Assembly (NCBI RefSeq): GCF_005960665.1 | Contig: NZ_CP040676.1 | Span: forward strand, 940,501 to 1,004,500 | Origin: Exiguobacterium mexicanum | GTDB taxonomy: Bacteria; Bacillota; Bacilli; Exiguobacteriales; Exiguobacteriaceae | Reading direction: 5' to 3' | DNA length: 64,000 nt | Made by a program: the position numbers and the translations under genes | Shown here: in pieces, positions 1 through 64,000 of the stretch | Layout of the letters: every line of letters starts with the position of its first letter | Numbering within the stretch: position 1 is the first letter of the stretch | Notes under the pieces: generated by a model | Seen by the model: the letters and a program-made list of their open reading frames with translations, nothing else | The model's database searches: none | Told to the model about the DNA's origin: nothing

Positions 1-1
1 C

Positions 2-355
2 ACCACGTTTGAAACGGTCGAACAGACACCGCTCATCATCGTCAAAAAAGACGGGAATCGGGAAGAGTTCAGCCGTGAGAAAGTACTTCGCGGGATTATT
101 CGGGCGTGCGAGAAACGTCCGGTCACGCTGGAGCAACTTGAAGGTGTGGTCACGAAAGTCGAACAACAGTTACGCGCCCTCGGCCAGTCCGAGATTCCGA
201 GTGAACAGGTTGGGGAGCTCGTCATGAACGAGCTCGCGCGGGTCGACGAAGTGGCATACGTCCGCTTCGCGTCTGTCTATCGCCAGTTCAAAGATATCTC
301 TGTGTTCTTTAAAGAACTAGAAGATTTAATGAAGCAAGAAAAATCGACCAACTAA
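2..355 (+). CDS. nrdR: Transcriptional repressor NrdR (5' end missing)
   Basis: The window opens inside this gene; 117 codons remain, read from base 2. NrdR represses ribonucleotide reductase genes by binding NrdR boxes and senses ATP/dATP through an ATP-cone. The visible part is the ATP-cone and C-terminus: it runs through [18 protein letters not shown], then [27 protein letters not shown], which are typical of the family. The N-terminal zinc ribbon (four Cys) lies outside the window. It sits just upstream of dnaB as in Bacillus subtilis (ytcG-dnaB), separated by a terminator-like hairpin. Identity is firm from sequence character and neighbour order. Confidence 0.93.
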
Positions 356-358
356 ACG

Positions 359-382
359 GGCGGCCTGCTGGTCGCCTTTTTT
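359..382 (+). terminator. Hairpin plus T-run after nrdR
   Basis: Seven-base stem (359-365 with 370-376, one G-T pair), four-base loop, followed by six T. It lies in the 42-base gap between nrdR and dnaB, so it may only attenuate read-through into dnaB, as no separate dnaB promoter was recognised. Confidence 0.7.
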
Positions 383-397
383 CAAGGGAGACCTACC

Positions 398-1750
398 ATG
401 GAAAAAGAACGCATCCTGTACGGAACTGACGAACTGTTGATCATGAGCACCGGACTCATCGATCGCGAGTCGTATCAGTCGCTGTACCATTTATATCAGC
501 CGGTCATCGGAGTGAAGGCGCTCGCAATGTATCAGACGCTTTGGAGCGAGCTGAAGCCCGGGAAAATGAAATCGAACTATATGTCACACAGCGCGCTTTG
601 TGAGATGCTCGATTACTCGATCAACGAGCTGACGGACTGTCTGTTCCGGCTCGAAGCGATCGGTCTCGTCCGGACGTATAAGACGAAAGACGAGCGCTTG
701 ACCCAGTACGTGTATCAACTGCGGGTCCCGCTCGCACCCCATACGTTCTTGAACGACGGACTATTGTCGAGTTTTCTCTTCTATAAAGTCGGAGAAGTCC
801 GCTTCAAACAGTTACAAGGTCGATTCACGATTGATCCGTTGCCGGCCGGAATCGTTGAAGTGACGAAAGACTTTAATGAAGTGTTCGACGTCAAAGGGGT
901 CAATCATATGGCGTTCACACAAAAGAACTACGAGAAACCTGACCGCGCCAAAATCGAGATCAACTATACGTTCGATATGGAAATCGTCAAAAAGTTGACG
1001 AACTTCCCCGTCGGCTTCTTCACGAAGAAGCTCGATGAGACGATCACGAAGCTTGCCTACGTCTCCCAAATCGATGAAGAGACGATGGCCGAGATGTTGA
1101 AGGAGTACTTCGTCCACGAGGCGTATCTACCGCTCAGCGAGCAAGAGAAGCGCGACGGCTGCCGTCAGATGGTGTTACAGTTGAAGAAAAAACAGACGCG
1201 CCATCGGAAAGTGAAGTCGGATGAGACGGAGAAGGCAGAAATCGGTGATTTGCATGACGTGACTGTCATGGAAGAAGCGCATCCGCATCAGTACGTGTCG
1301 ACGTTACGGAAGACGCCACAGTTGTCGAAGAGCGACGAGCAACTCATCATCGACCTCGTCGATACGCTCGGACTCGCGCCAAGTGTCATTAACGCATTGT
1401 TCTATTACTGTATCGAAGTGAAGAAGCAGACTCGGCTCAGTGAGAACTACGTCATGCGAATCGCGACGAGTTGGAAGACGGCAGGCTATTTGAACGCCAA
1501 AGACGCGTTGGAACAAGAAGCGACGCAAGACGCGCTCATCGAGAAGAAACAGCAGAAGCGGGAGAACGTGCAACAGCGGACGACCGTCGGCTCGAGACGC
1601 AAAGACAAGACCGAGATGCCAAAATGGCTCGAGGACGAGGCGAAAGAGCAACGGACGTACGATCAAAAACGAAAACAAGAGCTCGAGGCATCGGTCCCAG
1701 ACGACGCGGAACTCGTCAAGTTGTTAAATGAATTGAAAGAGAAAGGATGA
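398..1750 (+). CDS. dnaB: Replication initiation/membrane attachment protein DnaB
   Basis: A 450-residue protein of the Firmicute DnaB family (not the DnaB helicase). It acts with DnaD and DnaI to load the replicative helicase at oriC and at stalled forks. The N-terminal part is a DnaB_N/winged-helix type region, with an MSTGLIDRESYQSLYHLYQP-like opening. A DnaD-like C-terminal domain near residues 310-370 carries the family's Y...IATSW...Y signature at about residue 350. The tail is rich in Lys, Arg and Glu. A GGGAG ribosome site lies 7 bases before the ATG. dnaI follows with overlapping ends, matching the conserved nrdR-dnaB-dnaI order. Confidence 0.95.
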   Translation: MEKERILYGTDELLIMSTGLIDRESYQSLYHLYQPVIGVKALAMYQTLWSELKPGKMKSNYMSHSALCEMLDYSINELTDCLFRLEAIGLVRTYKTKDERLTQYVYQLRVPLAPHTFLNDGLLSSFLFYKVGEVRFKQLQGRFTIDPLPAGIVEVTKDFNEVFDVKGVNHMAFTQKNYEKPDRAKIEINYTFDMEIVKKLTNFPVGFFTKKLDETITKLAYVSQIDEETMAEMLKEYFVHEAYLPLSEQEKRDGCRQMVLQLKKKQTRHRKVKSDETEKAEIGDLHDVTVMEEAHPHQYVSTLRKTPQLSKSDEQLIIDLVDTLGLAPSVINALFYYCIEVKKQTRLSENYVMRIATSWKTAGYLNAKDALEQEATQDALIEKKQQKRENVQQRTTVGSRRKDKTEMPKWLEDEAKEQRTYDQKRKQELEASVPDDAELVKLLNELKEKG

Positions 1751-1755
1751 GGGAC

Positions 1756-2670
1756 ATGGAACGCATCAATCAAACGCTCGCCCAAATGATGAACCGGAAA
1801 GAAGTGCGGGAAGCGTACGAATCGATTCGCCGGCGCACCCTCGAACATCCAGAAGTCGTCGCTTTTTTAAAGGCGCATCCGGAGTTAGACGAGACGGCGG
1901 TCGAGGTCGGCTTTACGAAGCTCAGTGAATATGCAGAACAGATGGACGGCAAGAAGCTCGTCGAGGAGCAAGCCGTCATCCCGGGCCATCAGCCGGTGCT
2001 CTATGTCGACCTCGGTCAAATCGCGATTCGTTATGAAGAGACGGTCAAGCATCGTCAAGCACGGCGCCAAAAAGAGATGGACCGGAAGTTTAAAAGCTTA
2101 TTCTTGCCGGAAGAAGTGCGAGAGGCGAGCTTTGAATCGTTTGACTGGTCGGATGACGCCCGTAAAATCGCACTCCGTGAATCGATGCGGTTCGTCTCAG
2201 GCATGAAGACCCGCCAAAAAGTGAACGGCCTGTACTTACACGGCAGCTTCGGGGTCGGGAAGACGTATTTGCTTGCGGCGATCGCCAACGAACTGAAAGT
2301 GGCGGACATCGAGACGATTCTCGTCCACGCCCCGGGATTCGTCTCGGAAGCGAAACGAAAGATCCGGACCGATTCGTTCGACTCATTTTTGACGTCGTTC
2401 CAACACGTGCCGGTGTTACTGATCGATGACATCGGTGCCGAGGCAATCAGTCCGTGGGTACGCGACGAGCTGTTCGGGATCATCTTGCAATATCGCATGA
2501 TGCATCGCTTACCGACGCTTTACAGTTCGAACTTCAGCGGTGAAGAGCTCGAGACGCACTTCTCGATCGACGGTTCGCCTCAGAACAAAATGAAAGCCCA
2601 GCGGCTCATGCAGCGCATCTCGACGACGACGACACAAATCGAATTAAAAGGTGAGAACCGACGTCGGTAA
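1756..2670 (+). CDS. dnaI: Primosomal protein DnaI (helicase loader)
   Basis: AAA+ ATPase of about 304 residues that loads the replicative helicase with DnaB and DnaD. Walker A is GSFGVGKTY near residue 162 and Walker B is LLIDDIGAE near residue 221. The N-terminal 130 residues form the helicase-binding region. An in-frame ATG at 1747 overlaps the dnaB stop. The ATG at 1756 is preferred because AAAGGA (1742-1747) lies 8 bases before it, whereas the upstream ATG overlaps that site. It is cotranscribed with dnaB by position and is the last gene before the thrS leader. Confidence 0.95.
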   Translation: MERINQTLAQMMNRKEVREAYESIRRRTLEHPEVVAFLKAHPELDETAVEVGFTKLSEYAEQMDGKKLVEEQAVIPGHQPVLYVDLGQIAIRYEETVKHRQARRQKEMDRKFKSLFLPEEVREASFESFDWSDDARKIALRESMRFVSGMKTRQKVNGLYLHGSFGVGKTYLLAAIANELKVADIETILVHAPGFVSEAKRKIRTDSFDSFLTSFQHVPVLLIDDIGAEAISPWVRDELFGIILQYRMMHRLPTLYSSNFSGEELETHFSIDGSPQNKMKAQRLMQRISTTTTQIELKGENRRR

Positions 2671-2675
2671 AGGGA

Positions 2676-2704
2676 TTGTATTTCTTGAACGAGTTGACTA
2701 TACT
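2676..2704 (+). promoter_or_regulatory. Sigma-A type promoter for thrS leader
   Basis: TTGTAT at 2676-2681 and TATACT at 2699-2704 are 17 bases apart. They sit directly downstream of dnaI and upstream of the T-box RNA, so this is the probable promoter of thrS. Confidence 0.6.
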
Positions 2705-2710
2705 AATAAT

Positions 2711-2950
2711 CATATAACCGATGCATCGAAGAGGACATGAGACGTCGTCACGGGTTTCAAAGCGAGGGAAGACTGGTGAGAGCTTCCTAAACACGCCGAT
2801 CGCCTTACTCCCTCAGAGCACCGTACGGGCCAATCGTGCGGCGATTCACACTCGTTATCGTGTGTTCGAGCCAAGCGTTACGCTTGGGAACGAGGGTGGT
2901 ACCACGAGAATCAAAGCTCGTCCCTTTCATAGGGATGGGCTTTTTTTATT
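2711..2950 (+). promoter_or_regulatory. T-box leader of thrS
   Basis: A tRNA-sensing T-box riboswitch. The T-box core AGGGTGGTACCACG is at 2893-2906. It is followed by an intrinsic terminator with an 11-pair stem (2915-2925 with 2931-2941) and a T-run. Upstream, an AGCGAG bulge motif and the GGTGAGAG distal-loop motif (about 2761-2785) mark Stem I. Uncharged tRNA-Thr is expected to stabilise the antiterminator and allow thrS transcription. The specifier is probably ACT at 2807-2809, placed before the CCCTCAGAGC lower stem; an ACC also occurs at 2820-2822. Both are threonine codons. Confidence 0.92.
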
Positions 2951-2982
2951 TATTTTTAAATGTAGAGAGGGGAAGTTGACAC

Positions 2983-4920
2983 ATGATTCAATTGACATTT
3001 CCAGATGGGGCCGTCAAAGAGTTTGAGGCCGGCATCACAGCAGAAGAAGTAGCAGGTTCGATTAGTCCAGGACTCCGAAAAAAAGCAATCGCCGCCAAAA
3101 TCGATGGTGAGATGATCGATTATCGTCGTCCGATTGAACAGGACGGTAAAATCGAGCTCGTCATGCCGGATTCGGAAGAGGGCATCGATTTGATGCGCCA
3201 CTCGTCAGCCCACTTGATGGCCCAAGCCATCAAACGGTTATACGGGGAAGAAGGCAGCATCTACCTCGGCATCGGACCGACGATCGAGAACGGTTTTTAT
3301 TATGATATCGAGATGGATCGCCGCATCAACGAAGAAGATCTCCCTGAAATCGAGAAAATGATGAAGCGAATCGTCGACGAGAACTTGGACATCACACGTG
3401 AAGTCGTGTCGCGCGACGAGGCGCTCGAACGCTACAAGGCGCTCGGAGACCCGCTCAAAATCGAATTGATTGAAGATATCCCGTCGAGCGAGACGCTCAC
3501 GATTTACCATCAAGGCGAATTTTTCGACTTATGCCGTGGGCCGCACGTCCCGTCGACATCGAAGTTGAAAGTGTTCAAGTTGATGAGCGTGGCCGGGGCG
3601 TACTGGCGCGGCGACTCGGACAATAAGATGCTCCAACGCATTTACGGAACGGCGTTCGCGACGAAAGAACAACTCGCGGAACACTTGCGTCTATTGGAAG
3701 AAGCGAAAGAGCGCGATCACCGCAAGCTCGGGAAAGAACTCGATCTCTTCTTCGTGTCGCAAGAAGTCGGCCAAGGTTTGCCGATGTGGCTCCCGAAAGG
3801 TGCCTCGATCCGTCGGACGGTCGAACGTTATATCGTCGACAAAGAGCTCGAGCTCGGGTATCAGCACGTCTACACACCGGTCCTCGGTTCGGTCGACCTG
3901 TATAAGACGTCTGGTCACTGGGATCACTATCAAGACGACATGTTCCCGAAAATGGAGATGGACAACGAGGAACTCGTCCTTCGTCCGATGAACTGTCCGC
4001 ACCACATGACGATTTATAAACATGAGCCGCGCTCATATCGCGAACTCCCGCTTCGCATCGCCGAGCTCGGCGGTATGCACCGTTACGAGATGTCAGGTGC
4101 GCTCACAGGCCTCCAACGCGTCCGTTACATGGTGTTGAACGACGGGCACACGTTCGTCACACCGGAACAGATGAAGCAAGAGTTCAAAGATATCGTCCAC
4201 TTGATTCAAGAAGTGTACGCTGACTTCGGCATCAAAGACTATCGTTTCCGCTTGTCGTACCGTGACCCGGCCGACAAAGAGAAATATTTCGACAACGACG
4301 CAATTTGGGAAACAGCCCAACGCCAGTTGAAAGAGACGATGGATGAGCTCGGTCTCCCGTATTTCGAAGCGGAAGGTGAAGCGGCATTTTACGGACCGAA
4401 ACTCGACGTCCAAGTCCGGACGGCGCTCGGCAAAGAAGAGACGTTGTCGACGGTCCAACTCGACTTCTTGCTCCCTGAGCGGTTCGACTTGACGTACACA
4501 GGACCAGACGGCAAAGACCATCGCCCAATCGTCCTTCACCGTGGGGTCGTCTCGACGATGGAGCGTTTCGTCGCATACTTGATTGAAGAATATAAAGGCG
4601 CGTTCCCGACATGGCTCGCCCCGGTCCAAGTCAAATTGATCCCGGTCTCACACGTCCACGACGAATACGTCGCGGAAGTGAAAGCAGAGCTCGTCAAGCG
4701 CGGTGTCCGCGTCGAAACGGACCTTCGGGACGAGAAACTCGGCTACAAGATTCGGGAAGCACAGATGAAGAAAATCCCGATGACGCTCGTCCTCGGAGAT
4801 AAAGAACGTGATGAGCGTGCAGTCAACATCCGTCGTTATGGACAACAAGAACAAGTATCGGCCACGCTCGATGAATTCTTGTCGTCACTTACAGCAGAGA
4901 TCGCCAACCGTTCACGTTAA
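2983..4920 (+). CDS. thrS: Threonyl-tRNA synthetase
   Basis: Class II synthetase of 645 residues, the usual full length, that charges tRNA-Thr in the cytoplasm. Domains in order: TGS (1-60), the editing domain with an HSSAH motif near residue 72, the class II catalytic core containing the zinc-ligand cysteine in RPMNCPHHM (about 335), and a C-terminal anticodon-binding domain ending near FLSSLTAEI. It is preceded by its own T-box and followed by an intrinsic terminator, so it is a single-gene unit. Ribosome site AGAGGGG lies upstream of the ATG. Confidence 0.98.
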
Positions 4921-4926
4921 TATGTC

Positions 4927-4959
4927 GACCATCCTTCATTGGAAGGGTGGTCGTTTTTT
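4927..4959 (+). terminator. Terminator of thrS
   Basis: Ten-pair stem (4927-4936 with 4943-4952), six-base loop and six T, starting 7 bases after the thrS stop. Confidence 0.9.
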
Positions 4960-5024
4960 CGGTCTTGAGACGGATGCGGAAGACTTCATCAAACACGTAT
5001 GGTAGAAGAAAGGAGTGATTCATT

Positions 5025-5897
5025 TTGAATTATATGAAACCATTAGTGGCGTTGACGATCGGTTCGGTCGTCGCGACAAGCATGATTCCAAAAGTAAACG
5101 CAGAAGCCATCGTCGATGATACGATTGTCACACTCGGAGAGTCGTTATCGGCGAGCCAACGGGACTGGGTGCTCGAACGGGTTGAGGCACCGGCGGGGAT
5201 TGAGCCGATCATCACGACCGCAGCCGATGAAGATAAATACTTAGGGGATGCCGTCCCGCAAGCGCAGCGCGGCGGGGGGATGTATTCATCAGCCCGCATC
5301 AAACTGACCGACGGGACCGGGCTCGATATCAAAACGGAGAATGTCACATGGGTGACCGAAGATATGTATGCGAATGCTCTCGTGACGGCAGGCGTCACGG
5401 ATGCCGATATTTATATCACGTCGCCGATTCGCGTCACCGGGACGTCGGCTTTGACGGGCATCATGAAAGCCTATGATCAGACGGCCGCGGAGACGGGCAT
5501 TCAATTGAGCGAGGAACGGAAAGACTTGGCGCAAGAAGAGCTCGCGGTCACCTCTGAGATCGGGAAGACGGTCGGGCAAGAAGATGTGGCCGGACTCATG
5601 AACGAGATCAAAGCAGAAATTGCGAATAAGGCACCGGAGACGAACATCGAGATTCGAGATATCGTCATCCAAGTGTTGAATCAAAACAACGTCCAACTGT
5701 CTGATACGCAGTTGACGCAATTGACGACGTTGTTCGAGAACATGCAGCAGGCGAACCTCGACTGGGGTGCAATCAGCAATGGGTTACAAGGGGCCGGTCA
5801 AGACGTTCAGGCGTTTCTCGAGACCGAGGAAGTCCAAGGCTTCTTCGCCCGTTTGTTCGAAGCGCTCAGCAACTTCTTCAAGTCGTTGACGAATTGA
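5025..5897 (+). CDS. ypuA: DUF1002 secreted protein, YpuA-like
   Basis: A 290-residue protein matching the DUF1002/YpuA family, whose function is not established. It starts with a signal peptide (MNYMKPLVALTIGS...NAEA, probable cleavage near residue 27). The mature part holds the family features: TLGESLSASQRDWVLER near the start, and the LTGIMKAYDQ segment in the middle. The C-terminal 40 residues are hydrophobic and helical. TTG at 5025 is chosen as start because AGGAGTG lies 8 bases upstream; the ATG at 5034 would be too far from it. It has its own terminator, shared with a convergent gene. Confidence 0.8.
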   Translation: MNYMKPLVALTIGSVVATSMIPKVNAEAIVDDTIVTLGESLSASQRDWVLERVEAPAGIEPIITTAADEDKYLGDAVPQAQRGGGMYSSARIKLTDGTGLDIKTENVTWVTEDMYANALVTAGVTDADIYITSPIRVTGTSALTGIMKAYDQTAAETGIQLSEERKDLAQEELAVTSEIGKTVGQEDVAGLMNEIKAEIANKAPETNIEIRDIVIQVLNQNNVQLSDTQLTQLTTLFENMQQANLDWGAISNGLQGAGQDVQAFLETEEVQGFFARLFEALSNFFKSLTN

Positions 5898-5919
5898 ACG
5901 GGCTTTGAGTACATGACAA

Positions 5920-5960
5920 ATGGTATTGAAAAAAGGGCCTCGGCCCTTTTTCAATACCAT
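5920..5960. terminator. Bidirectional terminator between convergent genes
   Basis: Near-perfect 19-pair inverted repeat with an A-run on the left arm and a T-run on the right, so it can stop transcription from both ypuA and the opposing small gene at 5951-6160. It overlaps the last codons of that small gene. Confidence 0.88.
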
Positions 5961-6160
5961 CGTTTATGGATATAGTCGCGAGCAGACTCGTGGTCGTCCA
6001 CAATCTTCAACGTGATTCGGTTCATCTCTTCTAAAAGGTCTGTCAATACCGCTTCGAGCTTGGCATCACTCACGTCATGGTGGCGCATCGTCTCTTGTAC
6101 GATGTGTTTGATTTGGTCGTGATAATCATGGTCACCTTTCACTTGCTGTCTCCAAGACAC
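5951..6160 (-). CDS. Small hypothetical protein (69 aa)
   Basis: I do not recognise the family. The product is short, acidic and His-rich (HDYHDQIKHIV, MRHHDV), soluble by appearance, with helices such as DAKLEAVLTDLLEEMNRI and no signal peptide or membrane segment. The GTG start is supported by a GGAGG 8 bases upstream. A sigma-B-like promoter (GTTTCG, 15 bases, GGGAAT) lies 24 bases before the start codon, hinting at general-stress control. It is convergent with ypuA and transcribed away from the infC leader. Confidence 0.7.
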   Translation of the reverse strand: MSWRQQVKGDHDYHDQIKHIVQETMRHHDVSDAKLEAVLTDLLEEMNRITLKIVDDHESARDYIHKRWY

Positions 6161-6184
6161 GGCCCATCCCTCCTTTTTTATTTT

Positions 6185-6211
6185 ATTCCCTCGGAAAAGG
6201 TATTGCGAAAC
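6185..6211 (-). promoter_or_regulatory. Sigma-B-like promoter upstream of the 69-aa gene
   Basis: On the minus strand GTTTCG (6211-6206) and GGGAAT (6190-6185) are separated by 15 bases, close to the general-stress consensus GTTT...GGGTAT. The assignment is by eye only. Confidence 0.4.
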
Positions 6212-6270
6212 AACGAAATGACTGTTATCATCATAAAAGTGTGAGCTACCAATTATTCATGCGCGAATTC

Positions 6271-6300
6271 TTGACATCTTAATTCTATTGGTGTTAAGAT
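6271..6300 (+). promoter_or_regulatory. Sigma-A promoter of the infC operon
   Basis: Perfect TTGACA (6271-6276), 18 bases, then TAAGAT (6295-6300). It directly precedes the ribosomal-protein leader and is the probable promoter of infC-rpmI-rplT. Confidence 0.75.
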
Positions 6301-6306
6301 GACATA

Positions 6307-6454
6307 GTGATTAAATACAACAAAGCAGAAGCGCCCGCTTCTCACCTCGTCCGAACAGCTTCGGTCAGGTCCATCATGTACGTGAAGCAGTCGAGCCTTG
6401 GTCTCTGCTGACTCCGAAATGATGTGTGGGCGGGAAACTGCCGACGCTTTTTTT
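6307..6454 (+). promoter_or_regulatory. L20-type autoregulatory leader of infC-rpmI-rplT
   Basis: A structured untranslated region of about 150 bases between promoter and infC. It starts with a GCAGAAGCGCCCGCTTC-type stem and ends in an intrinsic terminator: a ten-position stem with one mismatch (6424-6433 with 6438-6447) plus seven T. Position and architecture match the Firmicute L20 leader, in which free L20 protein binds an rRNA-like fold and promotes termination. Regulation is inferred from the family. Confidence 0.75.
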
Positions 6455-6513
6455 ATTGCCATGTTGTCTTATCAATCTAAAACTCGTGCAATCGCACGAT
6501 GGAGGTGCTAACC

Positions 6514-7029
6514 ATTAGCAAAGAGCTCTTTATCAACGAAAACATTCGTGCCCGTGAAGTTCGCTTAATTGGAGCGGACGGTGCACAACTCGGTGTGCAA
6601 TCGCGTAATGAAGCATTACGTTTAGCAGAAGAGGCTGAACTCGATCTCGTCTTGGTCGCCGATAAAGCTAACCCACCGGTCGCTAAAATCATGGACTATG
6701 GGAAATACCGTTTCGAACTCCAGAAAAAGGAGAAAGAAGCGCGTAAAAACCAAAAAGTCATCCAATTGAAAGAAGTACGCCTCAGCCCGACAATCGAGGA
6801 AAACGATTTCCAAACGAAATTGCGTAACGCTCGCAAATTCCTTGAAAATGGAAACAAAGTGAAAGCGTCGATCCGTTTCCGCGGACGCGCCATCACACAC
6901 TCGGAAATCGGCCGACGCGTTATGGAAAAATTGGCGGCGGAATGTGCCGACTTGGCAACAGTTGAGCAAAAGCCGAAGATGGAAGGACGCAGCATGTTCT
7001 TAGTGCTGGCTCCGAAGAAAGAAGATTAA
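6514..7029 (+). CDS. infC: Translation initiation factor IF-3
   Basis: A 171-residue IF-3 that binds the 30S subunit and proofreads start-codon selection. The N-domain includes [11 protein letters not shown] and [11 protein letters not shown]; the C-domain runs from [10 protein letters not shown] to the end. The start is taken as ATT at 6514, giving [10 protein letters not shown] as in Bacillus, with GGAGG at 6501-6505 placed 8 bases upstream. The in-frame ATG at 6499 overlaps that ribosome site and is unlikely. The rare ATT start is the known device by which IF-3 represses its own translation. First gene of infC-rpmI-rplT. Confidence 0.95.
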
Positions 7030-7059
7030 TCATCGAGTCATAGTGGGGAGGAAATACTC

Positions 7060-7254
7060 ATGCCGAAAATGAAATCGCACCGTGGTGCTTCTAAACGTTT
7101 CAAACGTACTGCATCAGGTAAACTCAAGCGTTCACACGCTTACACAAGTCACTTGTTTGGTAACAAATCGACTAAAGCGAAACGTAAGCTCCGTAAAGGT
7201 GCTATCGTATCAGCTGGAGACTTCAAACGCATTCGCAACATGATCGCGAAGTAA
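7060..7254 (+). CDS. rpmI: Ribosomal protein L35
   Basis: A 64-residue, strongly basic protein with the L35 pattern [15 protein letters not shown] at the N-terminus and [13 protein letters not shown] in the middle. It belongs to the 50S subunit. It lies 30 bases after infC with a GGGGAGG ribosome site, in the standard infC-rpmI-rplT order. Confidence 0.98.
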
Positions 7255-7282
7255 TACAGAAAGAATTTAGGAGGGAAACCAT

Positions 7283-7642
7283 ATGCCACGCGTAAAAGGC
7301 GGTTATACGACTCGTCAACGTCGTAAAAAGCAAATCAAGCTTGCCAAAGGTTATTTTGGCTCGAAACACATTCTATTTAAAGTAGCAAAACAACAAGTCA
7401 TGAAGTCACTCATGTACGCTTACCGTGACCGTCGTCAAAAGAAACGTGATTTCCGTCGTCTTTGGATCACACGTATCAATGCGGCAGCACGCACAAACGG
7501 CCTCTCATACAGCCGTATGATGCACGGCCTCAAGCTCGCAGGGATCGACATCAACCGTAAGATGCTTGCTGAGCTTGCTGTGACAGATGCACAAGCATTC
7601 GCGTCACTTGCTGATACAGCTAAATCAAAATTGAACGCGTAA
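7283..7642 (+). CDS. rplT: Ribosomal protein L20
   Basis: A 119-residue basic 50S protein with the L20 opening [16 protein letters not shown] and an internal [12 protein letters not shown] segment. It is an early assembly protein binding 23S rRNA, and in Firmicutes it is the regulator of this operon through the upstream leader. Strong AGGAGGG ribosome site. Last gene of the operon, followed by a terminator. Confidence 0.98.
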
Positions 7643-7655
7643 TCGTTCAATCGAC

Positions 7656-7690
7656 AGCGCCGAGACCTTATCTCGGCGCTTTCTTTTTTC
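7656..7690 (+). terminator. Terminator of the infC operon
   Basis: Perfect ten-pair stem (7656-7665 with 7671-7680), five-base loop and T-rich tail, 13 bases after rplT. Confidence 0.92.
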
Positions 7691-7728
7691 AGATTTTTTC
7701 CTTAAACTTAAGATAAGGAGGACGTCCC

Positions 7729-7983
7729 ATGGATCAATCAGTCTTAGCCATCGTCGCATTGGCGCTCATCGTCTTGAACGTCTACACCTATTTGCAGGCG
7801 AAACGTTATACGCTCGGAGAAGGTGATTTCAACGTCTTGTACGCGTACGCAGGCGGTGCGATCGGTGCCCTGTTCGGACTTCATTTGACGCGTAAAAAGG
7901 CGGTTCATGCCCCAAAACGTGTTCAAATACAAGTATTGATTTTGGCAGTCGGCTGGTCTTTAATGATTTTAGTACTGCTTTGA
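7729..7983 (+). CDS. ysdA: DUF1294 membrane protein, YsdA-like
   Basis: An 84-residue protein of the DUF1294/YsdA family; function unknown. It has an N-terminal membrane segment (about 4-22), a central stretch with AYAGGAIGALFGLHLTRKK, and a C-terminal membrane segment (LILAVGWSLMILVLL). In Bacillus subtilis ysdA also follows rplT, which supports the assignment. AAGGAGG ribosome site 8 bases before the ATG. Confidence 0.85.
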   Translation: MDQSVLAIVALALIVLNVYTYLQAKRYTLGEGDFNVLYAYAGGAIGALFGLHLTRKKAVHAPKRVQIQVLILAVGWSLMILVLL

Positions 7984-8006
7984 ATGGAGAATAGGAGGAG
8001 CAACCG

Positions 8007-8489
8007 GTGAACTGGACAACATTGTTTGATCGGCAGCGTGAATTAGATGAGCGGATCAAAGAAGAACATCAATTATCCGGGAACCAATTTGATGAGCGTT
8101 TGCTTGCTTTGCTCGTCGAGCTTGGTGAACTCGCCAATGAGACCCGTAGTTTTAAATTTTGGTCAACGAAGGGCCCGTCGCCTCAAGACGTGATCTTAGA
8201 AGAGTATGTCGACGGTATTCATTTCTTATTGTCGCTCGGACTTGCCCTCGGGTATGAACGTGATTCGTTCCCGGCAGGTAGCTCGTATCTTGACGCGACT
8301 GACGCTTTTTTAGACGTGTTCCGCAAAGTGACGAACTTTGGTTTGTCGAAAACGGAACCGATGTACGAGACGCTGATGGCGGCTTATCTCGAACTTGGCT
8401 ATACGCTCGGGATCAATGAAGAGTTGATGGCGATGGCGTATATGGCGAAAAATGAAAAGAACCATGAGCGACAAAATCAAGGTTACTAA
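8007..8489 (+). CDS. Dimeric-type dUTPase
   Basis: A 160-residue all-alpha dUTP diphosphatase of the dimeric (MazG-related) class, which converts dUTP to dUMP and pyrophosphate to keep uracil out of DNA. The metal-binding pattern is visible: ELGELANE near residue 38 and EEYVDGIHF near residue 70, together giving the ExxE...ExxD signature. GTG start with AGGAGG upstream. It occupies the place of ysdB in Bacillus subtilis. It runs into the M42 peptidase gene with 25 bases between them. Confidence 0.85.
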   Translation: MNWTTLFDRQRELDERIKEEHQLSGNQFDERLLALLVELGELANETRSFKFWSTKGPSPQDVILEEYVDGIHFLLSLGLALGYERDSFPAGSSYLDATDAFLDVFRKVTNFGLSKTEPMYETLMAAYLELGYTLGINEELMAMAYMAKNEKNHERQNQGY

Positions 8490-8514
8490 TCAAAAATCGA
8501 AGGAGCGATGCCCC

Positions 8515-9594
8515 ATGAACGAATCATTACATATGTTGAAACGCTTGACGGATGCCACAGGTGTCCCTGGAAATGAAGGTGAAGTCCGCTCACTCATGCG
8601 TGAGTATTTAGAACCTCACGTCGAAACGTTCGAACAGGATGGGCTCGGCAGTCTGTTTGGTCGAGTGACGGGCGATGCGGAAGGTCCGCGTGTCATGATT
8701 GCCGGTCATATGGACGAAGTCGGGTTCATGGTCACGCGCGTTGAAGAGGGCGGTTTCCTCCGCTTCCAAGCACTCGGCGGCTGGTGGAACCAAGTTCTCC
8801 TCGCACAGCGCATGGACGTCGTCACACGCTCGGGAGAGAAAATCCCAGGCGTCATCGGTGCCAAACCACCTCACGTCCTTCCGGTCGAGGCACGCAAGAA
8901 GCCGGTTGAGATCAAAGACATGTTCCTTGATATCGGTGCAACGTCGAAAGAACAAGTGGCCGAGTGGGGCATTCGTCCGGGCGATACGGTCGTCCCGCAT
9001 TGTGAGTTCACGGTCATGAAGAACGAAGATTTCTTGATGGCGAAAGCATGGGATAACCGAATCGGTTGTGCCATCGCGATCGAGGCGGCGAAACGTTTGA
9101 AGAACGAACAAGTACCAGGTGTCGTCTACACTGGAGCGACGGTCCAAGAAGAAGTCGGGTTGCGTGGCGCCGTCACGGCCGCCAACTTGGTCAAACCAGA
9201 CGTCGCCATCGCCGTCGATACAGGCATTCCTGGAGATACGCCAGGAATGACACCGGCAGAAGGATTGTCGAAACTCGGGGAAGGGGTCCAAGTCATCTTC
9301 TTTGATGCGACGACCGTCACGAACCCACGCCTCATCGATTTGATTGTCGACGTGGCCAAAGAGAACGACATCAAGTACCAATTGGATTTGACGCCGGGCG
9401 GCGGGACAGACGCAGGTCGGTTCCATTTGTCTGGAGTCGGGATGCCGGCCGTCGCGCTCACGGTGCCGGTCCGTTATTTGCATACGAATGTCTCGATCAT
9501 TCACAAAGCAGATTATGAAGCAGCCGTCGATTTGGTCGTAGCGCTCACGAAACGACTCGACCAAGAAACGGTTCAATGGTTGAAAGAGGGATAA
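8515..9594 (+). CDS. ysdC: M42 family aminopeptidase, YsdC-like
   Basis: A 359-residue metallopeptidase of the M42 (glutamyl aminopeptidase/cellulase M-like) family, cytosolic, probably trimming peptides. Metal and catalytic residues are visible in AGHMDEVGF (His, Asp), KAWDNRIGC (bridging Asp), TVQEEVGLRGA (two Glu), VDTGIPGD (Asp) and YLHTNVSIIH (His). ATG 8515 is chosen because AAGGAG lies about 9 bases upstream and the family starts here; an upstream in-frame ATG at 8452 lies inside the dUTPase gene. Length matches Bacillus YsdC. Confidence 0.92.
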   Translation: MNESLHMLKRLTDATGVPGNEGEVRSLMREYLEPHVETFEQDGLGSLFGRVTGDAEGPRVMIAGHMDEVGFMVTRVEEGGFLRFQALGGWWNQVLLAQRMDVVTRSGEKIPGVIGAKPPHVLPVEARKKPVEIKDMFLDIGATSKEQVAEWGIRPGDTVVPHCEFTVMKNEDFLMAKAWDNRIGCAIAIEAAKRLKNEQVPGVVYTGATVQEEVGLRGAVTAANLVKPDVAIAVDTGIPGDTPGMTPAEGLSKLGEGVQVIFFDATTVTNPRLIDLIVDVAKENDIKYQLDLTPGGGTDAGRFHLSGVGMPAVALTVPVRYLHTNVSIIHKADYEAAVDLVVALTKRLDQETVQWLKEG

Positions 9595-9595
9595 T

Positions 9596-10342
9596 ATGAC
9601 GAAAATCACGTCTACGAAAAGTGAGACGATCAAACGCTTAAAGCGATTGATGACAAAAAAAGGCAGACAAGAGTCCGGGCAATTTTTAGTCGAAGGGGAG
9701 CATTTGGTCGACGAGGCGATTCGTGCCGGACGACTCGTTCAGCTGATTATGGGGGAATCGTATACCCCGAAAGGATCGTGGCGCCTCGATGAGATGCCGG
9801 TCCTCGAACTATCGGACCATGTGGCCGACCTGTTATCTGAAACGGAGAAGACGCAAGGCGTCTTCGCCGTCGTCAAGATGGCCCCGGTCGAACGGAAGAT
9901 GAAGCACGTCCTCGTCCTCGACCGGATTCAAGACCCGGGTAACCTCGGGACGATGATTCGCACGGCCGATGCGGCCGGATTTGACACGGTCCTCCTCGGC
10001 AAAGGGACGGTCGACCCGTTCAACGCCAAGGTCGTCCGGGCGACGCAAGGTTCGTTGTTCCACGTGAACGTGCGCTCGGTCGATTTGCTCGAGACGCTGC
10101 CAGAACTGAAGAGCGAAGGCTTCCATGTGTATGGGACCGCACTCGCGAAAGCGACGTCTTACGAACAAGTCGACTTCAAGGACAAAGTCGCGCTCGTCAT
10201 CGGCAATGAGGCGCAAGGCGTCCATAACGACGTACTTGATTTATGTGACACGCGCGTTCATATCCCGGTTCTCGGCGATGCCGAATCATTGAACGCGGCT
10301 GTTGCGGCGGGCATCCTCATGTACCGGATCGCATTACAATAA
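9596..10342 (+). CDS. ysgA: SpoU/TrmH-family RNA 2'-O-methyltransferase, YsgA-like
   Basis: A 248-residue SPOUT methyltransferase, probably acting on rRNA; the exact site is not known. An N-terminal substrate-binding domain (SKQ-like GQFLVEGEHLVDEA at about 23-37) is followed by the knot domain with the three SpoU motifs: DPGNLGTMIRTADAAG, LVIGNEAQGV and PVLGDAESLNAAVAAGILMY. It starts 1 base after the peptidase stop, so it is cotranscribed. In Bacillus subtilis ysgA also precedes pheS. Confidence 0.92.
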   Translation: MTKITSTKSETIKRLKRLMTKKGRQESGQFLVEGEHLVDEAIRAGRLVQLIMGESYTPKGSWRLDEMPVLELSDHVADLLSETEKTQGVFAVVKMAPVERKMKHVLVLDRIQDPGNLGTMIRTADAAGFDTVLLGKGTVDPFNAKVVRATQGSLFHVNVRSVDLLETLPELKSEGFHVYGTALAKATSYEQVDFKDKVALVIGNEAQGVHNDVLDLCDTRVHIPVLGDAESLNAAVAAGILMYRIALQ

Positions 10343-10344
10343 TC

Positions 10345-10625
10345 TTGTCAGCACTGAAAAATCGTGATAGGTTTATAACATCGAACAACATACCGAATAG
10401 ACGTTGAAAGAGCATAGTACGCGAACTACCGAACGAGTACAGGGAGCATGGGCCGAGACTGCGAGCCGATGCCTTGGTCGGCGCCGAATTCACTCTCGAG
10501 TCGTGTTGGAGACAACACCGGGGTAGCATCCCGATATCGATGCTCTCAAGTGGGCCGATTTCGGCCAAGTAGGGTGGTACCGCGATTATTCGTCCCTTCA
10601 GTCATCGACTGGAGGGACTTTTTTT
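10345..10625 (+). promoter_or_regulatory. Promoter and T-box leader of pheST
   Basis: A promoter (TTGTCA 10345-10350, 17 bases, TAGGTT 10368-10373 with an upstream TGA) drives a T-box RNA. The T-box core AGGGTGGTACCGCG is at 10571-10584 and is followed by a perfect-length terminator (10592-10603 paired with 10607-10618, one G-T pair) and seven T. The probable specifier codon is TTC (Phe) at 10489-10491, lying before ACTCTCGAG; an AGTA loop-E-like motif is at about 10416. Expected ligand: uncharged tRNA-Phe. Confidence 0.92.
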
Positions 10626-10643
10626 GTAGAGGAGGAAATAAGG

Positions 10644-11666
10644 ATGAAAGAACAGTTAGAACAATTACAGCAAGAGGCATTGCATGAGATTCAGGCGGCT
10701 TCGTCGCAAAAAGAATTGAACGATGTCCGCATCAAATATTTAGGGAAGAAAGGTCCGATGACCGAGGTGCTTCGTGGGATGGGGAAACTTTCTCCTGAAG
10801 AACGTCCGGTCGTCGGAGAGTTGGTCAACACGGTCCGGACGACGATCCAAGACACGTTAGAGGCACGGATCGAGGAAGTGAAGGCGGTCGAACTTGAAGC
10901 GAAACTCGCGGCTGAGACAATCGACGTCACACTACCGGGTCGGACGGCGCTGCCGGGCCATACCCATTTACTTCAACAAATCGTCGATGAGATGGAAGAC
11001 TTGTTCGTCGGGCTCGGCTATACAATCGCCGAAGGCCCGGAAGTCGAGACAGACCTGTACAACTTTGAGATGCTCAACTTGCCGAAAGACCATCCGGCAC
11101 GTGATATGCAAGACTCGTTCTATATCACGGATGAGACGCTTCTCCGGACACACACGTCACCAGTTCAGGCCCGGACGATGCTCCAAGCCGACGGGAAACC
11201 GATTCGAATCATCTGCCCGGGGAAAGTGTACCGCCGCGACGAAGACGACGCGACACACTCACACCAGTTCATGCAAATCGAGGGGCTTGTCGTCGATGAG
11301 CACATCTCGATGGCTGATTTGAAAGGCACACTCGAAGTGTTCGTCAAGCAATTGTTCGGTGAGACGCGTGAGATTCGTCTTCGCCCGAGCTTCTTCCCGT
11401 TCACGGAACCATCAGTCGAAGTTGATATCTCTTGCTTCAAATGCGGAGGCAAAGGCTGCAACGTCTGTAAGGGAACAGGCTGGATTGAGATTCTCGGAGG
11501 CGGCATGGTCCATCCACGCGTTCTCGAGATGGCTGGCTATGACGCCACGAAGATGTCTGGATTCGCATTCGGGATCGGCGTCGAACGGATGGCGATGTTA
11601 AAACATGGAGTAGACGATATCCGTCACTTCTATACAAACGATCTACGTTTCATCGAGCAATTCTAA
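10644..11666 (+). CDS. pheS: Phenylalanyl-tRNA synthetase alpha subunit
   Basis: A 340-residue alpha chain of the heterotetrameric PheRS. The N-terminal coiled-coil arm (1-85) is followed by the class II core with motif 2 in [20 protein letters not shown] and motif 3 in [32 protein letters not shown] stretch near residue 270 is the Cys-rich insertion seen in Firmicute PheS. AGGAGG lies upstream of the ATG, directly after the T-box terminator. pheT follows after 12 bases. Confidence 0.98.
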
Positions 11667-11678
11667 GGGGGAACACAT

Positions 11679-14054
11679 ATGTTATTATCGAAAAAATGGT
11701 TGAATCAATATATTGATGTATCAGACTTGAGCGGGCAAGAACTCGGAGACTTGATCACGAAGAACGGAATCGAAGTCGAGAGCGTCATCAGCCGCGCTGA
11801 AGGATTGTCAGGACTCGTCGTCGGTCACGTCCTCTCGTGCGAGAAGCATCCCGAAGCGGACAAGTTGAACGTGACGACGGTCGATATCGGTGCGGACAGC
11901 CCGGTGCAAATCGTCTGCGGCGCACCGAACGTCGCGACCGGACAGCACGTCATCGTGGCGACGGTCGGAGCTCGTCTCCCAGGACTCAAAATTAAGAAAG
12001 CGAAACTGCGTGGTGTCGAGTCACAAGGCATGATCTGCTCACTCGAGGAACTCGGTTTTGAGAAGAAGCAGATTCGTGAAGATGAACAGGACGGCATCCA
12101 TACGTTCCGTGAATCGGTCGAGGTCGGTGCGGACGTCATCAGCTTACTCGACCTTGACGACGAAGTGATCGAGCTCGGGTTGACACCGAACCGCTCGGAT
12201 TGCTTGAGCCTATACGGAATCATCCATGAAGTCGCGGCCATTCTCGAGCGCCCTTACACGCTTCCGTCGGCAGATGTGACGACGGAAGCACCAAACGCGG
12301 TCAGTGTCCGTCTTGAGACAGACAACTGCCCGTACTACGCGACACGTCGCGTCGATGGTGTCACAATCGGAGATTCGCCACAATGGCTGAAGAACGTCTT
12401 GATTGCCGAAGGTGTCCGGCCGATCAACAACGTCGTCGATGTGACGAACTATGTCATGCTCGAGCTCGGCCAGCCGCTACATGCGTTCGATACGGCGAAA
12501 CTCGGGACGACGATTGCTGTCCGTCAAGCGCATGACGGCGAAGAAATCGTCACGCTCGATGACGTGACGCGCACGCTCGATGCCACGATGATGGTCATCA
12601 CGGACGGTGAACGTCCTGTCGCCATTGCCGGCGTCATGGGCGGTGCGAACACAGAAGTCGATGCGACGACGTCGAGTATCATCCTCGAGTCGGCCTACTT
12701 CGCACCGGCATCGGTCCGGAAGACGAGCCGTACGCTCGGATTGCGTTCGGATTCGAGTGCCCGCTTTGAAAAAGGAGTCGACCCGGAACGGTTGCAACTG
12801 GCCCTCGACCGTGCCGCCGAGCTCATCGTCGAAGTGAGCGGTGGCACGATCAGCGACATCGTCGTCGCTGGGGACAAAGCTTCAGCGGCCCGGACGATCG
12901 ATGTCTCGGTCGCCTATATCAACCATCGCCTCGGGATGGACCTCGAACAAGCGACGATCGTCCGCATCTTGGAGCGACTCGGTCTCGACGTGACCGGAGA
13001 CGAGACGTTGACGGTCCACGTACCGTCACGCCGGCCTGACTTGGAACTACCGGCCGACATCACGGAAGAAGTGGCGCGCCTCTATGGGTATGACAGTCTG
13101 CCGTCGACACTCCCGGCGTCGCGTTCAAAAGGGTACCTCCCACGAGAGAACGTGTTACGTCGCCGAGTTCGTCGTGTCCTTCAAGGGACAGGATTGTCGC
13201 AAGCGATCACGTACTCGCTCACGAGCGTCGGACACGCCGCACGCTTCAGTGGGGAAGGCTCGGACAAAGTTAACTTGGCGATGCCGATGAGCGAAGAGCG
13301 CTCAGTGCTCCGGACCTCACTCGTCCCAGGTCTCCTCGAAGCGGCGCGATACAACACGTCACGCCAACAAGCGAATGTGCGCTTGTATGAAACAGGGCGC
13401 GTCTACGTGGAAGAAGGCGAGACGTTACCACGCGAAACGGAACGCGTCGCCGGTGTATTGACGGGGCTTTGGTACGACCATCGCTCGCAAGGCACACGTG
13501 TCCCGGTCGACTATTTTGTCGCCAAAGGCATCGTCGATACGCTGTTGCATGCACTTCGCATCGACGCGACGTATGAGGCGGCGACGATTGCGGATATGCA
13601 TCCGGGCCGGACTGCGAACGTCCTCGTGGACGGACGTGTCATCGGCTATGTCGGACAAGTCCATCCGGGCGTGTCAAAAGAAGCGTACGGTTTGAAAGAA
13701 GTGTACGTATTCGAGCTCGACTTGGATGTGTTGCATCAGACGGCACAACTCGTCTACGAAGATGTGCCACGTTTCCCATCGATCTCACGCGACTTGGCAC
13801 TCGTCTTGAAGCGGGATATCCCGGCGGGTCAAGTCGAAGCAACGATTAAACAGGCTGCCGGACCGCTCTTGATCGACCTCGCCGTGTTCGATGTCTATGT
13901 CGGGGAGAACGTAGGAGACGATGAAAAATCGATCGCCTTCTCGCTCAAATATCAAGACCCGACGCGCACGCTTCAGGATGAAGAAGTGACCGCGTCGTAT
14001 GAAGCAATCCTTGCGGCCGTTCAAGCGGCCCACGGCGCAGAAGTTCGCGCCTAA
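11679..14054 (+). CDS. pheT: Phenylalanyl-tRNA synthetase beta subunit
   Basis: A 791-residue beta chain. Domains in order: tRNA-binding OB-fold (about 40-150, VGHVLSCEKHPEADKLNV), the B3/B4 editing domain (about 210-380), B5 (about 405-475), a catalytic-like core, and a C-terminal FDX-ACB anticodon-binding domain (about 695-790, PSISRDLALVLK). It is the second gene of pheST and ends at a strong bidirectional terminator. Confidence 0.98.
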   Translation: MLLSKKWLNQYIDVSDLSGQELGDLITKNGIEVESVISRAEGLSGLVVGHVLSCEKHPEADKLNVTTVDIGADSPVQIVCGAPNVATGQHVIVATVGARLPGLKIKKAKLRGVESQGMICSLEELGFEKKQIREDEQDGIHTFRESVEVGADVISLLDLDDEVIELGLTPNRSDCLSLYGIIHEVAAILERPYTLPSADVTTEAPNAVSVRLETDNCPYYATRRVDGVTIGDSPQWLKNVLIAEGVRPINNVVDVTNYVMLELGQPLHAFDTAKLGTTIAVRQAHDGEEIVTLDDVTRTLDATMMVITDGERPVAIAGVMGGANTEVDATTSSIILESAYFAPASVRKTSRTLGLRSDSSARFEKGVDPERLQLALDRAAELIVEVSGGTISDIVVAGDKASAARTIDVSVAYINHRLGMDLEQATIVRILERLGLDVTGDETLTVHVPSRRPDLELPADITEEVARLYGYDSLPSTLPASRSKGYLPRENVLRRRVRRVLQGTGLSQAITYSLTSVGHAARFSGEGSDKVNLAMPMSEERSVLRTSLVPGLLEAARYNTSRQQANVRLYETGRVYVEEGETLPRETERVAGVLTGLWYDHRSQGTRVPVDYFVAKGIVDTLLHALRIDATYEAATIADMHPGRTANVLVDGRVIGYVGQVHPGVSKEAYGLKEVYVFELDLDVLHQTAQLVYEDVPRFPSISRDLALVLKRDIPAGQVEATIKQAAGPLLIDLAVFDVYVGENVGDDEKSIAFSLKYQDPTRTLQDEEVTASYEAILAAVQAAHGAEVRA

Positions 14055-14057
14055 CCT

Positions 14058-14092
14058 AAAAAAGGTGTCCACCCCGTGTGGACACCTTTTTT
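14058..14092. terminator. Bidirectional terminator, pheT / transporter
   Basis: Inverted repeat with a perfect stem of 14 or more pairs and flanking A- and T-runs, placed between the pheT stop and the stop of the convergent transporter gene. Confidence 0.92.
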
Positions 14093-14096
14093 GAGT

Positions 14097-15110
14097 TTAC
14101 TGGACCTCGAGAGCCAAGTCGCCGAACTTCGTCCAACCGACGAGGCATGTCACTTTATACAACAGGAGCGTGATGACGGCCGGGAGGACGACACCCGTTC
14201 CGACGAAGATGAGGAACGCGTCCATTCCTTGCGCGGCAAGGATGTTGAGCGGGGCGATCAACGAGTTGAGGCCGAGCCCTGCGATCTCATATGGGACCTC
14301 GAGCGAGAAGACGAGCGTCGCGATCGGAGCGCTGATCATCGCCGCGATAAAAGGTGGCATGACGACGCGAGGGTTTTTGACGACGTTCGGGAACTGCACT
14401 TTCGGTGTGACGAAAAACGAGGCGACCAACCCGCCCGGATCCGTTTGGCGATACGCCATGAGGGTGAAGCCGACGAACTGGGCCGTACATCCAATCAACG
14501 CGGCGGCGCTGGCGACCGGGTCGAGCTGGAGCGCGATGGCGAGTGCGGCCGATGAAGCAGGCGACATGAGCATGACGCTAAAGACGAGCGCGATGACGAG
14601 CGATGTCGCGATTGGCGATGTATTGACCGAAGCGGTGATGCTCGCACTGATCGAGTTGATGAGCGGTGTCGTGACGGCGGCTGCCCCGACCCCGACGATC
14701 CCGCCGCCGAGGACGGCTGTGACCGGGACGACCATCATGTCGAACTTCGTCTTGCCGAGGACACGTTTACCAAGCCAAACCGCAGCCGCGGCCGCGATTA
14801 AAGCACTGATCGGTTGACCAGGTACGAGCACGAGCCCGCTCTCGGTCGGTTGGAGCGCCGCACCACCGACGGTTGCCGCAATCATCGCACTGAACAAAAC
14901 GAGGGTATTGCCGCCGAGCTGGTAGGCGACACCGGCACCGAGTGCCGGGGCGAGCAACGATTTCGCGACTTGGCCGATCAAGACGAGTGTCTCGATTCCG
15001 GCCATCTTCCCAATCGTTTCAATCAAGAGGCCGACCCCGAGCGTGACAAGGACGGCGCTTGCCATTCCTGCTGATATTTTGATCATCCGATCCATTGCGT
15101 ACTGTTTCAC
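14097..15110 (-). CDS. PTS IIC-like membrane transporter (PTS_EIIC_2 type)
   Basis: A membrane protein of about 337 residues resembling the PTS_EIIC_2 family, which is named after PTS IIC domains but often stands alone; the substrate is unknown. About nine or ten hydrophobic segments are visible, many Ala/Gly/Val-rich. No IIA or IIB partner with a phospho-His or phospho-Cys lies nearby, so PTS-coupled transport is not shown. The start is uncertain: GTG at 15110 has GAGGAG 9 bases upstream and gives MKQYAMDRMIKIS; ATG at 15116 and 15119 lie almost on the ribosome site. The gene is preceded by a leader with two short ORFs and an intrinsic terminator. Confidence 0.8.
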   Translation of the reverse strand: MKQYAMDRMIKISAGMASAVLVTLGVGLLIETIGKMAGIETLVLIGQVAKSLLAPALGAGVAYQLGGNTLVLFSAMIAATVGGAALQPTESGLVLVPGQPISALIAAAAAVWLGKRVLGKTKFDMMVVPVTAVLGGGIVGVGAAAVTTPLINSISASITASVNTSPIATSLVIALVFSVMLMSPASSAALAIALQLDPVASAAALIGCTAQFVGFTLMAYRQTDPGGLVASFFVTPKVQFPNVVKNPRVVMPPFIAAMISAPIATLVFSLEVPYEIAGLGLNSLIAPLNILAAQGMDAFLIFVGTGVVLPAVITLLLYKVTCLVGWTKFGDLALEVQ

Positions 15111-15143
15111 TTCCATCATCTCCTCTATGTGTATCGTTCCAAT

Positions 15144-15169
15144 AAAAAAACCTATCCAGATTGGATAGG
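15144..15169 (-). terminator. Leader terminator upstream of the transporter
   Basis: Perfect seven-pair stem (15169-15163 with 15157-15151 on the minus strand) followed by seven T. It lies between the leader ORFs and the transporter start, so the transporter can be expressed only by read-through or a promoter inside the gap. Confidence 0.8.
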
Positions 15170-15177
15170 CGCGTCGG

Positions 15178-15240
15178 TCAAACCATGAGCGCCTCGTCCG
15201 AAACCATCGAAACAAGGGCCCAAAAATTCGTCTCGGTCAT
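15178..15240 (-). CDS. Possible second leader ORF (20 aa)
   Basis: An ATG-started 20-codon reading frame, MTETNFWALVSMVSDEALMV, ending 9 bases before the leader terminator stem. Its ribosome site is weak (AGGGAC about 13 bases upstream), so translation is uncertain. It starts 11 bases after the first leader ORF stops and could be read by re-initiating ribosomes. Confidence 0.3.
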   Translation of the reverse strand: MTETNFWALVSMVSDEALMV

Positions 15241-15251
15241 CGAGTCGATTT

Positions 15252-15305
15252 TCAGTCCCTCAGTCGAATAATAATCAGTAGGCCGTGTTGTGCATGGGTT
15301 TTCAT
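15252..15305 (-). CDS. Putative leader peptide (17 aa)
   Basis: A 17-codon ORF, MKTHAQHGLLIIIRLRD, with a strong GGAGGAG ribosome site about 9 bases before its ATG. It lies between a sigma-A-like promoter and an intrinsic terminator in front of the transporter. The run Leu-Leu-Ile-Ile-Ile, with three ATT codons in a row, resembles regulatory codons of amino-acid attenuators. No homologue is known to me; the role is inferred from placement. Confidence 0.5.
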   Translation of the reverse strand: MKTHAQHGLLIIIRLRD

Positions 15306-15340
15306 CAGTGCCAGCTCCTCCGTTTGTTAAGATTTGTCTA

Positions 15341-15369
15341 AGAGTAACATGATATTTTTCAATAATCAA
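15341..15369 (-). promoter_or_regulatory. Probable promoter of the transporter leader
   Basis: On the minus strand TTGATT (15369-15364), 17 bases, TACTCT (15346-15341). It lies 36 bases before the 17-aa leader ORF and 65 bases inside the flank of the IS element. Confidence 0.5.
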
Positions 15370-15434
15370 TATTTTCTGAAAATTCATTTGAAAAAAATTG
15401 AAAACCACTCAAAAAGAAAGACGGCCCCTTAATC

Positions 15435-15467
15435 TGTACCCCTTGTAAAGGACATTAATAAAAAAAC
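15435..15467 (+). repeat. Left terminal inverted repeat of the IS
   Basis: Starts TGTACCCC and continues GTA...GGACATTAAT followed by an A-run. It matches the right end in about two thirds of 33 positions, including TGTACCC, GTA, GACA, TAA and the A-run. Confidence 0.75.
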
Positions 15468-16328
15468 TTATGCTGATTCAAGGAGATGATTCCTGTACTG
15501 TACGGGAGTCATCTTTTTCATGTTCCATTGATAACGATGATGGTTGTAATAGTTAATGGTTTTTCGGATTTCACGCTGTAGTGAATCGAACGTGGTACAG
15601 GCCTTTAACTCGACGATATCCTTGAAATGTCCAAAGAATGATTCCTGGACAGCGTTATCCCAACAGTTGCCCCGTCGGGACATGGATTGACCTAGCTTCA
15701 TACGCTTCACCTCTTTCTGATAGGTCGGGCTCGTGTAGTGCCCTCCTTGATCTGAATGGATGAATGCGTCCTTGTCCAAGCGAATCCTCCGGTTCTTCCG
15801 TAAACGCTTCAACGTATCCAATACAATGTCGAGATTGATGTTCTCAGAGAGTTGATGCGCCAGTACCTCATTGGTCGAACCGTCCACGATGGTCGAAAGA
15901 TAGGCTCGCTTACCGTTCCCGTAAAATATGTAGGTGATATCGGTGAGAAGCACCTTGTAGGGAGTGCCCTGTTTGAATTCGCGTTTGAGGCGATTCGGCA
16001 CCACCCGGTGCTCGGCCGTCGCCTTAATGAGCCGTTTGTATGGCTTCGCCTTGCGGATTGGACACACGATGTTGTATTTCCGCATGATACGTCGGATACA
16101 CTTCAGGTTCATCGTCACACCGAAATGACCAGACAGCACCATCTTGATCTGCCTAGCACCCTTCTTGCGCTTCTTGAAGTGGAACGCCTTCAGAACGAGG
16201 TCACGAAGAGCCACGTCTTTCGATTCGCGCTCCTGTCTGGTCTGTCTCCTCCGTTCCGAGAAATAGGCGTGGTATCCCTGACGTGACACCCCGGCCACCT
16301 GGCAGAGATGGCTGACCATCCCCTTCAT
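15468..16328 (-). CDS. IS3-family transposase OrfB (DDE integrase)
   Basis: 286 residues from an internal ATG; in vivo probably made as the C-terminal part of an OrfAB fusion. An HTH_21-type region (VSRQGYHAYFSERR, about 15-28) precedes the rve integrase core. The catalytic triad is visible as Asp in LLTDITY, Asp in IHSDQGGHY and Glu in AVQESFFGHFK, with the NYYNHHRYQ and LESA tail normal for IS150-like elements. The frame is open upstream through 16390, overlapping the OrfA end in the -1 frame. Confidence 0.93.
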   Translation of the reverse strand: MKGMVSHLCQVAGVSRQGYHAYFSERRRQTRQERESKDVALRDLVLKAFHFKKRKKGARQIKMVLSGHFGVTMNLKCIRRIMRKYNIVCPIRKAKPYKRLIKATAEHRVVPNRLKREFKQGTPYKVLLTDITYIFYGNGKRAYLSTIVDGSTNEVLAHQLSENINLDIVLDTLKRLRKNRRIRLDKDAFIHSDQGGHYTSPTYQKEVKRMKLGQSMSRRGNCWDNAVQESFFGHFKDIVELKACTTFDSLQREIRKTINYYNHHRYQWNMKKMTPVQYRNHLLESA

Positions 16329-16354
16329 TTTGTGCTTGATGATGACACCTTGAA

Positions 16355-16795
16355 TCAGCTCATACTTTTGCGATGCGTTAAGTCCAGCTTTCCTCTCCCT
16401 TCCGCCAGGCGGATCTCCTTTAATAGTTCGACCTCTGCTTTCAACAGTTTGTTTTCGGCCTCGAGCTTCGCGTACCGTTCTTCTGTCGACAGCTCTTTAT
16501 CTCTCCAACGTCCTGAATTACTTGATCGTGTATCGCGCAGCCCCATTACCCCATCTTTTCGGTAAGCTCGTGTCCAACGATTTTTACAAGAACTCATACG
16601 CCGTTCACCGAGTACCTCCACATCGAATCCACATCCCCGGAAGATTTCCACAGGGAACTTTCCTTCCAACGTCTGTGCTATAAAAAGTTCCTTAAACTCA
16701 TCGGTATACGTGATCCCTTTCGGGCTCACAGATTTAACGTAAGGATTTGCGGCTAGCGCATCTATTTCTTTTGACGTAAATATCTTCTTCGACAC
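16355..16795 (-). CDS. IS3-family transposase OrfA
   Basis: 146 residues, GTG start with GGGAGTG upstream. It holds a helix-turn-helix type DNA-binding region (TDEFKELFIAQTLEGKFPVEIFR) and a C-terminal leucine zipper (YAKLEAENKLLKAEVELLKEIRL), the usual IS3 OrfA layout. A GAAAG at 16392-16388 (minus strand) lies where the OrfB frame is open one base back and could serve as the -1 slippery site, giving ...GK-AGLNASQ in the fusion protein. Confidence 0.9.
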   Translation of the reverse strand: MSKKIFTSKEIDALAANPYVKSVSPKGITYTDEFKELFIAQTLEGKFPVEIFRGCGFDVEVLGERRMSSCKNRWTRAYRKDGVMGLRDTRSSNSGRWRDKELSTEERYAKLEAENKLLKAEVELLKEIRLAEGRGKLDLTHRKSMS

Positions 16796-16850
16796 TCGAA
16801 TTCACTCCCAATATGATTTAGTCCAGTGTACACAAAAACCCTGAGCAGTA

Positions 16851-16883
16851 GACTTTTTTTTAGTGTCTACTACTCAGGGTACA
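16851..16883 (-). repeat. Right terminal inverted repeat of the IS
   Basis: Read on the minus strand from 16883: TGTACCC, then GTAGTAGACAC and an A-run, matching the left end. It is also one arm of an internal hairpin (16840-16855 with 16865-16880) that may block incoming transcription. Confidence 0.75.
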
Positions 16884-16908
16884 GTTTACCTTGCAGGACC
16901 GTCTTTCT

Positions 16909-17721
16909 TTAAGATGTGCTGGCGGCGAGTGAGCCGACTTGTTGATCGATGAACGCCATCGAGATCGAATTGAAGTGATCGGGTTGGTCAACGTTGACGA
17001 CGTGACCCGAGTCCGAGACGACCTGGACGCGAGCCGTCGGTTGATGTTTCGCGGTCCGTTCGACAGCTTCGAGGAACATGTAGTCCTCATCACCCATAAT
17101 ATAGAGAATCGGTACGTTCGTCTCGATTGACGAGAAGTGACGAAGCAACGGATTCATATTCTCGGTCATCTTGAACCAGCGGATGAACTCGCGCTGGCAT
17201 AGGTTGGCCGCGTCGCGGACGAACATCATCCGTGATTTTTTATGACGTTTTTTTGGTAGCAAGATCCACGCGAACAACTGATACAGCCACATGTACGGCA
17301 CGAAGCTCTGCACGAGACTGCCAAGTCGAATCAACAACGTCGAGCGGACGTTGAACTTGACGATGGCCCCACCGAGCACGACGGAAGCGATTCGTTCCGG
17401 ATGGTGCTCGAACATCGCCTGGATGACGATTGTCCCGAGCGACAGGCCGACCATATGTCCTTTTTCAATCTTCAAATGATCCATGACTTCGACGACGTCT
17501 TCGACGACGACGTCGAGCGTATATGCGTTCAGCGGTTGGTTCAACGACTGTTCTTCGTTGTACGAGCCGCCGTGTCCACGGAGATCGAGCAAGAGCACGT
17601 TATATTTTTTTTTGAACGGCCGAATTTGACGATACCAATGCGACAGACTTCCACCGGCGCCATGGATGAAGATGACCCAAGGATGGTCGTCGCTTAAAGT
17701 GTACGTTTTATAATGCAACAT
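16909..17721 (-). CDS. Alpha/beta hydrolase
   Basis: A 270-residue alpha/beta-hydrolase-fold protein; substrate unknown. FIHGAGGSLSHW (about 18-29) is the oxyanion-hole region. LLLDLRGHGGS follows, and the nucleophile Ser is in GLSLGTIVIQ near residue 97. The acid is probably in YIMGDEDYM, and the catalytic His in SGHVVNVDQPDHF near residue 243. No signal peptide. GGAGG lies 9 bases before the ATG. Its stop codon overlaps the arm of a terminator that is now split by the IS. It shares the minus strand with rnhC but is 72 bases away from it. Confidence 0.85.
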   Translation of the reverse strand: MLHYKTYTLSDDHPWVIFIHGAGGSLSHWYRQIRPFKKKYNVLLLDLRGHGGSYNEEQSLNQPLNAYTLDVVVEDVVEVMDHLKIEKGHMVGLSLGTIVIQAMFEHHPERIASVVLGGAIVKFNVRSTLLIRLGSLVQSFVPYMWLYQLFAWILLPKKRHKKSRMMFVRDAANLCQREFIRWFKMTENMNPLLRHFSSIETNVPILYIMGDEDYMFLEAVERTAKHQPTARVQVVSDSGHVVNVDQPDHFNSISMAFIDQQVGSLAASTS

Positions 17722-17793
17722 GAACGCTATCCTCCAAAAATTTTTAAGTTCATTAAACCCTAAAATTAATATACCATATCTTCGAAGTGAGGA

Positions 17794-18705
17794 CTATCGT
17801 TTCAGCTCACTCAAACGGATCGCTTTCTTCGTGTTGGCGAAGTGGACTTTCGCCACTTCGTTCAAACGTTCTTGACCGTAACGGATGATCAACTCGGCAG
17901 CGACTTGATCGACTTTGGCACCGGCCCCTTTCGGTAACGTGACCCCGAGTGTCGCGCTTAACTTGTCCATTTCTTTTAAGAACAAGGCCCGGGCGAGAAT
18001 CGAGGCGGCGGCCACGGCGACGTGCAGTCCTTCCGCTTTAGTCGAGAAATAGACGTCGTCTTTGACGACCGCCTTTTCAGATCGCAAATGGTTGTAATAG
18101 ACGTTCTTTTCAGCGAACTGATCGATTAAAATCGCGTCCGGTGTCGCATCGAGCTTCTGTAATAAGGCCGACAAGGCGGCATTATGAGCGATGGCCGTCA
18201 TTTTACCTTGCGTCATCGTTCGCTGCATCTTATTATACGCCGGATTGTGCAGCGTCGCTTTCTGATAGGTGATGGTAACATGTAAATCTTTGGCGATGCG
18301 GACGATCTCTGTATCGGACAACAGTTTTGAGTCTTTGACCCCGAGCTCTTTGACAAGGGCGATTTTCTCTTTCGGCACATAGGCGGCGACGACGACGAGC
18401 GGTCCGAAATAATCTCCTTTTCCGACTTCATCGCTCCCGATGACAGACCAGTCCGAAAAGCCTTCCGGTAGAACGGTTTTAGGCACACTTGGTTCTTTCT
18501 TTATACTCGTTCCCCATTTTGCGGCCTCGCTGTCGGCATCGCGTCCTTGGAACATGACTTTACCCGAATTGTAGACCGTAATCACACACTGAGGTGTTTT
18601 GGCACTGAATCGTGCATGGGGCGGTGGATTGACCGCGTGGGCCCGATAACTCGCGATAAGTTCTTCTTGGGCCGCGGTCGACAATTTGATGACTTGATTG
18701 CCCAA
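17794..18705 (-). CDS. rnhC: Ribonuclease HIII
   Basis: About 303 residues. RNase HIII cleaves RNA in RNA/DNA hybrids. The N-terminal TBP-like substrate-binding domain (1-85) is followed by the type 2 RNase H core, with GSDEVGKGDYFGPLVV near residue 92 and KDSKLL further on carrying the acidic active-site residues. TTG at 18705 is preferred (AAAGGA 10 bases upstream; gives MGNQVIKLS, as in relatives). A GTG at 18714 is the alternative. In Bacillus subtilis rnhC follows pheT; here it is inverted and separated by the transporter, IS and hydrolase. Confidence 0.93.
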   Translation of the reverse strand: MGNQVIKLSTAAQEELIASYRAHAVNPPPHARFSAKTPQCVITVYNSGKVMFQGRDADSEAAKWGTSIKKEPSVPKTVLPEGFSDWSVIGSDEVGKGDYFGPLVVVAAYVPKEKIALVKELGVKDSKLLSDTEIVRIAKDLHVTITYQKATLHNPAYNKMQRTMTQGKMTAIAHNAALSALLQKLDATPDAILIDQFAEKNVYYNHLRSEKAVVKDDVYFSTKAEGLHVAVAAASILARALFLKEMDKLSATLGVTLPKGAGAKVDQVAAELIIRYGQERLNEVAKVHFANTKKAIRLSELKR

Positions 18706-18762
18706 CGTGAGCACTTCCTTTCTAACTCTAGCAAATCAATCTTACATTTTTTTTAGATATTT

Positions 18763-18789
18763 TGAAACCAAAGTTTCGCTCTAAACGTA
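18763..18789 (+). promoter_or_regulatory. ECF (sigma-W type) promoter of the floT operon
   Basis: TGAAAC at 18763-18768, 17 bases, CGTA at 18786-18789, matching the extracytoplasmic-function sigma consensus TGAAAC...CGTA. It lies 39 bases before the first gene of the operon. Bacillus subtilis yuaF-floT is known to be sigma-W controlled. Confidence 0.8.
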
Positions 18790-18828
18790 TAGACAAGTGA
18801 GTAAAGAAAGAAGAGAGGTGAGTCGGAG

Positions 18829-19230
18829 ATGTGGTGGCGCGATGACACGGATGAAGATGAGGCGGGATCTCTCTATAAACATATTCTCGAGCTAGAGGCT
18901 AGGATTGCGAAGCTGATCGCCCATCAAGTCAGGGTGCGTCGCCTGCTGATGCAAGAATCGTCGGCCGCGGCGACCGAACAAATCATTGCGCTGCAAGCGG
19001 AAGTCGATCATTTTTTATCGCTATTGCGACAAGAGCGAGCGGAAGCGGTCGATCGCTACGACCGCTTGCGTCTCGAACAGACGTTAGGACGTGTGCGGCA
19101 GGTGGTCGATCAACCGACCCGGCCTTTGTCCGAATGGGACACGATCGAGCAAGCACTCGCACTCGAAGTCGAACATTTGCGTCGTGTTCTTTCCTATGAA
19201 CGACAGCGTCGCGCCGAGGAGGAGTGGTAA
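18829..19230 (+). CDS. Coiled-coil protein of unknown function
   Basis: 133 residues, family not recognised. It is charged and almost entirely helical: heptad-like stretches YKHILELEARIAKLIAHQ and IALQAEVDHFLSLLRQERAE suggest a coiled coil. There is no membrane segment or signal peptide, so it is probably cytosolic. The start has a GAGGTG ribosome site. It is the first gene after an ECF-type promoter, and its stop overlaps the ATG of the NfeD gene, so it belongs to the flotillin operon and may work with it; that role is inference. Confidence 0.75.
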   Translation: MWWRDDTDEDEAGSLYKHILELEARIAKLIAHQVRVRRLLMQESSAAATEQIIALQAEVDHFLSLLRQERAEAVDRYDRLRLEQTLGRVRQVVDQPTRPLSEWDTIEQALALEVEHLRRVLSYERQRRAEEEW

Positions 19231-19751
19231 TGGAATCGTTAGATCAGCTGTATTGGTGGGTACTCATCATCGCCGGTCTCGGTACATTTTTGTACATGTT
19301 ATTTTCAGATGCGTTTGATTTATTCGATGGTTGGTTCAATCCAGCGGTCATCCTGTCATTTTTAGCACTCGGTGCGGGCATCGGCCTCATTTTGAACGCG
19401 CTCGCCCATGTGTCCCCGATGATCGGGCTCGCCGTCGCACTCGTCGGATCGTTCGCGCTCACGACGCTCCTGTACTTATTCGTCCTCTTGCCGTTATCGA
19501 ACGCGGAAGAATCGATCGGGATGACCGATGAATCGCTCGTTGGACTTGTCGGACGGTTGACCGTCCCCGTTCCGGAAGGCGGTTACGGGGAAGTACTCGT
19601 CGAATCGGTCATCGGTTCGATTTTAAAGACGGCTCAAAGTGTGGACGGCAAAGCGATTCCGAGTGATCGACGGGTCATCATCATCGAAGTCGAACGAAAC
19701 ATTGCGGTCGTCATGGAATATGACGAGCCGACAATCCGAAAGGAGTTTTAA
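19230..19751 (+). CDS. yuaF: NfeD-like membrane protein, YuaF-like
   Basis: 173 residues. It resembles YuaF, the NfeD-type partner encoded beside flotillin FloT. Three membrane helices (about 8-28, 38-58, 65-92) are followed by a cytosolic OB-fold domain (about 105-165, GLVGRLTVPVPEGGYGEVLVE). No ClpP-type protease domain. The ATG overlaps the previous stop (TAATG) with GGAGG upstream; a GTG at 19224 is less likely. floT starts 3 bases after it. Confidence 0.88.
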   Translation: MESLDQLYWWVLIIAGLGTFLYMLFSDAFDLFDGWFNPAVILSFLALGAGIGLILNALAHVSPMIGLAVALVGSFALTTLLYLFVLLPLSNAEESIGMTDESLVGLVGRLTVPVPEGGYGEVLVESVIGSILKTAQSVDGKAIPSDRRVIIIEVERNIAVVMEYDEPTIRKEF

Positions 19752-19754
19752 CTT

Positions 19755-21269
19755 ATGAGCACAGCCATATTAGCCAGTATTATCGTCGGGGTGATTTTGC
19801 TCGCCTTGATTTTCGTATTCGTGTTGAAGTATCGCACGGTCGGACCAGATGAGGCGCTCATCGTCACCGGCAGTTACTTAGGGAAAAAGAACGTCCATAG
19901 CGACGCGTCGGGCAACCGTGTAAAGATTATCCGCGGGGGCGGAACGTTCGTCTTGCCGGTGTTCCAGCAAGCGGAACCGCTCAGCCTTCTTTCGAGCAAA
20001 CTTGAAGTGACGACGCCGGAAGTGTACACCGAGCAAGGCGTACCGGTCATGGCGGACGGTACGGCCATCATCAAAATCGGTGGCTCGATCAGCGAGATCG
20101 CCACGGCGGCCGAGCAGTTCCTCGGCAAACCGAAAATCGAACGCGAGAACGAGGCGAAAGAAGTGCTCGAAGGTCACCTCCGTTCCATCCTCGGTTCGAT
20201 GACAGTTGAAGAGATTTATAAGAACCGCGATAAGTTCTCACAAGAAGTCCAACGCGTCGCCTCACAAGACTTGGCGAAAATGGGGCTCGTCATCGTGTCG
20301 TTCACGATTAAAGATGTTCGTGACAAGAACGGCTATCTCGAATCACTCGGGAAACCACGAATCGCGCAAGTGAAACGCGATGCTGATATCGCAACGGCCG
20401 AAGCGGACAAAGAGACACGCATCAAACAAGCAGAAGCGATGAAAGACGCGAAGAAAGCTGAACTCGAACGGGCTTCGGAAATCGCAGAAGCCGAGAAAGA
20501 GAACCAGCTCCGCATCGCCGCCTATCGTCGTGAGCAAGACGTCGCCAAGGCCCGGGCCGACCAAGCGTATGAACTTGAAGAAGCCCGCGCCAAACAAGAA
20601 GTCACCGAGCAACAGATGCAAGTCCAAATCATCGAGCGTCAAAAGCAAATCGAGCTCGAAGAGAAAGAAATCATGCGTCGTGAGAAACAATACGATTCAG
20701 AAGTGAAGAAAAAGGCCGACGCCGACCGCTATGCGATCGAACAGTCAGCGGAAGCCGACAAGGCGCGTCAAATCGCCTCGGCCGATGCCGAGAAATATCG
20801 TATCGAAGCGGAAGCGAAAGCTGACGCCGAACGCGTTCGTCTCGCCGGTGTGGCCGAAGCGGACTCGGAACGGGCCAAAGGGGAAGCCGAAGCCGAGATT
20901 ATCCGCTTGACGGGTCTCGCCGAAGCCGAAGCGAAACAAAAAATCGCCGAAGCGTTCGAACAGTATGGACAGGCTGCCATTCTCGACATGGTCGTCAAGA
21001 TGCTTCCGGACTACGCGAAACAGATTGCAGCACCGCTTGGCAATATCGACAAGATCACGGTCGTCGATACGGGCAGCGGGAAAGATGGGGGTGCCGGCAA
21101 AGTCACAGGCTACGCTACAGACTTGATGGCATCGCTCCAACAGACGCTCAAAGCGTCGTCAGGAATCGACATGAAAGATTTACTCGACAATTTTGCCGGG
21201 AAAGGCAACGTCCAGCCGAGCGCGAATCGCGAATTGAGCGAATCGACGTTCGCCGCGACCGAAGAGTGA
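19755..21269 (+). CDS. floT: Flotillin FloT (YuaG)
   Basis: 504 residues. A membrane-associated SPFH protein that organises membrane microdomains and influences envelope stress and membrane fluidity. An N-terminal hydrophobic segment (about 5-27) is followed by the SPFH/band-7 domain (about 30-200), then a long Ala/Glu/Lys-rich coiled coil (about 205-400, repeated EAEA/KAEA motifs), and a C-terminal oligomerisation region (AAILDMVVKMLPDYAKQIA). Last gene of the ECF-promoter operon, ended by a clear terminator. Confidence 0.95.
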   Translation: MSTAILASIIVGVILLALIFVFVLKYRTVGPDEALIVTGSYLGKKNVHSDASGNRVKIIRGGGTFVLPVFQQAEPLSLLSSKLEVTTPEVYTEQGVPVMADGTAIIKIGGSISEIATAAEQFLGKPKIERENEAKEVLEGHLRSILGSMTVEEIYKNRDKFSQEVQRVASQDLAKMGLVIVSFTIKDVRDKNGYLESLGKPRIAQVKRDADIATAEADKETRIKQAEAMKDAKKAELERASEIAEAEKENQLRIAAYRREQDVAKARADQAYELEEARAKQEVTEQQMQVQIIERQKQIELEEKEIMRREKQYDSEVKKKADADRYAIEQSAEADKARQIASADAEKYRIEAEAKADAERVRLAGVAEADSERAKGEAEAEIIRLTGLAEAEAKQKIAEAFEQYGQAAILDMVVKMLPDYAKQIAAPLGNIDKITVVDTGSGKDGGAGKVTGYATDLMASLQQTLKASSGIDMKDLLDNFAGKGNVQPSANRELSESTFAATEE

Positions 21270-21275
21270 GCCGAG

Positions 21276-21305
21276 AGCCACAGACAATCGTCTGTGGCTT
21301 TTTTG
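21276..21305 (+). terminator. Terminator of the floT operon
   Basis: Perfect ten-pair stem (21276-21285 with 21290-21299), four-base loop, six T. Confidence 0.93.
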
Positions 21306-21342
21306 TTTCGTGCGGATTCCTCTAAATTTGATAGGAAAGACT

Positions 21343-21369
21343 TCAAACTCGATCAGTTTCTGACGATAA
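21343..21369 (+). promoter_or_regulatory. Sigma-D (flagellar) like promoter of the lipoprotein/MCP operon
   Basis: TCAAA at 21343-21347, 14 bases, GACGATAA at 21362-21369, close to the flagellar-sigma consensus TAAA...GCCGATAT. It lies about 40 bases before a chemotaxis operon, which suits that sigma factor. Confidence 0.5.
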
Positions 21370-21407
21370 GGGAGATGTCAGACCATTAGAGAGAGGAAGT
21401 AGCTATT

Positions 21408-22379
21408 ATGAAGAAATCACTCATCATCGGCTTGTTGGCCGCATGTGTGACTTGGTTGCCCGGTTGTCAGTCTGTCATCGACCAACCGGAACAAACCGTG
21501 GAAACACGTCAATCGATGGGCGTCGTCTTGTCCGATGTTGGTCTCGGGGACCAATCGTTCAGCGACGCGGCGATGCGCGGCATGGGGCAACTCCGGGAGA
21601 CAGGGAAATGGTTCGTCGACTATCGCGAGCTTGCCGAGACGGAGACATATAAAGCGGGGTTCGAACAGCTCGTCGCGGACGGACATGATGTTATCATCGG
21701 TCTTGGTTTCGCATGTCAGACGGATCTTGAAGCGGTGGCGGCCGAACATCCAGAGCAACAGTTCGCGTTGATTGATGCCGTATCGACGTTACCTAACGTC
21801 ATCTCGGTGACGTTCCAAGAGACGGAAGGCAGTGCACTCGCCGGGGCAGTCGCGGGGCTCGAGACGGAATCGAATAAAATCGGTTTCATCGGGGGTGTCG
21901 ACAACGAGCTGATTCAAAAATTCGGGACCGGCTTCGAGCTCGGTGCAAAAGGCGTGAATGAAGACGTAACGATGCTCGTCGATTACGCCAACGATTTTGC
22001 CTCGCCTGAAATCGGACGTAAGTTGGCAGAGAAACAGATTGAAGCCGGAGCAGACGTGCTGTACGCCGCTGCAGGACTGACAGGGGTCGGTGTCTTAGAA
22101 GCAGCGGAACGGAACGGCGTGAAAGCGATTGGCGTCGATAGCGACCAATCGATGATCGCACCGGACGCGGTCATCACGTCGATGTTGAAACAAGTCGATT
22201 TGGCCATCGTCGAAATCGCGGATCGGGTCGAAGCGAAGGCGTTCAACGCTCACGTCGAACTCGGGATCGATCAAGGCGGTGTCGGTTTGGCCGCTCTTCG
22301 TCGTGTCCAATGGGATGACGACGAGACAAAACGGTTCGAGGCGTTTCAGAAACAGTTGATGGAGGGGACGCTGAAATGA
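21408..22379 (+). CDS. BMP-family substrate-binding lipoprotein
   Basis: 323 residues. Resembles the basic membrane protein (Bmp/Med/PnrA) family of ABC-type binding proteins, whose known ligands are purine nucleosides. A lipoprotein signal is present: a basic start MKKS, a hydrophobic core and lipobox LPGC with Cys20. The body has family marks: [16 protein letters not shown] near residue 39, [27 protein letters not shown] and VDSDQS. No permease or ATPase genes lie beside it; instead it overlaps a chemoreceptor gene by 4 bases. It therefore probably serves as a ligand-binding partner for chemotaxis. The ligand itself is an inference from family. Confidence 0.85.
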
Positions 22380-24019
22380 GCTTACGGAAACGGTTCATCT
22401 TTTCGACCGTGTTCACGGTCTTATTGATTGTCTTGATGATGAGTTATGTCTTGTCGACGTTGAATCGTCTGCAAACTTATAACGAGCAGTACGGCACCCA
22501 GATGATTGAGTTGTCCCAACTCGAGACGTCGCTCTTGCAGGAGCAGTCCCTGTGGACCTCGCTCGGTGAGCAGATGAGCCAATCGACGCTCACGCAGCTC
22601 GAGCGGATTCGGACGACAAACACGGAGACGTTTACGACATTGAAACAGACATATCTTATTCCTGAATTTGCGAACCACCTCGAACGTGCGACGATGAAGT
22701 ATGAGCGAATCGGAGCCGAGGTCGAGGCGGCCGAGGCCGGCGGAATCGCCGCCCGGATTCAAGCGGCGAAGCTTGAAGGGGTATTGAACGATGTGAATAC
22801 GCTCCTCTTGAAAAATGGAACATTCTACGAGGCGTTACAAGCCGAGGCGGCGAGTGAGACAAAACGTCTCCTGCTCGTGTCCATATTGTTGACGGTCTTT
22901 GTCATCGTCGCACTCAGTGTATACAACTTCTTCTTCGCCCGCTCGATCACCCACCCGCTCGAACGCAATGTCGAGGCGGCGGAAGCAATCGCGGCCGGAC
23001 GATTGATCACGCTGCCGGATTCGACGCGACGTGATGAAATCGGACGCTTAGAACGAGCGATGCGGGAAATGACGATGTCGCTCCAGACGGTCATCGGTTC
23101 CATCCGTGTCACGTCGATGAAAGTGAACGATATGACAGAGACGGCGGCTGCTGAGAACGAGGCCGTGGTCAGTACGACATCGAACATCACGAATGCGGTC
23201 GATGAGATGGCGAACGGGGCCCAGTCGATTGCGACCGAACTGCAAGAGACACTTGAATCGGTCGGCATCATGGCGACCTCGTTCGAGACAAGTTTGAACC
23301 AGACGAAGCAGACGACCGAACAGACGTCTGAGATGACACGCGAAGTCGCAGCCGGCATCGAGACGTTGACGGACCAGGAAGCGATTTTAGCACGTTCGAG
23401 CGAACGTAACGCATCGCTCGTCAACCGGATGGATGATTTCGCCCGGAAAACAGAAGAAATCGAAAAAATGGCGAAGCTCGTGGAAGATGTCGCCGCCCAG
23501 ACGAACTTGCTCGCCTTGAATGCGGCCATCGAGGCTGCACGGGCAGGGGAGGCAGGACGAGGTTTTGCAGTCGTCGCCAGCGAAGTGAAGAAATTGGCCG
23601 AGGAGAGCAACGTGGCGACACGTTCCATCTTTGGTGTCGTCCAGACGATCCGGGACGAGGTCGTCCGCTTGACGGACATGGTCGAAGAGTCGAGTCGGGA
23701 ACAGACGGCACAGCTCGAGGCGTTCGGAATGACGAAGCAGGCGTTCAACCGAATCCATGACCGCACGGACCACGTCGCCTCGTTTGTCAGTACGATTGAA
23801 CGCGAGATGGTCGCGTCGAGTTCGGAAGTGACGAACGTCTTGAAACGGGTCGAGGAAGTGAGCGGTGTCACCGAGGAACTTGCGGCGGGGAACGAAGAAG
23901 TCGCAGCCTCGATGAAAGAGCAGCAAGCGAGCTTCGATCAGATTTTCGCTTTGATGCAAGAGTTAGAAGGACAAGCCGCGGCACTCGCGAGCCAAGTCCA
24001 ACATTTTGAAGAGCACTGA
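22376..24019 (+). CDS. Methyl-accepting chemotaxis protein
   Basis: 547 residues. Two membrane helices (about 7-29 and 163-187) flank a helical extracellular domain of about 135 residues resembling four-helix-bundle sensors. A HAMP domain follows (about 188-240). The cytoplasmic signalling domain carries the conserved hairpin tip ([16 protein letters not shown] near residue 377) that contacts CheA/CheW. No C-terminal methylase-docking pentapeptide is apparent. It starts with ATGA overlap on the lipoprotein gene, so the two are translationally coupled and probably form one sensory unit. Confidence 0.95.
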
Positions 24020-24045
24020 GACAAGTTTCGGCTTGTCTCTTTTTT
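24018..24045 (+). terminator. Terminator of the lipoprotein/MCP operon
   Basis: Eight-pair stem (24018-24025 with 24032-24039), six-base loop, T-run; the stem overlaps the MCP stop codon. Confidence 0.88.
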
Positions 24046-24174
24046 ATCGTCTCGCTATGTACAGGAAGCGGATGCTTTCGTCCGATAGGCGCGTGGAAAA
24101 CGACGAGTTCGGCCTCGGCACAGATGACAACGTTTCTTCATACTATAGAAAAGACTCGCTCGAGGAGGGGACGT

Positions 24175-24744
24175 ATGGAGAAGTGGAAACGATATGTCGT
24201 CGTGCTGCTGATCGGACTGTTTATCGGGGTGGGCTATATGTTTTATTCGAAAGAACCGGAGACGCCGATGGTCGAACAGTTCGTTGCGACACCCGAACCG
24301 GAAGTCGAGCCGAGCGTCCCGACCGAAATCGTCGTCTATGTGACCGGGGCGGTCGAGGCACCGGACATGTATACGATGCCACAAGGTGCGCGTGTCGGTG
24401 ACGTGTTGTCACTCGCTGTCTTGACGGATGAGGCCGACCCCGAACAATTGAACTTGGCCCAATTGCTCGTCGATGGAACGAAAGTGAGCGTCCCGAAAAA
24501 AGGAGAGACGGTCGTTGTGCCGGCCGCTGAAGAGGCGAGCGGGGGGACGAACGGGGTCCATGTCAACAGTGCGACGAAGGACGAACTGATGACCGTACCG
24601 GGCATCGGCCCGGCCAAAGCCGAGGCGATTCTCAATCATTTGAAACAACATGGGCCGTTCAAGTCATACGAAGAGATTGGCAACGTCAAAGGATTCGGGG
24701 AGAAGACGTTAGAAAGCATGGAAGGTTATTTATTGGTCCCGTGA
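24175..24744 (+). CDS. comEA: Competence protein ComEA (DNA receptor)
   Basis: 189 residues. A membrane-anchored DNA-binding protein for transformation: an N-terminal anchor (about 7-23), a linker rich in Pro/Glu/Val, an SLBB-like domain (about 45-110, VYVTGAVEAPDMY) and a C-terminal helix-hairpin-helix pair (VNSATKDELMTVPGIGPAKAEAIL). ATG 24175 is chosen because GAGGAGGGG lies upstream; a longer frame from 24124 has no ribosome site. comEC follows after 1 base. comEB, found between them in Bacillus subtilis, is absent here. Confidence 0.95.
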   Translation: MEKWKRYVVVLLIGLFIGVGYMFYSKEPETPMVEQFVATPEPEVEPSVPTEIVVYVTGAVEAPDMYTMPQGARVGDVLSLAVLTDEADPEQLNLAQLLVDGTKVSVPKKGETVVVPAAEEASGGTNGVHVNSATKDELMTVPGIGPAKAEAILNHLKQHGPFKSYEEIGNVKGFGEKTLESMEGYLLVP

Positions 24745-24745
24745 C

Positions 24746-26887
24746 ATGCCGCTGTATCCACTATTGCCGATCAGCCTATTGATTGCCGGGATGTACGGGT
24801 CGGTCGCCCTCTGCCTCCTGTTGACTGTCGCCATCGCGTTCACCTGTCGCGGTCAATCCGTCTATGCGCATATCGGCGCCGTCCTGCTCGTCCTGTTCGT
24901 GTTCGTACGTCCTGACGCCGAACCGTTGCCGGAGGAGGGGCCCTATCTGTTCGCCATCGAGAGCCGACGGGACAACGGACTATCAGCGCGGCTGTATGGA
25001 CAAATCGACGGGACGGAAGGTGTGTTGACCGGTCGTGACCTCGCACTCGGTCGTCCCGGAGAGACGTGCCTCGTCACGTTCACGCACATCCCGTTCGCAC
25101 CGCTGCGTAATACGGGCGGATTCAATGAGTCGGCGTGGGCGCTCGGAGCCGGTCTGACGTTCAAAGGGAGTGACGTCGCCATCGAGGCGTGTCGTCCGAG
25201 TGACGGGATAGCTGGGCGGATGCTCCGCTGGAAAGAACGGCAGCTCGCGAGAATCGAGGCAACGTATCGACCAGATGTGGCGCTATACATGGAGGCGTTA
25301 TTGTTTGGGGAGAGCCGATTGCTCGATGAGGACACCTCGTTCTCTTACCGGGTCACGGGTCTGCTTCATCTGCTCGTCATCTCCGGGTCACATATCGCGC
25401 TCCTCGTTTTGGCGTTCCGTTGGCTGATGCGCGGTTTGCCGTTTCGTCAGGAGACGAAGACGCAACTCATCATCGCCGCGGTCACGCTGTTCGGCTGGCT
25501 GACCGGGTTTTCGCCACCGGTCGCACGGGCCGTTCTCGTCGCCGATCTGTTGCTCGGGTTGTCGCTGTTCGGCTACCGTGTCCGTGACCCGATTCGGTTA
25601 CTGAGTTGGTGTGCCGCGATGCTACTCGCCGTGCAACCTTATCTGTTCTGGAATCTAGGGTTTCAATTGACGGTCGCGATGACGCTATTTTTGCTCGTGA
25701 CCCGGTCGATTTGGAAGGGGCCGTTCGGATTGGCCATCTATGCGCAATGGTTCGGTCTCATCTTCCTATGGCCCGTGCAACCAATTTTATCGATGTTGGC
25801 ACCGGTATATAACGTGCTCGTCGGGCTGTTGATCTCTTGGTTCATCATTCCGATCACACTGCTCTCGTACCTCGTACCGACGGCCGAACCACTCCTCTAT
25901 CCGGTCCTCGACGGGTTGAACGGGACGTTCCAACTGCACCATGACTGGCAGCCGTGGCTCCCGTTGCACGAGTTCACGTTTTGGCACGCTGTAACGCTCG
26001 CTGCCGTGCTGTGGGGTGGGTTGATCTTACTCGAATGGAAGCGCTGGACGGGCTGGGCGCTGGCCGTCAGTTCCCTTTTCTTCCTTCACGTCTCGTTGGA
26101 ATGGACCGAACAGCCACGCGTCACGTTTCTAGATGTCGGGCAGGGCGATGCCATCGTCGTCGAGTATGGCGATGTGACCGGGGTCATCGATGTCGGCGGA
26201 GTGTTTCAAGACCCGAAGGAATCGAAACGGTCCACGTATGATCCGGGAGCGGATGTCGTCGCCCCGTACATATGGAAGCGAGGGGAGACGCGTCTCGATT
26301 TCTTGCTGCTTACCCATGCCGATCATGATCATGTCGGCGGACTGTCCGGTTTGCTCTCGTCCATCGAAGTCGATGAGGTGTGGCTCTCGGCGGAAGTAGC
26401 GGATCAAGGCAAACGAGACGAGTTACTGGCCGAGCTGGCGGCTTATCAGGTCCCGGTCCGGCTCCTGTCGAGCGGGGACAGGCCGTACCCGTGGATGTGG
26501 GTCGTCGCCCCGGACGAGTCAGGAGAGGATGAGAATGCGAACTCGGTGTCACTGTTCATGAAAGTCGGGGACCTCACTTATTTATTGACCGGAGACTTAC
26601 CGGACACACGGGAAGGGATGATCCCGACCGTCGACGTCGATGTATTCAAGCTCGGACATCACGGGGCGGACTCATCCTCGAGTCGTGAGTTGATTGAGCG
26701 GGTCGATCCGGAATGGATTGTCGTCAGCGTCGGGGCGAACAATCGCTACGGTCACCCCCACCCCGACACGTTAGAGCGAATCGAAGGAAGACGGTTATTG
26801 CGGACGGACGAGGACGGGATGGTCGTCTGTGAACGAAATCGCTGTCGCGGGATCGTAACGAGGGGGGTCACTCCAAGAAATCTATGA
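24746..26887 (+). CDS. comEC: Competence DNA channel protein ComEC/Rec2
   Basis: 713 residues. Forms the channel that imports single-stranded DNA. Hydrophobic N-terminal segments and an extracellular OB-like loop (about 70-160) are followed by the multi-helix Competence domain (about 200-450, LLVISGSHIALL). The C-terminal metallo-beta-lactamase-like domain contains THADHDHVGG near residue 524 and LGHHGADSSSS near 640, consistent with a nuclease function. The ribosome site is weak, so translation may be coupled to comEA. Ends at a shared terminator. Confidence 0.96.
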   Translation: MPLYPLLPISLLIAGMYGSVALCLLLTVAIAFTCRGQSVYAHIGAVLLVLFVFVRPDAEPLPEEGPYLFAIESRRDNGLSARLYGQIDGTEGVLTGRDLALGRPGETCLVTFTHIPFAPLRNTGGFNESAWALGAGLTFKGSDVAIEACRPSDGIAGRMLRWKERQLARIEATYRPDVALYMEALLFGESRLLDEDTSFSYRVTGLLHLLVISGSHIALLVLAFRWLMRGLPFRQETKTQLIIAAVTLFGWLTGFSPPVARAVLVADLLLGLSLFGYRVRDPIRLLSWCAAMLLAVQPYLFWNLGFQLTVAMTLFLLVTRSIWKGPFGLAIYAQWFGLIFLWPVQPILSMLAPVYNVLVGLLISWFIIPITLLSYLVPTAEPLLYPVLDGLNGTFQLHHDWQPWLPLHEFTFWHAVTLAAVLWGGLILLEWKRWTGWALAVSSLFFLHVSLEWTEQPRVTFLDVGQGDAIVVEYGDVTGVIDVGGVFQDPKESKRSTYDPGADVVAPYIWKRGETRLDFLLLTHADHDHVGGLSGLLSSIEVDEVWLSAEVADQGKRDELLAELAAYQVPVRLLSSGDRPYPWMWVVAPDESGEDENANSVSLFMKVGDLTYLLTGDLPDTREGMIPTVDVDVFKLGHHGADSSSSRELIERVDPEWIVVSVGANNRYGHPHPDTLERIEGRRLLRTDEDGMVVCERNRCRGIVTRGVTPRNL

Positions 26888-26896
26888 TAAACTAAA

Positions 26897-26925
26897 AAAG
26901 CGATTGCTCCCCCGGGGCAATCGCT
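26897..26925. terminator. Bidirectional terminator, comEC / yqzM
   Basis: Inverted repeat AAAGCGATTGC...GCAATCGCTTT with C/G-rich centre between convergent comEC and yqzM; A- and T-runs on either side. Confidence 0.85.
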
Positions 26926-26936
26926 TTCTGACTGAC

Positions 26937-27101
26937 TTATAAGCTCAAGAACTTGATGAGGACACCGATCGCGAAGATGGTGAAGAAAAAGCCGAACGGG
27001 ACGATGAAGCCGATTGCTGAATCGATGGCATCGTTACGTTTGCACTGCACGTCGTTCTCGAACGGGTTTTCGCTTTGTGGGCGAACAGAGTTAATATGCA
27101 T
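26937..27101 (-). CDS. yqzM: Small membrane protein YqzM
   Basis: 54 residues. Matches YqzM of Bacilli, whose function is unknown: the diagnostic stretch is ENDVQCKRNDAIDSAIGFIV, followed by one membrane segment (about 30-50). ATG 27101 is chosen because AAGGAGG lies 8 bases upstream; a longer frame to 27221 would run over the holA start and has no ribosome site. In Bacillus subtilis yqzM likewise sits between comEC and holA on the opposite strand. The N-terminus is about ten residues longer than the Bacillus protein. Confidence 0.88.
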   Translation of the reverse strand: MHINSVRPQSENPFENDVQCKRNDAIDSAIGFIVPFGFFFTIFAIGVLIKFLSL

Positions 27102-27200
27102 AGTGAGTCCCTCCTTGAAATGGTTCCGTCCTAAGTATAGCGAATCAGTGAAGGATAATCTATGTTTAGATAAGAATAAATTGTGAAAGTGGTGTGTGTT

Positions 27201-28202
27201 TTGAATGAACCGTGGCTGCATAACGGAAAGTTGTCGAACGTGTATGTCCTATTTGGGACAGAGAAATATTTACTAGAGACGTGGGAACGGTCGATCATTA
27301 AAGCCGCCAACCCGTCTGGTGATCAATTTGATGTCATGCAGCTCGACTTGCACGAGACGTCACTCGATACGGCGCTTGATGAAGCGGAGACGGTACCTTT
27401 TTTCAGTGAGTATCGGACCGTCATCGTCAAACATGCCCAGTTTTTGACGGGGGCGAAAGAAAAGCAGAAACAAAACGTCGAGCGCTTGACGGATTACGTC
27501 TTACAACCGGCGCCTTACTCTGTGCTCGTCTTTGTCATTGAAGCGGAAAAACTCGATGAACGAAAAAAAGTTGTCAAACGCCTGAAAGAACGGGCCATCG
27601 TCCTCGAAGCGAAAAAACCGAGCCAATCCGAATTAATGCGTTACGTCGGCGACGAATTGAATCGTCGTGGTCAAAAGATGGAGCGGGCGACCGTCGAGCG
27701 TCTGTTGTTCCTCTGTCAGGACGATTGGGGAAAACTCGTGCGCGAGCTTGAGAAATTACAACTCTATGCGAGTGAAGGCGCCGACATCCCGATGGAGATC
27801 GTCAACGACTTGGTCCCGCGGACGCTCGAGGATAACGTATTCCAGCTATCCGAGTTTTTAGTGGCCCGACGTGCGGATGCTGCGCTTCGGCTTGTACGGG
27901 ACTTGGAGAAACAGGGGCAGGAATTGATCGGTCTGTTGTCGCTCCTCGCCCGGCAGTACCGGAATATGTATCTGGCCAAACAGTTGACGGAGAAAGGTTA
28001 TGGCGAGAAGCAGATCGCCTCGAAAATCGGGGCGCATCCATATACGGTAAAACTCGCCTCACAAGCGAGCCGGAATTTCTCAGAGGCCCAGCTCGCCCGG
28101 GCGCTGACGATGATTGCCGATGCGGACGAGGCGATGAAGACGGGACGGGGCGACAAGCAAATCGTCTTTGACACACTCGTCTGCCAATTAACGTTACTGT
28201 GA
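27201..28202 (+). CDS. holA: DNA polymerase III subunit delta
   Basis: About 333 residues. The clamp-loader delta subunit (YqeN) opens the beta sliding clamp. The N-terminal AAA+-like domain starts with VYVLFGTEKYLLETW and contains TVPFFSEYRTVIVK; the helical clamp-loader domains follow (LYASEGADIPMEIVNDLVP; ELIGLLSLLARQYRNM). The start is uncertain: TTG 27201 (MNEPWLHNGKLSNVY) agrees best with relatives, while GTG at 27183, 27189 or 27192 are also in frame. Located between yqzM and rpsT as in Bacillus, with an acetyltransferase gene added downstream. Confidence 0.9.
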   Translation: MNEPWLHNGKLSNVYVLFGTEKYLLETWERSIIKAANPSGDQFDVMQLDLHETSLDTALDEAETVPFFSEYRTVIVKHAQFLTGAKEKQKQNVERLTDYVLQPAPYSVLVFVIEAEKLDERKKVVKRLKERAIVLEAKKPSQSELMRYVGDELNRRGQKMERATVERLLFLCQDDWGKLVRELEKLQLYASEGADIPMEIVNDLVPRTLEDNVFQLSEFLVARRADAALRLVRDLEKQGQELIGLLSLLARQYRNMYLAKQLTEKGYGEKQIASKIGAHPYTVKLASQASRNFSEAQLARALTMIADADEAMKTGRGDKQIVFDTLVCQLTLL

Positions 28203-28211
28203 GGTGAAGAC

Positions 28212-28646
28212 ATGGGATTACAGGAAGTGAGACTCGTGGACGTGATTCCGCTCCGGCATGAAGTGTTACGGCCGGGACAGGCAGTCGAGACATGTTATTT
28301 TGAAGGGGATGACGCCGAGACGACACGCCACTATGCCTGGGTCGAAGACGGTCGTGTCGTGTCGATTGCGACCGTGATGGAAGTGGGGCGTGACTTCGAC
28401 GGCCAGACGGTGCCGTATCAGCTCAGAGGGATGGCAACGGACCCGGCATTTGCTGGCCAAGGAATTGGCTCGTCCTTTTTACAGGCGTTGCATGAAGCGG
28501 TCAGTGATTCGTGGTGGTGCAACGCTCGAGCGATCGCCGTCCGGTTCTATGAACGGAACGGATTGGTGACGGTCGGTGACGCGTTCGACATTCCAGGGAT
28601 TGGACCCCATTATGTGATGAAATACGAAAAAACAGCCGGCTCCTAA
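28212..28646 (+). CDS. GNAT-family N-acetyltransferase
   Basis: 144 residues of the GNAT fold; acceptor unknown. The acetyl-CoA binding motif is in LRGMATDPAFAGQGIGSSFLQAL (Q-x-x-G-x-G/A type, about 74-96), preceded by a YAWVEDGRVVSIATVM beta pair. The C-terminal YERNGLVTVGDAFDIPGIGPHYVM is usual in small GNATs of the ElaA-like sort. It starts 9 bases after holA with a GAGGTGAAG ribosome site, so it is cotranscribed with holA. Confidence 0.88.
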   Translation: MGLQEVRLVDVIPLRHEVLRPGQAVETCYFEGDDAETTRHYAWVEDGRVVSIATVMEVGRDFDGQTVPYQLRGMATDPAFAGQGIGSSFLQALHEAVSDSWWCNARAIAVRFYERNGLVTVGDAFDIPGIGPHYVMKYEKTAGS

Positions 28647-28661
28647 TGGAGGCGGCTGTTT
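28630..28661. terminator. Bidirectional terminator, GNAT gene / rpsT
   Basis: Nine-pair outer stem (AAACAGCCG with CGGCTGTTT) enclosing a short inner pairing, with an A-run before and T-rich run after, between the convergent genes. Confidence 0.85.
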
Positions 28662-28676
28662 CGTTTTAGTCTCTAA

Positions 28677-28937
28677 TTAGAGAGCTGCGATGCGAGCTGC
28701 GAGACGTGATTTGTCACGACCTGCTTTGTTTTGGTGGATTAGACCTTTTGCTGCAGCCTTGTCGATTTTCTTCGTAGCGAGGACGAAAGCTTCTTGAGCC
28801 GCTTCTTTGTTACCTTCTACAACGAGAGTATCAACACGTTTTACTGCTGTACGCATTGCTGCTTTCTCTTGCGAGTTCGCTACGCGACGCTTTTCAGAAG
28901 TTTTTGCACGTTTGATTGCTGATTTGATATTTGCCAT
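28677..28937 (-). CDS. rpsT: Ribosomal protein S20
   Basis: 86 residues, strongly basic, with the S20 pattern [18 protein letters not shown], internal AVKRVDTL and C-terminal [20 protein letters not shown] primary 16S rRNA-binding protein of the 30S subunit. The ribosome site is the near-perfect AGGAGGTGA. Encoded opposite to its neighbours, as in Bacillus subtilis. Confidence 0.98.
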
Positions 28938-29110
28938 GTTATTTCACCTCCTGAAACAAGAAAGTGTATGTTCTCATTACTTCAAGTAATCATTCAACAG
29001 AACAAGCACAATTGTAGCAAACGGTTATTCGAAAAGCAACCACTTGATGATTATTCTGAAAACTATATGTGGTATTGTTGTAGTAGGTCGTACACATTAA
29101 CTTAGGATTT

Positions 29111-29119
29111 TGATATAAT
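29111..29119 (+). promoter_or_regulatory. Extended -10 promoter of lepA
   Basis: TGATATAAT at 29111-29119 is a consensus TATAAT preceded by the TGN extension; no good -35 element is visible. It lies 37 bases before the lepA ATG, in the 219-base gap divergent from rpsT. Confidence 0.65.
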
Positions 29120-29156
29120 GACACGGTATGCATGAGAAGGATAGGTGAACCCATAT

Positions 29157-30980
29157 ATGAACAAACAAGAATTAGAGAATCGTCAGAAGAGAATACGGAA
29201 CTTTTCCATCATCGCCCACATCGACCATGGGAAGTCGACACTCGCTGACCGGATTCTCGAGAGAACTGGTGCGCTCACAGCGCGTGAAATGAAAGAACAG
29301 ACGCTTGATGCGATGGATCTCGAACGGGAACGTGGGATCACAATCAAATTGAACGCCGTTAAATTGAACTATACCGCAAAAGACGGTGAAGAGTATATTC
29401 TTCACTTGATCGATACACCGGGACACGTCGACTTCACATATGAAGTGTCGCGTTCGCTCGCAGCCTGTGAAGGGGCGGTCCTTGTCGTCGATGCGGCTCA
29501 AGGGATTGAAGCTCAGACACTCGCGAACGTTTATCTCGCGCTTGATAACGACCTTGAAATCATCCCGGTCATCAACAAGATCGACTTGCCATCGGCTGAC
29601 GTCGAACGCGTCCGTCAAGAAATTGAGGATGTGATCGGACTTGACGCTAGTGACGCTGTGCCGGCTTCTGCCAAGGCGGGAATCGGGATTGAAGAGATTC
29701 TCGAGCAAGTCGTCGAACTCGTTCCACCACCGACCGGTGACCCGTCGGCACCGCTCCAAGCACTTATCTTCGACTCGTATTATGACGCCTATCGTGGCGT
29801 CGTCGCCTCGATCCGAATCGTCAACGGTTCGGTCAAAGTCGGGGACAAAGTCCAAATGATGTCGACCGGCAAATCGTTCGACGTGACGGATCTCGGCGTC
29901 TCGACACCGAAACCGGTCTCGGTGAAGGAACTGAACGTCGGTGATGTCGGTACGTTATCGGCGTCAATCAAGACGGTCGGCGACGTCCGCGTCGGTGATA
30001 CGATCACGCTCGCTAAAAATCCATCGACGGAACAGCTCCCGGGCTACCGGAAAATGAACCCGATGGTGTACTGTGGTCTGTATCCGATCGATGCCGCCAA
30101 ATATAACGATTTACGTGAAGCGCTCGAGCGGCTTCAGTTATCGGATGCGGCGCTCGAATTCGAGCCGGAGACGTCACAAGCACTTGGTTTCGGATTCCGC
30201 AGCGGATTCCTCGGCATGCTTCACATGGAAATCATTCAAGAGCGAATCGAGCGTGAGTTCGGGATCGACTTGATCACGACGGCGCCATCGGTTATCTATC
30301 ACGTCACAACGACGGCCGGCGACGTCATCCATGTCGATAACCCGTCGAAAATGCCGGAACAACAAAAAGTCGAGTCGATTGAAGAGCCTTACGTCAAAGC
30401 GGCCATCATGACACCGAACGACTATGTCGGCGCCATCATGGAACTTTGTCAGAAGAAGCGCGGCAGTTTCATCGACATGCAGTATATCGATACGACGCGT
30501 GTCAAAATCACGTACGACATCCCGCTCAGTGAAATCGTCTATGACTTCTTCGACCAGTTGAAGTCGAGCACGAAAGGATATGCGTCGCTTGATTACGACT
30601 TGATTGGTTATCGTCCGTCACGCCTCGTCAAGATGGATATCCTCCTCAACAACGAACTTGTCGATGCGCTCAGCTTCATCGTGCACCGCGATTTCGCCTA
30701 CGAACGTGGGAAGGTCATCGTTGAGAAATTGAAGGCGCTCATTCCACGTATGCAGTTCGAAGTGCCGATTCAGGCAGCGGTCGGAACGAAGATCGTGGCC
30801 CGTTCGACGATCAAGGCGCTCCGTAAAAACGTCCTCGCCAAATGTTACGGCGGCGATATCTCACGGAAACGTAAATTGCTCGAGAAACAAAAAGAAGGTA
30901 AAAAGCGCATGAAGATGGTTGGTTCTGTCGAAGTGCCGCAAGAAGCGTTCATGTCCGTCTTGTCGATGGACGAAGAATAA
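29157..30980 (+). CDS. lepA: Elongation factor 4 (LepA)
   Basis: 607 residues. A ribosomal GTPase that acts in back-translocation or 30S biogenesis. GTPase motifs: AHIDHGKST (G1, about 19), DTPGHVDF (G3) and [13 protein letters not shown] (G4); EF-G-like domains II, III and V follow, with the LepA-specific C-terminal domain ending in [19 protein letters not shown] 29157 fits AGGTG 9 bases upstream; a GTG at 29145 is the alternative. gpr and spoIIP, which lie between rpsT and lepA in spore formers, are absent. Confidence 0.97.
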
Positions 30981-30985
30981 TCGTT

Positions 30986-31017
30986 CGCCCTTATCTACGG
31001 ATGAGGGCGTTTTTTTC
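30986..31017 (+). terminator. Terminator of lepA
   Basis: Nine-pair stem (30986-30994 with 31001-31009), six-base loop, seven or more T. Confidence 0.9.
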
Positions 31018-31088
31018 GCATTTGGCAGGATTCGGTGGGCCAGGTACGGAATAGTACCCACTTACAGATAAATAGAGGAGGAGTGGCG

Positions 31089-32162
31089 GTGCCGATATAT
31101 AATTTTTCAGCAGGGCCGGGCGTATTGCCAGAACCTGTTTTACGAGAAGTGCAAGCCGAGTTTCTTTCCTATAAACATGGGGTGTCCATCGTCGAGATGA
31201 GTCACCGCTCCGACACGTTCGCGACAATCGTCGAGCAGCTCGAGACGAGACTGCGGCGATTGATGCAGATTCCAGACGATTACGCCGTCCTGTTCCTTCA
31301 AGGTGGGGCGACGCTTCAATTTTCAATGGTGCCGATGAACCTGCGGGAATCGGGTCGCTTCGCCTATCTCGACAGTGGGACATGGTCGAAGAAAGCGATC
31401 AATGACGCAAAACACGTCGGTGACGTCATCGTCGTCGGTAGTTCAGCGTCATCCAACTACGACGCAATCCCGGAGTGGCCGGAGCATATTCAGGATGTGG
31501 ATTATCTTCACGTGACGTTGAACAATACGATCGAAGGGACGCGCTATACGACGTTGCCGGATACGAACGTCCCGCTCGTCGCCGACATCTCGTCGAACAT
31601 TTTAGCGGAAGCGATCGATGTACAGCGCTATGGTCTCTTGTACGCAGGTGCCCAAAAAAATATCGGTCCGGCCGGATTGACGATTGTCATCATCCGTCGT
31701 GACTTGGTCACCGAGCGCGATTTGCCGTCGTATCTGGCTTACAGCAAGCATGTCGACACGCTACTCAACACCCCGTCGACGTTCAGTTTATATGTCGCTG
31801 AGCGGGTTCTCGCCTGGGTCGAAACCGAAGGGGGCGTCGACGAGATGGAACGCCGTAACGAAAAGAAGAGCAAGCTGTTATATGACGCCTTGGATACGTC
31901 ACCGGTATTTCACGCGCTCGTCTCCGGCAAGGATCGGTCGCTGACGAATATCCCGTTCACGAGCGGAAATGACGCGACGGATGAAGCGTTCCGGCAGTTT
32001 GCGGAGATGCGCGGGTTGATCGAGCTCGGGGGTCATCGGTCGGTCGGGGGTCTTCGAGCGAGCCTTTATAATGCGATGCCACTTGAAGGTGTGACGCGTC
32101 TCATTGACGTGATGCACGAGTTTGAACAGGAGGGACAAGATGTTTCATATAAAAACGTATAA
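31089..32162 (+). CDS. serC: Phosphoserine aminotransferase
   Basis: 357 residues. A PLP enzyme that converts 3-phosphohydroxypyruvate and glutamate to O-phosphoserine. It opens with YNFSAGPGVLPEPVL; HRSDTF and LFLQGGATLQF follow; the PLP lysine is in GAQKNIGPAG near residue 190; the end carries GGLRASLYNAMP. GTG 31089 is chosen for the GGAGGAG site directly upstream. serA overlaps its end by 23 bases. The trio serC-serA-DUF1015 is set between lepA and hemW, which are neighbours in Bacillus subtilis. Confidence 0.96.
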   Translation: MPIYNFSAGPGVLPEPVLREVQAEFLSYKHGVSIVEMSHRSDTFATIVEQLETRLRRLMQIPDDYAVLFLQGGATLQFSMVPMNLRESGRFAYLDSGTWSKKAINDAKHVGDVIVVGSSASSNYDAIPEWPEHIQDVDYLHVTLNNTIEGTRYTTLPDTNVPLVADISSNILAEAIDVQRYGLLYAGAQKNIGPAGLTIVIIRRDLVTERDLPSYLAYSKHVDTLLNTPSTFSLYVAERVLAWVETEGGVDEMERRNEKKSKLLYDALDTSPVFHALVSGKDRSLTNIPFTSGNDATDEAFRQFAEMRGLIELGGHRSVGGLRASLYNAMPLEGVTRLIDVMHEFEQEGQDVSYKNV

Positions 32163-33303
32163 CCAAATCGCCCAAGACGGGCTAAGACGCTTCGAACCGA
32201 GCGAGTACGCCGTCAATGATGCGGAGCAAGCCGACGCCTGGGTCATTCGGAGTCACGATGTCCATGGCGCGGACATCCCGCCCTATTTGCTGGCCATCGC
32301 CCGGGCCGGTGCCGGTGTGAACAACATTCCGCTCGAACGGTTGGCTCGTCAAGGCGTCGTCGTGTTTCATACACCGGGTGCGAATGCGAACGCCGTCAAG
32401 GAACTCGTGCTCGCCAGCATGCTGTTGTCGGTCCGACCGATTTTAGAAGGGACGAACTGGGTCAACGGTCATACGTTTTCCGATCAGGCGTCGCTCGAGC
32501 AGGCGATGGAAGACGAGAAACGGCGCTTTGTCGGGTCTGAGCTAAGAGGCAAGCGAGTCGGGATCATCGGTCTCGGTGCGATCGGCGCGTCGCTCGCCAA
32601 CGACTTGCTCCACCTCGGCATCGACGTCGTCGGCTACGACCCGCATTTATCGGTCGACGCGGCGTGGAACATCTCGCAACAAGTGAAGCGGGCGAAGCAG
32701 TTGAGCGAATTGCTCGCCGATGTCGATATCCTGTCGATTCATACGCCGCTCACCGATGACACGCGTCACATGATCGACGCGACGTGGTTCAAGCAGATGA
32801 AACCGGGCGCCACCATCTTGAATTTCGCCCGTGGTGAGCTCGTGAACGATTCCGATTTGCTCGAGGCGCTCGATGAGAACGTGGCGACATACATCACTGA
32901 CTTCCCGAAACAGGCGCTGCTCGGTCATCCACAAGTCGTCGCCTTCCCGCATCTCGGGGCGTCGACGCACGAGTCTGAGGTGAACTGTGCGATTCAAGCC
33001 GTCGATACGCTCAAACTGTACTTAGAGACCGGTAACATCCGTAACTCGGCCAACTTCCCGAACGCGGAGCTCCCGTATGTCGGCAAGCGGCGTTTGGCGG
33101 TACTTCATTTGAACGTCCCGAACATGGTCGGTCAAATCGCGAGCCGGCTCGCCGAAAACGGCATCAACATCGATAACATGGTCAACCGGAGCCGCAACGA
33201 TGTGGCCTATACGTTGATCGACATCGACAACCATAAACATGAGACGTTATCCGTGCATGCCCTATATGACATCGAGGGTGTCATGCGCGTCCGCGAATTT
33301 TAA
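32140..33303 (+). CDS. serA: D-3-phosphoglycerate dehydrogenase
   Basis: 387 residues, the short SerA type. It oxidises 3-phosphoglycerate to 3-phosphohydroxypyruvate with NAD. The NAD-binding motif is GLGAIGASLA (about 145), the catalytic Arg-Glu-His set is suggested by NFARGELV and FPHLGASTHES, and a C-terminal ACT domain (about 320-387, NVPNMVGQIASRLAENGINI) probably allows serine feedback. ATG 32140 follows GGAGG within serC, so the genes are translationally coupled. It is listed second although it catalyses the first step. Confidence 0.96.
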   Translation: MFHIKTYNQIAQDGLRRFEPSEYAVNDAEQADAWVIRSHDVHGADIPPYLLAIARAGAGVNNIPLERLARQGVVVFHTPGANANAVKELVLASMLLSVRPILEGTNWVNGHTFSDQASLEQAMEDEKRRFVGSELRGKRVGIIGLGAIGASLANDLLHLGIDVVGYDPHLSVDAAWNISQQVKRAKQLSELLADVDILSIHTPLTDDTRHMIDATWFKQMKPGATILNFARGELVNDSDLLEALDENVATYITDFPKQALLGHPQVVAFPHLGASTHESEVNCAIQAVDTLKLYLETGNIRNSANFPNAELPYVGKRRLAVLHLNVPNMVGQIASRLAENGINIDNMVNRSRNDVAYTLIDIDNHKHETLSVHALYDIEGVMRVREF

Positions 33304-33315
33304 GGAGGAATGACC

Positions 33316-34500
33316 ATGGTCGTATTTAAACCGTTTGCCCCGTATATGCCGAAACACCCTGAGGCGGTCGCTGCCGCCCCGTACGATATCGTCACAGTCG
33401 AACAGGCACGTGAAGACGTCGAACAGCGTTCCGATTCTTTTCTTTCGGTCGATAAACCAGAACTGTTCACGGCGGACATGCCGCTCGACGCCTGGGGACG
33501 CAGAGCCCGTCATGAGCTCGAACGGCTCTATGAATCAGAATTGACCGAGCGGACACATGGGTTTTACGTCTACCGGCTCACCGACCACGGACATGTGCAG
33601 ACCGGACTCGTCGCCACGTTCTCGGTGACCGATTATGAGGCAGGAAGAATCAAAATCCACGAGCACACACGTGAGGTGAAAGAACGTGAACGGATCGAAC
33701 ACGTATCGGCGACGAAAGCGCACACCGGCCCGATTTTGATGAGTCACGTCCCGGACGAAGGGTTGCGTCGCATCTTGGACGACGCGACGACAGGAGAGGC
33801 GTTGTTCGCCTTCACGGACAGTGAAGGTGTCATCCATGAAGGCTATGCCGTGCCATCCAAGCATCAAGCACGCGTCATCATGCTCGGGGCCAGCATTCCG
33901 GCCATCTATATCGCCGATGGACATCACCGGGCCAAAGCCGCAGCTGTCGTCGCACGGAGCCCGATCCATGAAGGGGAATCGAAACAAGAGCGGGACCACT
34001 TCCTCGGCGTCTTGTTCCCGAGCGATGAGCTGACGATTTTGCCGTACCATCGCATTTTGAACGATGTGGCGCCAGAAGAAGTCAGAGCGTTGCTTGACGG
34101 TTTAGCTTTCTCGTATGAGATTGAATCGGTGCCTGCCTTACACGTCCCGAACGAACGGGGCACGTTCGGTTTGTCTTACCGGGGCGAGCATTTTATGCTC
34201 AAAAAACGGCAGACGACGACGGCACTCGACGTCGCGACGTTGCAACGGGATGTGCTCGAGCCGTATTTCCATGTCAAAGACGTACGGACGGACAAACGAA
34301 TCGATTTCATCGGCGGCAAAGATGCCCTGGCGCGCCTCGCCGACTTGGCTGAACGTGATGACGTCGTCGTGTTGACGTGTCACGCCACGGCGATGGAAGA
34401 GCTGATGCGCGTCGCCGACGAGAGCGGTCAAATGCCGCCGAAATCGACGTGGTTCGAACCGAAATTGAAGAGCGGTCTGTTCATTCATCGGTTCGATTGA
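33316..34500 (+). CDS. DUF1015 family protein linked to serine synthesis
   Basis: 394 residues of the DUF1015 family; function not established to my knowledge. It begins FKPFAPYMPKHPEAVAAAPYD, typical of the family, and has a conserved-looking IADGHHRAKAAA motif near residue 200, plus FLGVLFPSDEL and LPYHRILND shortly after. No membrane segment. AGGAGG is 7 bases before ATG 33316 (the ATG at 33310 is too close). It starts 12 bases after serA, so it is part of the serCA operon. The DGHHR motif recalls ParB/SerK-type proteins, which would allow a role in phosphoserine or serine metabolism; that is a hypothesis. Confidence 0.85.
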   Translation: MVVFKPFAPYMPKHPEAVAAAPYDIVTVEQAREDVEQRSDSFLSVDKPELFTADMPLDAWGRRARHELERLYESELTERTHGFYVYRLTDHGHVQTGLVATFSVTDYEAGRIKIHEHTREVKERERIEHVSATKAHTGPILMSHVPDEGLRRILDDATTGEALFAFTDSEGVIHEGYAVPSKHQARVIMLGASIPAIYIADGHHRAKAAAVVARSPIHEGESKQERDHFLGVLFPSDELTILPYHRILNDVAPEEVRALLDGLAFSYEIESVPALHVPNERGTFGLSYRGEHFMLKKRQTTTALDVATLQRDVLEPYFHVKDVRTDKRIDFIGGKDALARLADLAERDDVVVLTCHATAMEELMRVADESGQMPPKSTWFEPKLKSGLFIHRFD

Positions 34501-34565
34501 ACGTGCAGAGTGGCGTCACGGCGTGAAAAGCGTTATAAATGGAAGAGAAGAAAGGGGTGGCCGCC

Positions 34566-35735
34566 ATGGCTAAAGCCGTATATCTTCACATTCCATTTTG
34601 TGAACATATTTGTTATTACTGTGATTTCAACAAGGTGTTCTTGAAGAACCAACCGGTTGATGACTATTTAGATGCATTAGAACGAGAAATCAAACTCTCG
34701 CTCGAACAATACCCGACCGATGCGATCGAGACGATCTTTATCGGCGGCGGGACACCGACCGCCCTCAATGAGGCGCAGATGAAACGACTCATGGACATGG
34801 TCGCGCGTCACTTGCTCCCGCTCGCGTCGCCGGACCTCGAATACTCGGTCGAGGCGAATCCGAACTTCGTGAGCGCCGAGAAGCTCGATACGATGAAACA
34901 AGGAGGGGTCAACCGCGTCAGTTTCGGCGTCCAGACGTTCGATGACGGTGGACTCGAACGAATCGGACGGACACACCGGGCCGATGACGTGTTCGCGACC
35001 GTGACGGAAGCGGCGAAGCGATTCGATAACATCTCGATCGACTTGATGTTCGGCTTGCCGGAACAGACGCTCGAACAGATCGAGCGCGACCTCGATTTGG
35101 CGTTCAAGCTCCCAATCCAACACGTGTCTTCCTATTCGTTGATTCTCGAGCCGCACACCGTGTTCGCGATTCAAGAGCGGAAAGGGAAGTTGCGCCTCCC
35201 GGGCGAGGACATCGAAGTCGAGATGTACTTGAAAGTGATGGAGACGCTCGAACGTCGAGGCTTGAAACAGTATGAGATCTCGAACTATAGCCTCAAAGGA
35301 CGGGAGAGCCGTCATAACCAAGTGTACTGGCGCAACGAAGAGTATTATGGCTTCGGGGCCGGGGCGCACAGTTATTTGAACGGGGAGCGTCGAGCGAACA
35401 TCGCGCCGATTCCGCACTATATCAAGGCGGAAGGGCTGCCGGTTCGCAATACGACGATGCTCGAGACGGTCGAGAAGATGGAAGAGGAACTGTTCCTCGG
35501 ACTCCGGATGCGCCAAGGCGTGTCGTTTGCGACGTTCGAGTCGAAGTATGGTGTGTCGATGCGTTCGGTATTCGGGCATGTCTTGTCGGAACTCGAGGCA
35601 AAACGGTTGATCGAGACGACGGACACACACGTCCGCTTGACCGAATCTGGGCTCCCGCTCGCCAACGAGGCGTTCGCTGCCTTCATCGGCGAGGCACGGA
35701 TGAGCGACTCACCGGAACAGACATCGATGTCATAA
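34566..35735 (+). CDS. hemW: Heme chaperone HemW (radical SAM, HemN-like)
   Basis: 389 residues. A radical-SAM protein of the short HemN-like class now assigned as heme chaperone HemW. The cluster motif is PFCEHICYYCDF, giving Cys12, Cys16 and Cys19 in CX3CX2C spacing; GGGTPT and VSFGVQTFDDG are further SAM-domain marks, and a HemN C-terminal domain follows. It lacks the longer N-terminus of true oxygen-independent coproporphyrinogen oxidase. ATG 34566 is used since GGGGTGG lies just upstream. Adjacent to hrcA except for the inverted yktB. Confidence 0.92.
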   Translation: MAKAVYLHIPFCEHICYYCDFNKVFLKNQPVDDYLDALEREIKLSLEQYPTDAIETIFIGGGTPTALNEAQMKRLMDMVARHLLPLASPDLEYSVEANPNFVSAEKLDTMKQGGVNRVSFGVQTFDDGGLERIGRTHRADDVFATVTEAAKRFDNISIDLMFGLPEQTLEQIERDLDLAFKLPIQHVSSYSLILEPHTVFAIQERKGKLRLPGEDIEVEMYLKVMETLERRGLKQYEISNYSLKGRESRHNQVYWRNEEYYGFGAGAHSYLNGERRANIAPIPHYIKAEGLPVRNTTMLETVEKMEEELFLGLRMRQGVSFATFESKYGVSMRSVFGHVLSELEAKRLIETTDTHVRLTESGLPLANEAFAAFIGEARMSDSPEQTSMS

Positions 35736-35736
35736 C

Positions 35737-35775
35737 AAACAAGGGCGAACCCGGATTGGGTTCGCCCTTGTTTTG
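35737..35775. terminator. Bidirectional terminator, hemW / yktB
   Basis: Perfect 13-pair stem (35740-35752 with 35758-35770) with A- and T-rich flanks, between convergent stops. Confidence 0.92.
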
Positions 35776-35776
35776 G

Positions 35777-36382
35777 TTATAAGACAAGATCGCGGTAAAT
35801 CGGCATGAGCCGGCTGAACGTATCCTCGACGAGCGCTAGGAACGCGGCTTCGTTTTGCAGAATCGACGCATCGGCCGGAAGTTGACGACCGATCAAGAAG
35901 TCCGCTTTCTTCACCGTCGCGAACCGTTCTGTGATCGCCTCGATCGATTCAGCTGACGACTCCTCGACTAAGAACGCGTCTTTTTTCATATGATCCCCGG
36001 CGATATGGAAGTCCGGGAACTCTGATTTGAAGTCGATCGTCATGAGTCGACGGCCGATCACTTCTTTATTCGGCATCTCATAGATGAACGCGAGCCAGAT
36101 GAAGACCCGGTCGTCGAATAATCCGACTTGGAAATGGGGATGCTTCTTATAGCCGCGTTTGTCATGGCCGATCGCCATCCACGTGTCTTTCGGTGGATTG
36201 ACCGTCCGACGGGCATGTTTGGCGACATGCAAGTAAAGCGGGACACCGACATCGGCCTCGAGTTGGGGACCGACCTCTTCATAGATACGATGGAACAGCG
36301 GTTGAATCTCAGAGCGGATGCCTGCCATGCGGGCATCGAGTCCGTCTTGCGTGAATACGTTAAATTGTTGTGTTGTAAACAT
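35777..36382 (-). CDS. yktB: DUF1054 protein, YktB-like
   Basis: 201 residues, matching DUF1054/YktB; function unknown. Family marks: QFNVFTQDGLDARMAGIR at the start, HVAKHARRTVNPPKDTWMA, KRGYKKHPHFQVGL and FIYEMPNKEV. Soluble and without a signal peptide. GAGGTGAT lies before the ATG. It sits between hemW and hrcA on the opposite strand and has its own unit. Confidence 0.88.
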   Translation of the reverse strand: MFTTQQFNVFTQDGLDARMAGIRSEIQPLFHRIYEEVGPQLEADVGVPLYLHVAKHARRTVNPPKDTWMAIGHDKRGYKKHPHFQVGLFDDRVFIWLAFIYEMPNKEVIGRRLMTIDFKSEFPDFHIAGDHMKKDAFLVEESSAESIEAITERFATVKKADFLIGRQLPADASILQNEAAFLALVEDTFSRLMPIYRDLVL

Positions 36383-36471
36383 CTAATCACCTCAATTCGT
36401 ATCATACCGAAACTTGAAGAAACATGCATACCGGAAGGCTCTATGGGACTGGAAAAAATGATGCGAATGAA

Positions 36472-36499
36472 TTGACAAATATGGAGAACATGATAATAT
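36472..36499 (+). promoter_or_regulatory. Promoter of the hrcA operon
   Basis: TTGACA at 36472-36477 and TAATAT at 36494-36499 with 16 bases between; a GATAAT overlaps at 36492-36497. The CIRCE operator starts 11 bases downstream. Confidence 0.7.
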
Positions 36500-36510
36500 T
36501 TGAAGTGTAA

Positions 36511-36537
36511 TTAGCACTCAGTAAATATGAGTGCTAA
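36511..36537 (+). promoter_or_regulatory. CIRCE operator
   Basis: Perfect consensus TTAGCACTC (36511-36519), nine bases, GAGTGCTAA (36529-36537). Binding site of HrcA, which represses hrcA-grpE-dnaK-dnaJ until heat or misfolded protein depletes GroEL-activated HrcA. Confidence 0.98.
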
Positions 36538-36573
36538 TAAAGCGAGGCCAATCCTTCAGAGAGGAGTGACGTT

Positions 36574-37596
36574 GTGCTGACAGAGAGACAATTGCTCATT
36601 TTACGAGCCATCATTGATGATTATATTCAAACGGCCCAACCAGTCGGTTCGCGGACGTTATCGAAGCGGGATGACTTGTCATTCAGTTCGGCGACGATTC
36701 GGAACGACATGGCTGATTTAGAAGATATGGGTCTGATTGAAAAGCCGCATACGTCGGCCGGACGCATCCCGTCCGAAGTCGGCTATCGGTATTATGTCGA
36801 CCATCTCGTCGAGACGAAAATCATCGACGAGCGGGAGACGTATCGCCTTGGCGAGCGGCTACGTGCCTCGGCCCAAGAGTCGGAAGTGCTCATCCGTCAA
36901 GCCGCCGACCTACTCTCTGACCTGACCAATTATACGACGGTGGCGCTCGGTCCGAACAGCCAGATGAATCGGCTGGCCCGGATCGATTTGATGCCGCTCG
37001 ACGAAAGGCGTGGCGTCGTCTTGATCGTGACCGACCAAGGCCACGTCGAACATCGGACGGTCGTATTCGACTCTCCGATGGCGCCGGACCTGGTCGAACA
37101 GACGATCCGCTTCTTGAACGATCGTCTGAAAGGAACTCCACTCGGTCAGCTGAAGTTCCGGATCGGAGAAGAAGTGTCCAAGCTTCGACTCGCGCATCAG
37201 GAACAATTCGAGTTCATGATGCAACTCATTCAATCGACCGTCGGCGTCCAACATCCTGCTTCGCTCTACTTAGGCGGGAAGAAGAACATCTTCAACCAAC
37301 CTGAGTTCCAGACGCTTGATACGTTGCGTCCGTTCCTTGAATGGATCGACGAGCAGGAGCGGTTGACTGACTGGCTCGAATCGTTGCCAAACCGCGAGAT
37401 TTATGTGAGCATTGGAAGCGAGAATGGCATCGTCGCGCTTCAAAATTGTAGCGTCATCACGTCCGACTATACGCTCGACGGTCAGACGTTCGGGACGATC
37501 GCGATGATCGGACCGACCCGGATGGATTATCGACACGGGGTTCAGATGATGGGACAAATCATTGAGGCGCTCAGGCGAACGAAATTAGAAGAGTGA
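36574..37596 (+). CDS. hrcA: Heat-inducible repressor HrcA
   Basis: 340 residues. An N-terminal winged helix ([28 protein letters not shown]) binds CIRCE; the GAF-like and inserted dimerisation domains follow, with the C-terminal [15 protein letters not shown] signature. GTG start with GAGGAG upstream. First gene of the class I heat-shock operon and autoregulated by the CIRCE 37 bases upstream. Confidence 0.97.
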
Positions 37597-37613
37597 TGGA
37601 AAGGAGCCTCATT

Positions 37614-38186
37614 ATGACAACTGACAAACAGAATGGGCCAGAGCCAGAAGAAGTGCTCGAAGAAAAAGATTTTGATCCGAAACAGACGGAAACAGTCGAA
37701 GCTGAAGAGGTTTCAAATGTTGAGTTTGTGGAAGAAACTTCTGAGGGGACGGATTTACAAAAAGAAATCGACGCGCTCAAGGCGAGCGAGCTCCGCATCC
37801 GTGCGGATTTTGACAACTTCCGACGCCGGACGAACGAAGAGAACGCAAAACGCGTGAAATTCGCGTCGCAGACGGTCGTCGAGAAATTGATCCCGCTCAT
37901 CGACAACTTTGAGCGTGCGCTCCAAGTCGAAGCGAATTCGGACGACGCCAAGCAGATTCAAGCCGGTGTCGACATGATTCACCGCCAATTGCTCGACGTC
38001 TTGAACGGTGAGAACGTCGAAGCGATCGAAGCGGTCGGACAGCCGTTTGACCCGAACTATCATCAAGCGGTCATGCAAGAGCCGAGCGATGAGTTCGAAT
38101 CAGGGATCGTGACGATGGAGCTTCAAAAAGGATACACGATGCACGGGCGCGTCATTCGTCCGAGCATGGTAAAAGTCTCAGAATAA
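37614..38186 (+). CDS. grpE: Nucleotide exchange factor GrpE
   Basis: 190 residues. It exchanges ADP on DnaK. An acidic disordered N-terminus (about 1-45) is followed by a long helix with LRIRADFDNFRRRTNEE, and a beta-rich C-terminal domain with GQPFDPNYHQAVMQEP and GYTMHGRVIRPSMVKV. ATG 37614 has AAAGGAG 8 bases upstream; an in-frame ATG at 37593 overlaps hrcA and lacks a site. Confidence 0.97.
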   Translation: MTTDKQNGPEPEEVLEEKDFDPKQTETVEAEEVSNVEFVEETSEGTDLQKEIDALKASELRIRADFDNFRRRTNEENAKRVKFASQTVVEKLIPLIDNFERALQVEANSDDAKQIQAGVDMIHRQLLDVLNGENVEAIEAVGQPFDPNYHQAVMQEPSDEFESGIVTMELQKGYTMHGRVIRPSMVKVSE

Positions 38187-38212
38187 CATTACTTAATTAG
38201 ATGGAGGAATAG

Positions 38213-40039
<1,827 letters not shown>

Positions 40040-40056
40040 GGCAACCGATAGATAGG

Positions 40057-40090
40057 AGAGCGCCAAAGCAGGTTTCTGCTTTGGCTCTTT
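40057..40090 (+). terminator. Hairpin between dnaK and dnaJ
   Basis: Perfect ten-pair stem (40062-40071 with 40076-40085), loop GTTT, then TCTTT. It can act as a partial terminator that lowers dnaJ relative to dnaK or as an mRNA-processing structure. Confidence 0.75.
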
Positions 40091-40148
40091 CCATGTTAAG
40101 GTAGATTCGGTAGAATCTTAGTTTAGACAGTGTAGAGGAGAGAGTAAC

Positions 40149-41255
40149 GTGGCGAAACGAGATTATTATGAAGTGCTTGGCCTGGATAAATCGGCCTCGG
40201 CACAAGACATCAAGCGGGCGTATCGTAAGCTCGCACGACAATATCACCCAGACATCAACCAAGAGCCGGATGCGGCCGATAAATTTAAAGAGCTCGGAGA
40301 AGCGTATGAAGTGCTGTCAGACGAGCAGAAACGGGCCCAGTATGACCGCTTCGGTTTTGAAGGGGCCAGCCAATTCGGTGGCGGTGGCGACTTCCAAGGT
40401 GGCTTCGGTGACATCTTTGACATGTTCTTCGGTGGCGGCGGACGTCGTCAAGATCCGAACGCTCCACGTCGCGGCGAAGATTATCAATACGTCGTCGATA
40501 TCGATTTCATGGAGAGCGTAACCGGTAAGACGGAAACAATCGACCTCGAGATCGAAGTGGAATGTGACACGTGCATGGGCAGCGGTGCCAAACCAGGGAC
40601 GAAACCAGAGACGTGTGGCCGTTGTGGCGGTAGCGGCGTCGAGACGGTTGAACAGAACACGATTCTCGGGCGGATGGTCAACCAGCGGACGTGTAGCCAA
40701 TGTCACGGCAGCGGGAAGACGATTAAAGAAAAATGTGAAACGTGCCATGGTTCTGGCCACGTCAAGAAACAGAAGCAAGTCGAAGTCAAGATTCCAGCCG
40801 GGATTGACAACGGCCAACAAATCCGTCTCTCCGGTAAAGGCGGCCCAGGTTATAACGGCGGACCAGCCGGTGACCTATATATCGTTGTCCGCGTCCGGGC
40901 CCACGAGATCTTTGAACGGGTCGACCAACACATCACGATGGAGATGCCGGTCACATACGCACAAGCAGCACTCGGTGCCGAGCTCGAAGTGCCAACCGTC
41001 CACGGCAAGGTGAGCCTGAAAGTACCAGCCGGAACGCAGACCGGGTCGAAATTCCGCTTGCGCGGCAAAGGGATGCCGAGCGTCCGCGGCGGCGGCAACG
41101 GCGACCAGTACGTCAATATTGTCGTCATGACGCCGACGAACATGACCGACCGTCAAAAAGAACTGCTTCGTGAGTTCGAAGAGATTAGCGGGGAAGCAGG
41201 CGTCGAAGAACAGCACGGCCTGTTCCAAAAAATGAAGAAGTTTTTTAGCCAGTAA
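40149..41255 (+). CDS. dnaJ: Chaperone DnaJ (Hsp40)
   Basis: 368 residues. A J domain with YHPDINQ (HPD motif, about 33) is followed by a Gly/Phe-rich region ([13 protein letters not shown]), then four zinc-binding repeats: [24 protein letters not shown] and CETCHGSG, and the C-terminal peptide-binding domains. GTG start with GGAGAGAG upstream. Downstream prmA and rsmE continue the operon. Confidence 0.98.
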
Positions 41256-41272
41256 AAGGAGCGTGTGAAACG

Positions 41273-42211
41273 ATGAAATGGTCTGAAATTTGTGTCCACA
41301 CGACACAGCAGGCAGTCGAAGCCGTATCGAACTTATTACATGAAGTGGGGGCACAAGGGGTCGTCATCGAGGACGTCGAGGACTACGACCAGATGATGGC
41401 CGAAGACCATTTCGGAGAGATTTGGGACGTTTCCGGACGCGAATCGTATCCGACGTCCGGCGTCTACGTGAAAGCGTACGTCCCGGCGTCGGGTGATTTC
41501 CAAGACACCCTCGCCGCGTTCAAAAAAGAAGTGGACGGGTTGCGTCATATGCTCGACATCGGCACCGGCGAAGTGACGGTCGTCGAGATGGACGAAGAGG
41601 ACTGGGCCCATTCGTGGAAGCAATACTACAAGCCCGTCAAAATCTCGCAACATCTCACGATCGTCCCGCTCTGGGAAGATTATGAGCCGCAACCTGAAGA
41701 GAACGTCATCTTGCTTGACCCGGGCATGGCGTTTGGCACCGGGACACATCCGACGACGATGCTGTGTATTCAAGCAATCGAGAATTATATTGAGCCGGGT
41801 GACCGCTTGATCGATGTCGGAACCGGATCCGGTGTACTCGCCATCGCCGCGGCGAAGCTTGGCGCCGAACGTGTCGAGGCGCTTGATTTGGATGCGGTCG
41901 CCGTCGAATCGGCGCGTCAAAACGTCGAGACGAATGATGCCCAAGACGTCGTCGACGTGAAGACGGGAGATCTGCTGAAAGGGATGACGGGCGAGTACGA
42001 TCTCGTCGTCGCCAACATTTTGGCCGACGTCATCATGCTCTTCATCGATGATGCTTATGCGCGCGTCAAATCAGGCGGTTACTTCATCACGTCTGGAATC
42101 ATCGGTCAGAAGCGGGCCGAAGTGACAGCTGCGCTCGAAGCGGCTGGATTCACGATTGAAGAGACGCGTGTCATGGAAGATTGGGTCGCCATCATCGCGA
42201 AGAAAGGGTAA
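41273..42211 (+). CDS. prmA: Ribosomal protein L11 methyltransferase
   Basis: 312 residues. Trimethylates L11. An N-terminal L11-binding domain (about 1-60) precedes the SAM-binding core with LLDPGMAFGTGTHPTT, DVGTGSGVLAIAAAKLGA (motif I) and VVANILADVI. Starts 17 bases after dnaJ with AAGGAG upstream; the order dnaJ-prmA-rsmE is that of Bacillus. Confidence 0.96.
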   Translation: MKWSEICVHTTQQAVEAVSNLLHEVGAQGVVIEDVEDYDQMMAEDHFGEIWDVSGRESYPTSGVYVKAYVPASGDFQDTLAAFKKEVDGLRHMLDIGTGEVTVVEMDEEDWAHSWKQYYKPVKISQHLTIVPLWEDYEPQPEENVILLDPGMAFGTGTHPTTMLCIQAIENYIEPGDRLIDVGTGSGVLAIAAAKLGAERVEALDLDAVAVESARQNVETNDAQDVVDVKTGDLLKGMTGEYDLVVANILADVIMLFIDDAYARVKSGGYFITSGIIGQKRAEVTAALEAAGFTIEETRVMEDWVAIIAKKG

Positions 42212-42214
42212 GCC

Positions 42215-42961
42215 ATGCAACGATACTTTTTACAACGTGAAGCGTTTGGAAGCGATCTCGTCGAATTGCCGGCCGACGTCGTGCATCACATCGGCACAGT
42301 GCTTCGGGGAGGTCCTGGGTATCAACTCGTGCTCTTGGACGGGACCGGATTTGAATACGTGGCCGAAGTGGTAACGCTCGATAAGAAGTCCGGTACGGCA
42401 CGCGTCGTCGAGAAGCGGGAAGCGACGACCGAACTGCCGGTTGACGTGACGCTCGCCTACGCGCTCCCGAAAGGGGATAAAGTCGAACTCGTTGCCCAAA
42501 AAGGGACCGAGCTCGGTATGCATCATCTGTTGGTGTTCGAGTCGAAGCGCTCGGTCGCCAAATGGGACGCCAAGAAGGTGCCGAAAAAGCTGGAACGGCT
42601 CCAAAAAATCATGCAGGAGGCGGCCGAACAGTCGTACCGCGCCGTCGTCCCGACATGTGCTTATCTCACCCCAAAAGAGCTAACGGCTCGTTTCAATGCA
42701 TATGATGCGGTCGTTCTCGCGTACGAAGAGGTGGCCAAACACGGAGAGGGTTCCGCGTTTGCGACGGTGTTGACATCCGCTCGACCGGGCTCGAAGCTCC
42801 TGCTTCTCGTTGGTCCAGAAGGCGGCTTCGATGAAGCGGAAGTGGCCGGTTGGATCGAGGCGGGTGCCGTACCTTGTGCGTTCGGTCCGCGTATATTGCG
42901 TTCGGAAACGGCTCCGCTCTATGCGCTCTCAGCTATTTCCTACGCCCTTGAATTGAATTGA
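42215..42961 (+). CDS. rsmE: 16S rRNA (uracil1498-N3)-methyltransferase
   Basis: 248 residues. A SPOUT enzyme that methylates U1498 of 16S rRNA. The N-terminal PUA-like domain begins MQRYFLQREAF; the knot motifs are AYALPKGDKVELVAQKGTELG, LLVGPEGGFDEAEV and GPRILRSETAPLYALSAI. Starts 3 bases after prmA, ends at a long palindromic terminator. Confidence 0.96.
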   Translation: MQRYFLQREAFGSDLVELPADVVHHIGTVLRGGPGYQLVLLDGTGFEYVAEVVTLDKKSGTARVVEKREATTELPVDVTLAYALPKGDKVELVAQKGTELGMHHLLVFESKRSVAKWDAKKVPKKLERLQKIMQEAAEQSYRAVVPTCAYLTPKELTARFNAYDAVVLAYEEVAKHGEGSAFATVLTSARPGSKLLLLVGPEGGFDEAEVAGWIEAGAVPCAFGPRILRSETAPLYALSAISYALELN

Positions 42962-42965
42962 TACA

Positions 42966-43009
42966 CCACAAAAGATGGCTCTCGCATATGCGAGAGCCAT
43001 CTTTTGTGG
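42966..43009 (+). terminator. 44-base perfect palindrome, terminator of rsmE
   Basis: Every base from 42966 to 43009 pairs with its mirror, with CATATG at the centre; the right arm ends TCTTTTGTGG. It probably stops transcription of dnaJ-prmA-rsmE and can fold from either strand. Confidence 0.85.
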
Positions 43010-43016
43010 AAAGATA

Positions 43017-43045
43017 AAGGGCTCGCATCCAAGAGGCGAACCCTT
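43017..43045 (-). terminator. Terminator of the S8 protease gene
   Basis: On the minus strand a ten-pair stem (AAGGGTTCGC with GCGAGCCCTT, one G-T pair), nine-base loop and a short T-rich tail, 4 bases after the protease stop. Confidence 0.75.
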
Positions 43046-43049
43046 CCAC

Positions 43050-46000
43050 TTATTTTTTGACGAGTGTGATCGTCTTCGTCGTCACGTTTCCGGCGAGGTC
43101 AGTCGCCTCGAACGTGAACGTGTTCTCACCTGATGTCACAGGTAACGCGATTCGCTCGGTTTTAGTGAACGAACGCATCTCATACGGAGCCTTCAGCGTC
43201 TGGCTGAATTTCAAGTCACCGTTGACGAGAAGTTTCACTTCATCAAAGTTGTCTTTCACGGTCACGTCGACGTTGACCGTCGATTGTTTTTTACCGATTT
43301 TCTTCGGCAGTTTCCCGATTTCGATGACGGCTGGTGTCGTGTCCACGAAAATCGCACGTTGGAAGTTGGTCACGTTGCCGGCCGCGTCTTCGGCGACGAA
43401 ACGTAATTTATGGACGCCGTCCACGAAACTGCGGGTCGTGTTGAAGACGTGTTCTTTCTTCGCATCATCCCATGTGAGTGGCACGTCAACGCCGTCAACT
43501 TGGAACGATTGGATCGCAGATGCATCTTGAATCGTTCCAGATACCGGGATGTCCGATGTCGCGTATGGCGTCAATGCGAGCGGGGCGTTCACGAACACGC
43601 CCGGCTTATCGGCGTCTGTCGAGTAGGCGACCGTCTTCGTCGTGCTGTTGCCGGCGTGATCGACGACGCGAACGCTGACTTGATCAGCGTCACTGACGCC
43701 TGCGAACGTGTATGCCGCTTTGTCGTCAGCCTGTTTGGCGACGGATTTCCCGTTCAAGAAATATTCGACCGAATGGATGCCTGAGAACTCATCTTTCGCT
43801 TGGACCGCCAAGCTGTCCCCTTGCCATTTCGTCGTGAACGTCGGGTCCGTGTAATCGACTTTGACCGGGAAGCGAAGCGTCTGGGCTTGTTTCTTCATGT
43901 AGTCGATGCTTCCTTCGATTTCGTAGAAGTACTTGCCGGCAGGGGCTGGCTTGCCGTTCAACTGACCATCCCACGTGTAAGCGGCCGAGTAGTAGTAAGG
44001 CGTGTTGGCACCACCGTCAAAGTAGTTCTTACGAAGTTCTTCGTCTTGGAACAGCGTCCGGACGACGTTCCCTGACTCGTCGACGATGCGGTACTTGACA
44101 TCCTTGGCGTTACGGAGCAACGAGAACACCGGTACAGCGACATCCTTTGAGCCATCTTTGTCTGGGGAGAAGGCGATTGCGTCGGCATCGACAGACTTGT
44201 CGAGGTTCGATCCGAGATAGTTTCCTGTCTGGTCGACCATGCCTGATACTTCATAGAACGAGCCGTCTTCATAGATGGAGGCATCGAAGATCGGTGCCTT
44301 GCCCCAGTCTCCTTCGAAACCGACGAACGGTACGACGAGTGACGGGTTGCCCTCAGGACCGTTGACGTCCGTCAAGCGGACGAATCCATCGACGAAGTAA
44401 CCGTTCTCGAAGACGTCTTTCGCCGGTACGAGGCCGTCGAGCGTTTTCGGATTGAGCACTTTCGCTTTCGAGACGTCGAGCGCGATTTTCAATTCAACTT
44501 TTTGATTTGGTTTCACTTTGACCGTGCGAACTTTTTTGCCATTCACCGTTACTTTTGCATTCTCGAGTGCTTGTGCTTCCATCGCGTTCTGAACGAGTCC
44601 GGCCGTCTGCTCGATGGCGAGGTCGGTCTGGAGTGACGAAGACACGTTATACGACACGGCCTTATCCGACAAGTTCTCGACGACGAGTGTGAACGTGGCT
44701 TTGCTGCGGTTCAATTCCTTGAGCGCGACTTTTGCTTCTTTCGTTTTCTTTTCGTACGCGATCGCTGGTGTCGAAACGGCAGCATGCAATTGCATGAGAC
44801 CAGCTCCACCACGACGCGGCGTGTAAGGGAGGTTTTGTTGCAACTGTTTGTTGAGCGGTCCGATATCCGTGACAGCTTTTGACGTGTTGATAAGCAAGTT
44901 CTTCGCCATCGTGACACGTGCCGTGCCTGTCAAGTTGAAGTCGCGGTCAACGCGTTCGAGGACGAGGGCGGCTCCACCGGCAACGTGTGGTGCAGCCATC
45001 GATGTACCGCTCATCAAGCCGTACTGGTTATCGTTCAACGTCGAGAAGATCTGTCCGCCTGGTGCCGAGATCTCTGGTTTGAAGTCAAGGTTTGGCGTCA
45101 TGCCCCATGATGTGAAGTTCGAGAGCTGACCGGCCGCACCGTTGACGACGCTGAGTCGATCGCCGGCAAAGCCGATTGTCATCTGTTCGCCCGCAAGGAG
45201 ACGTTGTTGCAAGGCGTTTCCGTCCTTGATGCTGAGCGAGGCCATCGGGACTTGCGGGTTTGACAAGGCCATGCTCACGTAGTCGCCGTGACCGACAGCA
45301 CCGCGGACGATGACACCGGCCGCGCCGTTCGCTTCGGCCGTCTGCTGAATGTTCGAATAGAAGTAACTGCCGTCACGGACGGCGAGGACGATTTTCCCTT
45401 TGACATCTTTTCCGACGTACTGGCTCGGTTGCCCGTCGCCGACGTAAACGAGTTCATAGTCTCCTTGTGTAAAGGCGGGACCGTCTTGTTTTTTCCAACC
45501 GATTTTATCGGTGTTGTCGCCTGACTTGATGGAGAACGCGTCCAATTGGATTTGATCGTTCTCAAGCGATGCGACCGATGTTGATGCCGAGCTGACACTC
45601 GGGGCACCGACGACGCCCGTGTCCGGGTTGTTGGCGTATGGAAGGTCATAACCGTTCCCGAAGTAGGCCGAGTTCCCTGCTGAAATGGACATGAAGACAC
45701 CGTTGTCGACGGCACGTTGGACGGCTTGTTGTTCCGGTGAGTCGGCGTCGACGAATCCGGCCGTTGATCCGAGACTCATGTTGATGACGTCCGCCCCGAG
45801 TTTGATGGCGTCATCGATGGCTTTAATGTAAATATCGCCATATGTCGAAGCGTAGTTCGGGTCGTTACTGAATACTTTGAGCCCGAGCACTTGTGCCTCA
45901 GGAGCGACACCTTTCAATCCACCCGCGGCTTCATCACCGTTGGCGGCGACGGTACCGGAGACGTGCATGCCGTGCATCGAGGCGCCAGGCGAATCGTCAC

Positions 46001-46715
46001 GGATGTCATCGTTCTCATCATAATAGTTATAAGCGTATGGGACTTTCTCGTTTATGTAAGCTCCAGGCATGCCGAACGTGCTGACGGCCGTCTCGACTTC
46101 GGTTTGCGATAACTCAGCCTTCGAATCATCCGTAAGACGGAAGTCGCGATGGTCGGCGTCGACGCCTGTATCGATGACGGCGACGATCGTGCCTTCGCCC
46201 GTGAAGCCATAGTCGCCCCACGTCTGTTGCGATTGGACCATGCCGTTGCTCGTGACCATATCCGGTTTGACTTCTGGACGTTCGTACTCATTGACGACGT
46301 GGACGTGCGCAACTTCAGGTAACGCCTCGACTTTTTTGACGTCGGTCGCTGTGAGCATCGTACTGAACCCGTTGAAGACGGTCGTGAACTCTTCAAGCGT
46401 CACGGCTTTAACGCCTTTTTTCGAGATGGCCGCTTTTGCTTTCTTTTGTTCGGCTTTGACGACCTTTTGGGCGCCATCTTTCTCGGTCTTCGTCAATTCA
46501 TTGAATTTCTTGCCTTTCTTTTTCGCTTGATCGATCGCCGGGGCACCGACGAGTTCGACGACGACACGTAACTTCTCGTGTTTGTCCGTCGTGTTCACGC
46601 TTTGTTTGACGGACGGTTTGGCCAAGACCGGTTCGGCACCGAGACCGAGCAGGCCAGGGGTCAACGCGAGACATGTCGCGAGGGAGACGTTCAAATAAAA
46701 TTTTGGTTGTGGCAA
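43050..46715 (-). CDS. Large secreted subtilisin-family (S8) protease
   Basis: About 1221 residues. An N-terminal signal peptide (MPQPKFYLNV...ALTPGLLGLGAEPVLA) is followed by an inhibitor-I9-like propeptide (about 45-135). The S8 domain has catalytic Asp in AVIDTGVDADH (about 183), His in HGMHVSGTVAANG (about 250) and Ser in GTSMAAPHVAGG (about 568), with a PA domain inserted between His and Ser as in Vpr/C5a-peptidase types. An Fn3-like domain and several Ig-like C-terminal modules (VRVVDHAGNS, FVAEDAAGNV, FEATDLAGNV endings) follow. No LPXTG anchor. TTG 46715 has GGAGG 8 bases upstream; the frame is open to 46730. Alone between two operons. Confidence 0.93.
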   Translation of the reverse strand: MPQPKFYLNVSLATCLALTPGLLGLGAEPVLAKPSVKQSVNTTDKHEKLRVVVELVGAPAIDQAKKKGKKFNELTKTEKDGAQKVVKAEQKKAKAAISKKGVKAVTLEEFTTVFNGFSTMLTATDVKKVEALPEVAHVHVVNEYERPEVKPDMVTSNGMVQSQQTWGDYGFTGEGTIVAVIDTGVDADHRDFRLTDDSKAELSQTEVETAVSTFGMPGAYINEKVPYAYNYYDENDDIRDDSPGASMHGMHVSGTVAANGDEAAGGLKGVAPEAQVLGLKVFSNDPNYASTYGDIYIKAIDDAIKLGADVINMSLGSTAGFVDADSPEQQAVQRAVDNGVFMSISAGNSAYFGNGYDLPYANNPDTGVVGAPSVSSASTSVASLENDQIQLDAFSIKSGDNTDKIGWKKQDGPAFTQGDYELVYVGDGQPSQYVGKDVKGKIVLAVRDGSYFYSNIQQTAEANGAAGVIVRGAVGHGDYVSMALSNPQVPMASLSIKDGNALQQRLLAGEQMTIGFAGDRLSVVNGAAGQLSNFTSWGMTPNLDFKPEISAPGGQIFSTLNDNQYGLMSGTSMAAPHVAGGAALVLERVDRDFNLTGTARVTMAKNLLINTSKAVTDIGPLNKQLQQNLPYTPRRGGAGLMQLHAAVSTPAIAYEKKTKEAKVALKELNRSKATFTLVVENLSDKAVSYNVSSSLQTDLAIEQTAGLVQNAMEAQALENAKVTVNGKKVRTVKVKPNQKVELKIALDVSKAKVLNPKTLDGLVPAKDVFENGYFVDGFVRLTDVNGPEGNPSLVVPFVGFEGDWGKAPIFDASIYEDGSFYEVSGMVDQTGNYLGSNLDKSVDADAIAFSPDKDGSKDVAVPVFSLLRNAKDVKYRIVDESGNVVRTLFQDEELRKNYFDGGANTPYYYSAAYTWDGQLNGKPAPAGKYFYEIEGSIDYMKKQAQTLRFPVKVDYTDPTFTTKWQGDSLAVQAKDEFSGIHSVEYFLNGKSVAKQADDKAAYTFAGVSDADQVSVRVVDHAGNSTTKTVAYSTDADKPGVFVNAPLALTPYATSDIPVSGTIQDASAIQSFQVDGVDVPLTWDDAKKEHVFNTTRSFVDGVHKLRFVAEDAAGNVTNFQRAIFVDTTPAVIEIGKLPKKIGKKQSTVNVDVTVKDNFDEVKLLVNGDLKFSQTLKAPYEMRSFTKTERIALPVTSGENTFTFEATDLAGNVTTKTITLVKK

Positions 46716-46856
46716 TTTAGTATCCTCCAATCGTTTTTTGAAAAAATAAATCCATTTGTGGAAAATGATAGCGGATTTAAATCTAAAAATCCTCCTGTTT
46801 TTTAAACGGAAGGGTAATGAATTTGAACAAATTAAAAGATTCTGACAATTACTTTG

Positions 46857-46890
46857 GACCTATGTGCTCAAATTGGCATATAGGTCTTTT
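46857..46890 (+). terminator. Orphan terminator-like hairpin
   Basis: Eleven-pair stem (46857-46867 with 46876-46886, one G-T pair) and a T-run on the plus strand. It lies in the 329-base gap between the divergent protease and yrrT starts, with no plus-strand gene before it. It could be a leader terminator of the yrrT operon or shield it from antisense transcripts. The rest of the gap is AT-rich; I saw no S-box and no certain promoter. Confidence 0.5.
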
Positions 46891-47044
46891 TCCAGTGTAG
46901 GCCTCCAATTCTCAAAAAAATGAAGTCTCTAAAACAAAATGAACAATTTACTTGAGATTTCTAGCGTAAGTTGATACAGTCTGTAGTAGATAAATCATAT
47001 AAAACTTATCGATATAGTCGGAATAAAGATGATGGGGTGACAAC

Positions 47045-47689
47045 ATGGGATTACAGTTCATGGACATTTTTAAGGAGTGGGCGTCGGAATATGACGCGGC
47101 CGTGACCGGACACGACGAACAATATCGCGAAGTATTCGCGGGGTACGAGACGATGCTCGGCGAGGTCGTCGACCAATTAGAAGGCCGAGTGATGGAGTTC
47201 GGGATTGGGACGGGGAACTTAAGCGCAAGAATTCTAGAGAGGCACGACCTCATCCCTGTCGAACCGTCGCCAGAGATGCGGGCCGTCGCGGCTGAGAAGT
47301 TACAGCTCGATATCATTGACGGTGATTTTCTCAACTATCCGACGGACAAGTCCGTCGATACGATCGTGTCGTCGTATGCGTTCCATCATTTGACGGATGA
47401 CGAGAAACGGACGGCGATTCGAAGTTACGTCGAACACCTCGACGCCCCGCGCTTCGTCTTGCTCGATACGATGTTCGCCTCGCCAACAGCGAAACGGGAC
47501 ATCTTGGACTGGGCCGAAGCGAACGGCTATACCGATTTACTCGAGGATTTGAATCGAGAGTTTTATCCGTATACCCAGACGATTCAAGCGATGCTCGAAG
47601 CAAACGGCTATACGGTTACGCTCACGCAAAAAAATAAATTCGTCTGGCTCGTCGTGGCCACGAAACAATCAGGAGGAACTCAATCATGA
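47045..47689 (+). CDS. yrrT: SAM-dependent methyltransferase, YrrT-like
   Basis: 214 residues, class I methyltransferase fold; in Bacillus subtilis yrrT heads the operon for homocysteine-to-cysteine conversion, although its substrate is unknown. Motif I is VMEFGIGTGNLSARIL (about 49-64); VEPSPEMRAVA and SSYAFHHLTDDEK follow. GGGGTG lies 5 bases before the ATG. First gene of a four-gene operon; its stop overlaps luxS by 4 bases. Confidence 0.87.
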   Translation: MGLQFMDIFKEWASEYDAAVTGHDEQYREVFAGYETMLGEVVDQLEGRVMEFGIGTGNLSARILERHDLIPVEPSPEMRAVAAEKLQLDIIDGDFLNYPTDKSVDTIVSSYAFHHLTDDEKRTAIRSYVEHLDAPRFVLLDTMFASPTAKRDILDWAEANGYTDLLEDLNREFYPYTQTIQAMLEANGYTVTLTQKNKFVWLVVATKQSGGTQS

Positions 47690-48153
47690 AAAGTTATAAA
47701 GTCGAGAGCTTCAATTTAGACCATACAAAAGTTCAAGCGCCTTACGTCCGTTTAGCCGGAGTGAAGAAAGGGACGGCCGATACGATTTATAAATATGACA
47801 TTCGCTTCATTCAACCGAACGAAGGGCTCATGCCAATGCGGGCCGTCCACTCGCTCGAGCATTTGATCGCCGAGAACAGCCGTAGCCATTCGAATCAAAT
47901 CATCGACGTCTCGCCGATGGGTTGCCAGACAGGCTTCTATTGGACGATGTTGAACGATGGGGATTACGAAGCGATGCTCGACCTCGTCGAAGCGACACTC
48001 CGCGACGCAGCAAATGCGACGGAGTTGCCGGCACAAAACCCAATTCAATGCGGGAGCGCGAACCATCACGATTTCGAAGGCGCGAAGAAGCTCGCGGCCG
48101 ATATGCTTGCCAAGCGTGACGAGTGGCACATCATCTTCAAGGACGAAGCGTAA
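47686..48153 (+). CDS. luxS: S-ribosylhomocysteine lyase LuxS
   Basis: 155 residues. A metalloenzyme that splits S-ribosylhomocysteine into homocysteine and DPD, the AI-2 precursor. Metal ligands: His55 and His59 in HSLEHLIAE and the Cys in IQCGSANHHD near residue 125; GCQTGFYW holds the catalytic Cys. It overlaps yrrT (ATGA) and ends where mccA begins. Its place here, where Bacillus subtilis has mtnN, links AI-2 formation directly to cysteine recovery. Confidence 0.97.
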   Translation: MKSYKVESFNLDHTKVQAPYVRLAGVKKGTADTIYKYDIRFIQPNEGLMPMRAVHSLEHLIAENSRSHSNQIIDVSPMGCQTGFYWTMLNDGDYEAMLDLVEATLRDAANATELPAQNPIQCGSANHHDFEGAKKLAADMLAKRDEWHIIFKDEA

Positions 48154-49092
48154 ATGATTGTCCAAAGCGTCTATGAATTGATTGGTGAGACGCCTCTGCT
48201 TGAGTTACGGGCGTTGCCGGTACCTGCGGGCGTCAAAGTATACGGCAAGCTCGAGATGATGAATCCGGGCGGTAGCGTCAAGGACCGGCTCGGTCTGCAA
48301 TTGATTGAACGGGCGCTTGAACGTGGACAACTTGAACGCGGGGGAACGGTCGTCGAACCGACGGCCGGGAACACCGGAATCGGGCTCGCGCTCGCCTGTC
48401 AACGACACGGCATCAAGTTGATGACAGTCACCCCGGAGAAGTTCAGTCAAGAGAAGCAGGCGCTCATGACGCTTCTCGGGGCGACCGTCGTCAACACGCC
48501 GACCGAACTTGGGATGAAAGGCGCCATCGCGCGGGCGAAAGAGCTCGCCATCGAACATGACGCCTATGTGCCGGAACAGTTCTCGAACCCGGATAACCCG
48601 GACGCGTACGTCGACACGCTCGCGCTCGAACTTCAGGCCGACCTTCCGAACATCGATGTGTTCATCGCCGGAGCCGGCTCAGGGGGGACGTTTACCGGTG
48701 TCGCGAGCAAGTTGCGGCCGAACGGGACGAAGGCGATCGTCGTCGAGCCGGAAGGGTCGATTTTGAACGGGGGAGCTCCTGGCCCCCATAAGACAGAAGG
48801 AATTGGGGTCGAGGCGTGGCCGGCGTTCTTGCCGCACGACCTCGTCGACGGGATTTACACGATTACGGACGAAGAGGCGTTTTATTATGTCGCTCATCTC
48901 GCTAAACAAGAAGGCTTGCTCGTCGGAAGTTCATCCGGAGCGGCCATCGCGGCATGTGTTCAAGAAGCGGCGAAGATGACGGAAGGTGTCATCGTCACGA
49001 TTTTACCGGACAGCGTCGAACGGTATTTAAGTCAAGGAATAGTCAAGGAGGCAGAATATGCGTACAAAAACAGCACTCATTCATGGCGGTAA
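48154..49092 (+). CDS. mccA: Cystathionine beta-synthase, O-acetylserine dependent (MccA)
   Basis: 312 residues of the CysK/CBS fold type II PLP family. The PLP lysine is K43 in GGSVKDRLGL; PTAGNTGIGLALAC binds the phosphate. By context (yrrT, luxS, mccB) it makes cystathionine from homocysteine and O-acetylserine rather than acting as the main cysteine synthase. It begins directly after the luxS stop and overlaps mccB by 35 bases. A CysK role is the alternative, as sequence alone cannot separate them. Confidence 0.9.
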   Translation: MIVQSVYELIGETPLLELRALPVPAGVKVYGKLEMMNPGGSVKDRLGLQLIERALERGQLERGGTVVEPTAGNTGIGLALACQRHGIKLMTVTPEKFSQEKQALMTLLGATVVNTPTELGMKGAIARAKELAIEHDAYVPEQFSNPDNPDAYVDTLALELQADLPNIDVFIAGAGSGGTFTGVASKLRPNGTKAIVVEPEGSILNGGAPGPHKTEGIGVEAWPAFLPHDLVDGIYTITDEEAFYYVAHLAKQEGLLVGSSSGAAIAACVQEAAKMTEGVIVTILPDSVERYLSQGIVKEAEYAYKNSTHSWR

Positions 49093-50215
49093 AACGACGG
49101 ATCCCCTGACAGGAGCCGTCACGCCACCGATTTATCAGACGAGCACGTACAAGCAAGACGGCATCGGCAATCTCCGGGACGGATATGAGTATTCGCGGAC
49201 GGCCAACCCGACGCGGACGGCACTCGAGACGCTCATCGCCGATATCGAGGGCGGTGCCCGCGGATTCGCGTTCGGCTCTGGGATGGCAGCCATCTCGACG
49301 ATTTTACTGTTAATGAAATCAGGGGACCACGTCATCGTCGGTTCTGACGTATATGGGGGAACGTACCGTGTATTCAATCGAGTATTTCAATCACTTGGCT
49401 TGGAGGCATCTTTTGTCGATACGGCCGATACGCAAGCGGTCCGTGAAGCGCTCCAACCGAACACGAAAATGATTTACGTCGAGACACCGACGAACCCGCT
49501 GTTGAACGTGACCGACATGCGCCTGATTCGCGCCATCGCTGACGAGGCGGACGTCTTGTTCGTCGTCGACAACACGTTCATGACCCCGTACTTCCAAAAT
49601 CCGATTGAATTGGGGGCCGATTACGTGCTTCATAGCGCCACGAAATATTTGGGTGGCCACAGCGACGTCGTCGCTGGTCTCGTCGTCGCTCGGACGGAAG
49701 AACTCGGAGAGCGTCTCGCATTCCTTCAAAATTCAGTCGGCGCGGTACTCGGACCGCAAGACAGCTTCCTCGTCGTCCGTGGCATCAAGACGCTCGCGGT
49801 CCGTATGGAAGCGATCGAGTCAAACGCGCTCGCGCTCGTCGACTACTTGACGAAGCATGAAGCCGTCAGCCGTGTCCTACATCCGAGTGTCGGCAGCGAA
49901 GAAGCGAAGCGGGTCCACTTGTCGCAGGCACGCGGCTTCGGTGGAATGATCGCGTTCGATGTCGGTTCAGCCGAGGCGGCCGAACTCGTCGTCGCGAAGA
50001 CGAAGTTCTTCACGCTCGCCGAGAGTCTCGGCGCGGTCGAGAGCTTGATTAGCGTCCCGACCCGGATGACGCATGCGTCAATCCCGGCGGAACGCCGTCT
50101 CGAACTCGGAATTACGGACGGACTCGTCCGCATCTCCGTCGGTCTCGAAGATGTACAAGATTTGATTGAAGATTTGGAGCAAGCGCTCGCGACCGTGGCG
50201 ACGATTCCGAACTAA
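49058..50215 (+). CDS. mccB: Cystathionine gamma-lyase / homocysteine gamma-lyase (MccB)
   Basis: 385 residues of the Cys/Met-metabolism PLP family. It releases cysteine from cystathionine. Marks: TPPIYQTSTY, YEYSRTANPTRTALE, FGSGMAAIST, and the PLP lysine in HSATKYLGGHSD near residue 196; SVGLEDVQDLIEDL near the end. AAGGAGG lies inside mccA, 8 bases before the ATG. Last gene of the operon. MetC/MetB-type activity cannot be ruled out from sequence. Confidence 0.9.
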   Translation: MRTKTALIHGGKTTDPLTGAVTPPIYQTSTYKQDGIGNLRDGYEYSRTANPTRTALETLIADIEGGARGFAFGSGMAAISTILLLMKSGDHVIVGSDVYGGTYRVFNRVFQSLGLEASFVDTADTQAVREALQPNTKMIYVETPTNPLLNVTDMRLIRAIADEADVLFVVDNTFMTPYFQNPIELGADYVLHSATKYLGGHSDVVAGLVVARTEELGERLAFLQNSVGAVLGPQDSFLVVRGIKTLAVRMEAIESNALALVDYLTKHEAVSRVLHPSVGSEEAKRVHLSQARGFGGMIAFDVGSAEAAELVVAKTKFFTLAESLGAVESLISVPTRMTHASIPAERRLELGITDGLVRISVGLEDVQDLIEDLEQALATVATIPN

Positions 50216-50230
50216 CATTCATAGTGATGC

Positions 50231-50258
50231 GAGGTGCGCTTGCGAGCGCACCTCTTTT
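50231..50258 (+). terminator. Terminator of the yrrT-luxS-mccAB operon
   Basis: Perfect ten-pair stem (50231-50240 with 50245-50254), loop TGCG, four T. Confidence 0.9.
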
Positions 50259-50346
50259 GTCGTGGGCAAGGCGAAAGAATTCGCTTGAATGTCCTAATCG
50301 CATCGACTACACTGACGATAATTGATTACGAGAGCGGGTGAACGAA

Positions 50347-51225
50347 GTGAACAAAGGCGTCATGCCGACGGTCGGAGCCTACGTCATGTGGGGCGTCCTA
50401 CCGATTTATTGGAAGTTTTTGCAGGAGATACCGAGCGGTCAAATCTTGGCCCATCGGATCGTCTGGTCGTTTCTCTTCATCTTACTCGTCTTGAAATGGA
50501 CGAAACAGTGGACCGAGTTCAACTATGCGCTCCGGCACCGGGCGACGCGGAACGCCTTCATGTTGAACGGCTTCATCGTCAGTGCCAACTGGTTCGTGTA
50601 CATATGGGCGGTCAATCACGGCTATATCATCGAGGCATCGCTCGGCTATTATATCAATCCGCTTGTGAGCATGGTGTTAGGTGTGCTTGTTTTTCGGGAA
50701 TTATTAAACCGAGTCCAATGGCTCGCGGTGACGGTGGCGGCGATCGGTGTGCTCGTTTTGACGTTCGGGTATGGGTCGTTCCCGTGGATCGCCTTCATTC
50801 TGGCCAGTACGTTCGGATTTTACGGCATGGTGAAGAAACGCCGACCGCTTGCCTCGACGGTCAGTCTCGGGATTGAGACGCTCGCGGTCGTGCCGGTCGC
50901 TATCATTTTCTTAGGTTGGCAGACGTCACAGGGCGGATTGACGATGACGACCGAACCGGTCATTTGGGTCGCCTTGATCGGGACAGGCGTGATGACGGCG
51001 TTGCCGCTTCTTTTGTTCGGGTACGGGGCGCAACATATCCCGTTCACGATTGTCGGGTTTCTTCAATTCATCGCACCGACGCTCAGTCTCGCGATCGGGG
51101 TCATCCTCTATAATGAGCCGTTCACGGGTTATCACATTTTTGCGTTCACGTGCATCTGGATTGCGATTTTCTTCTTTAGTTGGAACAGCTGGATTCAGAC
51201 ACGAAAACGTCGTCAACTCGTCTGA
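50347..51225 (+). CDS. rarD: EamA-family transporter RarD
   Basis: 292 residues with about ten membrane helices, matching RarD of the drug/metabolite transporter superfamily; substrate unknown (relatives are called chloramphenicol-sensitive protein). Marks: AYVMWGVLPIYWKFL, HRIVWSF, SANWFVYIWAVNHG and LGYYINPLVSM. The start may be GTG 50347 (GGGTGA 5 bases upstream) or GTG 50338. Single gene between the mcc operon and deoC. Confidence 0.88.
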   Translation: MNKGVMPTVGAYVMWGVLPIYWKFLQEIPSGQILAHRIVWSFLFILLVLKWTKQWTEFNYALRHRATRNAFMLNGFIVSANWFVYIWAVNHGYIIEASLGYYINPLVSMVLGVLVFRELLNRVQWLAVTVAAIGVLVLTFGYGSFPWIAFILASTFGFYGMVKKRRPLASTVSLGIETLAVVPVAIIFLGWQTSQGGLTMTTEPVIWVALIGTGVMTALPLLLFGYGAQHIPFTIVGFLQFIAPTLSLAIGVILYNEPFTGYHIFAFTCIWIAIFFFSWNSWIQTRKRRQLV

Positions 51226-51268
51226 ATTGAAAGCTGTTACATTTCAAGAAAACATGATAATATGTTAG

Positions 51269-51291
51269 ATGTCAGACCTATATGTCAGACC
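51269..51291 (+). repeat. Tandem direct repeat in the deoC leader
   Basis: ATGTCAGACC occurs at 51269-51278 and again at 51282-51291, 13 bases apart, 26 bases before the deoC start. A third copy is at 21375-21384 in the 5' region of the BMP-lipoprotein operon. It may be an operator. Confidence 0.55.
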
Positions 51292-51316
51292 GATACATCA
51301 GAGGAGGAATTTTACG

Positions 51317-51982
51317 ATGGAATTAGCACGTTATATCGACCACACAGCCTTGAAGGCAGGAACAACGAAAGATCAAGTCACGAAACTTTGTGCCGAGGCG
51401 CTCGAATACAAATTCGCAAGCGTCTGTGTCAACCCGACATGGGTGAAGTACGCGGCGGAACAACTCAAATCAGATGACGACGTCAAAGTATGTACGGTCA
51501 TCGGTTTCCCACTCGGAGCCAACACGCCAGAAGTGAAAGCGTTCGAAACTAAAGACGCGATTGCCAACGGTGCAGATGAAATTGACATGGTCATCAACAT
51601 CGGCGCCATGAAAGACGGCGACTTCGACCTCGTCGAGCGCGATATCCGCACAGTCGTCGAAGCGGCAAACGGGACGCTCGTCAAAGTCATCTTTGAGACG
51701 TGCCTCCTTACGAAAGAAGAAATTAAAAAAGCGGCTGAACTTTCAGTCAAAGCAGGTGCAGACTTCGTGAAAACGTCGACTGGCTTCTCAACAGGCGGCG
51801 CGACGGTAGAAGATATCCGCCTCATGCGTGAGACGGTCGGACCAGATCTCGGTGTCAAAGCTTCAGGCGGCGTACGTGATTTCGAAGGCGCACAAGCGAT
51901 GATTGATGCCGGCGCGACGCGCATCGGCGCATCAGCTGGAATCGCCATCGTCACAGGCGGACGTTCAGATAGCGACTATTAA
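51317..51982 (+). CDS. deoC: Deoxyribose-phosphate aldolase
   Basis: 221 residues. Cleaves 2-deoxyribose 5-phosphate to glyceraldehyde 3-phosphate and acetaldehyde in deoxynucleoside breakdown. Marks: [42 protein letters not shown], and the Schiff-base lysine in [23 protein letters not shown] near the end. ATG 51317 follows GAGGAGGAA; the frame is open to 51269. It stands alone; no deoB, pdp or nupC nearby. Confidence 0.96.
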
Positions 51983-51992
51983 TAACTAGTGG

Positions 51993-52021
51993 TTGACCGC
52001 ACGACTTACTTTCACTATAAT
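51993..52021 (+). promoter_or_regulatory. Sigma-A promoter of rpsU-yqeY
   Basis: TTGACC (51993-51998), 17 bases, perfect TATAAT (52016-52021), 60 bases before rpsU. Confidence 0.85.
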
Positions 52022-52080
52022 ATGTTATGACGTGTGAAACACGTTTCCTTAGTCGTGTAATTCGGAGGGAGGGAAAACTA

Positions 52081-52254
52081 GTGGAAACTCGTGTCCGTAA
52101 AAACGAATCGCTTGAAGACGCTCTTCGTCGTTTCAAACGCGGTGTTTCGAAAGATGGCACTCTTGCCGAAGTTCGCAAACGTCGTCACTACGAAAAGCCA
52201 AGCGTAAAACGCAAATTGAAATCAGAAGCTGCGCGTAAGCGTAAGAAATTCTAA
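52081..52254 (+). CDS. rpsU: Ribosomal protein S21
   Basis: 57 residues, very basic, with [19 protein letters not shown] and a Lys/Arg-rich C-terminus (EAARKRKKF). Part of the 30S subunit. GTG start with GGAGGGAGGG upstream; the frame is open further up to 52027 but the promoter overlaps that region. Cotranscribed with yqeY. Confidence 0.97.
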
Positions 52255-52287
52255 TTTCAGTTTCATTTGTAGAGAGGGTGTTAGCTC

Positions 52288-52737
52288 ATGAGTCTTCAAG
52301 AACGCTTGACGGACGACATGAAGCAAGCCATGCGCGCAAAACAGAAAGATCGTCTTACGACGATCCGAATGGTCAAAGCGTCGCTCCAAAATGAGGCCAT
52401 CAAATTTGGTCGACAAGATCTTACTGAGGAAGAGGAACTCACGGTGCTCAACCGAGAGATGAAACAGCGCAGAGACTCCCTCCGAGAATTCGAAAGCGCT
52501 GGTCGTGAAGACCTTGCATCTAAAGTAGCTGACGAGATTGTCGTACTAGAGGCCTATATGCCTGAACAACTTTCTGAAGATGAAGTCACGGCGATCGTGA
52601 AAGCAGCTATTGCTCAAACGAATGCCACAGGCCCGTCAGATATGGGTAAGGTGATGGGCGTCGTCATGCCTCAAGTTAAAGGCAAGGCAGACGGTGGTCT
52701 TGTGAACCGCATTGTCAAACAACAATTGACGAATTAA
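52288..52737 (+). CDS. yqeY: GatB/YqeY domain protein
   Basis: 149 residues, the stand-alone YqeY family related to the tail domain of GatB; a tRNA-linked role is suspected but not shown. Marks: [25 protein letters not shown]-type opening, [17 protein letters not shown], and C-terminal [29 protein letters not shown] before the ATG. Follows rpsU as in Bacillus. Confidence 0.93.
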
Positions 52738-52743
52738 TGAAAG

Positions 52744-52787
52744 AGACAGGAGCTTTTGGGTCAAACCAAAAGTTTCTGTCTTTTTTT
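52744..52787 (+). terminator. Terminator of rpsU-yqeY
   Basis: Sixteen-pair stem (52744-52759 with 52766-52781, two G-T pairs) and seven T. Confidence 0.93.
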
Positions 52788-52795
52788 GCGTATTC

Positions 52796-52822
52796 TGAAA
52801 CCACAAGCAAACTTGTTTCGTA
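52796..52822 (+). promoter_or_regulatory. ECF (sigma-W type) promoter of the floA operon
   Basis: TGAAAC at 52796-52801, 17 bases, CGTA at 52819-52822; the same layout as the promoter at 18763-18789. In Bacillus subtilis yqeZ-floA is sigma-W controlled. Confidence 0.8.
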
Positions 52823-52873
52823 TACACTAGAGATAAGAGGTAGCTTGTGAACTCGGAAGGGGGTTGCAATACG

Positions 52874-53386
52874 ATGACATTTGGTCTCGGAGTGATTCTG
52901 ACGGTGTTTTTTGTCGGGATCGTCCTTCTAGGAATTGAAGTGTTCGTTGCCGGTTTTGGATTGTTCGGCGTGCTAGGGATCGGGGCGGTCGTCGCCAGTT
53001 TGATTATGGCGGGCGCCACGATCGGGCAACTATGGTTGTCGCTCGGTTTAGCCACGGCCATCGTCGCTGGACTCGGATTTTGGGCATATCGTCGCCTGCA
53101 GTCCAATCGTTCGCTCATGTATAAAGGGTTGATTTTGACCGATTCGACGTCATCAGACAAAGGGTATCTGTCACACGATGACCGCAAACGGTTGCTCGGA
53201 AAAGTCGGGGTCACATTGACGCCGCTGCGCCCGGCGGGTACCGCTGAGATTGACGGAGAACGGATTGATGTCGTGACAGAAGGTAGCTATCTCGATTCGC
53301 AAACGAAAATTCAGGTGTATAAAGTCGATTCAGGGCGCGTTGTCGTCCGTAGCTTTATAGAGCCGAAGGAGGATGTAACAGAATGA
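52874..53386 (+). CDS. yqeZ: Short NfeD protein (YqeZ C-terminal type)
   Basis: 170 residues. Corresponds to the membrane and OB-fold part of YqeZ: three or so membrane helices (about 4-26, 32-52, 55-75), then an NfeD OB-fold domain (about 110-165, [22 protein letters not shown]). The ClpP-class serine-protease domain of Bacillus YqeZ is absent, so this is the short NfeD form. ATG 52874 follows GGAAGGGGG; an upstream GTG at 52847 lacks a site. Overlaps floA by 4 bases. Confidence 0.85.
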
Positions 53387-54363
53387 CACCAGAACTATTG
53401 ACCACGTTACTCATCTCAGGTGGAGGATTGATTGCGCTCGCCGTATTCTTCACGTTCGTCCCGGTCGGGCTGTGGATCAGCTCGTTCGCCGCTGGCGTCC
53501 ACGTCTCGATTTTCACATTGATCGGGATGCGACTCCGTCGCGTCGTCCCATCGAAAATCGTCAACCCGCTCATCAAAGCGGTCAAAGCCGGTATTGGCTT
53601 AAATACGAACCAGCTCGAGAGTCACTTCTTGGCTGGGGGTAACGTTGACCGTGTCGTCAACGCCTTGATTGCGGCCCACCGTGCCGATATCGAATTGTCG
53701 TTTGAACGTGCCGCAGCAATCGACCTTGCCGGCCGAAACGTGTTAGAGGCTGTTCAAATGTCCGTCAACCCGAAAGTCATCGAAACGCCGTTCATCGCCG
53801 GTGTGGCCATGGACGGGATTGAAGTGAAAGCGAAAGCCCGGATCACGGTTCGTGCCAACATCGACCGTCTTGTCGGGGGTGCCGGAGAAGAGACGATTAT
53901 CGCCCGTGTCGGTGAAGGGGTCGTCTCGACGATCGGTTCGCAACATAACCATAAACACGTTTTGGAAAATCCGGATATGATTTCACGTACCGTATTGACG
54001 AAAGGTCTTGATTCAGGGACCGCGTTTGAAATCTTGTCCATCGATATCGCCGACATTGATATCGGTAAAAACATCGGAGCGGTTCTTCAGACCGACCAAG
54101 CCGAGGCTGATAAGAAAATCGCGCAAGCGAAAGCGGAAGAACGCCGCGCGATGGCGATCGCCCGCGAGCAAGAGATGAAGTCATCAGTCGAAGAGATGCG
54201 CGCGAAAGTTGTCGCGGCCGAGGCTGAAGTCCCACTCGCGATGGCAGATGCGCTTCGCCACGGCAAGCTCGGTGTCATGGACTACGTCAACTACTTGAAC
54301 GTCCAAGCCGATACAGAAATGCGTAAAGCGATCGGTCACCCAGTCGAATCTGACAAAGAGTGA
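53383..54363 (+). CDS. floA: Flotillin-like protein FloA
   Basis: 326 residues. Membrane-microdomain scaffold, shorter than FloT. A hydrophobic N-terminus (about 8-30), PFAM YdfA-immunity/SPFH-like core ([44 protein letters not shown]), [19 protein letters not shown], then an Ala/Glu coiled coil ([19 protein letters not shown]) and [16 protein letters not shown]. Cotranscribed with its NfeD partner upstream and an unknown gene downstream. Confidence 0.95.
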
Positions 54364-54368
54364 TCGGG

Positions 54369-54809
54369 ATGGATGGACTTTTGGTACTACTCCTCGCCGC
54401 ATTCGGGATCGCTTCGGCGGTCATGAAGCGGATGGAGAAATCATCTTCTACTGGAGAACGGCCGCCGAGTACGGATTTGAAACGCTATCTCGATACGGTC
54501 GGTGACATGATGAAAGAAGTCGAGGCGACATTTGACGAGCCGCGCGATGGCAAGGAAAAACCGACGCCGCAAAAACTGCGTCGTCGTGTCGCTGCCCCAG
54601 CTGAATCAAGAGAGTCTCAGCCGCCGCGCCGGCGGGAAGAATTACCGCACGTGAGTGCGCAGTTCGAACAGACGGTCAAGATTCCGCCGATTTCGGAGGC
54701 AACCGAGTCGCGGCCGCAACCGCAACCGCGCATGTCGATGAAGCAAGTTCGGCAAGCTGTCGTTTGGAGTGAAATTTTGCAGCCGCCGGTGTCGAAACGC
54801 CGTCGCTAA
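54369..54809 (+). CDS. Hypothetical membrane-anchored protein in the floA operon
   Basis: 146 residues, family not recognised; it takes the position of yqfB. One N-terminal membrane segment (MDGLLVLLLAAFGIASAVM) is followed by a hydrophilic, probably disordered region rich in Pro, Arg, Glu and Ser (PPRRREELPHV; RPQPQPRMS) and a short conserved-looking C-terminus, MKQVRQAVVWSEILQPP. ATG 54369 has GAGTGAT upstream; a GTG at 54360 overlaps the floA stop. By position it may bind FloA or NfeD at the membrane; that is inference. Confidence 0.75.
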   Translation: MDGLLVLLLAAFGIASAVMKRMEKSSSTGERPPSTDLKRYLDTVGDMMKEVEATFDEPRDGKEKPTPQKLRRRVAAPAESRESQPPRRREELPHVSAQFEQTVKIPPISEATESRPQPQPRMSMKQVRQAVVWSEILQPPVSKRRR

Positions 54810-54812
54810 GCC

Positions 54813-54845
54813 TGAAGCAGTGACATTGAGTCACTGCTTCTTTTT
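54813..54845 (+). terminator. Terminator of the floA operon
   Basis: Perfect 11-pair stem (54813-54823 with 54829-54839), five-base loop, T-run. Confidence 0.93.
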
Positions 54846-54937
54846 GTGGCCAAAACGGACGGTCTTTCTTTCACGAACGGCTTGATAGTGCTAAAGTAAA
54901 GAAGGAACAATCTACTGATGGGGAGGAGAAACAACCA

Positions 54938-55900
54938 TTGATTATGACTGATAAGATACCGTTCGTCATGGAACATGCGAACGAAGCACAGGCACTCCTC
55001 GGGCCGAAAGACGAGGTTTTTCACGCTATCGAGGCAGAACTCGCGGTCGCACTCACTCCTCGTGGAGAAGAATTGATCATTCAGGCCGATACTGCTGACA
55101 CACTTGAATTGACGAAAACCGTCATCAAGACGCTACAACAGCTTGTCAAAAAAGGGGCTCGCTTGAACGAGAGTGATGCCATCAGCGTGATTCAACATAT
55201 CAAGGTCGGCAAAGGCGATGAACTGCTCGAGCATTATGAGCGGGTCGTCTTCACGACGAACAAAGGCAAACCGATCCGGGCGAAGACAGTCGGACAAAGC
55301 CGCTACGTTCGTGCCATTGAAAAACGCGATCTTGTCTTCGGAATCGGGCCGGCCGGGACCGGAAAGACCTATCTGGCCGTCGTTTTGGCAGCACGGGCAT
55401 TGAAAGAAGGACAAGTCAAACGTATTATTTTGACGCGTCCAGCCGTCGAAGCAGGGGAAAACTTGGGTTTCTTGCCAGGTGACTTGAAAGAGAAAGTCGA
55501 TCCATACTTACGTCCGCTCTATGACGCCTTGTTTGACGTCTATGGCGTCGAGCAGACGAATCGGTTGCTCGAACGTGGCACAATCGAAGTCGCCCCGCTC
55601 GCCTATATGCGAGGACGCACGCTTGAAGATGCGTTCGTCATTTTAGATGAGGCGCAGAACACGACGAAAGAGCAGATGAAAATGTTCTTGACGCGACTCG
55701 GTTTCGGGTCGAAAATGGTCGTCACCGGCGACTTGACGCAAGTGGATTTACCTAAAGGGAAGGCGTCAGGTCTTCAAGAGGCGTTACACCTGCTCGAGCG
55801 AGTCGAAGGGATTCATTTCGAACACTTCACGTCGTCCGATGTCGTTCGACATCCGCTCGTCAAGAAAATTATTAACGCCTATAGTACCGAACTCACATAA
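54938..55900 (+). CDS. phoH: PhoH-like ATPase
   Basis: 320 residues. A PhoH/PhoL-type ATPase of the RNA-related superfamily, often next to ybeY and implicated in RNA maturation. An N-terminal KH-like part (about 30-90) precedes the ATPase with Walker A GIGPAGTGKTYLA (about 135), LTRPAVEAGENLGFLPGDL, and Walker B FVILDEAQNTT. TTG 54938 has GAGGAG 9 bases upstream; ATG 54944 is possible. First of phoH-pgpH-ybeY-dgkA-era-recO. Confidence 0.94.
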   Translation: MIMTDKIPFVMEHANEAQALLGPKDEVFHAIEAELAVALTPRGEELIIQADTADTLELTKTVIKTLQQLVKKGARLNESDAISVIQHIKVGKGDELLEHYERVVFTTNKGKPIRAKTVGQSRYVRAIEKRDLVFGIGPAGTGKTYLAVVLAARALKEGQVKRIILTRPAVEAGENLGFLPGDLKEKVDPYLRPLYDALFDVYGVEQTNRLLERGTIEVAPLAYMRGRTLEDAFVILDEAQNTTKEQMKMFLTRLGFGSKMVVTGDLTQVDLPKGKASGLQEALHLLERVEGIHFEHFTSSDVVRHPLVKKIINAYSTELT

Positions 55901-55918
55901 CAAAAAGGGGGGGCACTG

Positions 55919-58000
55919 ATGCAGCAAGCACGTCATTGGACGGTCGCGACAATCTCCGTCCTCTTTTTTCTCATTCTAGGCGCGATTCTCTATTTTACGG
56001 TGCGCCCATCGATTATTAGCGTCGAACCGCTCGGGATTGCCGAACAGGATATCCGCTCGCCCATCACGGTCGAGGACCGAACGGCGACGGAACGGTTGCA
56101 ACAAGAAGCCGTCAATGGCGTCGGTAGTCAATTTTCGCTCCGACGCGAGTTTGCCGATCAACAAATCGCCAAAGTCGAGCAATTGTTCGCGGCGTTCGAG
56201 GAGACGGAAGAAGAGACCGAACTCTCGGATATTAAGAACCGGTTGAACTCGACCGAAGTGAATGGCTTTCTCGGTGACGACGAGTTGAATCTATTGCTCG
56301 AGGCGAGTGAGAACACGCGTCGAACGGTCGAAGACGTCACCGTGACGGCGCTCCAAGAAGTAATGGGCAACCGCATCGAGACGAGCTCACAGTCGATTTC
56401 AGAAGCGAGAGACCGGGCCGAGACGCTCGTCGACCAATCCCCGCTCTCACTCGAGTTCCGGGCCATCGCCAACAGCCTGAGCGATCAATTGATCGTCCCG
56501 AACTACGTGTTCGACTCTGAGGCGACGCGCGAGAAAGAACAGCAGGCGCTCGACGCGGTCGAGCCGGTCATCATCCAAGAAGGACAATTGCTCGTCAATC
56601 AAGGCGAGGTCGTGACACGTGAGATTTATCGGAAGCTCGAATTGACCGGTGCGATCGACCCGAACCGTTCGTTCGCACCGCTGTTCGGGGCTTACTTACT
56701 GAGCGGACTGTTGACGACCGGATTTCTGTTCATGTTGATCCGGTCGAAGATTCAACAGTTGTTGCTTCGTCCTAAAATTTTGATTACCGTTTACGGGTTG
56801 TTACTGCTTCAACTCGGCATCTTTTTCGGGGTCGGCTATATCGGCATCGAGTTTACGACGTACGCATACGTGCTCGCACCGACGGCGTTCGTTGTCCTCT
56901 TGCTCCGTATCCTTGTCGATGAGCGGGTCGCGCTCGCCTCGGCACTCATTACGATGATCGCCGGATCGATCGTGGCGAGTTTCGGGCAAAACACGAGCTT
57001 CATGACGGTCGTCTATTTTGCGACCGGTAGTTTCCTGGCTGTCTTCCTCGTCGAACCGAAGATTCAGCGGAAACGCTTATTCTTGTCAGGTGTCTTGCTC
57101 GGCATCATCAACATCATTATGGTGCTCGCGCTCTTGTTTCTGCGTAACACGGTAGTGACATGGGAGATGGTCGCGTATCTGTCAGGCTTCGCGATCACGA
57201 GTGCCCTGTTATCAATCGTGCTCACGTTCGGCTTCCTGCCGTTCCTCGAGCCGTGGTTCGGCGTCTTGTCATCGGGTCGCTTGATCGAATTGATGAGCCC
57301 GACGCACCCGCTGTTGCGGAAATTGTTGATGGAGGCACCGGGTACGTATCATCACAGCATGATGGTCGCCAACCTGGCTGAATCGGCTTGCGAGGCGATC
57401 GGCGCCGACGGACTGCTCGCACGGGTCGCTAGTTATTACCATGATCTTGGGAAGACCGAGCGGCCGCTCCACTTCATCGAGAACCAACAGAGCGGCGTCA
57501 ACCCGCACGACCGGCTCACGCCGGAAGAATCGGCCGACATCATCATGGCCCATCCGTATGACGGTGCTGATCTGTTGCGCCGCTACAAGCTACCGAAAGA
57601 AATCATCGATATCGCCGAGCAACATCACGGCACGTCATTGTTGAAGTTCTTTTATGTGAAAGCGAAAGAGACACGAGATGTCACTGAGTCGCGCTTCCGT
57701 TACCCGGGACCGAAACCGCAGACGCGCGAGGCGGCGGTCGTCATGATCGTCGATTCGATTGAGGCGGCGGTAAGGTCACAGAAGCAGCCGACACCAGAAC
57801 GGATCCGGCAACTCGTCAGCGCGATCATCCGTGACAAGTTGCAAGACGGACAGTTCGAAGACTGCGAGTTGACGACGAAAGAAGTATGGCGGGTCGGGGA
57901 GAGCGCGTGTGAGACGTTGACCGGCTTGTTCCATGAACGGATCGAGTACCCAGAACTGAAGAAAGAAGGCGAATTACATGCAAATCATTTCGAACGATGA
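55919..58000 (+). CDS. pgpH: Cyclic-di-AMP phosphodiesterase PgpH (7TM-HD)
   Basis: 693 residues. Degrades c-di-AMP at the membrane. An N-terminal anchor (about 8-28) and a large extracellular 7TMR-HDED domain (about 30-260) are followed by seven membrane helices (about 262-450) and a cytosolic HD domain with YHHSMMVANLAESACEAIG, YYHDLGKTERP (HD pair) and EQHHGTSLLKFFY. Matches YqfF of Bacillus in order and length. Overlaps ybeY by 23 bases. Confidence 0.95.
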   Translation: MQQARHWTVATISVLFFLILGAILYFTVRPSIISVEPLGIAEQDIRSPITVEDRTATERLQQEAVNGVGSQFSLRREFADQQIAKVEQLFAAFEETEEETELSDIKNRLNSTEVNGFLGDDELNLLLEASENTRRTVEDVTVTALQEVMGNRIETSSQSISEARDRAETLVDQSPLSLEFRAIANSLSDQLIVPNYVFDSEATREKEQQALDAVEPVIIQEGQLLVNQGEVVTREIYRKLELTGAIDPNRSFAPLFGAYLLSGLLTTGFLFMLIRSKIQQLLLRPKILITVYGLLLLQLGIFFGVGYIGIEFTTYAYVLAPTAFVVLLLRILVDERVALASALITMIAGSIVASFGQNTSFMTVVYFATGSFLAVFLVEPKIQRKRLFLSGVLLGIINIIMVLALLFLRNTVVTWEMVAYLSGFAITSALLSIVLTFGFLPFLEPWFGVLSSGRLIELMSPTHPLLRKLLMEAPGTYHHSMMVANLAESACEAIGADGLLARVASYYHDLGKTERPLHFIENQQSGVNPHDRLTPEESADIIMAHPYDGADLLRRYKLPKEIIDIAEQHHGTSLLKFFYVKAKETRDVTESRFRYPGPKPQTREAAVVMIVDSIEAAVRSQKQPTPERIRQLVSAIIRDKLQDGQFEDCELTTKEVWRVGESACETLTGLFHERIEYPELKKEGELHANHFER

Positions 58001-58454
58001 GCACGGGTTGTTGACCGATGCTCAAGTCGAGCTCGTCGAATCTATTTTGATGCACGCAGCGCTCGAAGAGGACATTGAAGAACCGAGCGAACTGTCGGTC
58101 ACCTTTTTGACGAACGACGAGATTCAAGCAATCAATCGGGAATGGCGCGGGAAAGATGCGCCGACCGACGTGATCAGTTTTGCTTTTGACGAGATGGGCG
58201 AAGAAGAGATGGATTTCATGCTCGATGAAGACGAGCCTCGTCTCCTTGGCGATTTACTCATCTCGGTCGATCGTTGCCGCGAACAGGCGGCCGACTATGG
58301 CCACTCGTTCGAACGAGAACTCGGATTTTTGGCCATTCATGGCTTCTTACATCTCCTCGGCTATGATCACATGACGCCTGAGGAAGAAGCGGAGATGACG
58401 GCGCGCCAAGAACAAGTGCTCGCTCACTTCGAGCTGAAACGAGGCGAAGTGTGA
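57978..58454 (+). CDS. ybeY: Endoribonuclease YbeY
   Basis: 158 residues. A zinc-dependent RNase for 16S rRNA 3'-end maturation and ribosome quality control. The metal site [11 protein letters not shown] (HX3HX5H) is near residue 117; [19 protein letters not shown] is the conserved middle motif. The gene overlaps pgpH at its start and dgkA at its end. Confidence 0.96.
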
Positions 58455-58801
58455 AACCGTTCTGGTTCGCCGTGCACGGCATCGTGCACGCAGTGCGGAC
58501 CGAACGCAACATGCTGATTCATCTCGCATCGAGCCTGCTCGTCGTCGTATTTGCCTGGTGGCTCCCAACGACGAAACTCGAGAACTTGATTCTGTTCGGT
58601 TGGGTCGTACTCGTCATCGCGCTCGAGCTGATGAACACGGCAGTCGAGCGCACGGTCGACCTCGTCACGAAAGACATCAAACCGTTAGCGAAGCAAGCGA
58701 AAGACGTCGCAGCCGGATCAGTGCTCGTTGCCGCCATCGGGGCCGCCATCACGGCACTTTTCATTTTTGGCCCTTATGTAATCGACAAATTCGTTATATG
58801 A
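58451..58801 (+). CDS. dgkA: Undecaprenol/diacylglycerol kinase DgkA
   Basis: 116 residues with three membrane helices. In Gram-positives this family phosphorylates undecaprenol. The family motif is [15 protein letters not shown] near residue 57, with [21 protein letters not shown] after it. GTG start overlapping the ybeY stop by four bases. In Bacillus subtilis cdd follows; here era comes next. Confidence 0.94.
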
Positions 58802-58836
58802 TTGAACGTATTGGAAATTTAGAAAGCAGGTGCACT

Positions 58837-59745
58837 ATGTATCAAGAAGATTTTAAATCAGGGTTTGTGTCCATCATCGGTCGTCCGAACGTCGGGAAAT
58901 CGACGTTCTTGAATCGGGTCATCGGACAAAAGATTGCCATCATGTCAGACAAGCCGCAGACGACGCGCAACAAGGTCCAAGGTGTATATACGACGGATGA
59001 TTCGCAAATCATCTTTATCGACACGCCAGGGATTCATAAGCCGAAACACCGTCTCGGCGATTTCATGATGAAAGTCGCGACGAACGCACTCCGTGAAGTC
59101 GACGCGATCCTCTTCATGGTCAACGTCACGGAACCGCGCGGCGCCGGCGATGAGTTCATCATCGAGAAGTTAAAAGGGCTCGATACGCCAATCATCCTCG
59201 TCATGAACAAAATCGATTTGATTCATCCGGACGAGATTCCGGCTGTCATCGAGCAGTATACGAACCAACTCGATTTCGCGGCGTACGTCCCGATCTCGGC
59301 ACTTCAGGGCAATAACGTCGAACCGCTCCTTAAAGAAATCAAAAAGTTGCTCCCGGAAGGACCGATGTATTACCCGGCCGACCAAGTGACCGACCACCCG
59401 GAACGGTTCATCATCTCTGAATTGATTCGCGAGAAAGTGCTCCATAAGACGCGTGATGAAGTGCCGCACTCAATCGCGGTCGCCATCGAATCGATCAAGA
59501 AACGGGAAAACTCGGAAATGATTGATGTCGAGGCCGTGATCATGGTCGAGCGTGATTCGCAAAAAGGAATCGTCATCGGCAAAAAAGGTGCGATGCTCCG
59601 CGAAATCGGGACAGAAGCACGCCACGACATCGAGGCGCTCCTCGGGACAAAAGTGTATTTGAACCTATGGGTGAAAGTGCAAAAAGATTGGCGTAACAAG
59701 ATGGGTCAACTCCGCGACCTCGGTTTCCGCGACGACGAGTATTAA
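58837..59745 (+). CDS. era: GTPase Era
   Basis: 302 residues. A GTPase that binds 16S rRNA near the 3' end during 30S assembly. G1 is GRPNVGKST (about 14), G3 DTPGIHKP, G4 NKIDLI; the C-terminal KH domain has [18 protein letters not shown] 58837 has CAGGTG upstream; the same frame is open far upstream into dgkA but those starts are not used. recO starts 3 bases downstream. Confidence 0.97.
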
Positions 59746-59748
59746 GCC

Positions 59749-60498
59749 ATGTTGCAAAAGGTCACGGGAATCGTCATTCGGACGGTCAATTACGGGGAGT
59801 CGAACAAAGTCGTCACGTTGTTCACCGAAGAGCTCGGAAAAGTCGCCGTCATGGCACGAGGGGCGAAAAAGCCGGGCAGCCGTCTGCATGCGTCGAGCCA
59901 GCCTTTCGTCGAGGCGGTGTATATTTTCCCGGCGAGCCGTGGCCTCGGTCAACTGAAGTCGTCGGATGTGATCACGTCCTATCCGGAAATCCGGAAAGAC
60001 GTCGAGCGCATGGCGTACGCCATGTACTGGCTCGAGCTCGTCGACCGCACCGTCGAGGACCGCGTCCCGAACCGCCCGCTCTATCGCATCTTGAACGACG
60101 CCCTGCAGGCGCTCAATGCAGGGATGGACCCGGATGTGATCACGCACCACTTTGAACTGCGCATTTTGCACTTGCTCGGGGTCGCACCCGTTTTGACCGG
60201 GTGCATCCGTTGCAACGATGTGACCGACCCGATGTATTTTTCAGTGGCGGCCGGTGGTTTTCTTTGCTCGCGTCACCAAGAAGAAGGGTCGGCCCGCATG
60301 AGCGAACGTCTAGCGAAGCTCCTCTATTTGATGAGCCGACACGAGCTGTCCGAATTCAGTAACGTCCCGCTCACAAAAGAGACGCGGATTCTGCTCAGGC
60401 AGCTGTTCGACGCCTATATGGAATCATACAGTGGCTTGCGGCTGAAGACGAAACGTGTCCTCGATCAAATGCAGCGCCTTTACTTGAACGATGATTGA
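59749..60498 (+). CDS. recO: DNA repair protein RecO
   Basis: 249 residues. RecFOR mediator that loads RecA on SSB-coated DNA. An N-terminal OB-fold (VTGIVIRTVNYGESNKVVTLFTEE-type start) precedes a helical domain with the zinc-site cysteines in TGCIRCND and GGFLCSRH. Last gene of the phoH-recO cluster; the glyQ promoter overlaps its stop codon. Confidence 0.95.
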   Translation: MLQKVTGIVIRTVNYGESNKVVTLFTEELGKVAVMARGAKKPGSRLHASSQPFVEAVYIFPASRGLGQLKSSDVITSYPEIRKDVERMAYAMYWLELVDRTVEDRVPNRPLYRILNDALQALNAGMDPDVITHHFELRILHLLGVAPVLTGCIRCNDVTDPMYFSVAAGGFLCSRHQEEGSARMSERLAKLLYLMSRHELSEFSNVPLTKETRILLRQLFDAYMESYSGLRLKTKRVLDQMQRLYLNDD

Positions 60499-60746
60499 CT
60501 TTTTCGACAAGATTCGATACCATAATCTACGATTAGACAAATGAAATAGCGTGCGCAATGAAGGAAACGAGTAGCTTTTACGCCATGGGTACAGCGAGTT
60601 CGGGGAGGTGGGAGCCGAACGCCAGGGGGAAGTGAATGGCAATTCCGGAGCGCCCACAATCCAAAGAGTGGCCTCATCTCGAGGCAAGTAGGGTGGAACC
60701 GCGGGTAATCCCGTCCCTATGTGCATGGCACATAGGGGCGTTTTTT
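60495..60746 (+). promoter_or_regulatory. Promoter and T-box leader of glyQS
   Basis: TTGACT at 60495-60500, 17 bases, TACCAT at 60518-60523 precede a T-box RNA. The specifier is GGC (Gly) at 60638-60640, with GGAA...AGTA on the 5' side pairing to TTCC after it. The T-box core AGGGTGGAACCGCG is at 60690-60703, and the terminator has a 13-pair stem (60712-60724 with 60728-60740) and six T. Expected ligand: uncharged tRNA-Gly. Confidence 0.95.
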
Positions 60747-60776
60747 GTCGTTTCAATACTTTTGGAGGTGTCACAT

Positions 60777-61679
60777 ATGAAGCACATGACCGTGCAAGAA
60801 ATTATTTTGACGTTACAAAATTTCTGGGCGTCGAAAGGCTGCTTGACAATGCAAGCGTATGACGTTGAGAAAGGGGCCGGTACGATGAACCCGATGACGT
60901 TCTTACGGAGTCTCGGACCAGAGCCGTGGAACGTCTGTTACACGGAGCCATCACGTCGTCCGGCGGATGGACGGTACGGTGAAAACCCGAACCGTTTGTA
61001 TCAGCATCATCAGTTCCAAGTCATCATGAAGCCGTCACCGAGCAACATCCAAGAGCTTTACTTAGAAAGTTTAGAGTTGATCGGAATCAATCCGCTCGAG
61101 CACGATATCCGTTTCGTCGAAGACAACTGGGAAAACCCGACGTTCGGCGCGGCCGGTCTAGGTTGGGAAGTTTGGTTGAACGGGATGGAGATCACCCAGT
61201 TCACGTATTTCCAACAAGTCGGTGGTATCGAGTGTGACCCGATCGCCGTCGAGATCACATACGGTCTCGAACGTCTCGCGTCGTACATCCAAGAAGTCGA
61301 GAGCGTGTTTGACCTCGTCTGGACGGACGGATTCAAGTATGGGGACATCTTCTACCAGCCCGAGTATGAACACTCAAAATATACGTTCGAACTTTCAGAC
61401 GTCGACATGTTGTTCACGTTGTTCGATACGTACGAAAAAGAAGCGAAGCGTGCCCTTGACGAGAACCTCGTCTTCCCGGCTTACGACTATATCCTCAAAT
61501 GTTCGCATACGTTCAACCTACTCGATGCGAAAGGCGCCATCTCGGTGACGGAACGGACCGGTTTCATCCAACGTGTCCGCAACATGTCCCGTGCGTGTGC
61601 TGCCAAATTTATCGAAGAGCGGGAACGTCTCGGTTTCCCACTTTTGAACCAAGAGAAAGCAGGTGCCCTTGATGCGTGA
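60777..61679 (+). CDS. glyQ: Glycyl-tRNA synthetase alpha subunit
   Basis: 300 residues, alpha chain of the alpha2beta2 bacterial GlyRS, carrying the class II active site. Marks: [58 protein letters not shown]-type segment and ARNMSR-like end. ATG 60777 has GGAGG 8 bases upstream; the frame is open back to 60636 through the T-box terminator, which is not coding. glyS overlaps its end by 8 bases. Confidence 0.98.
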
Positions 61680-63726
61680 CCTTTTATTAGAAATCGGACT
61701 TGAAGAATTACCAGCTCAATACGTCCTCCGTTCGGAGAAACAATTGGCAGAGCGTGTGACCGCCTTCTTGACGGACGCCCGTGTCCAGTTCGGGACATTG
61801 ACCGTCTATTCAACACCGCGCCGTCTCGCCGTTCTTGTCAAAGACGTCGAAGAGAAGCAACAAGACTTGACGGAGACGCTTCGCGGGCCGGCGAAAAAGA
61901 TCGCTCAAGACGCTGAAGGAAACTGGTCGAAAGCAGCCGCTGGGTTTGCCCGTGGCCGCGGTCTCTCGGTCGACGACTTGTACTTCGCTGAAGAGAAAGG
62001 TGTCGAGTACGTGTTCGCAGACCGTCACGAGTCAGGTCAGGCGACGAGCACGCTGCTTCCGGCACTCGAAGACGTCGTCCGTGGTATGACGTTCCCGAAA
62101 AACATGAAGTGGGGCACGAGCAGTCTCCGCTACATGCGTCCGATTCGTTGGCTCGTCGCGTTATTCGGTGCCGAGCAAATCGATTTTGAAATCGAAGGCG
62201 TAAAGACAGGAAACGTGACACGTGGTCACCGCTTCTTGAGTAAAGGTGACGTCACGATCGCCGAGCCGGCCGCCTACGCCGAGACGCTCGAACGTGAATT
62301 CGTCGTCGCGTCATATGAAGACCGAAAGGCCCGCATCGAACGTCAAATCGACGAGTTGGCTTCTGAGCAAGGGTGGACGGTTCCGCTCGACGCGTCGTTG
62401 CTCGAGGAAGTGACAAACCTCGTCGAATGGCCGACTGCGCTGTTCGGTGAATTCGATGCAAGCTATCTCGAACTTCCGGAAGAAGTATTGATCACGACGA
62501 TGAAAGAACATCAGCGCTATTTCCCAGTTTATATCGGTGAAACGCTCAAAAACTATTTCGTGACCGTCCGTAACGGAAATGCTGAACACCTTCAAAACGT
62601 TGCCAAAGGGAACGAGAAGGTCATCCGGGCTCGCTTGGCAGATGCCGTCTTCTTCTATGAGGAAGACCAAAAGACGAAGATTGACGATCAACTCGTCCGT
62701 CTCGACCGCATCGTCTTCCATGAGAAGTTGGGGACGACGGGAGACAAGGTCCGTCGGGTGGAACAACTCGCCGGAACGCTGGCGCCATTGTTCAATGCGG
62801 ATGCAACCAAAGTCGCCCGGGCTGGAGCTATCCATAAGTTCGACCTCGTCAGCCAAATGGTGTATGAGTTCACAGAACTCCAAGGGGTGATGGGTGAGAA
62901 GTATGCGCTCCAACAAGGTGAGGACAAAGAAGTGGCCGCAGCCATCCGTGAACACTATATGCCACGCTTTGCGGGCGACGCGTCACCATCGACGCCAACG
63001 GGTGCGGTTCTCGCACTCGCCGATAAATTGGATTCGATCGCTGCATTCTTCGGAATCGGCATGATTCCGAGCGGTTCGCAAGACCCGTTCGCGCTTCGTC
63101 GTCAAGCCCAAGGGGTCGTCCAAATTCTAGCGGATTGGAAGATTGCGCTCCCACTCGACAAATTACTTTCACAAGTTGTCGATTCGCAACTTCAGGCAGG
63201 ACTTTATGATGCCGATAAAGAACAAGTCAAGGCGCAACTAAAAGACTTCTTCATGCTTCGCCTGAAGTATCGTCTCCAAGAACGGCAAGTCCGTTATGAC
63301 GTCATCGACGCCGTATTAACGACAGAGCTCGCCATCAACCGGCTCGATGCCCGAGCGGACGCGGTTCAAGCCATGCTCGCAAACGATGCGAAACTACTCA
63401 TTGAGCAATTGACGCGTGTCGTCAATATCGCCAAGAAAGGTGAGGCTGGAGAGGTCGATCCGGCATTGTTCGAAAACAAAGAAGAGAACGAACTCCATGT
63501 CGCCATCGAAGCGACGCTACCGGAAACGGAGCGAGCCGTCGAAAATGGGGATTATCATCAAGCGATCGCGTCATTGCGCGTATTGGAACAACCGATTAGC
63601 GCTTATTTCGAAAATACAATGGTCATGAGCGACGTTGAAGCGATTCGCGAGAACCGTCTGCGCGAGATGAAACGACTCGCCATGACAATCGAGAGCGTCG
63701 CCGACTTTAGCGCGCTCGTACTCTGA
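61672..63726 (+). CDS. glyS: Glycyl-tRNA synthetase beta subunit
   Basis: 684 residues, beta chain of GlyRS, needed for tRNA binding. It opens [17 protein letters not shown], has [20 protein letters not shown] near residue 144, EHQRYFPV, and an anticodon-binding DALR-like C-terminus. ATG 61672 has CAGGTG upstream; a GTG at 61663 is a less likely alternative. Second gene of glyQS. Confidence 0.98.
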
Positions 63727-63747
63727 CCAAACTTGAGGGGGTTGGCT

Positions 63748-64000
63748 ATGCAGCTGAATGAACGCCAACAGAAGATCGTTGAGATCGTCAGGGTCAATGG
63801 ACCGATCACGGGTGAGCAGATCGCGCAAGAGCTGTCGCTCACTCGCGCCACGCTCCGCCCGGACCTGGCCATCTTGACGATGACTGGAATACTAGAAGCC
63901 CGGCCACGTGTCGGCTACACGTTCGTCGGCAAACGAAACTCATCCCTGCTTCGGGAAAAATTGGATTCATTGACGGTCGGCGACTTCATGTCGTCCGCGA
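63748..64000 (+). CDS. ccpN: Transcriptional regulator CcpN (3' end missing)
   Basis: The first 84 residues are in the window. In Bacillus subtilis CcpN represses gluconeogenic genes (gapB, pckA). An N-terminal winged helix is visible (LNERQQKIVEIV, ITGEQIAQELSLTRATLRPDLAIL), then PRVGYTFVGK, and the lead into the first CBS domain (LTVGDFMS). GAGGGGG lies before the ATG. Location after glyS matches yqzB (ccpN) in Bacillus subtilis. Confidence 0.88.
   Translation, partial: MQLNERQQKIVEIVRVNGPITGEQIAQELSLTRATLRPDLAILTMTGILEARPRVGYTFVGKRNSSLLREKLDSLTVGDFMSSA

Follow-up and report, generated by a model that had tools for sequence, protein, structure and literature searches.

What is the role of a binding lipoprotein of the Bmp/PnrA family (hereafter BMP) whose gene overlaps that of a methyl-accepting chemotaxis protein (MCP)? 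The question arises from a locus of Exiguobacterium mexicanum (assembly GCF_005960665.1, contig NZ_CP040676.1, positions 940,501–1,004,500), a 64,000-nt stretch that we call the window and whose positions are used as coordinates below. The relatives of the window that we found are Exiguobacterium species, with 76–97% identity. We consider it probable that the two genes form a dedicated chemosensor that depends on a binding protein, probably detects nucleosides and is expressed as a single unit under the control of sigma-D.

The lipoprotein gene (21408..22379, + strand) encodes 323 amino acids. Residues 39–316 match the whole-protein profile PF02608 with 195.5 bits (cut-off 24.1; E = 1.3e-57), and relatives are found in the PDB (7x0r, 9q1u, 6shu). 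The protein begins with a lipoprotein signal peptide and the lipobox LPGC (21408..21467, +), whose cysteine, Cys20, is invariant among 16 aligned paired BMPs. Its description as a BMP/PnrA-like lipoprotein with a Cys20 lipobox in the first-pass annotation was accurate. The MCP gene (22376..24019, +) encodes 547 amino acids, with two membrane helices, a HAMP domain (residues 186–237, 22931..23086, +; E = 3e-11) and an MCP signalling domain (residues 346–499, 23411..23872, +; E = 6.6e-36). The stop codon of the first gene and the start codon of the second share the sequence ATGA (22376..22379, +), the four-base overlap already reported. A terminator-like hairpin, GCCACAGAC-AATC-GTCTGTGGC, followed by a T-run closes the upstream flotillin gene (21277..21305, +), and a second hairpin with a T-run follows the MCP gene (24018..24045, +). 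As these signals, read from the sequence, end the flotillin gene and the MCP gene, the pair looks like one isolated transcription unit. The two genes are thus overlapping and apparently co-transcribed, but not fused; of the earlier wording "fused by operon", only the second part holds. Upstream, the region 18829–21269 encodes a coiled-coil protein, a 175-residue membrane protein and the flotillin; the membrane protein occupies an NfeD-like position and matches no Pfam family.

The pair is conserved well beyond this genome, as the neighbourhood survey proposed by the first-pass annotation reveals. Each of the 38 genomes sampled from the family, which represent two genera, has a pair-type BMP gene, directly followed by an MCP gene with the same type of sensor. 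In the second genus, the pair keeps the ATGA overlap and is located at a different site, behind deoC (L150, 3872–7292). The product of this deoxynucleoside catabolic gene is deoxyribose-phosphate aldolase, and the pair behind it apparently forms a separate transcription unit. Searching 399 Bacilli genomes with the MCP sensor region identified relatives in other families; a BMP gene was directly upstream of 34 of the 40 matches whose surrounding DNA was analysed, and the six without it are among the weaker matches. A search of 399 Bacilli genomes with the alignment of paired BMPs returned 83 genomes with a BMP scoring at least 394 bits, all other listed matches scoring 305 bits or less. The MCP gene is directly downstream in 83 of these 83 genomes (80 by coordinates and three, L127, L133, and L134, by direct reading of the DNA): the binding protein and receptor genes are co-inherited. 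By count of the listed codes, these genomes come from 19 genera in 12 families; the family of the window contributes 38, and the other 45 are from the remaining 361 genomes. The distance between the two genes varies from the four-base overlap to tens of bases, and the upstream genes differ by lineage while the pair persists. Nucleoside genes were not found as recurrent neighbours of the pair: deoC of the second genus is the only case, the other upstream genes being unrelated. The arrangement had been described as unusual. We found no report of it, but it is common in Bacilli.

Three other possibilities concerning the distribution of the pair were rejected. Chance adjacency of a BMP and an MCP gene is incompatible with a linkage of 83/83. 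A spread beyond Bacilli was discarded, as the ten matches from other classes in a sample of the phylum reach only 321–341 bits; among eight non-Bacilli matches fetched, seven lie beside an ATPase and a permease gene, and the remaining one has neither these nor an MCP match. A plasmid-borne module was also dismissed, the plasmid matches being limited to distant BMPs and to MCP signalling domains of the generic kind. A divergent BMP–MCP pair, in genome G178 (L149/L123, near C1:2289499-2292000), falls outside the pair-type subgroup.

The ligand pocket of the lipoprotein was compared with that of Borrelia BmpA. In the alignment, residues F51, D123, F172, F197, V243, D244, and K261 correspond to Phe27, Asp98, Phe151, Phe176, Val224, Asp225, and Lys242 of BmpA, which are essential in that protein (PMC13325309). 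Six of them, D123 to K261, are encoded within 21774..22190 (+), and the stacking Phe51 belongs to a specificity loop (residues 43–53, 21534..21566, +) that maps to Asp19-Phe27-Asn28 of BmpA. The lipoprotein therefore has the two stacking phenylalanines (F51 and F197) and the ribose-side Asp and Lys (D123, D244, and K261) of the PF02608 pocket, and these positions are retained in nearly all paired BMPs. The specificity loop is conserved within the pairs and differs as a group from that of the transporter BMPs: it carries D43, G47, Q49, mostly Ser52 in place of Asn, and Asp53 in place of Gln. The ligand of the paired BMPs may consequently be shifted. Since the pocket residues are kept but the loop that tunes base recognition differs, the ligand is likely a nucleoside, although which one cannot be said. 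The earlier guess of a nucleoside is supported by this retention of the PnrA/BmpA pocket residues (PMC13325309). In the closest solved structure, Lbp of C. thermocellum (PDB 7x0r), the density was fitted with guanosine (PMC9601137). Lbp is named for laminaribiose although its structure was fitted with guanosine (PMC9601137), and sugar-binding annotations of Bmp proteins may be misleading. A structure prediction of the lipoprotein was of low confidence (pLDDT 63) and was set aside.

The same residues bear on a rather unlikely variant of our proposal, in which the pair is a binding-protein-dependent chemosensor for something other than an ordinary nucleoside: a nucleoside with a modification, a different ribosyl compound or a small molecule of unrelated type. 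It would account for the group-wide difference of the loop at D43, G47, Q49, S52, and D53, and PF02608 also includes an atrazine-binding protein and a putative vitamin B6-binding one. Against it, nearly all pairs retain both stacking phenylalanines as well as the Asp and Lys on the ribose side, and a vitamin-B6-type identity was rejected, the corresponding model scoring 59 bits for a cut-off of 400. The divergent pair of G178 differs in this respect: its BMP is devoid of one stacking Phe and of the pocket Asp and Lys, and it may sense another ligand.

The expression signals link the pair to motility. A sigma-D-type promoter, TCAA-N15-GACGATAA, was identified by pattern match upstream of the lipoprotein gene (21343..21369, +), at the place where a flagellar-sigma-like promoter had been noticed. 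All 31 loci of the family that we checked have its CGATA core ahead of the pair, and 24 of them show the full pattern. Outside the family, a sigma-D-like match lies within 250 bases upstream of 26 of 36 pairs, for 2.2 expected from first-order Markov sequences; the reversed pattern was found upstream of none of these 36 pairs, and no sigma-D-like promoter precedes any of 18 transport BMPs. The Exiguobacterium genome encodes CheA, a FliA/SigD sigma factor scoring above the curated cut-off and 12 MCPs. The strain thus possesses the chemotaxis apparatus whose absence, according to the first-pass annotation, would speak against a chemosensor. With the co-inheritance observed in 38/38 and 83/83 genomes and the presence of CheA and SigD, its idea of a dedicated two-protein chemosensor is probably right. 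Between the promoter and the lipoprotein gene, a block of the 5' leader, TGTCAGACCATTAGAGAGAGG (21376–21396), is strongly conserved across the genus. We found no other copy of this block in the genome within three mismatches, and the z-score of 0.93 gives no support for folding of the leader RNA. Candidate roles for the block are an operator, a CsrA-type site or a ribosome-binding context.

We then compared paired and transporter BMPs. In a quick tree with some long branches, 56 paired BMPs are all on one side of a branch with a support of 100, separated from 18 transport BMPs. The MCP partners mostly cluster in the MCP tree, which has many long branches and on which the paired label needs three changes. 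For 28 representative pairs, distances in the two partner trees are correlated (Spearman rho of 0.73, for a maximum of 0.35 in 2000 permutations); this correlation must partly reflect shared species history and shows co-inheritance, not contact. The two groups also differ in their genomic context. An ATPase and a permease accompany all 18 other BMPs examined in Bacilli (16 loci), as is usual for transporter members of PF02608, and the paired lipoprotein is not encoded with them. The neighbours of the pair that we checked are the flotillin gene, an RNase HII/HIII-type gene, competence genes and a DNA polymerase III subunit gene, none of these flanking genes being an ABC gene. Likewise, no relative of the nucleoside-type ATPase and permeases of the genome was detected in the 6-kb flanks of 14 Exiguobacterium orthologues, in line with the early remark that neither permease nor ATPase lies nearby. 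Only one further Bmp gene exists in the genome; it belongs to a complete BMP-ATPase-permease-permease operon at a distance of 0.57 Mb, and its product is ~39% identical to the paired lipoprotein. In the second genus, two tandem BMP genes precede the nucleoside-type ABC operon at one locus (L145, G030:C1:1875000-1884000), versus one in the genome of the window.

The presence of this complete nucleoside-type ABC operon leaves room for a role of the lipoprotein mainly as a second binding protein of a transporter encoded elsewhere, the MCP sensing transport-related occupancy. One lipoprotein could serve both partners, and the chemotaxis binding proteins of E. coli, which also serve transporters, offer a parallel. 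We nevertheless judge this role very unlikely, as the operon has a BMP of its own and the paired BMPs form a separate group, with sigma-D-like promoters that are absent from transporter BMPs.

We also examined the sensor part of the MCP. AlphaFold2, run on residues 1–240 with 15 alignment rows, predicted four long helices in the arrangement expected of a four-helix bundle (pLDDT 79.9, pTM 0.58), the ectodomain extending approximately over residues 27–165 (22454..22870, +). The Foldseek matches of this model, NarQ, PcaY_PP, Vc1313, Tar, and LytS-N (5xsj), are all weak (E > 0.001), and no Pfam sensor-domain family was detected across 15 members; the assignment to four-helix bundles, which is based on the model and on these matches, is accordingly a prediction. 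A motif of helix 4, [RK]xxGxx[NS]D-x11-Y (residues 132–151, 22769..22828, +), is present in 54 of 56 paired MCPs and was found in no unpaired MCP that our script could read (a few were not readable). Moreover, K108, G135, D139, and Y151 are identical in 28/28 representative MCPs. The MCP of G178 keeps the motif although its partner BMP has lost pocket residues; this single example is consistent with a motif that serves docking or signalling, not contact with the ligand. In LytS, helices H3 and H4 are bound by the partner protein XylFII (PMC9769921), which makes the surface carrying the helix-4 motif a reasonable docking candidate. As a pointer to docking of the lipoprotein, this motif is only suggestive. 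That the genes are merely co-transcribed, the four-helix bundle sensing a ligand of its own directly, as some four-helix-bundle sensors do (e.g., the PcaY_PP and Tar structures), and the lipoprotein acting separately, is the reading to which we give least credence, in view of a linkage that holds in 83/83 genomes of 12 families despite changing upstream genes, of the correlated partner trees, of an ectodomain type that tracks the lipoprotein and of the G178 motif kept despite the lost pocket of its partner.

In the dedicated chemosensor that we favour, both genes would be expressed as one sigma-D-controlled unit. On the outer side of the membrane, to which it is anchored, the lipoprotein would clamp a nucleoside between its two phenylalanines. 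It would also dock on the MCP encoded with it, the contact site lying in the four-helix bundle of the ectodomain and perhaps formed by helices 3 and 4. Ligand binding would then shift the signalling state passed to CheA. In this scheme, we infer that the ligand is a nucleoside, that the lipoprotein docks on the MCP and that the response is taxis. The altered specificity loop, the lost pocket residues of the G178 BMP and the lack of recurrent nucleoside genes nearby weigh against it.

Several known systems resemble parts of this scheme. The nucleoside-binding lipoproteins PnrA, BmpA, BmpD, and Lbp belong to the same family and have the same pocket residues as the paired lipoprotein; however, they are regarded as transporter binding proteins, whereas members of the paired subgroup carry a distinct loop sequence and lie beside an MCP gene instead of ABC genes. 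Med of Bacillus (PDB 2hqb), a comK activator, is a Bmp-family protein described in a non-transport role. It is distant from the lipoprotein (E = 4.6e-11) and, to our knowledge, is not paired with an MCP. In E. coli, the binding proteins that assist receptors serve ABC transporters, are not co-encoded with an MCP and belong to non-Bmp families, unlike those of the pair. As would be the case for the pair, an external binding protein of the soluble type loads the ligand and acts on a four-helix-bundle MCP ectodomain in MBP-Tar, RBP/GBP-Trg, DppA-Tap, and LsrB-Tsr (for the principle, see PMC6321045). XylFII-LytS of Clostridium (PDB 5xsj) similarly combines a binding protein with a four-helix-bundle sensor (PMC9769921), but it detects D-xylose through a histidine kinase, and its binding protein belongs to another family. 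In Pseudomonas aeruginosa, the MCP CtpL is activated by the binding protein PstS, as we propose here (PMC6321045); the ligand is phosphate, the ectodomain is of the HBM type and PstS is a transporter binding protein.

The kind of mechanism is already known. It is established that binding proteins activate the E. coli receptors, P. aeruginosa CtpL (through PstS) and Helicobacter pylori TlpB, and the same has been suggested for Bacillus subtilis (PMC6321045); at least 13 families of substrate-binding proteins are reported to stimulate receptors (PMC9602780). Our literature search combining the BMP family or PF02608 with chemotaxis, the coverage of which stops short of the main review (10.1016/j.csbj.2021.03.029), found no Bmp–MCP pair. 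What appears to be new is the Bmp–MCP module itself, together with its wide occurrence in Bacilli, the separation of its BMPs from those of transporters and the sigma-D-type promoters that precede it. A broader proposal, in which a Bmp subfamily split from transporter lipoproteins and evolved with one type of MCP as a two-gene sigma-D module, constituting a widespread dedicated nucleoside chemosensor of Bacilli, is in our opinion evenly balanced.

Soil bacteria, Bacillus (B. subtilis and B. pumilus) among them, are attracted by nucleosides that roots secrete; as of 2024, no specific nucleoside MCP had been characterized in rhizobacteria (PMC11120975). The module provides candidate nucleoside-receptor genes in about 19 genera of Bacilli. 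If the proposal is true, nucleosides, for instance those from roots or lysed cells, gain a specific chemoreceptor. Its confirmation would extend binding-protein-dependent chemotaxis to the Bmp family and would provide a clean case of a binding protein dedicated to sensing rather than to transport.
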